Shown: one piece after another, positions 1 through 52,064 of the stretch
How positions within the stretch are numbered: position 1 is the stretch's first letter
Layout: each line of letters opens with the position of its first letter
Source of the DNA: a virus
Strand: one strand, 5' to 3'
IMG/VR virus record: IMGVR_UViG_3300047409_000754
Coordinates: 1-52,064 of that record
Length of the DNA: 52,064 bases
Position numbers and translations under genes: made by a program
Notes under the pieces: generated by a model
Seen by the model: only the letters and a program-made list of their open reading frames with translations
Databases searched by the model: none
Told to the model about the DNA's origin: nothing

Positions 1-87
1 GGCCTGCTTCGGATCGCGGCCCGAACGAATCAACTCAGCGATATTGCTACTGATTGTCTTCTGCGATGACCCGGGGGCGAGCGGCAT
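1..87 (-). CDS. Small conserved phage protein, 5' part (gene crosses the contig junction)
   Basis: The ATG at 87 overlaps the portal stop codon (TGATG). The frame runs to base 1 and continues at 52044, ending with TAA at 51967-51969, giving a 54-residue protein that begins MPLAPGSSQKTISSNIAELI. Short basic proteins of the form MPL..GSSQK.IS.NI...G..QKQA.AIA are common near portal and terminase genes of tailed phages, and their function is unknown. The gene is only intact if the window is circular. Confidence is high that it is a gene and low for function. Confidence 0.85.
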   Translation of the reverse strand, partial: MPLAPGSSQKTISSNIAELIRSGRDPKQA

Positions 88-1997
88 CACGCGGCCTGCG
101 GCATGGGGAGCGCGCTCGGGAGCGGCCCCGCCGGCGCGCCGCCGGCCGCGCCCTGGCCGATCACCGGGGGGACTGGCGGCGGCAGGCCGGCGGCGCCAGC
201 CTGCGCGATGGACATCGGAACGGGGCCGCCGGCGGGGGCGCCTTGAATTTGTCCCTGTAGATCCTTCGCCGAATCCATGAACCGGCGCAGGAGCTCCAAC
301 CGGTCTTCGGGGCAGCCCTGCGTGCGCTCGCGGAGGTAGCGGTTCTGCGCCACCGTGATCGCCAGGGCGAGGTCCATGTACGGCTCGGGCGACTCGAAGA
401 CCCCGTCCTCGACGATCTTGTCGAGCATCCAGTCGATCGCGTCGCGGCTCGCGGTCTGCAGTTCGATGACGCTGGCCGTGTCGGGGTAATCGATGATCCG
501 GAGGTAGTCCTCCTTCGAGATCTGCCCGGTCTGGAACATCTCGGCGGCGCGCTGGAGGCGCCCGGCCGGCGACGTCGGCAGCGAGGAGATCGGGAACGCC
601 TTCATGACGGCGTCCGTCTTCAGCGTCGGCAGCTCGCGCCAGTCGATCACGTCGATGCCGCCGCCGCGGGGCGCGCGCACCTTCGGACGGATCTCCTCGG
701 CGAGCTCCAGGTCAAGCTTCGCGATGTCGACGACGAGATCCTCGAGCGACATCCCCAGCGTCACGTAACGCTCGCTCTCGGCGCTCTCGAACGCGCGCAG
801 CGCCTCGCCGCTGTTGAGCCCGGCGGGCTTCATGGCCTGCGCGGCAAGCTCGCTGATGCCGACGCGCTTGTAGGCGCGCTCGATCGTCTTGTCCAGGTGC
901 GCGTAGAGCTCGGGGGGGACCGCCCCGGGCGTGATGAACTGTGGCGCTTGCCCCGGCGCGTGGCGGATGATGCCCGCCGCCTTGCTGCCGAGCTGGTCGT
1001 CGGTGACGCCGCTCGTCTTCGGCACCAGCCAGCGGCCCGTCGCCATGCGGCGCTGGCACTCGTCGATGACGACCTGCGTCCGGTTGATGTTCGACTGAAA
1101 CGGCCCGAGGATCTCGGGGATGCCGATGTTCCAGAAGCCGCGCCCGGCGCTGACGCAGGTCATGCGCGCGAACGGGAAGCGCGTGCGCTTGTACTTCTCG
1201 TCGACCAGGGCGATCTTGTCGCTGATGCAGAGCACGTGGCGCCCCGGCGTGCCGTCGGCGTCGGGCAGCTTCCAGCCTTCCAGGACCGCGACCATCGCCG
1301 TGTTGCCGTTCGACGTCGGCCCCTGCCACATCGGCCCCTGGTACGAACCAGGCGCCGTTTCGATCGCGAAGCGCGCGCCCTCATCGTCGCCGTAGATCGA
1401 GAGCAGTTCGGTGCGGCTGACGAAGGTCCGATGGATCAGGGACCGCGGCCACTTCCCGAAATAGAGCGCGTCCCACGGGTCGATCAGCAGCTCGTCGGGC
1501 AGGACGACGTCGTGAACGATGGTCTGGCCGTCGAGCGACGCCGTCGCCTTGATGAACCCGTCGCCGTAGGTGAGCGCGTCCTGGCATGCCTGGCGCGTCA
1601 GGCGATAGGTGTCGGTCTCATGAAAGACGCCGTCGACGAACCGGCTGCGCTTCTTCCCGGCGATGCGCGCGCGGAAGTCGCCGCCGTCGGTGAGGAACAA
1701 GATCCACGGCTTGTTGCGGCCGACCTTGTTGACCAGGGTCTCGACGGCGCTGCCGCAGACGTTGAAGACCGGCGCGCGCCAGTCGGTGAAGTCGAGCGCG
1801 CGGACGTTGGTACGGGTGAGGCTCAGCCCGTAGATGTTCGGCAGGTCGCGGTTGGTGGCGAGGCGCGCGAAGACGAGGTTCCGGGCGCGCCGCTCGAAGT
1901 CGTAGCTTTCGAGGTTCGACGCGACCCCGGCCAGCTTCGTGGGGAGGGATGCCTCGTCGGCGTCCCACCAGCGGCCCGTGTTGAGCTCGAAGGCCAT
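87..1997 (-). CDS. Portal protein
   Basis: This 636-residue protein is of the size and composition of podovirus portals, the dodecameric ring through which DNA enters and leaves the capsid. The N-terminal part (about residues 30-120) contains long polar helices and a WRAPVFNVCGSAVETLVNKVG segment typical of portal wing regions. The C-terminus is Pro/Gly/Ala-rich. It follows TerL and a 100-residue protein and precedes the junction gene, scaffold and capsid, which is the standard TerL-portal-scaffold-capsid order. A GGAG Shine-Dalgarno lies about 8 bases before ATG 1997. The assignment rests on size, position and general resemblance rather than a single motif. Confidence 0.8.
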   Translation of the reverse strand: MAFELNTGRWWDADEASLPTKLAGVASNLESYDFERRARNLVFARLATNRDLPNIYGLSLTRTNVRALDFTDWRAPVFNVCGSAVETLVNKVGRNKPWILFLTDGGDFRARIAGKKRSRFVDGVFHETDTYRLTRQACQDALTYGDGFIKATASLDGQTIVHDVVLPDELLIDPWDALYFGKWPRSLIHRTFVSRTELLSIYGDDEGARFAIETAPGSYQGPMWQGPTSNGNTAMVAVLEGWKLPDADGTPGRHVLCISDKIALVDEKYKRTRFPFARMTCVSAGRGFWNIGIPEILGPFQSNINRTQVVIDECQRRMATGRWLVPKTSGVTDDQLGSKAAGIIRHAPGQAPQFITPGAVPPELYAHLDKTIERAYKRVGISELAAQAMKPAGLNSGEALRAFESAESERYVTLGMSLEDLVVDIAKLDLELAEEIRPKVRAPRGGGIDVIDWRELPTLKTDAVMKAFPISSLPTSPAGRLQRAAEMFQTGQISKEDYLRIIDYPDTASVIELQTASRDAIDWMLDKIVEDGVFESPEPYMDLALAITVAQNRYLRERTQGCPEDRLELLRRFMDSAKDLQGQIQGAPAGGPVPMSIAQAGAAGLPPPVPPVIGQGAAGGAPAGPLPSALPMPQAA

Positions 1998-2000
1998 CGG

Positions 2001-2303
2001 TTACTCCGGCCGGGTCGGGTCGCCCCCGCCGGTTGGCACGAACCGGCCCCCGCTGGCGAGCACCTCCAGCATGTCGCGCGCCGGCATCTTGTTGCCGGCG
2101 GCGGCCTCGCGGCGGATGATGTCCAGCGGGTCTTCGCCCGCGGGATCGCCGCGGTCAATCTGCTCGATCAGCACCTCGCCGAGGGTCGCCTGGGCAAGCT
2201 CGGCCTCGACTCCGCCGTCCGGCGTGATCTTGAGCCTCGTGACGCCACACGCACGCGCCGCCTCCAGCAGCGCGCGCAGGTCCTCGGCCTTCGGCAGGTC
2301 CAT
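2001..2303 (-). CDS. Hypothetical 100-residue protein upstream of portal
   Basis: It begins at ATG 2303 and ends three bases before the portal start. It is an acidic, mostly helical protein with no recognised domain; the middle contains a GVTRLKITPDGG segment. The start is defined by the 27-bp sequence 2301-2327, which includes this ATG and is identical to 42236-42262, the start of the S74 tail gene. It therefore appears to be the first gene expressed from a late control element ahead of portal. A small virion or assembly protein is possible. Confidence 0.75.
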   Translation of the reverse strand: MDLPKAEDLRALLEAARACGVTRLKITPDGGVEAELAQATLGEVLIEQIDRGDPAGEDPLDIIRREAAAGNKMPARDMLEVLASGGRFVPTGGGDPTRPE

Positions 2304-2309
2304 CTCACC

Positions 2310-2327
2310 AAAGCGCCCTCGTACCCA
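2310..2327 (-). promoter_or_regulatory. Late control motif, copy A
   Basis: On the minus strand this reads TGGGTACGAGGGCGCTTT, followed after six bases by ATG 2303. It fills the gap between the TerL stop (2333) and the next gene. It is identical to copy B at 42245-42262 and matches the six-copy consensus TGGGTRCRSGGGCGCTTT. A phage-specific promoter or translation-linked element is inferred from its position at group starts. Confidence 0.7.
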
Positions 2328-2332
2328 GGCGG

Positions 2333-3976
2333 CTACCAGTTCTGGGGGTCGCCGTCGTCCTCCCGGGCGCGCGCTTCTTGGCGGGCGACCTCGGCCAGCT
2401 CGGCGCGGATCGCCTCCCGGTGGCGCTCGCCGTCGTTCGCGGGCGGCGGCGGCGGTGCCTCGTAGACGTCGAAGTAGTCCTGGAGCGCGTAGCGCGCAGC
2501 CTCGGACGGGTCCGGGTGCCAGGATGCGGCCCAAGAGCGCTGGCCGGTCGCCAGGGCGCTTTTGTCCCACCGGGCGCGCTGGTAGTCCTGCTCGAGCGCC
2601 GAACCCGCCATGACGCGCGCGCGGCCTTGCTCGAGCAGGTCGTTGTTGCGGTCGACCTGGCCTTTCAAGTCGGCTTTCTTCGCCGCCAGCACCACGGGGA
2701 TGCCGTAGTCGCCGAGCAGGTTGTCGATCGTGTTCTGACTCGAGCCGGCATCGTACCGGCACCGCACCACGCCGCCGCGCTGGGCGCCGAGCTGGGTGAA
2801 CGTCCGATACGCGAGCCCCAGGACCGCGAACATCTGGCCCGTGGTCAGGCGCGCACCGCGGGGAGAGCTCCAGTCGAAGACGTGCTGGACCTCGCGCGAC
2901 CGCTCGCCCCATCCCCAGCCCTGGATGCTGGCCCGGTCGCTGTTGGCGCCGGGGTCGAGCGCGAGCGAGAACATCGTCACACCCGGCAGCGGTTCGGCGG
3001 CCATCATCCCGTAGCGGGCGCCGTCCTTGTCGAGCCGCATCGGGTGCGCGTAGCGGTACTGGGTCGTCGGATCGGTCTCGATGTGGGCGGCGTAGACTTC
3101 GCGCAGCCAATCGGGCAGGACGGGCAGGTAGCTGTTTGTCTCGACGCGGTACCGGTAGGCCGTCGCCGTCGGGTCGAACGCCGGCCGGCCGAACCAATCG
3201 CGTTGGATCTGCGGGTGATCCTCGGTCAGGCCCGTGTCGGTGAGATAGCGATCGAGAACGGCGCGCGCGTCGGGCGTGTGAACGTTGGCGAGGCGCCCCC
3301 AGTTGTGCGGCGACCACGCGCCGATCCGTTCCTGGACGTAGATCCCGCCGCGCTCGACCCAGCCCGACTCACGCCAGAAGCGCCCCGCCGGCACCTCGGG
3401 GAAGACGCCAGACAGGATGAGCCGCGCGTTCATCCCCATCATCGGGGGCAAGATCGAATCGAGAAGCTCGTCGAGTACGTGCCCCTGGTCCTGGCACTCG
3501 TCGATGATGACGACGCCGTCCTCGATTCGACCGCCTAGCAAGTTCTTGATGTGGCGCGCGTCGTCGCTCCCGCCCATGAACACGCGCGCCCCGTTCGGGA
3601 ACGTCGTCAGCATGCGCGTCTCGTTGCGCCACTTCGGATCGAGCCCGCTGAAACGGTCGAAGAGCCGTTTCCAGATCGGTTCCCAGTTGTTGTTCCGGAT
3701 CGCCGGACCGTTGAGCCCGAGGATCAGGTTCGTGCTGTTGGGCCGCAGCAGGCCCGTATCCATCAGGATGCCGTCGTCGCCCTGGGACTTGCCCGACTGC
3801 CGGGCGCACATCACGTGTACGCGGTGAGACTGGTCTGTGACGAACGCGAGCTGCTTCGCATGATCGCCGCAGAAGGCCGCCAGCGAGAACGGCGGCGGCG
3901 GCTCGAACCGACCGGCTAATTCACGCCGAAGAAGTTCTCTCGCCGCGCGACCGGGACTGATACTGCGCGCCGCCAT
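2333..3976 (-). CDS. terL: Terminase large subunit
   Basis: This 547-residue protein is the ATPase/nuclease that drives and cuts DNA during packaging. Walker A is ARQSGKS at residues 58-64, and Walker B with the catalytic acid is VVIIDE at 155-160. The C-terminal RNase H-like nuclease shows candidate metal-binding acids at D341 (SLALDPGAN) and D409 (CRYDAGSS). Its length is normal for TerL. It is preceded by many small genes and followed by the 100-residue protein and portal. No small-terminase gene is obvious beside it; candidates are at 7330-7710 and 8249-8767. Confidence 0.95.
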   Translation of the reverse strand: MAARSISPGRAARELLRRELAGRFEPPPPFSLAAFCGDHAKQLAFVTDQSHRVHVMCARQSGKSQGDDGILMDTGLLRPNSTNLILGLNGPAIRNNNWEPIWKRLFDRFSGLDPKWRNETRMLTTFPNGARVFMGGSDDARHIKNLLGGRIEDGVVIIDECQDQGHVLDELLDSILPPMMGMNARLILSGVFPEVPAGRFWRESGWVERGGIYVQERIGAWSPHNWGRLANVHTPDARAVLDRYLTDTGLTEDHPQIQRDWFGRPAFDPTATAYRYRVETNSYLPVLPDWLREVYAAHIETDPTTQYRYAHPMRLDKDGARYGMMAAEPLPGVTMFSLALDPGANSDRASIQGWGWGERSREVQHVFDWSSPRGARLTTGQMFAVLGLAYRTFTQLGAQRGGVVRCRYDAGSSQNTIDNLLGDYGIPVVLAAKKADLKGQVDRNNDLLEQGRARVMAGSALEQDYQRARWDKSALATGQRSWAASWHPDPSEAARYALQDYFDVYEAPPPPPANDGERHREAIRAELAEVARQEARAREDDGDPQNW

Positions 3977-3979
3977 CCA

Positions 3980-4174
3980 CTACGCGACTCCCAGCGCATG
4001 AAGCTGCTCGACCAAGTGCAGCGCCGTCGGGTCGATGTACGCGATCAGCGCGCCCGAGCCGTCTCGCACCGTTCCGTTGTGCTCGTCGATCCACCACGGG
4101 CGATGATCCATCGGAATGGTCTCGGCGACATCGCGGGCCAAGGCGAGCAGGGCAAGCCGGACGGGTTCGCTCAT
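3980..4174 (-). CDS. Hypothetical 64-residue protein
   Basis: It starts at ATG 4174, overlapping the previous stop by ATGA, and ends three bases before the TerL start. The sequence contains DHRPWWIDEHNGTVRDGSG, an aromatic hairpin-like segment, and no known domain. Position and coupling support a real gene; function is unknown. Confidence 0.7.
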   Translation of the reverse strand: MSEPVRLALLALARDVAETIPMDHRPWWIDEHNGTVRDGSGALIAYIDPTALHLVEQLHALGVA

Positions 4175-4779
4175 ACGTTCGGCAGCGCCGGGTCCTCGAT
4201 GCCGAAGTCGCGCACGAGTCGTCGATCGATGAGCGCCGCGCCGCCAGGGCGCTTCTCCCCGGATTGCGCTCGCAGCCACGCGCGCGCAGCCATTTCGCAT
4301 GGGCCGCACCATACGTGCGTGCGGCCGTCGAAGTGGACGGCCATCGGCGAGCTGCCGTTGTCCTCGTGGCCACGGTCGCACTTGACGGGCGCCACCGGGC
4401 CGAGCGGAAGCCAAGGCGTCGTGATCGAAACTGGCCCGCGCGATACCTCGACGGTCATTTTGCCCGGCGCCTGATTCGTGACGATGCACCGCACGTGCGC
4501 GTATGCCTCGACGTTTTCCAACTCGCCGGTGTAGTTCGTCCAGGTCGCCCCGTCGGTCGAGACCTGCAGGCGCGCGCCGGCGGCCTGGCATGCGGCGCAC
4601 TGGGTGATGTGCGCGGCGAGCCGGTCGCCGTCCATCAGCGTGTCGCACGCCGCACGGATGGGCGGCAGCGGCTTGACGCGCGCTTTCAGACGCGGCGTTG
4701 TTTTCGCAAGCGGCGGCGTGTTCGGAAACATCCGATCGAGGTGCTGCAACATGTCCTGCTTCGCTTGTTCGGGTGTCAT
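4171..4779 (-). CDS. Hypothetical 202-residue Cys-containing protein
   Basis: It contains CAACQ (about residues 61-65) and later KCDRGHEDN and HVWCGPCE motifs, giving two possible zinc-binding Cys/His pairs, with a segment between them (STDGATWTNYTGELENV) that looks beta-rich. A strong AGGAGG lies about eight bases before ATG 4779, inside the 26-codon gene upstream. No function is recognised. Confidence 0.75.
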   Translation of the reverse strand: MTPEQAKQDMLQHLDRMFPNTPPLAKTTPRLKARVKPLPPIRAACDTLMDGDRLAAHITQCAACQAAGARLQVSTDGATWTNYTGELENVEAYAHVRCIVTNQAPGKMTVEVSRGPVSITTPWLPLGPVAPVKCDRGHEDNGSSPMAVHFDGRTHVWCGPCEMAARAWLRAQSGEKRPGGAALIDRRLVRDFGIEDPALPNV

Positions 4780-4856
4780 TTCGGTAGCCTCCTGTCAGCC
4801 GCCAGCCACCAGCCGGCGCGCAGCCACTTCCAGAACGCGCGGAGAGCGCGGGTCAT
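4776..4856 (-). CDS. 26-residue coupled mini-gene
   Basis: It encodes a short Trp- and Arg-rich peptide (MTRALRAFWKWLRAGWWLAA...). Its ATG overlaps the upstream stop by ATGA and its own stop overlaps the next ATG in the same way. It also carries the AGGAGG used by the downstream gene. It may be a true amphipathic peptide or only a spacer that carries ribosomes on. Confidence 0.5.
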   Translation of the reverse strand: MTRALRAFWKWLRAGWWLAADRRLPK

Positions 4857-5377
4857 TCGCCGTCCCTGCCGTTCAGGCGGCGGATCGCCGGAACGATGTC
4901 GTGCCGATGCGCTTGAAGCCAAGCGATAGTGACGCGCGCGCCGCCGAACTCGTCTCGCAGGATGTAGTCCAGGACGTTGTATCCGTGCAGCGGGGCAGCG
5001 ACGCAGGGCCAGTACCAGGGCCGTCCCACCGGCCGCTCCAAGCCGTTGGCGTACGACCCGAGCGCCGTGCTGAGCGCAGCCAATTGAGCTGCGGCCATCG
5101 ATGGCGCCACCGTCCGAATGTCGTGGTCGCGCGCGTTGGGGTCGTGCAGTTGTGCGTGCGGGTCATGCAACGGCGGCGGCGCGCGCCAGACGCTGTTTCC
5201 GCCCATCAACGTCGGCACGGACCCCGGCGGGCAACAGAAGCACGGGGCTGGCTCTCCGGGTTCCGGCACCGCCACCGGTGGCGCGTGATACCCGATCTGG
5301 TCCACCTCGCGCAGCGCCGCGCGGACGTCGGCGTCCGGGTTGCGCAGCTCCTGCTCGACGCGCTCGGCGAAGGTCAT
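4853..5377 (-). CDS. Hypothetical 174-residue protein
   Basis: It starts at ATG 5377, overlapping the previous stop (TGATG). It contains a Cys-rich piece (PAPCFCCPPGS), a His/Asp-rich stretch and a C-terminal segment with several Trp and Tyr. No domain is recognised. Confidence 0.72.
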   Translation of the reverse strand: MTFAERVEQELRNPDADVRAALREVDQIGYHAPPVAVPEPGEPAPCFCCPPGSVPTLMGGNSVWRAPPPLHDPHAQLHDPNARDHDIRTVAPSMAAAQLAALSTALGSYANGLERPVGRPWYWPCVAAPLHGYNVLDYILRDEFGGARVTIAWLQAHRHDIVPAIRRLNGRDGE

Positions 5378-5787
5378 CAGGGGATTTCCGGCAGCACCGG
5401 ACGCTTGCCCGACAAGTTCCCGCCCGCGCGCTGCCAGTGCCGCACGCCGCGCTGATATTCTGCGAGCCATGCCCTACGCACCCGCCGCGGCAGCGAGTTG
5501 ACCCGCGCCGTCTGTTGCCGCGTGAGCAGGAACAGCGGCTGCACCATCAGAATCTCGTTCCAGCCCTGCGCGAAACCGATCGCGTACTCCGCCGACTTCT
5601 CGCGCAGGTCGTCGGGCTGCGTCTCGTCGAGCGCGCAGCCCAATGCGTACTCGATCACGCCGAGCAGAACGCCCTCATCGCCGCCGTGGTTGCGGCCGGC
5701 CACGACGCCCGCGGTGCGCTGCGGGTGGATGTAGCCCGCGGCCTCGGCGGTCTCGAAGGTGTCGTACTCGACGCGAAGCTCAGTCAT
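5377..5787 (-). CDS. Hypothetical 136-residue protein
   Basis: It overlaps the upstream gene by eight bases and the downstream start by TGATG. The sequence is mixed alpha with a basic C-terminal third (SLPRRVRRAWLAEYQRGVRH). Function is unknown; its place in a coupled block upstream of TerL suggests a middle/late accessory protein. Confidence 0.72.
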   Translation of the reverse strand: MTELRVEYDTFETAEAAGYIHPQRTAGVVAGRNHGGDEGVLLGVIEYALGCALDETQPDDLREKSAEYAIGFAQGWNEILMVQPLFLLTRQQTARVNSLPRRVRRAWLAEYQRGVRHWQRAGGNLSGKRPVLPEIP

Positions 5788-6058
5788 TTCGCCCGGTCGC
5801 CTTGACGTCCTTCGGTTCGGCCGGCCTCATGTGCTTCGCGCCGTCCTTGTCGACGATCCCCGTGCAGAGGTGCCAGTGCTGTTCGCAGATCAACGCCGTG
5901 GCGCCGTCGGCGAACGTGCGCACCTCTCCTGGGCGGTCGCACTGGACGGTCTCGGTCAGCGCCGGACCGCCATAGCCTTGCTGCGCAGCAAGGCCGAACG
6001 ATTGAGTCGCCCGCTTCGTCTCGGCCTCGCACTGATTCCAGAGGATCTTGATCATCAT
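5780..6058 (-). CDS. Hypothetical 92-residue protein
   Basis: It starts at the first of two adjacent ATGs (6058). It contains C and H residues in the order CEAET...CDRPGE...CEQHWHLC, compatible with a small zinc fold. It is 13 bases after the preceding stop. No function is recognised. Confidence 0.7.
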   Translation of the reverse strand: MMIKILWNQCEAETKRATQSFGLAAQQGYGGPALTETVQCDRPGEVRTFADGATALICEQHWHLCTGIVDKDGAKHMRPAEPKDVKATGRND

Positions 6059-6071
6059 GGCTCCCCGCGCT

Positions 6072-6287
6072 TCACAGCGCCCCAATCGCTTCGGACAACC
6101 GCGCCTTGGCGCGCAGAATCTTGCCGACCAGCTTGATGTCAGGCGCCCGGCCGGCGTAGGCCGCGGCGGCAGCGAGCTTCTCGGCGGCGTTCATCACCTC
6201 GTCGAGCGTGGCGTTCTCCCGATCCATCAGCCGGCGGGCCTCGTCAACGAACATCTCCGCCAGCAGCGGGCTCTCGGGAAGGATCAC
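6072..6287 (-). CDS. Hypothetical 71-residue helical protein
   Basis: ATG 6287 overlaps the stop of the acetyltransferase-like gene (ATGA). The protein is almost entirely helical and Ala/Glu/Leu-rich, consistent with a small helical bundle. Nothing more specific can be said. Confidence 0.68.
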   Translation of the reverse strand: MILPESPLLAEMFVDEARRLMDRENATLDEVMNAAEKLAAAAAYAGRAPDIKLVGKILRAKARLSEAIGAL

Positions 6288-6748
6288 GGCACACCCAGCA
6301 GAAGCCGCGTCGCCTCGCCGTGCGAGACCATCGTCACCGGGTAGCCCGCATGCCGCGCGCGCCGAAGCGCCCAGCTCGACGCGAACAGCGCCGACAGCGG
6401 CCGGCCCGGCAGGAACCCGGCGGCATCCATCAGCAGCCGCGCGACGCCAACCCCGCGCCAGGGCACCTTCTTCGTGTAGATCCAGGCGACCGTCCGGTTC
6501 TTGAACGCGATCCAGCCGGCGATCTCGTCGTCATCGGTCTCGGGATGCGCAACCAGCACCGTGAACAGCGCCAGCACCGCCGCCCATTCCTGCTTGTGCA
6601 CCTCGAAGAATGCCGTATTCGGGATGCCGTCGGTGTGATCGCTCTCCCGGTACGAGCGCAGGAAGTCAGAATACAGACACGGGTGATCCGACTCGCGCAG
6701 CGGGCGCGTCAGGAAGCGAACCGGCTCGGGCGCGCCGGCTGCGGTCAT
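6284..6748 (-). CDS. GNAT-like acetyltransferase
   Basis: This 154-residue protein shows a GNAT-like core: a beta strand and turn (EIAGWIAFKNRTVAWIYTKK) followed by a VPWRGVGVARLLM loop-helix resembling the acetyl-CoA pyrophosphate loop (R/Q-x-x-G-x-G/A). Similar short proteins are frequent in phages, where substrates are mostly unknown. It is coupled to both neighbours. The family call is moderately sure. Confidence 0.6.
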   Translation of the reverse strand: MTAAGAPEPVRFLTRPLRESDHPCLYSDFLRSYRESDHTDGIPNTAFFEVHKQEWAAVLALFTVLVAHPETDDDEIAGWIAFKNRTVAWIYTKKVPWRGVGVARLLMDAAGFLPGRPLSALFASSWALRRARHAGYPVTMVSHGEATRLLLGVP

Positions 6749-7044
6749 CCCGTCGCCTGCGGCAGCAGCGCGCCCATCGTCGCGCGCGCGTTCTCGTCCT
6801 CCTTGTCGACCAGCGCCTTGACGACGTCGGCCAGGGGGATGCGCGCGATCTGCGCCAGCTCGACCTGCACCGGTGTCAGCCCGACGATCTCCGACATGCG
6901 CCCGCCGACGCAGACGACCGACACGACGAGGTCGCCGGTGACCGGGTCCGGGTTGACCGCCAGCCCGGCGCCGACGAGCGCGAACCCGCTGTCACCCAGC
7001 GGGAACGCCTTCACCATCGGGCCGGGCGCAGCGCCGCGGTTCAT
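6745..7044 (-). CDS. Hypothetical 99-residue protein
   Basis: It contains a beta-rich N-terminal half (GFALVGAGLAVNPDP) and a helical C-terminal half. It is coupled by ATGA to both neighbours. No function is recognised. Confidence 0.7.
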   Translation of the reverse strand: MNRGAAPGPMVKAFPLGDSGFALVGAGLAVNPDPVTGDLVVSVVCVGGRMSEIVGLTPVQVELAQIARIPLADVVKALVDKEDENARATMGALLPQATG

Positions 7045-7316
7045 GCGCCCTTCGACTTCTTCGGCGCGGGGGCGCGCACCTGCGCGTCGGGCGGCAAATC
7101 ATCCGGACCAATCGGAGGCGGCGGACCGGGGATGCTCTCCACGATCGCACCCGGGGTCGCATCGACGCTGAACGTCGCCGTCGCCGGCACCACGGGTGCG
7201 CCCTCGACGTCCAGCGCGTCTGCCAAGTACGCCGCCTCCGCCGCATCGTCGGCGTTGCGCGCGTTCGTCACGGCCTTGCGGAGCGCGTTGATCAGTCGCT
7301 GGGTCAGGTCTTCCAT
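7041..7316 (-). CDS. Hypothetical 91-residue protein
   Basis: A helical N-terminus (residues 1-38) is followed by a Pro-rich, low-complexity tail ending in basic residues. An AAAGGAC Shine-Dalgarno precedes ATG 7316. Function is unknown. Confidence 0.68.
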   Translation of the reverse strand: MEDLTQRLINALRKAVTNARNADDAAEAAYLADALDVEGAPVVPATATFSVDATPGAIVESIPGPPPPIGPDDLPPDAQVRAPAPKKSKGA

Positions 7317-7329
7317 GTCGCTTGTCCTT

Positions 7330-7710
7330 TCAGTCGGCCTTCGTCTTCAGCTCGGCGGCGATCGCCGCCTTCAGGTCGTGATCCGTCTTCATCGCCCGCA
7401 CGACGACGCGCGCGAGCTGCTCCGTCGGGATGCCCGACAGGTCGCCGTCGCCCTTCGTCGCCTCGAGCAGGTGCCGCTTGGCCTGCGCGCAGGTCTCGAG
7501 CGTGCGCGCCAGCCGGCCGACCTGCATCACCTCCTTGTCGGTGAGCGTGGTCTGCTTCGACTTGATGCGCAGCGCCTCGACGTTCCCCCCCAGCGCCTCG
7601 ATGAGGCGGTCGACGTGCTCGTCGCACGTGACGCCCTCGACGACGGCGCGCTCTACCGCGATCTTGCGCGGGCGGCCGACCGGGCGGCGCGGGATGGGCA
7701 GGTCATCCAT
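7330..7710 (-). CDS. Hypothetical DNA-binding-like protein, possible small terminase
   Basis: This 126-residue protein starts with a Pro/Arg-rich arm containing GRPRK (AT-hook-like), followed by a helical region. Size, basic N-terminus and helical content would suit a small terminase or a DNA-binding regulator, and it lies in the block leading to TerL. The evidence is only compositional. Confidence 0.6.
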   Translation of the reverse strand: MDDLPIPRRPVGRPRKIAVERAVVEGVTCDEHVDRLIEALGGNVEALRIKSKQTTLTDKEVMQVGRLARTLETCAQAKRHLLEATKGDGDLSGIPTEQLARVVVRAMKTDHDLKAAIAAELKTKAD

Positions 7711-7930
7711 TGTGCATCTCCTCCATGAGATGGAGCGCCTGCTCCGGGGTGATGACCGCCGGCGCTCGCCGCTTCGTAGGCTGTCCGCATTCTTCGCATG
7801 GGCCGGTCTTCGTCGGCCAGAGCAGGGCCGACAGTAGCGCCAGCCGTGATTCCGATGGCTCCCGGCGCAGCATCTTGCGCACCTCCTCCAGCGGAACGGG
7901 CGGCGGTGGGTAGTTGCTCGGCCTGCCCAT
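7703..7930 (-). CDS. Hypothetical 75-residue protein with a CxxC pair
   Basis: ATG 7930 overlaps the upstream stop by one base. The protein has a CEEC motif (residues 45-48) and no second obvious pair, so it could form half of a zinc site or a dimeric site. Function is unknown. Confidence 0.65.
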   Translation of the reverse strand: MGRPSNYPPPPVPLEEVRKMLRREPSESRLALLSALLWPTKTGPCEECGQPTKRRAPAVITPEQALHLMEEMHNG

Positions 7931-8259
7931 CACGCTTCCAGGTGCGCCAGGGCGATGCGCAGCAGCCGGCGCGCGTTCGCGCGGGCCTGCGGGTTGTTGT
8001 CGGCGGTCCGGCACAGCTCGGCGGCGGAGAACGCATACTCCCGCGCCATGCCGGCGCCGCCGGTGATGGCGCGCGCGGCGAGCTCGGTGATCGCGGGGGA
8101 GACGGCGCCGGCCAGGGGGCGCGGCGCTGGATAGAATTGCGGCGGAATCTGCTCGGGCGCGAGCACCGCCGGCACCGCATCCCCGACCGCCAGCGGCGCG
8201 CCGTCGTGCGGCGGCGTCACGACCGGCCGCGGAATCTGCGAGCGCGCTTCATTCTTCAT
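7930..8259 (-). CDS. Hypothetical 109-residue protein
   Basis: The N-terminal half is Pro/Ala-rich and likely flexible. The C-terminal half is helical with many Ala and Arg. It overlaps the upstream gene by 11 bases. No domain is recognised. Confidence 0.65.
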   Translation of the reverse strand: MKNEARSQIPRPVVTPPHDGAPLAVGDAVPAVLAPEQIPPQFYPAPRPLAGAVSPAITELAARAITGGAGMAREYAFSAAELCRTADNNPQARANARRLLRIALAHLEA

Positions 8260-8767
8260 CGATCGGCTCCTTCTCGGCCATCCAGATCCTGACCTGCTTC
8301 AACACGCGTTCGACCCGGTGCTGGCCGACACTCAATTCCGCCTTGATGCGTCGGATGCCGATGCCGTCCGACAGCGCCACCGCGATCGCCCGGTCCCCGT
8401 CGTCGTCGAAGCGCCAGGACAGGTGCTCGATCCGCCGGTAGTACTCGGCCGTCGCTTCGACGCCCCAGGCGACTGCCGAGACGGCGGACCGGTAGCCATC
8501 GTTCGCCAGGTGCTCGTTCGGCGCGCCCGACTCTAGGCACTCGCGCCAGTGCGCCGGCGTCAAGCCATCGAACAGGTGGCTCGGCATCCCGGCGTTCGAC
8601 AGCGGCGCGTCCGGGTTCTCGGGGTTCTCGAGGTCGCGGAAGTCGGCGCGCGCGAGCCGAATCGTCCACACCTTCCGCAGAATCCGTTCCGCCACGCGCC
8701 CCACGGGCCGGCGCGCATTTACGCGGCCTTTTCCTGCGGCGGGCGACAATTCCCGTTGAACCTCCAT
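8249..8767 (-). CDS. HTH-containing protein, candidate small terminase or regulator
   Basis: The 172-residue reading from ATG 8767 ends in a helix-turn-helix-like segment (AIAVALSDGIGIRRIKAELSVGQHRVERVLKQVR). The middle is a mostly helical domain (HLFDGLTPAHWRECLESG). A TTG start at 8812 would add 15 residues; I prefer the ATG, although neither has a good Shine-Dalgarno. It is the first gene after a 300-bp non-coding stretch and begins the block that runs to TerL. Confidence 0.65.
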   Translation of the reverse strand: MEVQRELSPAAGKGRVNARRPVGRVAERILRKVWTIRLARADFRDLENPENPDAPLSNAGMPSHLFDGLTPAHWRECLESGAPNEHLANDGYRSAVSAVAWGVEATAEYYRRIEHLSWRFDDDGDRAIAVALSDGIGIRRIKAELSVGQHRVERVLKQVRIWMAEKEPIDEE

Positions 8768-8812
8768 TGCGTCGCAGTTTCGGACCCTTGGGAGACTCTC
8801 GGAGGATGTCAA

Positions 8813-9074
8813 TCGGATTCACGTGATTAATCCGAGAATACTTCCCGAGTTTCGATCTGTCGTGGGCACAGCGCGGCATCCTGAGGAAAAAACGCAACTG
8901 TGGCCGTCCGGGATTCCCAGACCCACATTCCCGTCAGTTTTCCCGGCCGTCAGCTATCGGAGCGATTGCAGCACCGGGGGACAGGTCGCACTCGGCCACC
9001 TAGCGCTCGCCGCGCCCCGTGTCACAGGTCGTCGCCTGGGTACGCTCCTCAGCCCGTCGGTGCATCTCCATCGG
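8813..9074. promoter_or_regulatory. Non-coding control region ahead of the packaging block
   Basis: No convincing gene lies here. It contains a 7-bp dyad TCGGATT (8813-8819)/AATCCGA (8829-8835) with a CACGTG core between the arms. A minus-strand TTGACA at 8812-8807 has no good -10. A six-T tract on the minus strand (8885-8890), after weakly paired sequence, could end the upstream transcript. The region probably separates early/middle genes from the packaging block. Confidence 0.5.
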
Positions 9075-9281
9075 TCACTTGCGCCTCCCCTTCCGCGGCG
9101 CGCGCGTGGCGGCGTCGAGCTGGTCATGCGCTGCCAGCAGCAGGTCATGAAGCATCCGGTTCTGCGTCTGGTCGAAGATGCGACAAAGCACGCGCAACGC
9201 CTCCCGTTGCGCCCGCCTGATTCGCCGCCGCTCGCGCTCTGCGCCGACCTTGATCAACGACCTGAGCACTGGTTTGCTCAC
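9075..9281 (-). CDS. Hypothetical 68-residue basic protein
   Basis: It starts at GTG 9281, overlapping the upstream stop by GTGA. The protein is Arg-rich and helical (ERERRRIRRAQREALRVL) with a basic tail (RKGRRK), suggesting nucleic-acid contact. It is the last gene of its coupled block. Confidence 0.65.
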   Translation of the reverse strand: MSKPVLRSLIKVGAERERRRIRRAQREALRVLCRIFDQTQNRMLHDLLLAAHDQLDAATRAPRKGRRK

Positions 9282-9955
9282 CGTGCGCCTCCCCCAGGGA
9301 TGGGCGGGACGGCGTGGATGGGGTCGGCGCGCCCCTTGGCGCAGCACCATATGTGCCACTGATGCGGCCCAGGCCCGGCGGCCTCGGGCGGGGGCGGCGC
9401 TGGGCTGTGACTCGCCCTGGTATTCAGGGCCTTCAGCGAGGCCATGCGGCGTTCCAGCGCATCCACCCGCTTGGCGAGCGCGGCGACCTGGGCGAGCGCG
9501 TACGACTTGGCTTCGGCAATACGGTTGATCAGCGACTCTTCGACGCGAGCCTCATCGTCAGTCGCCTCCCCCTGCGCCTGCTGTTCTTCGGCAACTGCCA
9601 CGGCGTGTTCGTATGCTCGTTTCCAGTGCTCGACCTCCCGCCGCAAGTTCGTCACTGCCTCGCTTTCCTGCACCCCCTGCGCCTGCTCGGCTGGCGCGGC
9701 TGCGAGACTGCTCGCGATTGGGCACCATGGCCGGCACTCCTCGGCGCGGTACGTCCCACACCCGGGGCAATACGGATGCGCATTCGTGCCGCTCTGACAT
9801 TGCTCCAGCAACCGTCGCGCCTCGGCCAGCTTGCCCTTGAGCCGGTCGCGTTCGGCGCGCAGGGCGGCCTTGTCGCGCTCGGCTGACGCCAGTTTCGAGC
9901 ACGCCTCGCGGTACAGGTCAGTATAGGCGCCGCCGCCCTGATGCTGGCCGCTCAT
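9278..9955 (-). CDS. Coiled-coil protein with a Cys/His cluster
   Basis: This 225-residue protein has an N-terminal coiled coil (about residues 10-55), then HPYCPGCGTYRAEECRPWC, a likely zinc site, then a second helical region and a Pro-rich tail with HQWHIWCC. ATG 9955 overlaps the NAMPT-like stop by ATGA. The order of two coils around a zinc knuckle suggests a structural or scaffolding role, which is inferred only. Confidence 0.65.
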   Translation of the reverse strand: MSGQHQGGGAYTDLYREACSKLASAERDKAALRAERDRLKGKLAEARRLLEQCQSGTNAHPYCPGCGTYRAEECRPWCPIASSLAAAPAEQAQGVQESEAVTNLRREVEHWKRAYEHAVAVAEEQQAQGEATDDEARVEESLINRIAEAKSYALAQVAALAKRVDALERRMASLKALNTRASHSPAPPPPEAAGPGPHQWHIWCCAKGRADPIHAVPPIPGGGAR

Positions 9956-11424
9956 CGCGCGCCACGGGCGCGCGCGCGGATGACCTCGAAGGGTTCCCAG
10001 GCGATGAACGCCCCATCGCGCCAGACCGGCCGCAGCAGCGATTCGGCTTCTTCCCCCGCGGTGGCCTGGTCGTAGAGGCACAGCACGCCGCCTCCGCCTT
10101 CGCCGCTTTCGTCCACGACGCACAGGCGCCCCTTCGCCGAGTTCTTCGCGCCGTCGTCGGTGATCGGCTTCTTGAAGATGTCCCGGCCGACGCCGTCGAT
10201 CGTCACGTGGGTAGCCTTCATCGCGAAGCCGAAGGTGTCTCGCGTCACGTACTGGTACGAGTAGGACCCGATCCCCAGCACGACGTTGGCCGAGGCGAAC
10301 TCCTTGTCGTCCAGGCCGTTGAGGATGGCGCGGGCGCGCGCGTGGTTGATCGAGTCGCCGTAGATCGTCCCAATGTGGGGGTCGAGCAGCCGATGCTCCG
10401 TCTCGGTCTCGGAGCCGCCGAAGACGTCCCACAGGAGCTCGACGACGCCTTTCCGCTGAGGCGATCCTTCGGGCGCGAACGGGTCGCCGCAGATGATCTT
10501 GACCGGATCGCCCGAGTCCGGCCGGATGACCAACTTGCCGTCGCGCGCCAGGATGCGGTCCTTGAGCTTCGGCAGGATGTTGGTCAGCACGTTCCACAGA
10601 TCCCAGGTGTCCGAGACCACAGAGACGATCCCCGTCGGGTAGAGGTCGAGCAGCCGCTCGAAGGTCTCCAGCTCGCTCTCGGCACCGCCGGCGCACATCA
10701 CGGAATGCTCCGTCGCAGCGACCGATCCGCCGATCAGGTAGTTCGCCTCCGTCGGCGTGTAGAACTCCTCGACCAGCTCGATGGCCGGGATGGTGTCGGT
10801 CCCGGTGAAGAACAGCAGGTGACCGGCGCCCGAGATCGCGGCGGCGTCAGGCCCCTCCATCCCGCGAAAGCTGAAGTCGTGGCCCTGCCAGTCGACGAAC
10901 GCTATCGGGCTGCCCGTCCAGTCGGCGCCCTCTTCGAGGATCTCGCGCATCTGTAGCGCCGTGGTTGCCGACGTGCACGGCAGCCACATCACGCACGACA
11001 TCAGCGTCTCGAAGTAGTTCACGAGCCAAAAGAAGTCATCGTGCGTGTTCTCGACAGTGAGCATCGGAACGCGCAGGGGAACGCGCGTCCCCTCGGGCAG
11101 CGCGCGAAACTCCAGCGGCAAGTAGCCGAGGCGGTGCAGCGCGCGGATGTGGTCGGTCCCGATGCTGTTGGGGCCCAGGTAGGAGTTCACGCGGCGCGCG
11201 TACTTCTCGACCACTTCATCGATGGGACGACCAAAGAACTTCTCGTTGAACTCGTTCATCAGATACTTCTGCAGGAAGTACTGCAGACCGAAGAACACGA
11301 CGTCTTCCTGGCCGTCAACGCGCGAGCTGCGCGGCGTCCAGTTCGAATAGACGCGGGTTGTCTTCTTTGGGTACTGTCTGCGGTGGTCGAGTTTGTAGCC
11401 GTCGATCATGGTCATTGGGTTCAT
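9952..11424 (-). CDS. Nicotinamide phosphoribosyltransferase-like protein (NadV, or Namat of NARP1)
   Basis: The 490-residue length matches the NAMPT family, which joins nicotinamide to PRPP to make NMN; the related phage enzyme Namat uses ADP-ribose pyrophosphate and makes NAD+ directly. Family features include an N-terminal DGYKLDHRRQYP segment, FGLQYFLQKYL, the phosphate-binding VIRPDSGDP segment in the second half and IYGDSI...GIGSYSYQYVTRDT near the C-terminus. I chose ATG 11424, which overlaps the PRPP-synthetase-like stop by ATGA. No NMN adenylyltransferase is seen in the genome, which favours a NARP1-type function, but sequence alone cannot settle the substrate. Confidence 0.9.
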   Translation of the reverse strand: MNPMTMIDGYKLDHRRQYPKKTTRVYSNWTPRSSRVDGQEDVVFFGLQYFLQKYLMNEFNEKFFGRPIDEVVEKYARRVNSYLGPNSIGTDHIRALHRLGYLPLEFRALPEGTRVPLRVPMLTVENTHDDFFWLVNYFETLMSCVMWLPCTSATTALQMREILEEGADWTGSPIAFVDWQGHDFSFRGMEGPDAAAISGAGHLLFFTGTDTIPAIELVEEFYTPTEANYLIGGSVAATEHSVMCAGGAESELETFERLLDLYPTGIVSVVSDTWDLWNVLTNILPKLKDRILARDGKLVIRPDSGDPVKIICGDPFAPEGSPQRKGVVELLWDVFGGSETETEHRLLDPHIGTIYGDSINHARARAILNGLDDKEFASANVVLGIGSYSYQYVTRDTFGFAMKATHVTIDGVGRDIFKKPITDDGAKNSAKGRLCVVDESGEGGGGVLCLYDQATAGEEAESLLRPVWRDGAFIAWEPFEVIRARARGAR

Positions 11425-12239
11425 CGTGGTTCTCCTTTGAGCAGGCTTTCGCAAACGGGGATGACGGTGACGCCGTCGCGCGGGTCACCAATGATTGAGT
11501 CGGTGGTCAGGATGTAGCCGTAACGAGACCGCAGGGCCGCGGTGCCAGCCGAGAAGATTCCGTGCGTCACGAACAGGTCGGCTTGTACAAGCCCAAGCTG
11601 GTCCTTGAGACCGAGGAAGGTCCCGCCGCCGTCGCAGATGTCGTCGACGACGAGAACGCGACCGATGCCGGGGGGAAGGGGTTCGACGCCGAAGCCGGAG
11701 ATCTTCCCGGTTGCGACGTCGCGTTTCTTCCACGCGTGGAACAGCGGCACTTCGAGTTTCTTCGCGACGGCGCCCGCCCGCTTCTCCGCGCCTGCGTCGG
11801 GCGAGATGACAGCCGAATAGGACGCCTTCGGGAAGCAGTCGGCCGCGGAGACCGTCTCGCAGCGCTCGATCAGCGCCGGAGTCACCTCCGAGTGCGGGTC
11901 GACGACCGTCACGCGCGGGAAGCGCCGCGCGTTGATCATCTTCGCGACCGACTTCGCGGTGAACAGGTAGTCGCCGCTGTCGTTCAGGTGGTCCTGGCGC
12001 GCGCCGGGAACGAACGGCAGCACCAACTCTGGCGCCTTGTAACCGCGGTCGACGAGCGCATCCACCCAGAACATCGCCGTCACGAAGGCCGAGAACGACG
12101 ACGGCCGCAGCAGGACCCGCTCGACGCTCCGAAACGAGAGCATGCGATCCACGATCGGCATCCCGTCCGGGTACTGCGACACGCGGACGGACTTCACCTC
12201 GTTGGTGTCGGACGTCAGATACAGGATCTCGTCGCTCAT
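11421..12239 (-). CDS. PRPP-synthetase-family protein (Prs, or Adps of NARP1)
   Basis: This 272-residue protein is shorter than cellular Prs (about 315). Recognisable blocks are PFVPGARQD (75-83, equivalent to the Prs YxPYARQD), DPHSE (114-118), VISPDAGAEKRA (144-155), the KKRD catalytic-loop segment (171-174) and the PRPP loop VVDDICDGGGT (197-207). Prs transfers pyrophosphate from ATP to ribose-5-phosphate; the phage homologue Adps does so to ADP-ribose. Overlap with the NAMPT-like gene shows the two act together. Confidence 0.9.
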   Translation of the reverse strand: MSDEILYLTSDTNEVKSVRVSQYPDGMPIVDRMLSFRSVERVLLRPSSFSAFVTAMFWVDALVDRGYKAPELVLPFVPGARQDHLNDSGDYLFTAKSVAKMINARRFPRVTVVDPHSEVTPALIERCETVSAADCFPKASYSAVISPDAGAEKRAGAVAKKLEVPLFHAWKKRDVATGKISGFGVEPLPPGIGRVLVVDDICDGGGTFLGLKDQLGLVQADLFVTHGIFSAGTAALRSRYGYILTTDSIIGDPRDGVTVIPVCESLLKGEPR

Positions 12240-12520
12240 TTCGCTCTCCTTGGCTCAAGCTTCACCAGCGGCCCCAACGTCGGATGGTCGGCGCCGCAGT
12301 CCTCGCAGATCGCCGTGCGGGCCGTCGAGACGAAACGCCGGCAGCGCGGCTTGCAGCGCTTCACGGGCGGCGTCACCTCGGCGGACCCGTAGCAGCCGTG
12401 GCCGGGGTGCGGCGTTCCGTGCGCGACCACGCGGCCGACGGCGCCGTGCGCTGCTGCCCTGTCGCGGATGGCCCCGGCATGGGGCGCGCCGGTCAGCACG
12501 AAGAAGCGGGGAGCCCTCAT
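12236..12520 (-). CDS. Hypothetical 94-residue protein with Cys pairs
   Basis: It contains CKPRC and CEDCG, a likely four-Cys zinc ribb, in the C-terminal half. It is coupled by ATGA to the PRPP-synthetase-like gene. Function is unknown. Confidence 0.65.
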   Translation of the reverse strand: MRAPRFFVLTGAPHAGAIRDRAAAHGAVGRVVAHGTPHPGHGCYGSAEVTPPVKRCKPRCRRFVSTARTAICEDCGADHPTLGPLVKLEPRRAK

Positions 12521-12678
12521 CGCGTTCGCCCGTCGTCCAGCAACCAGATGCCGGACACCAGCAGCAGCGCCGCCATGAGACTGAGCTTCGGTTCGATCGC
12601 GCCGAGGAACGCGCAGATGCCGCCGGTCGCAAACGCGAAGCCGGCCGTGATCGCGGCGAACGACCGCGCGACGCTCAC
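12517..12678 (-). CDS. Small membrane protein, two predicted helices
   Basis: From GTG 12678 (GTGA overlap with the upstream stop) it encodes 53 residues with two hydrophobic stretches (about 8-27 and 32-47) and a charged end. An ATG three codons earlier is possible. Function is unknown. Confidence 0.6.
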   Translation of the reverse strand: MSVARSFAAITAGFAFATGGICAFLGAIEPKLSLMAALLLVSGIWLLDDGRTR

Positions 12679-12860
12679 GCTTCCCATCCGACGACGCGCT
12701 TGCAGGCCCGGCAGATCACGGCGTAGATGCGCTTCCGCAGGCCGAACCAGCGCCGGCGCACGACAAACCTCGGCAGGAACTGCCAGGACTCGGCGTTGCA
12801 GTTCGGGCAATACGCGAACATCTCTGGTTCTTCGTCCTTCTGAACGAGACGCAGGTTCAC
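12675..12860 (-). CDS. Zinc-ribbon protein, 61 residues
   Basis: CPNC (18-21) and CRAC (50-53) frame a basic, aromatic segment (FVVRRRWFGLRKRIY), forming a classic small zinc ribbon. It is coupled to both neighbours. A nucleic-acid or protein adaptor is plausible. Confidence 0.7.
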   Translation of the reverse strand: MNLRLVQKDEEPEMFAYCPNCNAESWQFLPRFVVRRRWFGLRKRIYAVICRACKRVVGWEA

Positions 12861-13144
12861 TTGACAGCCTCCGCGCGCGCCGCCGGCACCGGCCCGATCG
12901 GATGCCCCAGCACCGCCTCGCGCGCCGTCGCCTCGCGCGCGACCAGGTCTTTGCTCACCTGGATCGGCATCGCGCAGTACCGCCGGTTGCCGACGGCCGT
13001 CCGAATCGTGAGCACGCCGTCATCGGTCTCGCTGATCACTAGCCCGACCTTCGGGCCGCCGCCGTTGTACTTGTAATGGCGCGACGCCGGGTTGCGGAAG
13101 ACGACGATCCGGCCTTCCCTGACCCACATGCTCCCAACCTTCAT
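12857..13144 (-). CDS. Hypothetical 95-residue beta-rich protein
   Basis: Residues 1-55 look like an SH3/KOW-like small barrel (VGSMWVREGRIVVFRN... KVGLVISETDDGVLTIRTAVG). The C-terminus is Ala/Arg-rich. It is coupled to its neighbours. The barrel reading is inference. Confidence 0.62.
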   Translation of the reverse strand: MKVGSMWVREGRIVVFRNPASRHYKYNGGGPKVGLVISETDDGVLTIRTAVGNRRYCAMPIQVSKDLVAREATAREAVLGHPIGPVPAARAEAVK

Positions 13145-13416
13145 CAGAACGGCGCCCCTTCCTGGGCATCGTCATCGTCGCGCTCGGGAGGCAGGCGCGA
13201 ATCCTGCGGGATCGGCTGCTTGTCCCAACTGGTCAAGCTGCACTTGTGCCCCGCGCGCCGAGCGGCCGATCCCGCCCAATCGAAGACCGGCGAGATGCCG
13301 GCGCGCTTCTCCACGCGCGCGATCGCCACGCCGATGCCGCACGGGTAGCACTGCATCTCGCGCACCATCGCGGGAACTTCCTGCGAAATCTCTCGGCCCA
13401 ATTGGAGCTCAGTCAT
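13144..13416 (-). CDS. Hypothetical 90-residue protein
   Basis: A helical N-terminus with a CYPCG motif (23-27) is followed by an acidic tail. ATG 13416 lies three bases after the upstream stop. Function is unknown. Confidence 0.65.
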   Translation of the reverse strand: MTELQLGREISQEVPAMVREMQCYPCGIGVAIARVEKRAGISPVFDWAGSAARRAGHKCSLTSWDKQPIPQDSRLPPERDDDDAQEGAPF

Positions 13417-13419
13417 CGG

Positions 13420-14274
13420 TCACCGTCCTTTCTCGAGAAGCACAGCCCCGGCCGGCGTCGGGTCGCCGACCCGGTCGTCCGCTGTCCATTCGCGCAGGTA
13501 AACGCTCTTGCATTCGGGGCAGGTCGCCTGCTGGCCGCGCGGGTTGCGGCGGCCGGTGTTCTTGCCGCCGGCGTGCCAGCCCTTGCAGTTCGGATCGGCG
13601 CGCGGCGGCGCGACGTCAGCGGGCGCGCTTCGAGCGTCTTCCCAGCGCCGTTCGCCGATGACCTTCTCGAGCTTCGGCCGAAAGCGCGGCTCGGTCCCGC
13701 CGCCGTAGGGATGGCGGTTCAGCACGCCGGTCTCGAACCAGGCAAGGATCACGTCGCGCAGCGCGTTCTCGCCGCCGGGATAGCTCTCAGCGACCGCCTG
13801 GAAGGCGTCTGCCGCTGCGTTCTTACCGTCTTTGTTCGGGTAGCGGTCATAGACCGCAGCGAACGCCGCCGTCTTCGTCCCGACGCGCATCATGCGGTTC
13901 TGTTCGTGGATTGGAGGCAGCGCGGCGGGCTCACGCGCGCGGATCGGAGAAGCTGATACGACCGGACCTGGATCCGGAATCAGGATCGGATCGGAAGACA
14001 GACCCCCCCCTACCCCCCCAGATGAAATCCAGGGGGTTGGCTGGCTACCTGGCGCGGTAGGCAGACTACCTGCGGTTGCCGGCTGACTATTACCAGTTGC
14101 CGGCATGTGCCTAATGTCCCTGCGGCGCGTTACAACAGCGGTCAGGCGGCGAACGATTTTGGTCTCTGTCTCGAACCGAGAGCCGCACGGGCAGAGCTCG
14201 ACCCTGAGGGTCGCCTTCGAAAAGTGGGCGGTCTTCTCGATGGTCATCTTGCTACTGCAGTCGGGGCAGACCAT
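13420..14274 (-). CDS. Replication-associated-like protein with NrdR-type zinc ribbon
   Basis: Residues 1-45 form a zinc ribbon (CPDC...CPCGSRFETETK) resembling the NrdR/Ogr N-terminal type. A Gly/Pro-rich linker follows, then FAAVYDRYPNKDGKNAAADAFQAV and FRPKLEKVIGERRW, a pattern seen at the C-termini of many phage replication-initiation proteins. A second CPEC pair lies near the end. No ATP-cone is present, so it is not NrdR. A role in replication or transcription is inferred. Confidence 0.6.
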   Translation of the reverse strand: MVCPDCSSKMTIEKTAHFSKATLRVELCPCGSRFETETKIVRRLTAVVTRRRDIRHMPATGNSQPATAGSLPTAPGSQPTPWISSGGVGGGLSSDPILIPDPGPVVSASPIRAREPAALPPIHEQNRMMRVGTKTAAFAAVYDRYPNKDGKNAAADAFQAVAESYPGGENALRDVILAWFETGVLNRHPYGGGTEPRFRPKLEKVIGERRWEDARSAPADVAPPRADPNCKGWHAGGKNTGRRNPRGQQATCPECKSVYLREWTADDRVGDPTPAGAVLLEKGR

Positions 14275-15257
14275 CAGACCGCCCTCCGTTTTTCCGGCCG
14301 CGCGAGCTCCCGCATTTCAACCTCTTCGCGCTTCTTGCCGGCCTTGCTCTGCCGCTGCTCGAATCCCCATCCGCCCTCGAATCCGAAGGCGCGGTGCACC
14401 GGCTTCGTCTTCTCGGGCCCACCGGCGACCAGCGCCTGGGTCATCCCGTCAGGCCGTTCGAGGTGGCCGCACTTTCCGCAACGGCCGTCACTCTCCTTGG
14501 GCGCGAGGCAGTCGCAGAACTTTGGCTTCCACCTGGTGCCGTACTCTGGCGGTTCGCCGATGGTCCGCGCGAGCCGCTCAATTCTGAGCATCGTGCGCGC
14601 CAGGATGTGCGTGCGCTTGCGCCAGGGCATCTGGGGTGGCGTTCCGGCCAGGCCCATCGCTCGAGCAAGATCATACTGCCGCCAGCCGCGCGCCATGAGC
14701 TGGTCGACCAGCGCCCAGAAAGGGGCAGCGGGAACCAGAGACGCGTCCGCGCGCGCGCTGACGTCAACGGCCAGGATCCTATTCAGCGTCGACCGCCGGA
14801 TCTTCTTCTTCCTTCCGGCGCGGATGTCCATCAGCAGCGACGTGCAGCATCCAGTCGCATCGTGAACCGCGCGCCGGCCGACATTGGCCTCGCTGAGCTG
14901 CTCCAGGTGCGCGCGCGCCGGCGCGGCGTCAACCAGGCCATCCCAGCCCAACTTAAGCCTGCAGTAGGAGCAGACGCCGCCGGTTGAATCTTTGCGGAGA
15001 TGCGACAGTTTCGCGCACGGATCACCGAGCACGCCCGGGCATGATCGCGTGAAGGTCCGCGTGCGCTGCGCCTGGCCGGGAGGCGTCCAGGCCACCGTCA
15101 CCGGTCCGCCGCTGGCGGTAACCGCGGAGGCGAGTGCTTTGCAGACAGCCTGCCGCTCGTGATAGTAGGCCGCGTTCGAGGCGCGACAGGCGTCGCAGCG
15201 GCACCCGCAGACATATCGAGAACGCGTGCCGTGCTTGAACCGATCCGCGACCGGCAT
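14274..15257 (-). CDS. Large Cys-rich DNA-binding-like protein
   Basis: The 327-residue reading from ATG 15257 starts with HGTRSRYVCGCRCDACRASNAAYYHERQ, a Cys motif common in phage proteins. It then has CPGVLGDPCAKL...CSYC, CDCLAPKESDGRCGKCG, and a central HTH-like stretch (MARGWRQYDLARAMGL). This suggests a multi-zinc DNA-binding regulator. It overlaps the next ATG. The exact role is unknown. Confidence 0.65.
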   Translation of the reverse strand: MPVADRFKHGTRSRYVCGCRCDACRASNAAYYHERQAVCKALASAVTASGGPVTVAWTPPGQAQRTRTFTRSCPGVLGDPCAKLSHLRKDSTGGVCSYCRLKLGWDGLVDAAPARAHLEQLSEANVGRRAVHDATGCCTSLLMDIRAGRKKKIRRSTLNRILAVDVSARADASLVPAAPFWALVDQLMARGWRQYDLARAMGLAGTPPQMPWRKRTHILARTMLRIERLARTIGEPPEYGTRWKPKFCDCLAPKESDGRCGKCGHLERPDGMTQALVAGGPEKTKPVHRAFGFEGGWGFEQRQSKAGKKREEVEMRELARPEKRRAV

Positions 15258-15268
15258 GGTGGCCGGCC

Positions 15269-15388
15269 TCAAGCGCTCACCGCACAGCGGTCTCCGCCGC
15301 CGGCCTGCCCGATCGTCGACGTCGGCTCGTCGATGACAGGCAGGTCCGACCCGGCGGCGGAGACCTTTCTTTGGTTGAACTTGTTCAT
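15269..15388 (-). CDS. 39-residue coupled small protein
   Basis: ATG 15388 overlaps the nuclease stop by ATGA, and the gene ends 11 bases before the next ATG. The product is polar and probably disordered. Coupling is the main support. Confidence 0.5.
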   Translation of the reverse strand: MNKFNQRKVSAAGSDLPVIDEPTSTIGQAGGGDRCAVSA

Positions 15389-16263
15389 GCCGACGTTCCG
15401 TTGTCGGGCGGCGCAATGGTTGGCGCCGGAACGGTGACGCCGGGGATGCTGGCCTTGCGGACTTCCTCAGCAGCGCGGGTCAATGCCCGCGCTCCCTCGT
15501 CAAGTTGATTTGCGAGATGATCGGTATGCGGATTGCGTTGGAGAGCCCTGACGGCATCACCAATCCTGCCTGCCTCCCACGTGCGCGAGATGCTGATGCC
15601 GGACGCCTTCTCGAAGTCGGCGATCATCTGCCGCAGGTCGCGCGCGTCGCGCTGGTGGTTCGTCTCGTCCCTCTTCGCGCGCAGAGCCGCGCCTTCGCGC
15701 TCTTGCGCGCGCGCTTCATCAACAGCGATCTGCACGGCTGCATTGATCGCGGCCTCCGTCGGGCTGTCCTCCATCGCCCGGCGCAGGATGGCCGCCAGGA
15801 ACGTGCGGGAGATTCTCGCGTCGCGTTCGCCGAGCAGCTTCGGCTCGACGAACATCTTCAGCCCTTTGCCGGCGGGCGCGAGCAAGCCCCAGTTCGGCGG
15901 CAGCTCACCGGGCTGTACGATGTCGCGGTCGCCGACGGCCAGAACCCAGAAGTCCGTATGCTGCGCGATTTCCTCTGCCTTGCTGGGATCGTCGAGCTCG
16001 CGCCGCCAGTCCCCCCGCGACGACTTGATTTCGACGCCGGTGATGTGAAGGCCACGCGACGGGAACAGGCTCATCGCGACGGCGTCGGCCGTGCGCACCG
16101 TGCGCGCGTACCCGGTCTGGTTGCGGACGTGCGGGAAGAACGCGAAGGCCGGCGCCGCGAAGCGTTCTCGGAGCGCGGCGAGGATGCGCCCCTCGCCCCA
16201 CGACGGCTCCTTAGCCTTCGGCTTCTTCTCTCCCTTGGGGGCCAGTTCCTGCTGCTCGCTCAC
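15385..16263 (-). CDS. PD-(D/E)XK-like nuclease protein
   Basis: This 292-residue protein carries D-x9-18-E-x-K: TADAVAMSLFPSRGLHITGVEIKSSRGDWRREL (about residues 57-90), the usual restriction-like catalytic core. The second half is a coiled coil (AREQEREGAALRAKRDE). Such phage proteins may process DNA or act as recombination nucleases. It overlaps the DnaA-C-like gene by four bases. Confidence 0.7.
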   Translation of the reverse strand: MSEQQELAPKGEKKPKAKEPSWGEGRILAALRERFAAPAFAFFPHVRNQTGYARTVRTADAVAMSLFPSRGLHITGVEIKSSRGDWRRELDDPSKAEEIAQHTDFWVLAVGDRDIVQPGELPPNWGLLAPAGKGLKMFVEPKLLGERDARISRTFLAAILRRAMEDSPTEAAINAAVQIAVDEARAQEREGAALRAKRDETNHQRDARDLRQMIADFEKASGISISRTWEAGRIGDAVRALQRNPHTDHLANQLDEGARALTRAAEEVRKASIPGVTVPAPTIAPPDNGTSA

Positions 16264-16781
16264 GATGCAGCCTCAACCAGCGCCGCAGTCCCCCGCACGC
16301 TAGCCGCCAGCATCGGATCGGCGGCCAACATCGCTTCAAACCGCCGCAAGCCGTGGATCACGCACTGGTGATTGCGGCGGCCCAGGGCGCGCGCGATCTC
16401 GGGCAATGACCGCCCGGCGGTGCGCAGGCCCCAATACGCTTCGAATCGCGCCGTCGAGAGCGGCCGATTCTTTCTGGAGCTGCGCAGTTCCGAGATCGTC
16501 AGCCCGTGCCGGATCGCGACGGCGCGCAAGATCGGGAAGTCGCGGTTTTCGCGCCGGCGGTCGGCGATCTGGTCGGCCGGCTGGGTCTTCCGCCGTTCCG
16601 AGCACCAAGCGCAGCGCGCCCGCGGCGCGCGGCGGCCGACCTCCGCCGCCAACTCGGCATCGACCACGCCGGCCTGGGCGGCGGCGAAGGTCTCGCGCAG
16701 GGCGGCGCCGACCTCAGCCAGCCGCTCGAACTTGAGCTCGAACAGGTCGGCCAGGGCGCCATCGAAGTCGGGGGCGCGCAT
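16260..16781 (-). CDS. DnaA domain IV-like protein
   Basis: The C-terminal part has GRSLPEIARALGRRNHQCVIHGLRRFE (about residues 126-152), closely matching the DnaA C-terminal DNA-binding helix-turn-helix ([20 protein letters not shown]). A CAWC pair lies near residue 57. No AAA+ ATPase is present, so it could bind DnaA-box-like sites and recruit or block host initiation. Length is 173 residues. Confidence 0.75.
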   Translation of the reverse strand: MRAPDFDGALADLFELKFERLAEVGAALRETFAAAQAGVVDAELAAEVGRRAPRARCAWCSERRKTQPADQIADRRRENRDFPILRAVAIRHGLTISELRSSRKNRPLSTARFEAYWGLRTAGRSLPEIARALGRRNHQCVIHGLRRFEAMLAADPMLAASVRGTAALVEAAS

Positions 16782-16783
16782 GA

Positions 16784-17530
16784 TCAGCTCGCCTTCTCGA
16801 TGAGCTTGCCGGCCTCGTCGACGACGTAGAACGTGTTCGGCTTGATGACGTCCTCGCCGACGTAACCGATCGCGACCCGGAAACGGCCGGCGCCGTCAGC
16901 GGCCTTTCGGTCCCACCAGCGGATCGCGACAACGCCGAGATCGCCAGTCTTCGCCGTGCCTCTGTCCCCCGCGGTCGCCGTGCCGCTGTCCCCCGCGGTC
17001 GCCGTGCCTCTGTCCCCCGCGGTCGCCGTGCCTCTGTCCCCCGCGGTCGCCGTGCCTCTGTCCCCCGCGGTCGCCGTGCCTCTGTCCCCCGCGGTCGCCG
17101 TGCCCTTCGTAATGGCCTTCCCGGCCGGCGCGCGCGCCTGCAGATAGGCGACGGCGTCGTCGGGCTTGCCGAAGAAAACGACATCCCCGCGCGGGAACTT
17201 GACCTTGCCCCCGCCGTCCTCGGTGATCTGGACGATCTCAGAGGCGAGTACTTCGACGACCAGCCAGACCGCGTCGGGCCTCCAATCGAGCAGTTGGCCG
17301 TTGCCCTCACCCCAAAGAAGTCCATGCAGACCGCGTCCGCACGTCGGCGACGGCTTGAAGTCGTCGCATGAGACGGGGCCCGCCTTCGGCCAAACGAAAT
17401 CGCCGCCAGCATGGCCCTGCATGCAGCACCGACCGTCGGGCCGGCACGAGCGCAGGACGAGCACCTTATCGGGCGCGCCGCCGATAGTCTTCGTCGGCTT
17501 ACGGCGGGGCTTCTTCGCGGCGGGGCTCAA
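16784..17530 (-). CDS. DUF7666-like protein with GTATAGD tandem repeats
   Basis: The N-terminal half has [10 protein letters not shown] and [20 protein letters not shown] motifs typical of this phage family. The middle has six perfect octapeptides (GTATAGD followed by R or S) plus a degenerate seventh, and the end has a short beta domain. The repeat resembles the Thr/Ala/Gly/Asp rungs of beta-helical proteins such as ice-nucleation repeats. It is coupled to the 99-residue gene by ATGA. Function is unknown. Confidence 0.75.
16961..17104 (-). repeat. Six-copy 24-bp coding tandem repeat
   Basis: The plus-strand unit is tctgtcccccgcggtcgccg plus tgcc. Copies start at 16961, 16985, 17009, 17033, 17057 and 17081. 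They differ only by one base in copy 2 (g for t), which changes Arg to Ser. A diverged partial copy follows on each side. Confidence 0.9.
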
Positions 17531-17826
17531 GAGGCGACCCCCGCCGACTTCGCGATGGCGACCGCCAGGGCCAGCCGGTCGACCCGGCGGGCGCCCCCGG
17601 CGGGCGTGAGGCGGCGCGCCCGGATCTCCCGCCCGGTCTTCGTGATCTGGCGCCAGAGCGCCCAGGCGCCATCGGCGTCGAAGCCGATCTGGACCGCCCG
17701 GCGGACGAAATCCGGAACCTCGTCGGCGAGGGCCAGTTGGCCGTTTTCGGAAGGTGCGCTAGTTCCGCACGCTTCATCACCCATGGCACAGATCGGCTTG
17801 ATATGGGACGTCCGCACGCGTCGCAT
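17527..17826 (-). CDS. Hypothetical 99-residue protein
   Basis: ATG 17826 has an AGGAG eight bases upstream, which decides the start. The protein contains residues FDADGAWALWRQITKTGREI and a basic centre. It is the first gene of the operon that follows the strong promoter at 17953-17980. Confidence 0.68.
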   Translation of the reverse strand: MRRVRTSHIKPICAMGDEACGTSAPSENGQLALADEVPDFVRRAVQIGFDADGAWALWRQITKTGREIRARRLTPAGGARRVDRLALAVAIAKSAGVAS

Positions 17827-17885
17827 AGAGGCTCCTACATTCCGCAAACCACCAAGGACACGCCGATCTGCAACTCGCCCAGAGC

Positions 17886-17946
17886 GCCAGCCATGAACGC
17901 GGGGAGAACGGCGTGTGCTTCGTGGTTCGTGGATTTCATGGCTGGC
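17886..17946. promoter_or_regulatory. 12-bp inverted repeat, likely operator or leader stem
   Basis: GCCAGCCATGAA (17886-17897) is repeated exactly inverted as TTCATGGCTGGC (17935-17946), separated by 37 bp. The right arm falls at the expected start site of the promoter at 17953-17980, so it could be a paired operator or an RNA stem in the leader. Confidence 0.65.
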
Positions 17947-17952
17947 ACGGTG

Positions 17953-17980
17953 AGCATAGCCAAAGTCATTTTTCTGTCAA
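17953..17980 (-). promoter_or_regulatory. Sigma-70-type promoter
   Basis: On the minus strand it reads TTGACA (17980-17975), a 16-bp spacer, then TATGCT (17958-17953). This is the best consensus promoter in the window. It drives leftward into the 17826 gene, the repeat protein, DnaA-C-like and nuclease genes. Confidence 0.7.
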
Positions 17981-18054
17981 CGAAATGGATCGCGCCTTAC
18001 ACAACGCCGACATGTAACCGTTGACGTAAGGTGCCGTGACAACGCGCCAATTCG

Positions 18055-18069
18055 CGATTTCAGAAATCG
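18055..18069. repeat. 15-bp palindrome beside the integrase stop
   Basis: CGATTTC-A-GAAATCG abuts the integrase stop codon. It lacks a T tract, so it is not an obvious terminator. It could be part of an attachment site or a protein-binding site. Confidence 0.5.
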
Positions 18070-19113
18070 TCATTTGCTCTTGCTTTTCTCGTTTCCGTGG
18101 CTAGCCGGCGGCGCTGGCTCGATCCTTCTGGGCCCCCGGCGTTGCTGGTCGCGCAGGATCCCGGCCTCGAAAACCTCGCGCGCGGCGGTGAGATCGTCGG
18201 ACGCCGTCTGGACGTAATCGCGGGTCTGATCGAGGCTCGCGTGCCGCAGCACCTCGCTCACGATCTCGATGCGTACGCCGCGCCTGGTGGCGTTGCTGGC
18301 GTAGGCATGTCGGCAGTCGTGAAGGTGCACGCGCCCGTCGGCGGGCGCAGCCTGGATGCCGGCGGCGTCGGCCGCCTCGCGGAACCAGCGCGAGATCGCG
18401 CGCAGCGAGTAGGGGCCGCCGGTGACGACGTTCGTCAACACGTAGGGGCTCCGCAGGTGCCGCGGGATCGCATCGATCGCCTCGAGCAGGCGCTGCGTCG
18501 CCGGCACGGGCCCGCCTCGGCCCCCCTTGCACGCCCAGCCGGGCAGAACGATGACGCCAGCGTCCCGGTCGATCCAGTCCCAGGACAGGTATCGGATCTC
18601 GCCGCGTCTCATCCCGGCATCGGTGGCGCACAGAACAATCACGCGCTGGCGCGCGCCGGTCTCGTCCAGCAGCGCGGCAATGTCGTGCTCGCGCGGCGCG
18701 GTCTCCCGATGCGACTTGGCCTTGACCCTCTTGGCGGCGGCGAGGGGATTGTGCGGGATCCTGCCCTGCGCGGCGCCCCAGTTCAGCATGACCTTCAGGT
18801 ACGTCAGCTCGCAGTTGATGGTCGCCGCGCAGCGGACGCGACCCGGCTTGCCGGTCGGGATCTCCTGGAGCTCGCGCTCGGCCCTGTAGTCGGTCCAATC
18901 AAGTACGCGGAGCGACATCACCTCGCGATCGGCGAGCGCCTTGACGACGTCGCGCAGCCGTACCTCGATCGCAGGCCACGACTTGCGCGAACGGTTCCCG
19001 GCTTCGTACTTGGCAAAGAGCTGCGCGACCGTGATCGACGGCGCACCCGCGCCGGCGGAGGCTCTCCGCTGGAGGATCTCCAGCGCGCGCGCAAGCAGCT
19101 CGTCGTCTGTCAT
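18070..19113 (-). CDS. int: Tyrosine integrase
   Basis: The 347-residue reading from ATG 19113 has the full tyrosine-recombinase set: the first Arg in GMRRGEI, HLHDCRH (H-x-x-R), LRHAS, and the nucleophile Tyr in TRDYVQ. The N-terminus has a core-binding helical domain (VAQLFAKYEAGNR...). A TTG start at 19155 would add 14 low-complexity residues. It would catalyse site-specific integration, so the phage has or had a lysogenic option. No attP was proved; candidates are the palindrome at 18055 and the AT-rich gap upstream. Confidence 0.9.
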   Translation of the reverse strand: MTDDELLARALEILQRRASAGAGAPSITVAQLFAKYEAGNRSRKSWPAIEVRLRDVVKALADREVMSLRVLDWTDYRAERELQEIPTGKPGRVRCAATINCELTYLKVMLNWGAAQGRIPHNPLAAAKRVKAKSHRETAPREHDIAALLDETGARQRVIVLCATDAGMRRGEIRYLSWDWIDRDAGVIVLPGWACKGGRGGPVPATQRLLEAIDAIPRHLRSPYVLTNVVTGGPYSLRAISRWFREAADAAGIQAAPADGRVHLHDCRHAYASNATRRGVRIEIVSEVLRHASLDQTRDYVQTASDDLTAAREVFEAGILRDQQRRGPRRIEPAPPASHGNEKSKSK

Positions 19114-19376
19114 TGAAGCAGCGCCCCCTGCGCCTGCTGCTGAAACCACCTCCAAAGCAAGGCGGGCATCGTCGCGCCAGATTTCTGACGCGTCGATGTG
19201 GACTAAGTGAGGAACTGTAATGAAATCAATATATTAATTGCGGTCTGCCTCATCGGTTGTTTCGAACCCCACGACGAAATCGCGGCGACCGTCGATCGTT
19301 GACACCGTTTCACCACTGAAACTTTATGGCTTCGCTGCGGCGCGTCCGAATCGACGCGGACGATTGCCTGGAAAGA
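19114..19376. promoter_or_regulatory. AT-rich gap upstream of integrase
   Basis: No convincing gene is present. The region includes an AT-rich island near 19220-19240 (caatatattaattg), and a plus-strand TTGACA at 19299-19304 with CTTTAT or TTTATG 17-18 bp downstream. An inverted repeat GTTTCA-CCAC-TGAAAC (19307-19322) lies inside that spacer. It may hold the int promoter, an antisense promoter or attP. Confidence 0.45.
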
Positions 19377-19601
19377 TCAGCCCTCGTCGTCGTTCACCGT
19401 TGGAGGTGTTCCGATCATCACGGGACTGTCCGTGTGAATGTCCCGCCAGAGCACGCCGTCGCTGTCCACGCCGAGGGTGAGCAGCATGATCCTCTTGCCG
19501 TACTCGGCGTTCGCGACGTTCACGCGGTCGTCGGGCGCGCTCGCGGCGGCAACGGACTGCCAGACCGGCTTCGTCTTGCGGGATCGTTTCGGCGTCTTCA
19601 T
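19377..19601 (-). CDS. Hypothetical 74-residue protein
   Basis: ATG 19601 overlaps the DUF5131 stop by ATGA. The N-terminus is basic, followed by a short beta-rich core (KRIMLLTLGVDSDGVLWRD). Function is unknown. Confidence 0.65.
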   Translation of the reverse strand: MKTPKRSRKTKPVWQSVAAASAPDDRVNVANAEYGKRIMLLTLGVDSDGVLWRDIHTDSPVMIGTPPTVNDDEG

Positions 19602-20371
19602 CGCGCCCCCGCAAATGGGAATTGCTTGAGAGACCACATCCAATCGGAGAGCCGCCCGCGCTTCCCCGGCATGCGCCCGCTGTCCTGCTTCACGAAGATC
19701 GGGATCCCTTGGTCGTGCAGGCGGTCCGCAAAGTCGACCGCGGAGTCGATGTCGAGCTCCCGGCGTTGGTCGTCGGGCCCGCTCTCTCCGCCGATGATCG
19801 CCCAATGAAGCAAGCGATCGCGTTCGACCGGCGGGCGCATCGGGCCCGGCATCATCGGTTCGACCGAGATGAACCGGACCATCGCGGGAACTTCACGCAG
19901 GAAACTCCATCGTTTGTCGAGGAGTTCCTGATTCTCGGTCGTGGTTCCCGCCCAGACGTTCGTGGGAAAGCCCCAGAGCCAGCTCTTCGGGACCGCGCCC
20001 ATGATGTTCTGGGGACGCTTCGTCAGCAGCAGCCAGTCAAGGTTCGGCGTCGCCTTGATCAGCGGCCAGAGACGATCCCGCTGCTCGGCGATCGTCGGAT
20101 GATCCTCGAACACATCAGCCATCGACGAGCAGAACACCCGGTGACGCTTTCCGATATCGCGGGCCATGCGATCCCACAGGATCGGCTCCTTCCAGTACTT
20201 GTCCGACAGGATCCGGCGCGCCGTCGTCTTAGGAGGCCCCCACACCGTGAGACCGACGCGCTTGGAAAAGGTCTCGGCATAGCAGTGGTCGCACGCCGCC
20301 GAGACCTTTTGGCAGCCCCACGCGACGTTGAACGTGTGGTGCGTCCAACCGATTTTGCTGTTCTCGCCCAT
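19598..20371 (-). CDS. Gp37/Gp68-family (DUF5131) radical-SAM-like protein
   Basis: This 257-residue protein carries the hallmark IGWTHHTFNVAWGCQKVSAACDHCYAE, with Cys spacing C-x6-C-x2-C, and later LLTKRPQN, NVWAGTT and GGESGP motifs. This family is widespread in phages and has a radical-SAM-like fold. Its substrate is unknown. It lies between SSB and integrase. Confidence 0.88.
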   Translation of the reverse strand: MGENSKIGWTHHTFNVAWGCQKVSAACDHCYAETFSKRVGLTVWGPPKTTARRILSDKYWKEPILWDRMARDIGKRHRVFCSSMADVFEDHPTIAEQRDRLWPLIKATPNLDWLLLTKRPQNIMGAVPKSWLWGFPTNVWAGTTTENQELLDKRWSFLREVPAMVRFISVEPMMPGPMRPPVERDRLLHWAIIGGESGPDDQRRELDIDSAVDFADRLHDQGIPIFVKQDSGRMPGKRGRLSDWMWSLKQFPFAGAR

Positions 20372-20461
20372 GGAATAGTCCTCGGATCAATCTTCAGGTC
20401 TCGCCCCAGGGCACCCGCGCCACCATTGACGGGGCGCCCCGGGAACGACTCTCAGCAGCGG
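20372..20461. other. Short non-coding gap with a GC palindrome
   Basis: This 90-bp gap between SSB and the DUF5131 gene contains the palindrome CGGGGCGCCCCG and a GAGGAC Shine-Dalgarno-like site before ATG 20371. Nothing else is seen. Confidence 0.5.
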
Positions 20462-20866
20462 TCACCAGTTCGCGGGGTCGTTCTGATCGCCCTCGGGATT
20501 CGCCGGCGGCGTGGACGAGGCGGGCGCGCGCGCGCCGCCGTTCGACGCGCGGCTCGATCCTTCGGTCTTGATCGCGCGGACCGTCAGGCACGGCACCCAC
20601 TTCTCGCGCCCGTCGACCATGACCGGACTTCGATCCTTCGCGGTCACCTTCTCCATCTCGACGGCGCCCGTCACCTCGATGAGGGCACCGGGCTGCAGCG
20701 TCCCGATCTCCTCCACCATCTCCTTGAAGCCGCGGAGGTCGATCTTCTTTCCGTGGCCGTCGGCGAACACGTCGAGCGTCAGGAACGCGACCTTGCCCGA
20801 CTGGACCACGAAGCGGCGGACGACCGAGCCGCAGATCCGGAAGCCGGCACCCTGCGTGAAGCTCAC
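20462..20866 (-). CDS. ssb: Single-stranded DNA-binding-like protein
   Basis: This 134-residue protein has an OB-fold-like domain (residues 5-95: GSVVRRFVVQSGKVAFLTLDVF..., then QPGALIEVTGAVEMEK) and a flexible tail ending in the acidic DQNDPANW, like the SSB protein-interaction tip. ATG 20866 overlaps the exonuclease-fusion stop by ATGA, so the two are probably used together in replication or recombination. Confidence 0.78.
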   Translation of the reverse strand: MSFTQGAGFRICGSVVRRFVVQSGKVAFLTLDVFADGHGKKIDLRGFKEMVEEIGTLQPGALIEVTGAVEMEKVTAKDRSPVMVDGREKWVPCLTVRAIKTEGSSRASNGGARAPASSTPPANPEGDQNDPANW

Positions 20867-22398
20867 GAGAGACCTTCCATTTCCTCGAACGAGATGAGGC
20901 CGAGGGTCGCGCCCGGATACACGCGCCGCGCCAGCTTCGCCCCGGAGGACTTGACCAGCATGTCCTCTGGGTTCTTCCTCCAGCCAGTTCCGTCCTTCTT
21001 CAGAAGGCCGGCGAGCTCAGCCTGTTCGATGGTGAACGTGACCCTGGTCGAGCCTGGATTCCGGCGGTTCTTCGTTTCCCAGGTGGCCTTGGTTGCGCTC
21101 GCCTCGACGGGGTAAAAGTACTGGCAGTTGGGGTCGCGCTCGGCGAGGTGGATGATCAGATAGGCGTAGGGATACGGCTTCCCGTCGATGATGTGGAAGA
21201 CGTCAAGCGCCGCGGCCGACGGAATGCCCATCGACCGGCCGCGGATGATCGTCGCCAGGACCGACTCCCACGTCGGGAACTTCGAATAGATGCGCGAGTT
21301 GAACAGGTGTTTTGCTAGCGTCACGGCGCCGCTCGGGTCGCGCGGCTCCAGCGCGCGCTCGAACTCGACGGGCTGCGCTGGGATGACCGTAAGCTGGGTC
21401 GGGGCGGGCGCCGGGGTCGGTTCGTCCTTCACCTCGACGCGCTCGGCTGTCACCTCGGGGATGGGCGTTGCCGCGGGAGCCGGCGCGGCGGGCGACGGGA
21501 TCGACCCAGGCCCCTTGCTGATCGGGATGTCGTCGCTTTCCATGTCGTCGTTCTCCTCTGCTTTGACGAGCGGTTTCTTCGTGCGGGTCGCGTAGATCTC
21601 GCGGAAGTCGAACGGAACGTTCGTCCGCAGCTCGACGAGCTTGCGCGCGAGGCGCACGTCGGCCTCGGCCAGGTCGATGTTGGTCACGAACTTCGCGACC
21701 TCCTTGCCGCCGCTCTTGGATCCGACGTTCAGCGGGTCGGCGCTGATCTGGACGTAGAGCGCGTTCAGGTTTCCGAATCTCGTCAGCACGTCCGTTGCCG
21801 TCTTCGGGCCAACGTCGGGCGCCCCCTTGATCTCGTCGCTGGTGTCGCCGACGAGCGCAAGCCAGTCGCCGAGTTGCGCCGGCCGCACCCCGAACTTAGC
21901 CACCATCGCGGCTTCGTCCCACGTCGACCAGTCGTGCGTCCGAAGCTGCGTCACGCCGGGCCGAAGGAGCTGCATCAGGTCCTTGTCCGCCGAGCAAATC
22001 AGAACCTCGTGGCCAAGCGAGAGCGCCGTCTCGCATGCCGTGGCGATGACGTCGTCGGCTTCGTATCCATCGGCGCCCCAGATCAGGAACCCGTCGTAGC
22101 GCAGGCGCTCCTTGACCCGGTCAAGCGTCGCGTAGAAGTCGTTCCCGAGCTTCTCGCGCTTCGCCTTGTACGTCGGCGCCATCTCCTTGCGCCACGATTT
22201 GCGCGAGTCCATGCAGACCGCCACGAGCGATCCCTGGCTCGTGTTCGCGCAGCGCCACACAGCTTCGACGGTGGCCTGGTAAGCGACGCTGAGCGGTCCG
22301 TTCTCGTTCGCGCGCCATGCCGGGTGGAACAGCGACGAAAGGTCAATCAGGACGACCCGACGCACCTCGGACGGCACGGCCTGAGGCGCGGCAGTCAT
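20863..22398 (-). CDS. 5'-3' exonuclease fused to RecT-like annealing domain
   Basis: Residues 1-275 are a FEN/PolI-type 5'-3' exonuclease: D19 (VVLIDLSSLFHP), D64, E113/D115/D116 (EADDV), D138/D140 (SADKD), D185/D188 and the helix-hairpin region KGAPDVGPKTATDVL. A Pro/Ala-rich acidic linker (276-345) leads to residues 346-511, which resemble phage RecT-family annealing proteins (VLATIIRGRSMGI, FHIIDGKPYPYAYLI, ATWETKNRRNPGSTRVTFT, GWRKNPEDMLV). One polypeptide would resect DNA and anneal the strand, next to SSB. The exonuclease half is secure; the RecT-like half is likely. Confidence 0.85.
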   Translation of the reverse strand: MTAAPQAVPSEVRRVVLIDLSSLFHPAWRANENGPLSVAYQATVEAVWRCANTSQGSLVAVCMDSRKSWRKEMAPTYKAKREKLGNDFYATLDRVKERLRYDGFLIWGADGYEADDVIATACETALSLGHEVLICSADKDLMQLLRPGVTQLRTHDWSTWDEAAMVAKFGVRPAQLGDWLALVGDTSDEIKGAPDVGPKTATDVLTRFGNLNALYVQISADPLNVGSKSGGKEVAKFVTNIDLAEADVRLARKLVELRTNVPFDFREIYATRTKKPLVKAEENDDMESDDIPISKGPGSIPSPAAPAPAATPIPEVTAERVEVKDEPTPAPAPTQLTVIPAQPVEFERALEPRDPSGAVTLAKHLFNSRIYSKFPTWESVLATIIRGRSMGIPSAAALDVFHIIDGKPYPYAYLIIHLAERDPNCQYFYPVEASATKATWETKNRRNPGSTRVTFTIEQAELAGLLKKDGTGWRKNPEDMLVKSSGAKLARRVYPGATLGLISFEEMEGLS

Positions 22399-22721
22399 CT
22401 ACCCGCTCCAGCCGGGCAGCTAGGATCCGAGCCGTGGCAGATCGCGCATTCTTTGCGCGGCGGCCGAGTAGGCTCACGGCGCTGATACCGAAGCGGGTCC
22501 TGATAGTAGAACCTCTCCCAAGTCCTATCGAACGGATCAAATACGGGCGATGACGTCCTCGGCGGCACGCACGGCATCTCCATCAATCGAGCGATATCCG
22601 GAGACGGAACGACAGGCGCGGGCCTGAACGGTTTGCTGAGCAATGACCGCAACAGATCGGCGCCGTCGATGGACGGAGCATCGCTCACGTTCCCCTCTCG
22701 TTTAGGAGATTCCGCAGCCAT
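22395..22721 (-). CDS. Hypothetical 108-residue protein with a Cys/His site
   Basis: A Pro-rich, probably disordered body ends in ECAICHGSDPSC, a possible zinc site. It overlaps the exonuclease-fusion start by ATGA. Function is unknown. Confidence 0.65.
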   Translation of the reverse strand: MAAESPKREGNVSDAPSIDGADLLRSLLSKPFRPAPVVPSPDIARLMEMPCVPPRTSSPVFDPFDRTWERFYYQDPLRYQRREPTRPPRKECAICHGSDPSCPAGAGR

Positions 22722-22725
22722 GATC

Positions 22726-23148
22726 CTAAGACTCCTTTCCCGTGCGCGTCGCGGCCGAACCCGCGCCGAAGATCAGGTCCAGAAGAGAATCGAGCGAGGC
22801 GCGCGGCGCCGTCTTCGAAGCCGAGCTGTGCTCCAGTCGGCGGCGCACGATGCAGGCCGTGCAATCGCAGTCGTCGACCGCGATCTTGGCGGCCGGCGCC
22901 GCTGCTTCCTTCGGCACGGGCAAGCCGAACTTCTCCGCCTCGGAGCGGACCTTGGCGGTCGTCGTCTCGACGAACTTGTCGATCGCGTCGTACTCGGGCA
23001 CAAGCCCTGCCGGGACATCCGTCCCGGCCGCGCGCATCTCGTTCCGAAACGCGACCACCATCTGGCCCTTGCGGTACATGTCCGCGATCATCGGCGTGAT
23101 CTCCAGCAGCGCACGGATCGCAAACTTCGTGTCGTTCCCAAGTTTCAT
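22726..23148 (-). CDS. Hypothetical 140-residue helical protein
   Basis: It is mostly helical with a CDCTACIVRRRL cluster near residue 93 and a polar tail. It is coupled to the 83-residue gene by ATGA. Function is unknown. Confidence 0.65.
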   Translation of the reverse strand: MKLGNDTKFAIRALLEITPMIADMYRKGQMVVAFRNEMRAAGTDVPAGLVPEYDAIDKFVETTTAKVRSEAEKFGLPVPKEAAAPAAKIAVDDCDCTACIVRRRLEHSSASKTAPRASLDSLLDLIFGAGSAATRTGKES

Positions 23149-23396
23149 GTCGTCTCCCTTTCGTCCTCATCCCTCGGTTCCAACGCCGCCTGGACCGCCC
23201 AGGCCTGCGCAGTGAGTCGGCTCCTCGGCGTCGAGACGACCGCCTGGATCTCGTAGTTGCCCATCAGGCCCGCGACGATGTTCCGCGCGCGCTCCATCGC
23301 CTGGCCGGTGGTCATGGCGACGCCGTCGCGCTCGCGCAGGACCAGAATCCCGTCGGTGATGTCGGCGACCAGGTCTTCGAGCAGGGCGGCGGTCAT
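23145..23396 (-). CDS. Hypothetical 83-residue protein
   Basis: A small helical protein with an acidic C-terminus (EPRDEDERETT). It is coupled to both neighbours. Function is unknown. Confidence 0.65.
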   Translation of the reverse strand: MTAALLEDLVADITDGILVLRERDGVAMTTGQAMERARNIVAGLMGNYEIQAVVSTPRSRLTAQAWAVQAALEPRDEDERETT

Positions 23397-23599
23397 GCTT
23401 CCCTCGGCTGCATCGCGGCGCGCATCGACGCCCGGTTCACGAACACGAAGTAACCGACGCGCACGCCGCGGACGCGCTTCGTCTTGATCCAGCCGGCGAT
23501 CGTCGTGCGCGGCTGGCCGAACGCTTTGGCGGCGACGCCGATCGGGATGAACCCGGTCCGACGGAGGCGAGCCACGATCTGCGGGTTCGGGCGGCCCAT
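23393..23599 (-). CDS. Excisionase/MerR-like helix-turn-helix protein
   Basis: The 68-residue reading from ATG 23599 has a winged HTH: FIPIGVAAKAFGQPRTTIAGWIKTKRVRGVRVGYFVFVNRASM. This is typical of excisionase or AlpA-type regulators. With an integrase in the same operon an excision role is attractive but unproved. Confidence 0.7.
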   Translation of the reverse strand: MGRPNPQIVARLRRTGFIPIGVAAKAFGQPRTTIAGWIKTKRVRGVRVGYFVFVNRASMRAAMQPREA

Positions 23600-23712
23600 C
23601 AGCCCACCCACCCCAAGCAGCGGACGATCGTCATCGCGACGCCGTAGCCCGCGAGCGCCCCCAGCGTGGCCCAGAGGAAGAGCGCGCCCGTGAACCTCAC
23701 AGCCCGCACCAT
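23599..23712 (-). CDS. 37-residue single-helix membrane protein
   Basis: ATG 23712 lies inside the preceding gene, and the stop shares a base with the next ATG. A hydrophobic helix spans about residues 8-31 (TGALFLWATLGALAGYGVAM). Function is unknown. Confidence 0.5.
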   Translation of the reverse strand: MVRAVRFTGALFLWATLGALAGYGVAMTIVRCLGWVG

Positions 23713-23810
23713 CCGTAGGCCACGATCGCGGCGAGGGCCAGCCACCAGAGCAGCGTCTCGCAGAACGCCTGCCGGATCAGCGCCGGCACGTCGCGCCATC
23801 CGAATCTCAC
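23697..23810 (-). CDS. 37-residue single-helix membrane protein
   Basis: It starts at GTG 23810 and has a hydrophobic helix (about 18-33, ETLLWWLALAAIVAYG). It overlaps the next small membrane gene by 16 bases. A pair of overlapping tiny membrane proteins is common in phage early regions. Confidence 0.5.
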   Translation of the reverse strand: MRFGWRDVPALIRQAFCETLLWWLALAAIVAYGWCGL

Positions 23811-23927
23811 GGTAAAACCGCCAGTGTCGTCAGTTGCGTCATGTCCGTTATCCAATACGCCGAAGCGTGAAAACGTGCGTTTTTGGGCTGTTGATGATTG
23901 TTGATGAACGGCTGTTGTCCGACGGGG
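23811..23927. promoter_or_regulatory. Possible control gap with a dyad and direct repeats
   Basis: AAAACG-TG-CGTTTT lies at 23870-23883. On the minus strand CATCAACA occurs twice in tandem with a two-base gap. A possible 11-codon leader peptide runs from ATG 23842 and its stop overlaps GTG 23810. No clear promoter hexamers were found. Confidence 0.45.
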
Positions 23928-24419
23928 TTATTCCCCGCGCTCGGCCGCTTCGATCTCTTCTTCTTCGCAGCCGGGGCACTTCTCGTTCCTCGGGTGCCGC
24001 ACGGCGTGCGCCTGGCAGATGGCGGTGAGCAGGTCCATCCGGATGCGCGTCCCGACCTCGTACCCTTCGAGGTAGCGGCGGAAGGCGTTGCCGAACCGCT
24101 CCGGGCGGCTGGCGGTCTTCGCGATGCCGTCCTGCACCCCCTCGGAGAGCGGCATCGAGCCGCCCAGTACCTCGGCGCACGCGGCCCAGATGTGCGGCGT
24201 CCGCGGCTGGCAGAGCAGCACGAGCGCGCCGACGGGGCTCACTTCGTCGACGCTCGGATCCTTGCGCCACGGCACGCGCGACTCGCGGCTGACGCAGATG
24301 ACGCCGGGCGCGTCGACGGCGCCGACGGGGATGCCTTCGACGCGCGCCCAGGAGAGCGCGCCGCGCAGCAGGGTAATCGGCGAGGGGCTGGCGAACTGGG
24401 ACGTGACGATGCCGGCCAT
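23928..24419 (-). CDS. Hypothetical 163-residue protein
   Basis: ATG 24419 overlaps the upstream stop by ATGA. The C-terminus has KCPGCEEEEIEAA, a single CxxC, and the middle has a helical segment RFGNAFRRYLEGYEVGTRIRMDLLTAICQAH. Function is unknown. Confidence 0.68.
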   Translation of the reverse strand: MAGIVTSQFASPSPITLLRGALSWARVEGIPVGAVDAPGVICVSRESRVPWRKDPSVDEVSPVGALVLLCQPRTPHIWAACAEVLGGSMPLSEGVQDGIAKTASRPERFGNAFRRYLEGYEVGTRIRMDLLTAICQAHAVRHPRNEKCPGCEEEEIEAAERGE

Positions 24420-24688
24420 CACGACACCTCCAGCAGGGCGAGCATCTGCGCGTCCGTGAGCGTCGTCTCCTGGACGGTCTCGTCCTCGGGCGCGCCGCAG
24501 GTCGGGCAGAGCGGGATCTTCTGGCCGCCGTCCTCGATCACCACCGCGTCGGCGTGCTTGATCACCTCGCCGCAGCCGTGGCAGGCGACCGTCCCGCAGT
24601 AGAAGCACGACCCATCCTCGTCGAGGGGGTCGCGGCAGTCCGGGCAGGCGGGCGCCCAGCCGTCGCACTCGTCACCGGAGAGCGACAT
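24419..24688 (-). CDS. Double zinc-ribbon protein, 89 residues
   Basis: It contains CPDC...CFYC (15-30), CHGC (36-39) and CPTC (61-64), so it probably holds two zinc ions. It is coupled to its neighbours by ATGA. An early adaptor or regulator is possible. Confidence 0.7.
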   Translation of the reverse strand: MSLSGDECDGWAPACPDCRDPLDEDGSCFYCGTVACHGCGEVIKHADAVVIEDGGQKIPLCPTCGAPEDETVQETTLTDAQMLALLEVS

Positions 24689-24858
24689 CAGTGCACCACC
24701 GGCGTGTTGAGCTTGAGGAACAGCTTCGCGGCCGTCGTGACCGCGCAGCAGCGGATGCAGATGTAGTTCCGCGTCGCGCCGTGGAGCCCGAGCCGGCCGC
24801 CGCAGTCGCAGAGGATGCCGGCGACGAATCCCTGTCGGTCTGTTTTCACCTTGGACAT
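24688..24858 (-). CDS. 56-residue zinc-ribbon protein, first leftward early gene
   Basis: It has CDCGG and CIRCC motifs (a four-Cys ribbon). ATG 24858 follows a -10-like TAGATT by only six bases, so the mRNA may be leaderless. It opens the long leftward early operon. Confidence 0.7.
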   Translation of the reverse strand: MSKVKTDRQGFVAGILCDCGGRLGLHGATRNYICIRCCAVTTAAKLFLKLNTPVVH

Positions 24859-24864
24859 GGTTCT

Positions 24865-24892
24865 AATCTAATCTATTTGAACCTGGCGTCAA
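24865..24892 (-). promoter_or_regulatory. Leftward early promoter
   Basis: The minus strand reads TTGACG (24892-24887), a 16-bp spacer, TAGATT (24870-24865), six bases, then ATG 24858. TAGAT is directly repeated here. A start at or next to the ATG is expected. Confidence 0.65.
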
Positions 24893-24931
24893 CAGATTCT
24901 TTTCGGTGCTAGTAGATTTTCCCTTTGGCCC

Positions 24932-24937
24932 TATACT
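24932..24937 (+). promoter_or_regulatory. Rightward early promoter -10
   Basis: TATACT lies seven bases before ATG 24945, again implying a leaderless mRNA. No good -35 is seen. With the leftward promoter it forms a divergent control region of about 86 bp. Confidence 0.55.
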
Positions 24938-24944
24938 GGGCCGC

Positions 24945-25130
24945 ATGGCCAAGCCCCTAAAGAAGCGACGCAAGCCCGAATCCGAGCGGAAGGAGAACGG
25001 CATCACGGTCTGGTTCACTGGCGCCGACGAGGCGCTGGTCAAGCGCGCTGCGGCAAAGGCCGGCGACCCGGTCACTCACTGGATGCGCAAGGTGATCGTG
25101 AAGGCGGCGAAGGCGGAGGCCGAGGAATGA
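24945..25130 (+). CDS. Ribbon-helix-helix-like regulator
   Basis: This 61-residue protein has a basic arm then ITVWFTGADEALVKRAAAKAGDPVTHWMRKVIVKAA, a strand plus two helices like MetJ/Arc or MobC-type ribbon-helix-helix proteins. It is the first rightward gene opposite the early operon, so it could regulate the divergent promoters. Confidence 0.68.
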   Translation: MAKPLKKRRKPESERKENGITVWFTGADEALVKRAAAKAGDPVTHWMRKVIVKAAKAEAEE

Positions 25131-25429
25131 GCGCGCACAGCGCCGGGCCGTGGCAGTCAAACGGTCGCAGCGTGTGTGATGTGGACGGGCGCAGCATCGC
25201 TGCCGCGCACGAATGGGATACGCGCCCTCACGACCGATTCGTTCGGGCCAGGCAGAACGCTATCGTGCTCGCGAATGCCCGCCTCATTGCCGCCGCGCCC
25301 GAGATGTTTGAACTGCTGCGCAGGATGGCCTGCGATTGCGTGTGCGAAGAGGCCAACGGCAACGCGCGAATTGACCTGCGCGGTATGGCGGATGCCTTGC
25401 TCGCCCGCATCGACGGGGAGACGCCGTGA
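25127..25429 (+). CDS. Conserved phage protein, 100 residues
   Basis: It contains GPWQSNGRSV...ANARLIAAAPEMFELLRRM, a pattern shared by many small phage proteins of unknown role. It is coupled on both sides (ATGA, then GTGA). Confidence 0.75.
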   Translation: MSAHSAGPWQSNGRSVCDVDGRSIAAAHEWDTRPHDRFVRARQNAIVLANARLIAAAPEMFELLRRMACDCVCEEANGNARIDLRGMADALLARIDGETP

Positions 25430-25542
25430 CGCTTGCCGATTTCATCGACAGACACCTCGTCGCCCTGTGCGTCCAGGGCTGGGTTCTGTTCATCTGCATC
25501 TGGCCTGTCTGGGCGATCAAGAAGATCGGAAAGATGCTGTGA
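25426..25542 (+). CDS. 38-residue membrane protein
   Basis: It starts at GTG 25426 (GTGA overlap) and has one hydrophobic helix (about 11-31) and a basic end. Its stop overlaps the next GTG. Function is unknown. Confidence 0.6.
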   Translation: MTLADFIDRHLVALCVQGWVLFICIWPVWAIKKIGKML

Positions 25543-25883
25543 GCCCGACCAGCCCTGACTACCCGCGCGGGACGCACGCAGGACCGGACGAAGGGTCCGA
25601 GCGGTGCCGAGCCTGCCCGCGCACGAAAGCAGAGCATCCGGTGCCGTGCGAGTGCCTAGAGCATCAGAAGCGCGGCGGCGGCGTCTCGATGTGCTTCACG
25701 TGCACGGAGTGCCGGGAGTTCGATGGCGAGTTGACCGGACGCTCGACCAGGTCGTTCATCGCGCTTTCGTGGGCGCCGTGCCCGTGCGGAGACACGGGCC
25801 TCATCGGACACGGCGACGGGAAATATACGTGCCCTGGCTGCGGCGCGAAGCTCGCGCCGGTAATGTATAGAACGGGCCCGTGA
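25539..25883 (+). CDS. Zinc-binding protein, 114 residues
   Basis: From GTG 25539 it carries CRACPRTKAEHPVPCEC, CFTCTEC and CPGCG motifs, giving at least two zinc sites. It is the last of four coupled rightward genes. Function is unknown. Confidence 0.65.
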   Translation: MSPTSPDYPRGTHAGPDEGSERCRACPRTKAEHPVPCECLEHQKRGGGVSMCFTCTECREFDGELTGRSTRSFIALSWAPCPCGDTGLIGHGDGKYTCPGCGAKLAPVMYRTGP

Positions 25884-25904
25884 CCTGTGCGAAGCTCCGA
25901 CCCC

Positions 25905-26315
25905 ATGCCCGTCCGCGCTCTTGCCGTCCTGGTCGCCGTGCTCGCCCTCTCGGGCTGCATCGGTTCGCTGAATGACTCGGTCGCGCCACCGGTGCCGCCA
26001 GAGCAGCCAGCGCCGCCGGTGGTCGGGCACTGGCTCCTCGATGCGCCCGCCGGCGACGAGCCGCAAACGCTTTGGATCGAGGCCGACGGGACCTATACCG
26101 CGATGAGCTCGGCCGCGCTTTCGATCGATTCGATCTCGTTTCTGTCGAGCGGGACCTGGGACTTTTCGCGCCCGACGCTGACCACGCACGACGCGAAGAA
26201 CGGCGACCGTTCCTACTTCGTCACGTTCGGGACCGATGGCGGGTTGCTGCTGCGCAGGACATCGACTGGCCAGTCGTGGTCATTCCATCCCGAGCAGCTC
26301 GACGCCGGGCCATAG
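25905..26315 (+). CDS. Lipoprotein, 136 residues
   Basis: It has a signal peptide with lipobox (ALAVLVAVLALSGC), then a Pro-rich linker and a beta-rich domain (WLLDAPAGDEPQTLWIEADGTYTAM). I chose ATG 25905. Phage lipoproteins of this size often change the host envelope or block superinfection, which is inference here. Confidence 0.78.
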   Translation: MPVRALAVLVAVLALSGCIGSLNDSVAPPVPPEQPAPPVVGHWLLDAPAGDEPQTLWIEADGTYTAMSSAALSIDSISFLSSGTWDFSRPTLTTHDAKNGDRSYFVTFGTDGGLLLRRTSTGQSWSFHPEQLDAGP

Positions 26316-26325
26316 CCCGACGCGC

Positions 26326-27162
26326 TTACTGACCGCCGTAGAATGAGATCTGCGACCCGGTCGCCTGCGGGGTCACGGTGAGGTTGCAGCCCGGGATGGA
26401 CACGCCCGCGTAATTGACGAAGGCGGGGTTCTGGTAGCTCGACGGCACAAACTGCACGTAGTGCGTGACCCCATCGACGGTCACGTAATAGTCGGTGTAC
26501 GACTGCACGCTCAAGTTGTTGGCCTGGGTCGCCCTCGGCAAGTCGCCCCAGCAATTGTGCCGGTTGGCTGGAATCAGAGGCTGCCACGTCGAGTCGGCGA
26601 GCATCTCGATGTAGGGCTTCTCGAAGGCGTCCACGTACGGACCGCTGTAGTCCACCCTGAGGTCGCGCGTGCCGTAGGGATACACGCCGCTGCCGTTGTC
26701 GTCGTAGATCTCGATGTACTCCGCCCCGTGCGCAATCGCATTGGCTGTGCCGGGGCCGAACCACGCCCAAGTGATCCGATCGCCGGGGTACGCTTTGAGC
26801 GAAGTGATCGGATCCCAGTTGACCCCCATGTTCTGCCCGACGGCTTCGACGTTGTAACCCCAGACCCATCGAGGCGGGAACGAGCCCGGGATGAGGACGC
26901 TCTCGGAGTTGAACGAGAAGTACATGGCCTCCCCAACGTTCGCGTTCTGATGAACCTGGAATTGCTGGATGACCTTCGAGATCGTGCCCGGGTTCTTCGG
27001 CGGAGGAGGCAAAACGTTCGCTTGCACGAAGCTGATGATCTGCTGTCCGGCGGGCAAATAGACAGCGTGATCCGAAGATGCATAGAGAGTCGTGCCTGTC
27101 GCCGACGAGGTGACTGGCAGGAGCAGAAGCGCGAGCGCGAGAAGGATTCGTTTGATGGTCAT
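26326..27162 (-). CDS. Secreted protein of unknown function, 278 residues
   Basis: It starts with a signal peptide (MTIKRILLALALLLLPVTSSA) and a mature part that looks beta-sandwich-like, with one possible disulphide pair (HNCWGD...IPGCNL). GAAAGG precedes ATG 27162. It converges on the lipoprotein gene with ten bases between. No homologue is recognised; as an exported moron it may act in the periplasm or outside. Confidence 0.68.
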   Translation of the reverse strand: MTIKRILLALALLLLPVTSSATGTTLYASSDHAVYLPAGQQIISFVQANVLPPPPKNPGTISKVIQQFQVHQNANVGEAMYFSFNSESVLIPGSFPPRWVWGYNVEAVGQNMGVNWDPITSLKAYPGDRITWAWFGPGTANAIAHGAEYIEIYDDNGSGVYPYGTRDLRVDYSGPYVDAFEKPYIEMLADSTWQPLIPANRHNCWGDLPRATQANNLSVQSYTDYYVTVDGVTHYVQFVPSSYQNPAFVNYAGVSIPGCNLTVTPQATGSQISFYGGQ

Positions 27163-27200
27163 CGTGATCGTTGCCTTTCGTTGGTTTGGCCCGGGGACAG

Positions 27201-27276
27201 TGGAGCTGACGGCCGGCATCGAACCGGCAGCCTCCGCTTTACCGAAGCGGCGTTCTTCCTCTTGAACTTCGTCAGC
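27201..27276 (-). tRNA. tRNA-Thr(GGT)
   Basis: Acceptor GCTGACG/CGTCAGC, discriminator T, encoded CCA. The anticodon loop is TCGGTAA on a perfect 5-bp stem, so base 33 is C, not U. G1-C72 and C2-G71 fit Thr identity. Confidence 0.85.
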
Positions 27277-27277
27277 G

Positions 27278-27349
27278 TGGTGCCCCGGGCGGGATTCGAA
27301 CCCGCGCGCCGCTTTTAGGAGAAGCGGTCCGATCCATCCGGACCGGGGC
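27278..27349 (-). tRNA. tRNA-Arg(CCT)
   Basis: Acceptor GCCCCGG/CCGGGGC, discriminator A, encoded CCA. Anticodon loop CTCCTAA. The region between acceptor and D stem is shortened. Confidence 0.85.
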
Positions 27350-27350
27350 G

Positions 27351-27875
27351 TCATGTCTCCAGCGCCGTCGACCAGTACGGCAGCCACTCCGCCGGCATCG
27401 GTCCCGACCCCATGCGCACGGTCACCGTCGGCAGGTAGTGCGGCTTCTTTGGGCGCGCGCGCAGCTCGAGCCCGGCTTCGGCCGGCGTGCGGTCGGCCTT
27501 GTCGCTGTTGCAGTCGACGCAGCACGTGACGATGTTCTCCCAGCACGTACGACCCCCGCGGCTGCGCGGGATCACATGATCGAAGGTCAGGTCTTCGGTC
27601 GGCTTGCGCGCGCCGCAGTACTGGCAGGCGAAGCCGTCGCGCGCGTAGATGTTAAGCCGCGAGAACTTGATCCGAATCCGGTCGCGGCGGAAGCGCCGCA
27701 CGACGCGCACAACCGACGGCATCGGCACCGCGCGCGACACCGTTTGGATCGTCCGGTCGCGGCTGTGCTCGACCACCTCGACCTTCCCGAGGAAGAGGTC
27801 CGAGATCGCGCGCTGCCAGCTTTCGACGCGAAGGGGGCGGTAGTCGACATCCAGGAACAGCACGGCGGCGGACAT
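27351..27875 (-). CDS. HNH endonuclease inside the tRNA array
   Basis: The 174-residue reading from ATG 27875 (AAAGGAGA upstream) has the HNH module: YARDGFACQYCGARKPTEDLTFDHVIPRSRGG, then WENIVTCCVDCNSDKADRTPAEAG, with two zinc-type Cys pairs around the DH and N residues. This bacterial-type HNH family may be a nicking enzyme or homing-like element. It ends one base before tRNA-Arg(CCT). Confidence 0.9.
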   Translation of the reverse strand: MSAAVLFLDVDYRPLRVESWQRAISDLFLGKVEVVEHSRDRTIQTVSRAVPMPSVVRVVRRFRRDRIRIKFSRLNIYARDGFACQYCGARKPTEDLTFDHVIPRSRGGRTCWENIVTCCVDCNSDKADRTPAEAGLELRARPKKPHYLPTVTVRMGSGPMPAEWLPYWSTALET

Positions 27876-27890
27876 CGGATCTCCTTTGGT

Positions 27891-27966
27891 TGGTGGGCCC
27901 GCCCCGATTCGAACGGGGAACACGGCCGGTTTGAGCGGCCTGCCTCTGCCGTTGAGCTACGGGCCC
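27891..27966 (-). tRNA. tRNA with anticodon CAA (Leu), short variable loop
   Basis: Acceptor GGGCCCG/CGGGCCC, A discriminator, encoded CCA. Anticodon loop CTCAAAC. The variable loop is only about five bases, unlike normal bacterial tRNA-Leu, so charging identity is uncertain. Confidence 0.75.
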
Positions 27967-27968
27967 GA

Positions 27969-28055
27969 TGGTACGCGTGACTGGATTCGAACCAGCATTG
28001 GGCTTTCGCCACACGGTTTCTAAGACCGTTGAGTAGACCGTTCCTCCACACGCGC
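27969..28055 (-). tRNA. tRNA-Leu(TAG)
   Basis: Acceptor GCGCGTG pairs with CACGCGT (G1-T72 wobble), A discriminator, encoded CCA. Loop CTTAGAA. It has a long class II variable arm with a GAAA loop. Confidence 0.85.
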
Positions 28056-28060
28056 GTGCG

Positions 28061-28132
28061 TCTCGGCGCCTGGAATCGAACCAGGTTCGTCCGCTTATAA
28101 AGCAGCCGCACGCACCAGCGTGCTACGCCGAG
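28061..28132 (-). tRNA. tRNA-Ile(TAT)
   Basis: Acceptor CTCGGCG/CGCCGAG, A discriminator, no encoded CCA. Anticodon loop TTTATAA, one mismatch in the stem. It would read AUA. Confidence 0.75.
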
Positions 28133-28133
28133 A

Positions 28134-28207
28134 TGGCGCTGCGTACGGGGATCGAACCCGTCTCACTCGGGAGACAACCGAGCCGCGCCCCAGGCGCGTC
28201 ACGCAGC
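28134..28207 (-). tRNA. tRNA-Asp(GTC)
   Basis: Acceptor GCTGCGT/ACGCAGC, G discriminator as expected for Asp, encoded CCA, loop TTGTCTC. Confidence 0.85.
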
Positions 28208-28212
28208 AGAAG

Positions 28213-28281
28213 TACCGCCGGCGGGAGTCGAACCCGCAGGTCCTCGGTTCGGAGCCGGGGATCCGATCCATCGGCGACGGC
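28213..28281 (-). tRNA. tRNA-Arg(CCG)
   Basis: Acceptor GCCGTCG/CGGCGGT, A discriminator, no encoded CCA, loop CTCCGAA. Confidence 0.8.
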
Positions 28282-28282
28282 G

Positions 28283-28353
28283 TACGCCCGGAGAGATTCG
28301 AACTCTCAAAGGCCGCCTTAGAAGTGCGGCTGCCGTCCGATCGGCGCGGGCGC
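28283..28353 (-). tRNA. tRNA-Arg(TCT)
   Basis: Acceptor GCGCCCG/CGGGCGT, A discriminator, no encoded CCA, loop CTTCTAA with an A-G mismatch at the top of the stem. Confidence 0.78.
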
Positions 28354-28358
28354 GGAAA

Positions 28359-28808
28359 TCAAGCTCCGGGAGAAGGACTCGCACCTTCACTTCTCGGCGT
28401 AACAGGCCGGCGTGCTGCTTTGACACTATCCCGAAAAAACTGATGTTGGGCGGAACAGGATACCGAGCAAAAAAGAAACCCTCGCTTTGAGTGCTTGAGC
28501 CTCCAGCGCGCCCTGTTCGGCCGAAGCTTGAATTCTGTTTCGCACGTTGGGCAAATCGTCACGACCGATGGCGGAGCGCGCTCCAGTGAGTGATCGCGGG
28601 TATGTTCCGCCACCGTCTTCAATTCGAAATTGTCGAACCGATTGTCGCGTTTGTTCTCGTTCTTGTGGTGGATCAACTCGCCGGGCCTCGGCACCGTTCC
28701 GGTGTGCTGCCACCACACGAGATGATGTTCATAGCAGTACCGCCCGCGGTATTTCTTGCCCGGGTACTCGGCCGGCGCGATCACCAATTCGTAGGGGCCG
28801 TTCCGCAT
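28359..28808 (-). CDS. HNH homing-type endonuclease in the tRNA array
   Basis: This 149-residue protein has YCYEHHLVWWQHTGTVPRPGELIHHKNENKRDNRFDNFELKT, a typical HNH (HNH_3) active site with the EHHLVW...HHKN...DNR order, then a CPTC/CSVSC zinc finger. Its last ~25 codons run through the tRNA-Asn gene (28364-28435), so it may have inserted next to or into that tRNA. It lies between tRNA-Asn and the next tRNA. Confidence 0.82.
   Translation of the reverse strand: MRNGPYELVIAPAEYPGKKYRGRYCYEHHLVWWQHTGTVPRPGELIHHKNENKRDNRFDNFELKTVAEHTRDHSLERAPPSVVTICPTCETEFKLRPNRARWRLKHSKRGFLFCSVSCSAQHQFFRDSVKAARRPVTPRSEGASPSPGA
28364..28435 (-). tRNA. tRNA-Asn(GTT)
   Basis: Acceptor TTCGGGA/TCCCGGA, G discriminator and U1 as expected for Asn, no encoded CCA, loop CTGTTAC. 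It overlaps the 3' end of the HNH frame. Confidence 0.8.
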
Positions 28809-28860
28809 AATTCGACCCGTTAGGGAACGCGATGCCGGTTGTCCAGAGCCAAGTTAACGG

Positions 28861-28930
28861 AGCCGATCCGCAGAATCGAACTGCGCCGAGTGAGGTACAA
28901 ATCCCCTCGAGCTGCCCAGAGACGATCGGC
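28861..28930 (-). tRNA. tRNA, anticodon unresolved (TTG, TTT or TGT)
   Basis: Acceptor GCCGATC/GATCGGC and T stem CGCAG/CTGCG are perfect, with T discriminator. The anticodon arm GAGGGG-ATTTGTA-CCTC can be aligned several ways. T73 and G1-C2 match the two Thr tRNAs, so Thr(TGT) is possible. Confidence 0.55.
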
Positions 28931-28931
28931 G

Positions 28932-29004
28932 TAACGGGGGCCGGAGTCGCACCGGCTTTCTCCAGGTTATGAGCCTGGCGAGATTTGGACGGCTCGAGGC
29001 CGCC
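28932..29004 (-). tRNA. tRNA-Met(CAT), imperfect acceptor
   Basis: Anticodon stem CCAGG/CCTGG and loop CTCATAA are perfect, as is the T stem GCCGG/CCGGC. The acceptor pairing is poor, so the 5' end is approximate. It could be elongator Met, initiator, or Ile with modified C34. Confidence 0.6.
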
Positions 29005-29025
29005 CTCTGTTTCTCCACCCCGCAG

Positions 29026-29097
29026 AGCTTCCGCCGAGAATCGAACTCGGTTCTTCCGGGTACGGGCCGGATGCGTCGCCAGCAACGCTTCAGAAGC
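29026..29097 (-). tRNA. tRNA-Thr(CGT)
   Basis: Acceptor GCTTCTG/CGGAAGC, T discriminator. Anticodon loop CCCGTAC on a perfect stem, again with C33. Confidence 0.8.
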
Positions 29098-29105
29098 ACG
29101 AACTC

Positions 29106-29174
29106 GGCCGGCGCGCGCGCCAGAACGTCGAGGGGGAGTACCTCGACGGAGGAACCAGCACTACGCGACCGGCC
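29106..29174 (-). other. tRNA-shaped segment lacking a T arm
   Basis: Ends GGCCGGT/GCCGGCC pair as a 7-bp acceptor. A 7-bp stem GTCGAGG/CCTCGAC encloses a 7-base loop TACTCCC. Only a GC-rich palindrome (GGCGCGCGCGCC) sits where a T arm should be. It may be a decayed tRNA or another structured RNA. Confidence 0.4.
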
Positions 29175-29185
29175 TTCTTTTTCAG

Positions 29186-29256
29186 AGCACGGTGCGGGAA
29201 TCGAACCCGCGTTGCCTGCTTGGAAGACAGGATCTCAGCCACTAAGACAACCGTGC
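29186..29256 (-). tRNA. tRNA-Gly(TCC)
   Basis: Acceptor GCACGGT/ACCGTGC, T discriminator as expected for Gly, loop CTTCCAA. Confidence 0.85.
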
Positions 29257-29260
29257 ATTG

Positions 29261-29332
29261 AGCGACCAGCGGGAGTTGAACCCGCTCTCTCGGACTGGCA
29301 GACCGATGTGCAGCCACAAACACCTTGGTCGC
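29261..29332 (-). tRNA. tRNA-Gly(GCC)
   Basis: Acceptor GCGACCA/TGGTCGC, T discriminator, loop CTGCCAG. Confidence 0.85.
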
Positions 29333-29333
29333 G

Positions 29334-29408
29334 TGGAGGACGATCGCGGAATCGAACCGCGGATTGCGGAGGTTGCAGCTCCGTGCCTTGCCACTTGGCG
29401 AATCGTCC
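29334..29408 (-). tRNA. tRNA-Cys(GCA)
   Basis: Acceptor GGACGAT/ATCGTCC, T discriminator as expected for Cys, encoded CCA, loop CTGCAAC. Confidence 0.87.
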
Positions 29409-29413
29409 GTGAG

Positions 29414-29497
29414 AGGAGAGGGCGGGGATCGAACCCGCGCGACTGTCGTCGGCCTCGGTTTAGCAAACCGGCATCGTTACCACTCGATCACCTCTCC
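29414..29497 (-). tRNA. tRNA-Ser(GCT)
   Basis: Acceptor GGAGAGG/CCTCTCC, long class II variable arm, loop TTGCTAA. The discriminator is T rather than the usual G. Confidence 0.83.
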
Positions 29498-29498
29498 G

Positions 29499-29567
29499 TA
29501 CCAGCGGGCGGTGTTGATCCGCCCAAGCAGCCCGTATGAAAGGCCGCCGCGCGCCGGCGCCGCTGGC
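29499..29567 (-). tRNA. tRNA-Met(CAT), second copy
   Basis: Acceptor GCCAGCG/CGCTGGT, A discriminator, anticodon stem GGCCT/GGGCT, loop TTCATAC. The T loop is ATCAACA, shared with tRNA-Glu(TTC). Confidence 0.7.
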
Positions 29568-29571
29568 GTCG

Positions 29572-29641
29572 TACCCCCGAGAGGATTCGAACCTCCAGAG
29601 CCTGCGTTCGTAGCGCGGGCCGCCTTCCAATCGCCGGGGGC
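29572..29641 (-). tRNA. tRNA-Arg(ACG)
   Basis: Acceptor GCCCCCG/CGGGGGT, A discriminator, loop CTACGAA, one stem mismatch. Confidence 0.8.
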
Positions 29642-29642
29642 A

Positions 29643-29720
29643 TGGTCACCTGTGCGGGATTTGAACCCGCGTCTCCTGGATGAGAACCAGAGATCCTAAG
29701 CCGGACTAGACGAACAGGTG
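29643..29720 (-). tRNA. tRNA-Glu(CTC)
   Basis: Acceptor CACCTGT/ACAGGTG, A discriminator, encoded CCA, loop TTCTCAT. Confidence 0.83.
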
Positions 29721-29721
29721 A

Positions 29722-29795
29722 TGGTCACGCGTGCGGGTGTTGATCCCGCCTCGCCGGATTGAAAGCCCGGCTGCCTCACCGGAAGCGAACGCGTG
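29722..29795 (-). tRNA. tRNA-Glu(TTC)
   Basis: Acceptor CACGCGT/ACGCGTG, A discriminator, encoded CCA, loop CTTTCAA, T loop ATCAACA. Confidence 0.83.
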
Positions 29796-29798
29796 TTG

Positions 29799-29882
29799 AG
29801 GAGAGCTGAGGAGTCGAACCCCCAACCCGAAGGTTGCCCCCGGTGTTCGAAACCGGTTGGCGCCCGCGCGCCGGAACTCTCC
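29799..29882 (-). tRNA. tRNA-Ser(CGA)
   Basis: Acceptor GGAGAGT/GCTCTCC, long variable arm with CAACC-TTCG-GGTTG, loop TTCGAAC. Confidence 0.82.
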
Positions 29883-29886
29883 GTTG

Positions 29887-29954
29887 CGCACCGTCGAGGT
29901 GTCGATCCCCGTTGACAGGTTTTGGAGGCCCGTCTGCTTGCCGAAGCACAGTGC
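29887..29954 (-). tRNA. tRNA-Trp(CCA)
   Basis: Acceptor GCACTGT/ACGGTGC, G discriminator as expected for Trp, loop CTCCAAA with an open pair at the stem top. Confidence 0.75.
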
Positions 29955-29959
29955 AATCG

Positions 29960-30028
29960 TGGACCGCCCGAGAGTTGAACTCGGCACTCAGATCTTGCAA
30001 GGATCCGATGCGCCCCGGCGCGCAGCCC
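29960..30028 (-). tRNA. tRNA-Ala(TGC)
   Basis: Acceptor GGGCTGC/GCGGTCC includes the G3-U70 Ala identity pair. A discriminator, loop CTTGCAA. Confidence 0.87.
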
Positions 30029-30162
30029 GTGGACCCCGTTACGGGGGTCAGTCGTTCCGGACGCGGATTTCCCCGACCGGACGTCAGGGTGAGTGCCGCA
30101 ACCCGAAGGTTGCACCGAGAGGCAGGTGCGCCGCGCTTCCGTGTTCCTCTCGGCATGGCGAG
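30029..30162 (-). ncRNA. Structured non-tRNA segment in the array
   Basis: Three exact hairpins are present: GACCCC/GGGGTC (30032-30049), GCAACC-CGAA-GGTTGC (30098-30113), and a 9-bp stem pairing 30114-30122 with 30146-30154. The second resembles the tRNA-Ser(CGA) variable arm. It could be a decayed class II tRNA or a new small RNA. Confidence 0.4.
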
Positions 30163-30234
30163 TCTGCGCGGGGTGAATCGAACACCCGATCTCCTCGTCC
30201 CAAGCGAGGCGCCTTTCCACTAGGCTACGCGCAG
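30163..30234 (-). tRNA. tRNA-Pro(TGG)
   Basis: Acceptor CTGCGCG/CGCGCAG with C1-G72 and A73 as expected for Pro. Loop CTTGGGA. Confidence 0.87.
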
Positions 30235-30244
30235 ATGCTTCCAG

Positions 30245-30317
30245 GGTGACCGCCCGGTTTCGATCCGGGACCTCGACGTTCACAGCGTCGAATGCAGAGC
30301 CACTACACCACGGCCAC
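30245..30317 (-). tRNA. tRNA-His(GTG)
   Basis: Acceptor GTGGCCG/CGGTCAC with C73 as in His. The base at -1 is T, so G-1 is not encoded and would have to be added. Loop CTGTGAA. Confidence 0.83.
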
Positions 30318-30319
30318 AG

Positions 30320-30390
30320 TTCCCGCAGATGGATTCGAACCACCGTTGCCTGGGTCAGAACCAGGGAGCCTGCCGCTAGCTGATGCGGGA
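30320..30390 (-). tRNA. tRNA-Gln(CTG)
   Basis: Acceptor TCCCGCA/TGCGGGA with U1-A72 as in Gln. A discriminator, loop TTCTGAC. Confidence 0.84.
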
Positions 30391-30391
30391 G

Positions 30392-30463
30392 TAGAGGCGG
30401 GAGGATTCGAACCTCTCGTCGGGCGGTAATCGGCCGCCTGCACTGCCATTGTGCTACGCCTCC
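30392..30463 (-). tRNA. tRNA-Ile(GAT)
   Basis: Acceptor GGAGGCG/CGCCTCT, A discriminator, perfect stem GGCGG/CCGCC, loop CCGATTA with C33. Confidence 0.82.
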
Positions 30464-30469
30464 GTGCTG

Positions 30470-30540
30470 TCCGAGCTGGGGGAATCGAACCCGCGTCTCC
30501 GGTTTGTAGGACCGGGGCCCTCCCATTGGACGAAGCTCGG
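30470..30540 (-). tRNA. tRNA-Val(TAC)
   Basis: Acceptor CCGAGCT/AGCTCGG, A discriminator, perfect stem CCGGT/ACCGG, loop CCTACAA with C33. Confidence 0.78.
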
Positions 30541-30612
30541 GGAAACTGCGGCGCGGACTTGGGTTGCGTCCGCCTTGCGTCGATGCGCTCTTGAGACCAG
30601 CATCAAACCAGG
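30541..30612. other. Spacer with two hairpins
   Basis: GCGGAC (30553-30558)/GTCCGC (30568-30573) and GATGC (30582-30586)/GCATC (30600-30604) are both exact. No tRNA can be built from the whole segment. Confidence 0.4.
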
Positions 30613-30686
30613 TGCCCCGCCGCGGAATCGAACCGCGCCCTCCGCGTTTTCAGCGCAGCGCTCGTCACCTCGAGAGCTTGCGGGGC
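30613..30686 (-). tRNA. tRNA-Phe(GAA)
   Basis: Acceptor GCCCCGC/GCGGGGC, A discriminator, loop CTGAAAA. Confidence 0.86.
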
Positions 30687-30767
30687 ATTGTCGGCGGGGT
30701 TGGTCGCCCCGCCACCTTCACGTCAACTATTTAGTTGTCAGAGAATCGCCGGTGCTACCGGCGTTTG
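30687..30767. other. Spacer with three perfect hairpins
   Basis: GGCGGGG/CCCCGCC (30693-30713), CAACTA-TT-TAGTTG (30724-30737) and CGCCGGT/ACCGGCG (30747-30763) lie in a row. No gene is seen. They could be RNase processing signals or a small RNA. Confidence 0.5.
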
Positions 30768-30837
30768 TTCGAGGGGAAGGGGTCGAACCTTCACCAACCG
30801 CTTCAAAGGCGGTCTGCCTGCCGTTAGCTACCCTCGA
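30768..30837 (-). tRNA. tRNA-Gln(TTG)
   Basis: Acceptor TCGAGGG/CCCTCGA with U1-A72, A discriminator, loop CTTTGAA. Confidence 0.86.
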
Positions 30838-30850
30838 TCGTTTCCATTTG

Positions 30851-30922
30851 TGAGCCGCCGGCGACTTGAACGCCGCTGTCCTGATTAAGAGTCAGGTCCC
30901 TCGCCATCTAGGGGTGCAGCCC
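30851..30922 (-). tRNA. tRNA-Lys(CTT)
   Basis: Acceptor GGGCTGC/GCGGCTC, A discriminator, loop CTCTTAA. Confidence 0.85.
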
Positions 30923-30968
30923 GTTGTCTCTGCCGTTAGGGAAGGTTCTCCTTTCTGTCAACCTGCTG

Positions 30969-31041
30969 TGCCTCGAGTCGGATTCGAACCGACGATTCAG
31001 CGCTTAAAAGGCGCGGGTGATTGCCGCTTCACTACCGAGGC
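30969..31041 (-). tRNA. tRNA-Lys(TTT)
   Basis: Acceptor GCCTCGG/TCGAGGC, A discriminator, loop CTTTTAA. Confidence 0.85.
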
Positions 31042-31046
31042 TGAAG

Positions 31047-31129
31047 TGGGCGGCCCAGGAATCGAACCTGGTAGGGGATCTCCCCGGCTGCTTTACAGGC
31101 AGTTGCCCCGACCATGAGGCGCGTCGCCC
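31047..31129 (-). tRNA. tRNA-Tyr(GTA)
   Basis: Acceptor GGGCGAC/GCCGCCC with one A-C mismatch, long class II variable arm (CGGGGAGATCCCC), loop CTGTAAA. It is the first tRNA in transcription order, six bases after the terminator. Confidence 0.85.
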
Positions 31130-31134
31130 AAACG

Positions 31135-31160
31135 AAAAAAGGCCGCCCCGGTGGGCAGCC
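31135..31160 (-). terminator. Intrinsic terminator ending the late operon
   Basis: The minus strand has an 8-bp stem (GGCTGCCC/GGGCGGCC, loop ACCG) at 31160-31141 followed by six T at 31140-31135. It lies between the lysis genes and the tRNA array, so tRNAs need read-through or another promoter. Confidence 0.85.
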
Positions 31161-31397
31161 CTGATCGCGTTCTCGAGATTGTTGCCTCGACTTACACGAC
31201 CGGCCGCCCTTCCCCTTTGGCCCTGAACTCTTGGGAATACGAGATCAGGGCTGACGGGAGCGTGGCGTTCTGATCCTTGCGGACGCGCGGCAACGCCGCG
31301 GAGGCGGTATGCCCCTGCTGCGCCATCGACCATGTCCGCGAGCTCGTCATTGCCAACCCAAGGTGAACGGACGAAACGCGGGCGTCAAGCGGAAAGT
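31161..31397. other. Non-coding gap downstream of endolysin
   Basis: About 237 bp with no supportable gene on either strand and no clear promoter. It probably forms the 3' end of the late transcript. Confidence 0.5.
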
Positions 31398-31895
31398 TCA
31401 GGCGACGCGCAGATAGCCCGCGAGTTTGCGGGCCTGCGGGAACGGGAACCCGCGCTCAACGACCGCGTTGCCCTCGCGCGCGCCCTCAAGATTCGTGTTG
31501 CCCGCAATGACCTCGATCGAAGCCAACTCGGCGCCGACGCGCGTCACACCGGTGATGATTCCGACGTGCCCCTTGCCGCCGCCATGGTCCCAAACGACCA
31601 GCCCGCCCATCTCTGGCTCGGCAATGACCAGGTCGTGATTCAGCTCGAGCAACCGCAGTGCGCCGGCGCTGTAGCGCAGATGCGTGACGATCCCCATCGC
31701 GCGCGCGGCGTCGTGAATCTGCGCGCTCGCGAACGCCGCGCACCACAGGGCCGGCTGCATGATCCCGCGCTCGGCAAGCCACTCGCGGATCATCGGCCCA
31801 TCGTTGGGGCCGTCGGTCTCCAGCGACTTGCCGATCGCGTACCGGCGCGCGTTGGCGATCGTGAGCTCGGCGAGGCCTGGAACGGGGCCGATCAC
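31398..31895 (-). CDS. CHAP-type endolysin
   Basis: From GTG 31895 (GTGA overlap) it encodes 165 residues. The family pattern is C52 in PALWCAAFASAQI and H110 in GGGKGHVGIITG, the Cys-His pair of CHAP/NlpC-like peptidoglycan amidases or endopeptidases. A TTG at 31907 is an alternative start. It ends the virion/lysis transcript before the terminator, which fits a lysis role. Confidence 0.82.
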   Translation of the reverse strand: MIGPVPGLAELTIANARRYAIGKSLETDGPNDGPMIREWLAERGIMQPALWCAAFASAQIHDAARAMGIVTHLRYSAGALRLLELNHDLVIAEPEMGGLVVWDHGGGKGHVGIITGVTRVGAELASIEVIAGNTNLEGAREGNAVVERGFPFPQARKLAGYLRVA

Positions 31896-31996
31896 GGGTG
31901 CCACCAAGGCATCCGCATCGGGTAGGACCGTGAGCCCTGGACGTCACCGATCAGGAACCAGTATCGAGGCCCATGCGAGCGACAAGAACGCGTCAC
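31892..31996 (-). CDS. 34-residue coupled mini-protein
   Basis: It starts at GTG 31996, overlapping the upstream stop, and its stop overlaps the endolysin GTG. The peptide is Arg/Trp-rich. Coupling is the main support. Confidence 0.45.
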   Translation of the reverse strand: MTRSCRSHGPRYWFLIGDVQGSRSYPMRMPWWHP

Positions 31997-32460
31997 GGGT
32001 GCGCCACCGACCACGCCTGAAGATGGTTCATCATCAGCGCCTCGGCGGGCGGCGGGGATGGGGGCCGACGCAGCGCCAGCAGCTCGCTGGCGGACGCCTT
32101 GATCACGCAGAACTCCTTGTTGATCGCCCCCGGCGATAGCGCCGCCTCATAGTCTTCGCCGACGGCGGCCAAGCCAACGTCGAAGAGATCCTGCGTCGTC
32201 ACGTTGCACTTCGCCTCGACGGCGGCCAGGTGCGCGCAGCCGATCGCATGGGCCCCGACGACGCTCACGAAGACGGCGAACAGCAGATTGACGGCGCCGT
32301 TGGTGTCGAGCTTGGCGAAGGCTTTGCGGGCGTCAGCGATCAGCAGCGCCAACGCGCCGCCGATCGCCGCGTACCTTGGGATCGCGGACAGCACGGACGC
32401 GACGACCGTTGCGCCGCCGAGAACGACGAGAGCGAGATGGGCGAGTCGAGATTTCATCAT
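31993..32460 (-). CDS. Holin candidate
   Basis: This 155-residue protein has hydrophobic segments at about 9-26, 31-42 and 58-77, then a soluble C-terminal half with two Cys. It lies just upstream of the endolysin, as holins do. The call rests on topology and place. Confidence 0.55.
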   Translation of the reverse strand: MMKSRLAHLALVVLGGATVVASVLSAIPRYAAIGGALALLIADARKAFAKLDTNGAVNLLFAVFVSVVGAHAIGCAHLAAVEAKCNVTTQDLFDVGLAAVGEDYEAALSPGAINKEFCVIKASASELLALRRPPSPPPAEALMMNHLQAWSVAHP

Positions 32461-32726
32461 GGTCCTTTCGTCGGAGTTACTTCTGTCCCAGCGAACCGAA
32501 CGGCGTTGGCTAGATCGCGCGCGCCGGCGGCGAATTCCTCGATATCTTCCGCAAGACGGCCGCAGAAATACTCACGTTCAGACTCCTCAAGGAGGTCAAG
32601 CAGCCCGATAGCGTGCGCGATGCTTTGCGCGCAGCTGACAAGCTGTTCTCCCGATCGAGCGCGTAGAGCTGTGGGCGTATCAGGGCGAGTGGGGTCATCG
32701 TCTTTTTCTCCAAGGTTGGAGGGCAT
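32457..32726 (-). CDS. Hypothetical 89-residue protein in the lysis block
   Basis: A soluble acidic protein with a long helix (QSIAHAIGLLDLLEESEREYF). It is coupled to the holin candidate by ATGA. Function is unknown. Confidence 0.62.
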   Translation of the reverse strand: MPSNLGEKDDDPTRPDTPTALRARSGEQLVSCAQSIAHAIGLLDLLEESEREYFCGRLAEDIEEFAAGARDLANAVRFAGTEVTPTKGP

Positions 32727-32736
32727 GGGTTCTCCC

Positions 32737-33048
32737 TCATTTGCGTTTGCTGAGTAGCTGGTCGAGCTTGTAGTCGACGAGCTTGTTGTGTTCTTCGACC
32801 GCCTTCGATTCGGCGGATTTCGCGTCGGCCTCGGCCGCTTTGATCGCCGCCTGGGCCGCGAGCTTCTCTTTGACGCTCGCCATGTCGTCGCGCATCTGGT
32901 TCCACGCCGGGCCGTCTGGCATGCGGGCGATGGTGACGATCACCGGGATGCCGGCGGCGATGATGCCGCCCAACATCCCGACGACGGCTAGGATCCATCC
33001 AGGGATCCCGCCGCGAAGATTTGGAACGTCATCCATCATCGCGCTCAA
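32737..33048 (-). CDS. Membrane-anchored coiled-coil protein, spanin or holin candidate
   Basis: This 103-residue protein has one strong membrane helix (about 17-41, IPGWILAVVGMLGGIIAAGIP) then a long Ala/Lys/Glu coiled coil. This is the topology of an i-spanin or class III-type holin. ATG 33048 overlaps the esterase stop; an inner ATG at 33036 is also possible. Confidence 0.58.
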   Translation of the reverse strand: MSAMMDDVPNLRGGIPGWILAVVGMLGGIIAAGIPVIVTIARMPDGPAWNQMRDDMASVKEKLAAQAAIKAAEADAKSAESKAVEEHNKLVDYKLDQLLSKRK

Positions 33049-33782
33049 CTCAGCGTCAAAGCGCCCAGCACAACGCTCGACAGGAACTGCTGCCCCACCG
33101 TCGCGTTCGGGTGGAGCCCGTGGATGTCGCCCACGCGGCTCAGGATGCCGCCGTCAGCGCCGCCAGCGCCGGCGGGCGGGTTGTGCGTCGACTCGTAGAT
33201 CAGCGACGGGCCCGACAGCTCGACGTACGTGCAGAACGACGAGCGAGCCGCGACGATGGGCGCGGTGAGCGAGTTGTACCCGAAATTGGGGCCGGTCGTT
33301 GACGTCAGGAACCAGGTCAACGGGTTCGTGTTGTTCCACTGCTCGCCGTAGAACGGGTCGCTCATGCAGATGATCTGGCAGCCGGGGACGGCGGCATGCA
33401 TCCCGTCGAGCAGCGACGCATATTGCGTCGAGAACGTCGCTGGATTGGTTGCCAGGATCACATCGTTGATCCCGACCCACAGGAAGCAATATTCTGGCGC
33501 GAACGTCGTGAAGCGGCCCGGGATGTCGGCCAGGATGTCGGCCACGACGTTGCCAGAGACGCCCGATTGCGTGACGCGGATGCCCTGCGCGCCGGGTGCC
33601 CGGCCCCGACCAATCAGATCGAGGCGCGGCGGCGCCGGTGCCGTCGCGGGCGTGCTGTCCAGCGCGATCCAGGCGGCGTGAAGTTGATCGAGCAGCGCGC
33701 CATTGGCGTACCACCAGCCGTCCACAGTTCGCGAATCGCCGAGGAAGTGAGACTTGTTGCCCCTCGGGTACGGCAGCCCCAC
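33045..33782 (-). CDS. SGNH/GDSL hydrolase of the virion
   Basis: This 245-residue protein has block I GDS (residues 15-17), a Gly-rich block II (SGVSGN), block III GIND (105-108) and a C-terminal DIHGLHPN (219-226). In the last block the usual D-x-x-H is H-x-x-H with Asp two residues earlier. Such enzymes deacetylate or de-esterify host surface glycans. It follows two receptor-binding-like genes. Confidence 0.8.
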   Translation of the reverse strand: MGLPYPRGNKSHFLGDSRTVDGWWYANGALLDQLHAAWIALDSTPATAPAPPRLDLIGRGRAPGAQGIRVTQSGVSGNVVADILADIPGRFTTFAPEYCFLWVGINDVILATNPATFSTQYASLLDGMHAAVPGCQIICMSDPFYGEQWNNTNPLTWFLTSTTGPNFGYNSLTAPIVAARSSFCTYVELSGPSLIYESTHNPPAGAGGADGGILSRVGDIHGLHPNATVGQQFLSSVVLGALTLS

Positions 33783-33785
33783 GGA

Positions 33786-34580
33786 TCAGCTCGCCGCCGC
33801 GGTGACCGCCAAGACTCTGTCGACGAAGAAACTGCAGTTGCTTGTTCCGCAGAGCAGGTTGATGTGCCCGCTGTGCGCGAACGACCCGCTGAGGCTGCTG
33901 AGCAGAAGCGTGTTCAGCAGCGTGTAATCGACGTAGCTGAACAGGTTCGTCCCGTCGCTGATGATGAGCAGGTCGTGCCACGCCGCCGTCGCGGCCACGC
34001 CGAGGTCAGTGTTGCCGGCGCCGACGCGCAGCTGCCAGTTGGGCGAGCCGCCGATCATGCCGATGCCGAGGTTGTAATTGCTTTCGTCGGCGAGGTTGCA
34101 CATGCGAACGTCGCTGCTGCCAGGATTGGTGCCTGGCTTGATCCGCGTGTAGAGCGCGTAGACGTCCGTCTTGGCGTTGCCGATGAAGTCGCCGCCGTTG
34201 GCGCCCGCCACAGCGCCGGTGTTGCGGGCGGTGGCGAGCGTCGGCGTTGCGCCCGAGCCGATCTGGCAGACGCCACCGGGGAGGTTCTGGCCGACGAAGA
34301 AGTTGCTGCCCGACTGCGCGAACGTCCAGTTCGGCGTGATCGCGTTCATCTCGTCGACGAAGACCGGCACGACCAGCGATGGGACTTTGGCGGTGATGAA
34401 CGCCTGCGGCGTCGAGAACGGAGACGATCCGCCGCCGAGGGCGGCGTACGGTCCGCCAAGGACCGAGACCTGCGGCTGACCGTCCGGACCAACCGAAACG
34501 CGGGTCTCCCACGATTGGCCGACCATGAGCGGCAGAGGCTGCTTGCGGAGGCTGAGCCACCGCCCGGTGTAATCGGACAT
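33786..34580 (-). CDS. LamG-like receptor-binding protein
   Basis: The 264-residue sequence is beta-rich with Gly/Ser/Thr/Asn bias; the second half (NWQLRVGAGNTDLGVAATAAWHDLLIISDGTNLFSYVD) resembles concanavalin/LamG jelly rolls seen in phage tail proteins. It probably binds glycans with the esterase next to it. Confidence 0.6.
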   Translation of the reverse strand: MSDYTGRWLSLRKQPLPLMVGQSWETRVSVGPDGQPQVSVLGGPYAALGGGSSPFSTPQAFITAKVPSLVVPVFVDEMNAITPNWTFAQSGSNFFVGQNLPGGVCQIGSGATPTLATARNTGAVAGANGGDFIGNAKTDVYALYTRIKPGTNPGSSDVRMCNLADESNYNLGIGMIGGSPNWQLRVGAGNTDLGVAATAAWHDLLIISDGTNLFSYVDYTLLNTLLLSSLSGSFAHSGHINLLCGTSNCSFFVDRVLAVTAAAS

Positions 34581-35006
34581 CTACGTTCCGCCCTTTCCGG
34601 TCGCCCAGACCGAGAGCTGGTTGGCGGCGCCGCCGCCGCTCGGCGTGTAGCGCAGCCGGATCGCGCGCCAGCCAGAGACGATCGGGACGTCCGTGAGATA
34701 CCTACCGACCGCGCCCGCCGGGTTCGTCGGCGCCGGCCGCATCAAGGCCGTGACGTCGATCCAGTTGGTCGTCGCGAACCGGTCGGGGTTCCACGACCCG
34801 CCGCACGCCTCGATGACAAACGTGCCGGTCGGCGCGCCGCCGCCGATGCCCCAAACGACTTCGAGGCTCGCTGCGGGGGACTGCCGGAGCTCGAACGGGT
34901 CGGACGTGATCGCGACCGACATGTCCCCATTGGCCGCGCTGGCGGTCGCCCCGAATAGGGTCCGAAACGTGCCGCTCCCAACGATCTGCCGGTCGGGGAT
35001 GAACAT
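34581..35006 (-). CDS. Hypothetical 141-residue tail-associated protein
   Basis: A beta-rich protein (VVWGIGGGAPTGTFVIEACGGSWNPDRF) that opens the receptor-binding/lysis operon. Its ATG 35006 follows late motif D by five bases. Its stop precedes the next ATG directly. Confidence 0.7.
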   Translation of the reverse strand: MFIPDRQIVGSGTFRTLFGATASAANGDMSVAITSDPFELRQSPAASLEVVWGIGGGAPTGTFVIEACGGSWNPDRFATTNWIDVTALMRPAPTNPAGAVGRYLTDVPIVSGWRAIRLRYTPSGGGAANQLSVWATGKGGT

Positions 35007-35011
35007 TCACT

Positions 35012-35029
35012 AAAGCGCCCCTGTACCCA
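35012..35029 (-). promoter_or_regulatory. Late control motif, copy D
   Basis: The minus strand reads TGGGTACAGGGGCGCTTT, with ATG 35006 five bases on. It is back-to-back with copy E, two bases away. Confidence 0.7.
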
Positions 35030-35031
35030 CC

Positions 35032-35049
35032 CGGGTGCGCGGGCGCTTT
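35032..35049 (+). promoter_or_regulatory. Late control motif, copy E (plus strand)
   Basis: CGGGTGCGCGGGCGCTTT on the plus strand, with ATG 35054 four bases on. With copy D it makes a symmetric divergent unit, the clearest sign that the motif is directional. Confidence 0.7.
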
Positions 35050-35053
35050 GGTG

Positions 35054-35905
35054 ATGGACCCAGAGGCCGCGCCGGACACCGAGACGGGCGGCCCGGACTA
35101 CGTCCCCCCGCCGATCACCGGCGAGAACTTGATGGCCGTGACGGGCGTGCGGGGCGTCCTGGAGCGCGATCCCAAGCGGATCACCGTGCGCGACAAAGAC
35201 GCCGCCGAGATGCTGCCCCGGGACATCCGCCGGGCGGTGCGGCGCTGGCTCGAGGAAGACGGGCCGTTTCAGCGGTCGAGCAAGGTCGATCCGTTCGACT
35301 ACAACTGGGCGCTCGACGCCCTCTCAGAATCCCAGGATCCCCAGCACCTGGTCGACATCGCCGCAACGTTCCGGCCTGAGGACGGCGACATCGCCGCCGA
35401 CTACCTGATCGTCGCGAAACGGGTCTTCTCCTACCTCCAGGGGCTGCTGCCGATCCGCACCGAAGAGACGATGGCCACCACGACGAACTTCGACCCGAGC
35501 GACACGGAGATCGCCCGGTTTCGACGGGCCTTCGACGTCGCGGACGATCCGATGGTCATCATCCGGGACATGGGCCGCGGCTGCCTCGTGGCCGACCAGA
35601 TCCGCCATCTGCAGGCGCTCTACCCGACGATCTACGCGCAGTACAAGTTCCAAATGGCCACCGGGATGGCCGACGAGCTGACGCGGAAGCGCAGCTGGCG
35701 CCTCCCCTACGCGCGCGATCGCCAGGTGCAGGTCCTCTACGGCACGACGACCTGGAACAAGGCGCTGGCCGCCGACATCCAGAAGAACTTCGCCACCAGC
35801 GCCAAGGCGCCGCAGCAGGGCCCGAACCCGGCACAGAGCACCAGCAAGGCCGCGTCGACCCTGCAGACCCCGACGCAGGCGATCGCCGACGGCTCGAAGG
35901 CTTAG
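35054..35905 (+). CDS. Late plus-strand protein of unknown function, 283 residues
   Basis: From ATG 35054 it has an acidic Pro-rich start, a helical domain (MLPRDIRRAVRRWLEEDGPF...), a central FRRAFDVADDPMVIIRDMGRGC segment and a Gln/Ala/Ser tail. It carries late motif E, so it is probably virion-related. Its stop overlaps the stop of the opposite gene (35902) in a convergent pair. Confidence 0.72.
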   Translation: MDPEAAPDTETGGPDYVPPPITGENLMAVTGVRGVLERDPKRITVRDKDAAEMLPRDIRRAVRRWLEEDGPFQRSSKVDPFDYNWALDALSESQDPQHLVDIAATFRPEDGDIAADYLIVAKRVFSYLQGLLPIRTEETMATTTNFDPSDTEIARFRRAFDVADDPMVIIRDMGRGCLVADQIRHLQALYPTIYAQYKFQMATGMADELTRKRSWRLPYARDRQVQVLYGTTTWNKALAADIQKNFATSAKAPQQGPNPAQSTSKAASTLQTPTQAIADGSKA

Positions 35906-37566
35906 AACGCCGCCGCCGGCTCGGCGACCTGAACCCGGCGCGTCAGATTCTCGATCGTCGACGCACTGACCCCCGCCGCGATGGCCTGCTGCACCAGCGC
36001 CGGGGGCGGCAGCTGGCCAGCGCGCACGACCTGGGCGATCTGCGCCAGCGCGCGGTTTGCGGCCGCTGGAATCTGGCTGGCGATCGTCCCGACCTTGCCG
36101 CCGATGAGTCCGCCGACCGCCGCGCCGGGGAATCCCGCCACGTGATGGCCGATCATCGACCCGACCAGGGCGCCCGTCCCCTTCGCCTTTCCATGGTGCA
36201 GGAGCTCGCCCAGCAAACCATGATCGCGCGGCGGCGGCGCCACCGCCGCCTGCTCGGCGGCATCGTGCAGCTTCGTCAACGCCGAATACCTCTTGTTGAG
36301 CTCGGGCAGAGACTCCAGCGCCTTCGTGCTGTGGGCGTAGTCCTGAAACGGGGTCGAGTTCTGCACGGCCTTCGTATTGCGCACGCCCTCGGCCAGCGAT
36401 CCGATCTCGTCGATCCGCTTGTCGATCACGCGCTGCACCGCCGTCGCCGCGTCCCGCTGCGCTTGCTTGGTCAGCGACGGGTTAATAACGCTGCCGGAGA
36501 ACCCGCGATCCTGCAGCGCCTTGCGCGTCTCCCAGAGCTTGGTCAGCGGTACCCGCCCCTTTTCCCCGAACTGCTCGACGAAGCCATCGGCCTGGTCGTT
36601 GATCAGCTTCTTGAGAGCCTTGTCGGCCGGGTTATTGAACCGGGCGGCGGCGATCCGCAGCGACCGCCTGACGTCGGAGACGGGCGCGCCAAGGGCTACC
36701 GAATCGGCGCTTCGGTAGGCGTCGCCGATCTTCGACCCGGTCGAATCGAGGTCCGTCGCCAGATGAGCCTGGAGCGCCTTGGGGTTTTTGATGGACGCGT
36801 CGAGCGTGGCCGCCAGCTGCGGATCGTTGTGCAGGACGTCGCGCAACGCCTCCTTGCCGATTTCGATCTTCGTGCCGACCGTCTTGTTGCCCAGTTCCTG
36901 GGCGCCTTCGATGATGCGGTCAGCCCGCGCGCGCGTGGCCGAGTCAATGACCGACGTCGCGGCGCGCCTGACGAGCGGCGCCGCCGCTTCGATCCCCTTG
37001 GCCGCGATGCCGCCGACCATGTTCCCGACGGGCAGACCCGCTACCGATCCGGCCGCCTGCGCGCCGGGCGCGAGCTTCGCATCTTCCTCCGACTCCGCCG
37101 CCGGTCCGCCCAGCGCCTCGACGCCGGCGTTCGCGAACGGGATGTTCGCGTTGACCCCGCGCATGAATTCGCGCCCAACCGCCGGGGCCTTGCCGCCGCC
37201 GAACGTGTTGACGGGGTGAACCAGCGCGCGCGCGGCGAAGTCGTTCGCGCCCACGGCCTGCCGGCCCAGGTCGACGAAGCTTTGCCCGAGCTGCTGCGTC
37301 GGCGTCTGTAGTGCCGCGCGCGCGCGCGCCATGGTCGCGGCGTCGGGGCCCTGGTTCAGGGGCGCCGTCGATGCGGTCCCGAGGTCGTCATCGGCCGGCT
37401 CGATGAACCGTTTCCCGGTCTGGCGCGGGAGCGTCGGCACCGGCGGCTCGTCAGCAAAAAGGGCCAGATCTTCGGCGGATGCACCACCGGTTGGGGTCGC
37501 GGCGTGCTTCTTCGGCACCGGCGGCTCCTCGCCGAAGAGCGCGATATCTTCTGCGCTCGCGCCCAT
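35902..37566 (-). CDS. Internal virion/ejection-like protein, 554 residues
   Basis: A mostly helical Ala-rich protein with a Gly-rich membrane-like segment near the C-terminus (GTGALVGSMIGHHVAGFPGAAVGGLIGG). The N-terminus has a duplicated peptide of the form SAED-I/L-ALF-x-E-E-PPVP (residues 4-18 and 30-44). Position after the S74 gene and 604-residue gene suggests a DNA-ejection protein. Confidence 0.6.
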   Translation of the reverse strand: MGASAEDIALFGEEPPVPKKHAATPTGGASAEDLALFADEPPVPTLPRQTGKRFIEPADDDLGTASTAPLNQGPDAATMARARAALQTPTQQLGQSFVDLGRQAVGANDFAARALVHPVNTFGGGKAPAVGREFMRGVNANIPFANAGVEALGGPAAESEEDAKLAPGAQAAGSVAGLPVGNMVGGIAAKGIEAAAPLVRRAATSVIDSATRARADRIIEGAQELGNKTVGTKIEIGKEALRDVLHNDPQLAATLDASIKNPKALQAHLATDLDSTGSKIGDAYRSADSVALGAPVSDVRRSLRIAAARFNNPADKALKKLINDQADGFVEQFGEKGRVPLTKLWETRKALQDRGFSGSVINPSLTKQAQRDAATAVQRVIDKRIDEIGSLAEGVRNTKAVQNSTPFQDYAHSTKALESLPELNKRYSALTKLHDAAEQAAVAPPPRDHGLLGELLHHGKAKGTGALVGSMIGHHVAGFPGAAVGGLIGGKVGTIASQIPAAANRALAQIAQVVRAGQLPPPALVQQAIAAGVSASTIENLTRRVQVAEPAAAF

Positions 37567-39380
37567 CAGTGCCCGATGTCGTCGACGGCCGAGCCGCCGT
37601 TGTTCGCGATGCTGTCGAGGTACTGCTTCGCGCGCGCGCGCGCCAGCGTCGGCGCCTTCGGATCGTTCAGGACGCGCTGAGCCGCGGCAGCCTTGCCGCC
37701 GGGCACCGCCGTTGCGCCGCCGCCCCCCTCGAGACCGGCCGTACGCTGTTTGCCGATGCCCTTGGGATCCTGGATCGCGCGCTGCTCGGCGACAAGACCT
37801 GGTAGCGCCTTCTCGCGGCGCCGCACTTCGGCCTCGGACAGGCCAGGGATGTAGGGGCTGTACCGATCGCGGTACTGCTCGAGCGTCTCGATGTTCTTGC
37901 CCTGCTGCATCTCGGTCAGGTGTGTGATCACCTGCTCGGCGGCCGTCACCTTCTTTTGCTGATCTTCGGGGATCCCGTCGTAGCGCCCGCGCGCCGTCAA
38001 GCCGATGCCGCGCGAGAAGCGCGCACCCAGGTTGCCGAGTACGCCACTGGTCGCCGAGTGCTCCGCGCCCTTGGCCTGCTCCTCGTTGCTCTGGAGCTTA
38101 TTGATCGTGTCCATCGAGACGACGCCTGGCGTGATGTCCTTGGCGGCCTTCTCGGCCTCGGCGAGGTTCCCGAGCACTGCGTTCTGCCGAACGCTGCCCA
38201 TGCTCCCGCCCGCGCCGCCGTTCGCGGCCTTCTCGGATGCGCGCACGTTCGCAAGCGACGGGAGATAATCCTTCGGCTTCATGCCGAGTTGGGCAGCCCG
38301 CGCGGCGATCTCACTGTCGGGCGCGCCGTCCTCCTTCATCTTCACGAGCTCAGGAACGCCTTTCGCGGCTGCGCCGCCGGTCCCCACACGCCCCATCTTG
38401 CGCGCGTACGCCTCGGCCTTCAGCCGCTCGTCGGCCTCCTTCTGCTTTTCGATCTCCAGCTTCGCATCCTCGAGATTCATCGAGTGGACGTCCTTGAGCG
38501 TCCCGAGGCGAAGCTGGTTCGCCTTCTGCTTGAGCGCGACCACGTCGGCATCGTTCTGCGCCTGCTCGACGGGAACGCCCTGGCGCACCCGAAGCGCCGC
38601 AAGCTTGGCGGCAGCAGCATCGGTCGCGGCGGCTTCCTTCAGCTTGGCGTCGCTGAGCGCCTGTTCCTTCTCGGTGAGGCCCGCCTTGTACTGCTCATTT
38701 GCGGCGCCAACGTTCGCCTTCTGCTTTTCGATCCGCGCCTGCTGCATGCGGAAATCGCGCTCGATCGCCTGATTGATCATGTTCAGGCCGGCGTTGCCGC
38801 TGTTGTCGGTGCGCCCGACCGCGCCGAGGATCATCGCCAACCCGCCGAGCACCTTGGACCCAGTCGACTTGTCGGCCCAATAGTCATGAAGATCCATCTT
38901 CATGAACTTTTCGTTTTCGCCCTGCGCGCGATCCGCCCACTGCTGCGTCTTCTGGTTCGCGGCCTGCGTGATCTGCGCCTGCTCGTCAGCGGCGTCCTGC
39001 CGGCGCTGGGCGTCGGCGTCCATGGCGTCGGCAGTCGCGTTGCCCGCCGCCGCCTTCACGTCGCCCAACTTATGCTGGGCGGCTACGTCGTCGGCGCCGA
39101 GTTGCTGCTGGTCAGCGTATCCCTGTGCGGTCTGTTGAGACACGTTGACGGGCGGGGCCGCCGCGGGCGCTTGCGGCTGTTGCGGCGCGCTTGGCGTTGC
39201 ACGTGGAACCATGCCGGGCGCTTCGGACGGAACTTCTGGCGGCCACACGTCTGGCATCCGGCCGTTGCTGGCGCCGGCCGGCAGAGGCTGCGCGTTCACG
39301 CGGTCGACGATCGTCTCGGGCTCGGGCCCCTCGTAAACGGGCGGCTTCTTGTCCTCGTCCTCTTCTTCGTCACCGATCAT
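37566..39380 (-). CDS. Internal virion/ejection-like protein, 604 residues
   Basis: An acidic start (IGDEEEDEDKK) is followed by a Pro/Gln-rich region and a long helical, coiled-coil-rich body. Low Cys and high Ala/Lys/Glu fit a protein that unfolds to pass through a portal. It overlaps the S74 gene by ATGA. Confidence 0.6.
   Translation of the reverse strand: MIGDEEEDEDKKPPVYEGPEPETIVDRVNAQPLPAGASNGRMPDVWPPEVPSEAPGMVPRATPSAPQQPQAPAAAPPVNVSQQTAQGYADQQQLGADDVAAQHKLGDVKAAAGNATADAMDADAQRRQDAADEQAQITQAANQKTQQWADRAQGENEKFMKMDLHDYWADKSTGSKVLGGLAMILGAVGRTDNSGNAGLNMINQAIERDFRMQQARIEKQKANVGAANEQYKAGLTEKEQALSDAKLKEAAATDAAAAKLAALRVRQGVPVEQAQNDADVVALKQKANQLRLGTLKDVHSMNLEDAKLEIEKQKEADERLKAEAYARKMGRVGTGGAAAKGVPELVKMKEDGAPDSEIAARAAQLGMKPKDYLPSLANVRASEKAANGGAGGSMGSVRQNAVLGNLAEAEKAAKDITPGVVSMDTINKLQSNEEQAKGAEHSATSGVLGNLGARFSRGIGLTARGRYDGIPEDQQKKVTAAEQVITHLTEMQQGKNIETLEQYRDRYSPYIPGLSEAEVRRREKALPGLVAEQRAIQDPKGIGKQRTAGLEGGGGATAVPGGKAAAAQRVLNDPKAPTLARARAKQYLDSIANNGGSAVDDIGH

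Positions 39381-52064: not shown

Follow-up and report, generated by a model that had tools for sequence, protein, structure and literature searches.

The analysis concerned a linear virus record of IMG/VR with 52,064 bases, possibly a fragment, whose whole length is referred to as the window. A preceding inspection of the letters (the sequence-only reading) had reported an overlapping pair of a Prs-like and a NAMPT-like gene at 9952-12239. Both open reading frames are located at these positions on the minus strand and share four bases, ATGA. The assignment to the two families was confirmed as well, with matches far beyond chance (PRK09198, TIGR01251, phrog_448 and phrog_619). The pair and its neighbors comprise the following features:

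12236..12520, minus strand: small gene upstream of adps, 94 aa, with an ATGA overlap with adps
11421..12239, minus strand: adps-like gene (putative ADP-ribose pyrophosphate synthetase, Prs fold), 272 aa; assigned by family matches, model, loop and clade
11421..11424, minus strand: ATGA shared by the adps stop and the namat start, 4 bases, read directly from the sequence
9952..11424, minus strand: namat-like gene (putative nicotinamide ADP-ribose transferase, NAMPT fold), 490 aa; assigned by clamp and core residues, model and clade
10237..10269, minus strand: helix motif GSYSYQYVTRD of the Namat selectivity clamp (residues 386-396), a signature described in PMC12774641
9278..9955, minus strand: gene downstream of namat, 225 aa, with an ATGA overlap with the namat stop

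The Shine-Dalgarno-like sequence AAGGAG is present close upstream of the ATG of both the adps-like and the namat-like gene. Because of this element and of the ATGA junction with the Prs-like stop codon, the namat-like gene likely starts with the ATG at 11424 (490 aa) rather than with the upstream TTG at 11454. ATGA overlaps exist at both flanks of the pair, which therefore lies within a run of probably coupled genes, and the 94-aa gene is probably located on one transcript with adps. Profile searches with this small gene gave no Pfam or PHROG match. The 225-aa protein encoded downstream is coiled-coil-like, as judged by eye, and contains a Cys/His cluster. A sigma-70-like promoter was not found around the operon, but the genome is GC-rich, so that this absence is uninformative.

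Several other features of the window were recorded. Within about 4 kb (27201-31129) lie 28 tRNA genes, which cover many amino acids. A gene for a Ro60-like protein with TROVE and Ro60 vWA domains (42532-44142, plus strand; PF25045, 8e-61; PF05731, 2e-36) has the opposite orientation to the tRNA genes and to the pair. On the minus strand, a DUF5131 protein is encoded at 19598-20371 (PF07505, 2.5e-53) and an integrase match was found at 18070-19155 (phrog_1, 2e-42); the integrase match suggests that the phage is temperate.

The NAMPT-like protein and its adenine clamp

The curated family matches of the 490-aa protein are nicotinate/nicotinamide phosphoribosyltransferases (PRK09198 with 537 bits at a cut-off of 405), and a search against PHROG assigned it to phrog_448 with 621 bits. 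Among solved structures, the top sequence match is the Namat of Bacillus phage SPbetaL1 (9W5X/9W5W, 533 bits), and NAMPT scored 226 bits. These two entries represent Namat bound to nicotinamide in one case and to NAD+ in the other (PMC12774641). Structure modelling, which had been proposed as a check of the sequence-only reading, led to the same protein: the AlphaFold2 model of the window Namat (pLDDT 91.6) has its best fold match in 9W5X (TM 0.93, 50% identity), followed by NadV of H. ducreyi and by NAMPT (TM 0.87).

The adenine of ADPR-PP is gripped by a clamp formed by one residue of a loop (R40 in SPbetaL1) and the helix GSX(T/S)X(Q/N)X(N/V)TRD (PMC12774641). The helix GSYSYQYVTRD of the window protein fits this published Namat-only consensus, and the aromatic residues at motif positions 3 and 7 are present. 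According to the alignment, Arg35 corresponds to R40, and the adenine-stacking residues R/Y/Y are the equivalents of R40/F392/Y396 of SPbetaL1 Namat. All residues of the SPbetaL1 protein in contact with NAM and NMN are kept, and the Nampt-like core is complete, with equivalents of D13, Y15, F189, R192, D215, A242, H245, R306 and D308, including the phospho-/catalytic His. In contrast, the GS...TRD signature is absent from human NAMPT, which has K/A/K at the clamp positions, and from four NadV-type enzymes, in which the alignment shows no aromatic residues at 392/396 (the KVP40-like phage enzyme and those of Klebsiella P-KP2, CcrSwift and Munch phages). The importance of the clamp is known from the double mutant R40A/F392G, which has lost the ADPR-PP-driven synthesis of NAD+ and still produces NMN from PRPP; this second reaction is also carried out in vitro by Namat (PMC12774641).

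In a phylogenetic tree with 39 rows, NAMPT and the NadV-type enzymes of the four phages branch apart from the window Namat with a support of 100/100. The window protein falls into the starred set together with the assayed Namat of mycobacteriophage DyoEdafos (gp79) with a support of 99/98. NadV of H. ducreyi is also located inside the Namat clade, as sister to a Staphylococcus phage protein. This enzyme (9KE8, 9KEO; the entry 9KE8 was identified by a search) shares about 46% identity with the window Namat, but it lacks the adenine clamp: its clamp positions are E/Q/R instead of R/Y/Y, and its helix, GAQTYQRNTRD, departs from the Namat signature. Membership in the Namat clade alone is thus no proof of ADPR-PP use, and we rejected phylogeny alone as decisive for Namat; the clamp residues discriminate. 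The identity between H. ducreyi NadV and SPbetaL1 Namat is 57.6%, and the position of the enzyme in the tree, taken with its missing clamp, suggests a former Namat that has returned to the synthesis of NMN.

The family phrog_12872 (547 positions) matches both proteins of the pair, the window Adps with positions 76-222 and the window Namat, in its C-terminal part, with positions 377-536. This double match may point to phages in which Adps and Namat are encoded by a fused or split gene.

The Prs-like protein and its ribose-phosphate loop

The Prs-like protein is a remote homologue of Prs, since it matched TIGR01251 (ribP_PPkin) with an E value of 2e-21 and 76 bits, which is below the cut-off of 113. 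The PHROG search assigned it to phrog_619 with 193 bits. Its AlphaFold2 model (pLDDT 91) shows the fold of a PRPP synthetase, but here the fold comparison was non-discriminating, as the top matches were all PRPP synthetases with no Adps among them. We found no solved Adps structure that would define the substrate residues of Adps.

In Prs, the loop DDxxDT(G/A)GT, including its Thr, binds the 5'-phosphate of ribose-5-phosphate. This loop is replaced by DDICDGGGT in the window Adps (DTGGT to DGGGT), and the Thr is exchanged as well in all eight named phage relatives that were aligned. In the viral and bacterial set used for the tree of 36 rows, DDICDGGGT is much more frequent than any other form of the loop. 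We interpret the loss of the loop Thr as a possible sign of ADP-ribose use.

Using this 36-row tree, we found the window Adps in the starred set with the assayed DyoEdafos Adps (support 97/96) and separate from cellular Prs (support 100/98); the deeper branches are weak, so that the tree does not show all Adps as one clade. A grouping of the two window proteins with cellular Prs and NadV, the outcome which the sequence-only reading had named as contradicting its proposal, was not seen, and both group with the assayed DyoEdafos proteins. The same reading had described the Prs-like protein as shortened, with 272 residues. The length is correct, but a shortening peculiar to this phage is not: the Adps of SPbetaL1 also comprises 272 aa, so this length is normal for the Adps family and the window protein is not truncated. 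Taking clade, loop and partnership with Namat as the basis, we infer that the Adps half is probably specific for ADP-ribose.

Proposed role of the pair and alternative readings

In the proposed pathway a NADase-type defence would cleave NAD+ to ADP-ribose and nicotinamide. The Prs-like Adps would then move pyrophosphate from ATP onto ADP-ribose to yield ADPR-PP, and the NAMPT-like Namat would convert ADPR-PP and nicotinamide to NAD+ in one step, without an NMN adenylyltransferase.

The assayed references for this system (NARP1) are DyoEdafos and SPbetaL1, and for Vibrio phage ICP1 the evidence is genetic. Adps and Namat of DyoEdafos produce NAD+ from linear ADP-ribose and nicotinamide in vitro (PMC13232231). 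The window shares the gene order and the clades of both proteins with the DyoEdafos system (gp77 Adps, gp79 Namat), at identities of 53% for Namat and 34% for Adps. It differs in that the DyoEdafos genes are separated by a gene for a cyclic-ADPR hydrolase (RyDEP), whereas the window genes overlap. In E. coli, the Adps-Namat pair of SPbetaL1 confers protection against the Kongming defence; with mutations in the clamp, this protection is lost or reduced (PMC12774641). This system (9W5X, 9W5W) resembles the window pair in fold, core and clamp of Namat, in the length of Adps and in the location of adps directly before namat, but the window Namat is 52% and the window Adps 25% identical to the SPbetaL1 proteins. 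NrsAB of ICP1, which acts against the NAD-depleting defence Nezha (PMC11559045), has the same two-gene layout but is distant in sequence, with an Adps 27.5% identical to that of the window.

The NMN adenylyltransferase family PF01467 gave no match in the 52,064-base record, possibly a fragment, and the same search was positive in 14 of 14 control genomes. The claim that no such gene is located elsewhere holds for this record. It fits NARP1 but is weak evidence, because the record may lack part of the genome and bacterial hosts encode such an enzyme themselves. The layout of NARP1 (Adps plus Namat) recognized in the sequence-only reading is therefore seen here together with the adenine clamp, the grouping with DyoEdafos Adps and Namat and a record in which no NMN adenylyltransferase was found. 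By analogy with the assayed relatives, the pair very probably represents NARP1 and would rebuild NAD+ after an attack by a NADase-type defence; the choice of substrates, the formation of NAD+ and the function against a defence are predicted from these relatives.

One alternative concerns the purpose and not the chemistry of the pair, and overlaps with the NARP1 reading: the two enzymes might serve general NAD+/ADP-ribose housekeeping in infection instead of anti-defence. The same pair is present on Bacteroidota chromosomes, and a housekeeping role has been proposed for the bacterial chromosomal copies (PMC12774641). However, the tested phage pairs, the SPbetaL1 genes and ICP1, counter NAD-depleting defences, and the functional ICP1 pair costs fitness without the defence, which speaks against pure housekeeping there (PMC11559045). 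We regard this purpose as unlikely for the window pair.

That the pair carries out an ordinary salvage by Prs and NadV, with ribose-5-phosphate converted to PRPP, PRPP and nicotinamide to NMN, and NMN to NAD+ by an adenylyltransferase of the host, is very improbable. The two window proteins have the folds of Prs and NAMPT, the PRPP activity which Namat keeps in vitro (PMC12774641) would allow such a route, and H. ducreyi NadV suggests that an NMN enzyme is possible within the wider Namat clade. Nevertheless, the window Namat has the full adenine clamp that NAMPT and the compared NadV-type enzymes lack, the Thr of the loop for the phosphate of ribose-5-phosphate is missing, and the window Adps lies outside cellular Prs. 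A NARP2-like pathway (NAMPT plus NMN adenylyltransferase) with its second gene beyond the sequenced fragment is hardly conceivable even for a linear and maybe incomplete record, as the adjoining partner is Prs-like and no adenylyltransferase, PF01467 is without a match in the 52 kb, and the window Namat bears the clamp missing from the phage NadV-type enzymes examined.

Read as NARP1, the pair is a further case of a known and common phage anti-defence system and no new kind, and for the pair itself the finding is a confirmation. Its contribution is a divergent Adps with 25-34% identity to those studied, and it shows that the published clamp motif is sufficient to recognize NARP1 from raw sequence in uncultivated phages.

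Distribution and gene context in relatives

Two viral searches, one with Namat and one with Adps, yielded 160 loci; the two result sets share some contigs. An Adps reading frame was present in the fetched flank of 78 of the 80 Namat loci; the other two start less than 500 bases from the end of the fetched DNA. Conversely, all 80 Adps loci contain a Namat reading frame, and the pair occurs in more than 100 viral loci. The strict helix motif was identified in 130 of 138 distinct viral Namat sequences and in all bacterial ones (80/80). The bacterial loci are mostly Bacteroidota chromosomes with about 60% identity, and Adps lies within the 4 kb examined in about half of them, in agreement with the bacterial NARP1 already published (PMC12774641). 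NARP1 of the window branch is thus widespread in viral contigs and Bacteroidota chromosomes.

Some relatives contain small genes between adps and namat (locus and position):

Macro-domain-like: L057, 5491-5928; L061, 5505-5981; L070, 3164-3664 (L061 and L070 with PF01661 just under the cut-off, L057 as judged by eye)
HAD-like: L045, 5609-5995; L073, 2604-3023; L175, 3591-3989; L237, 3539-3940 (by eye, without a Pfam match)
KptA/Tpt1: L209, 2719-3255; L176, 3420-3971 (PF01885, 4e-51 and 9e-51)
Deoxyribosyltransferase-like: L190, 3494-3952 (PF15891)

Because enzymes of the macro and KptA types act on ADP-ribose or its phosphates, the corresponding genes may feed NARP1 in these relatives, much as RyDEP. 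Macro-domain and KptA families gave no match in the window record. A match to the RyR family was not found there either, a weak result since the controls also gave nothing. It seems quite doubtful that the genes flanking the window pair (12236-12520 and 9278-9955) take part in the rebuilding of NAD+ as additional components of the operon, for example for the supply of ADP-ribose or for opposing a defence signal, as RyDEP in DyoEdafos.

The nearest relative of the window Namat (72% identity) is encoded on the Phenylobacterium MAG contig NZ_SCTC01000078.1 (L174) from an alphaproteobacterial bin, with Adps adjoining. This contig is possibly a phage contig and gives a hint to the host group of the window virus.
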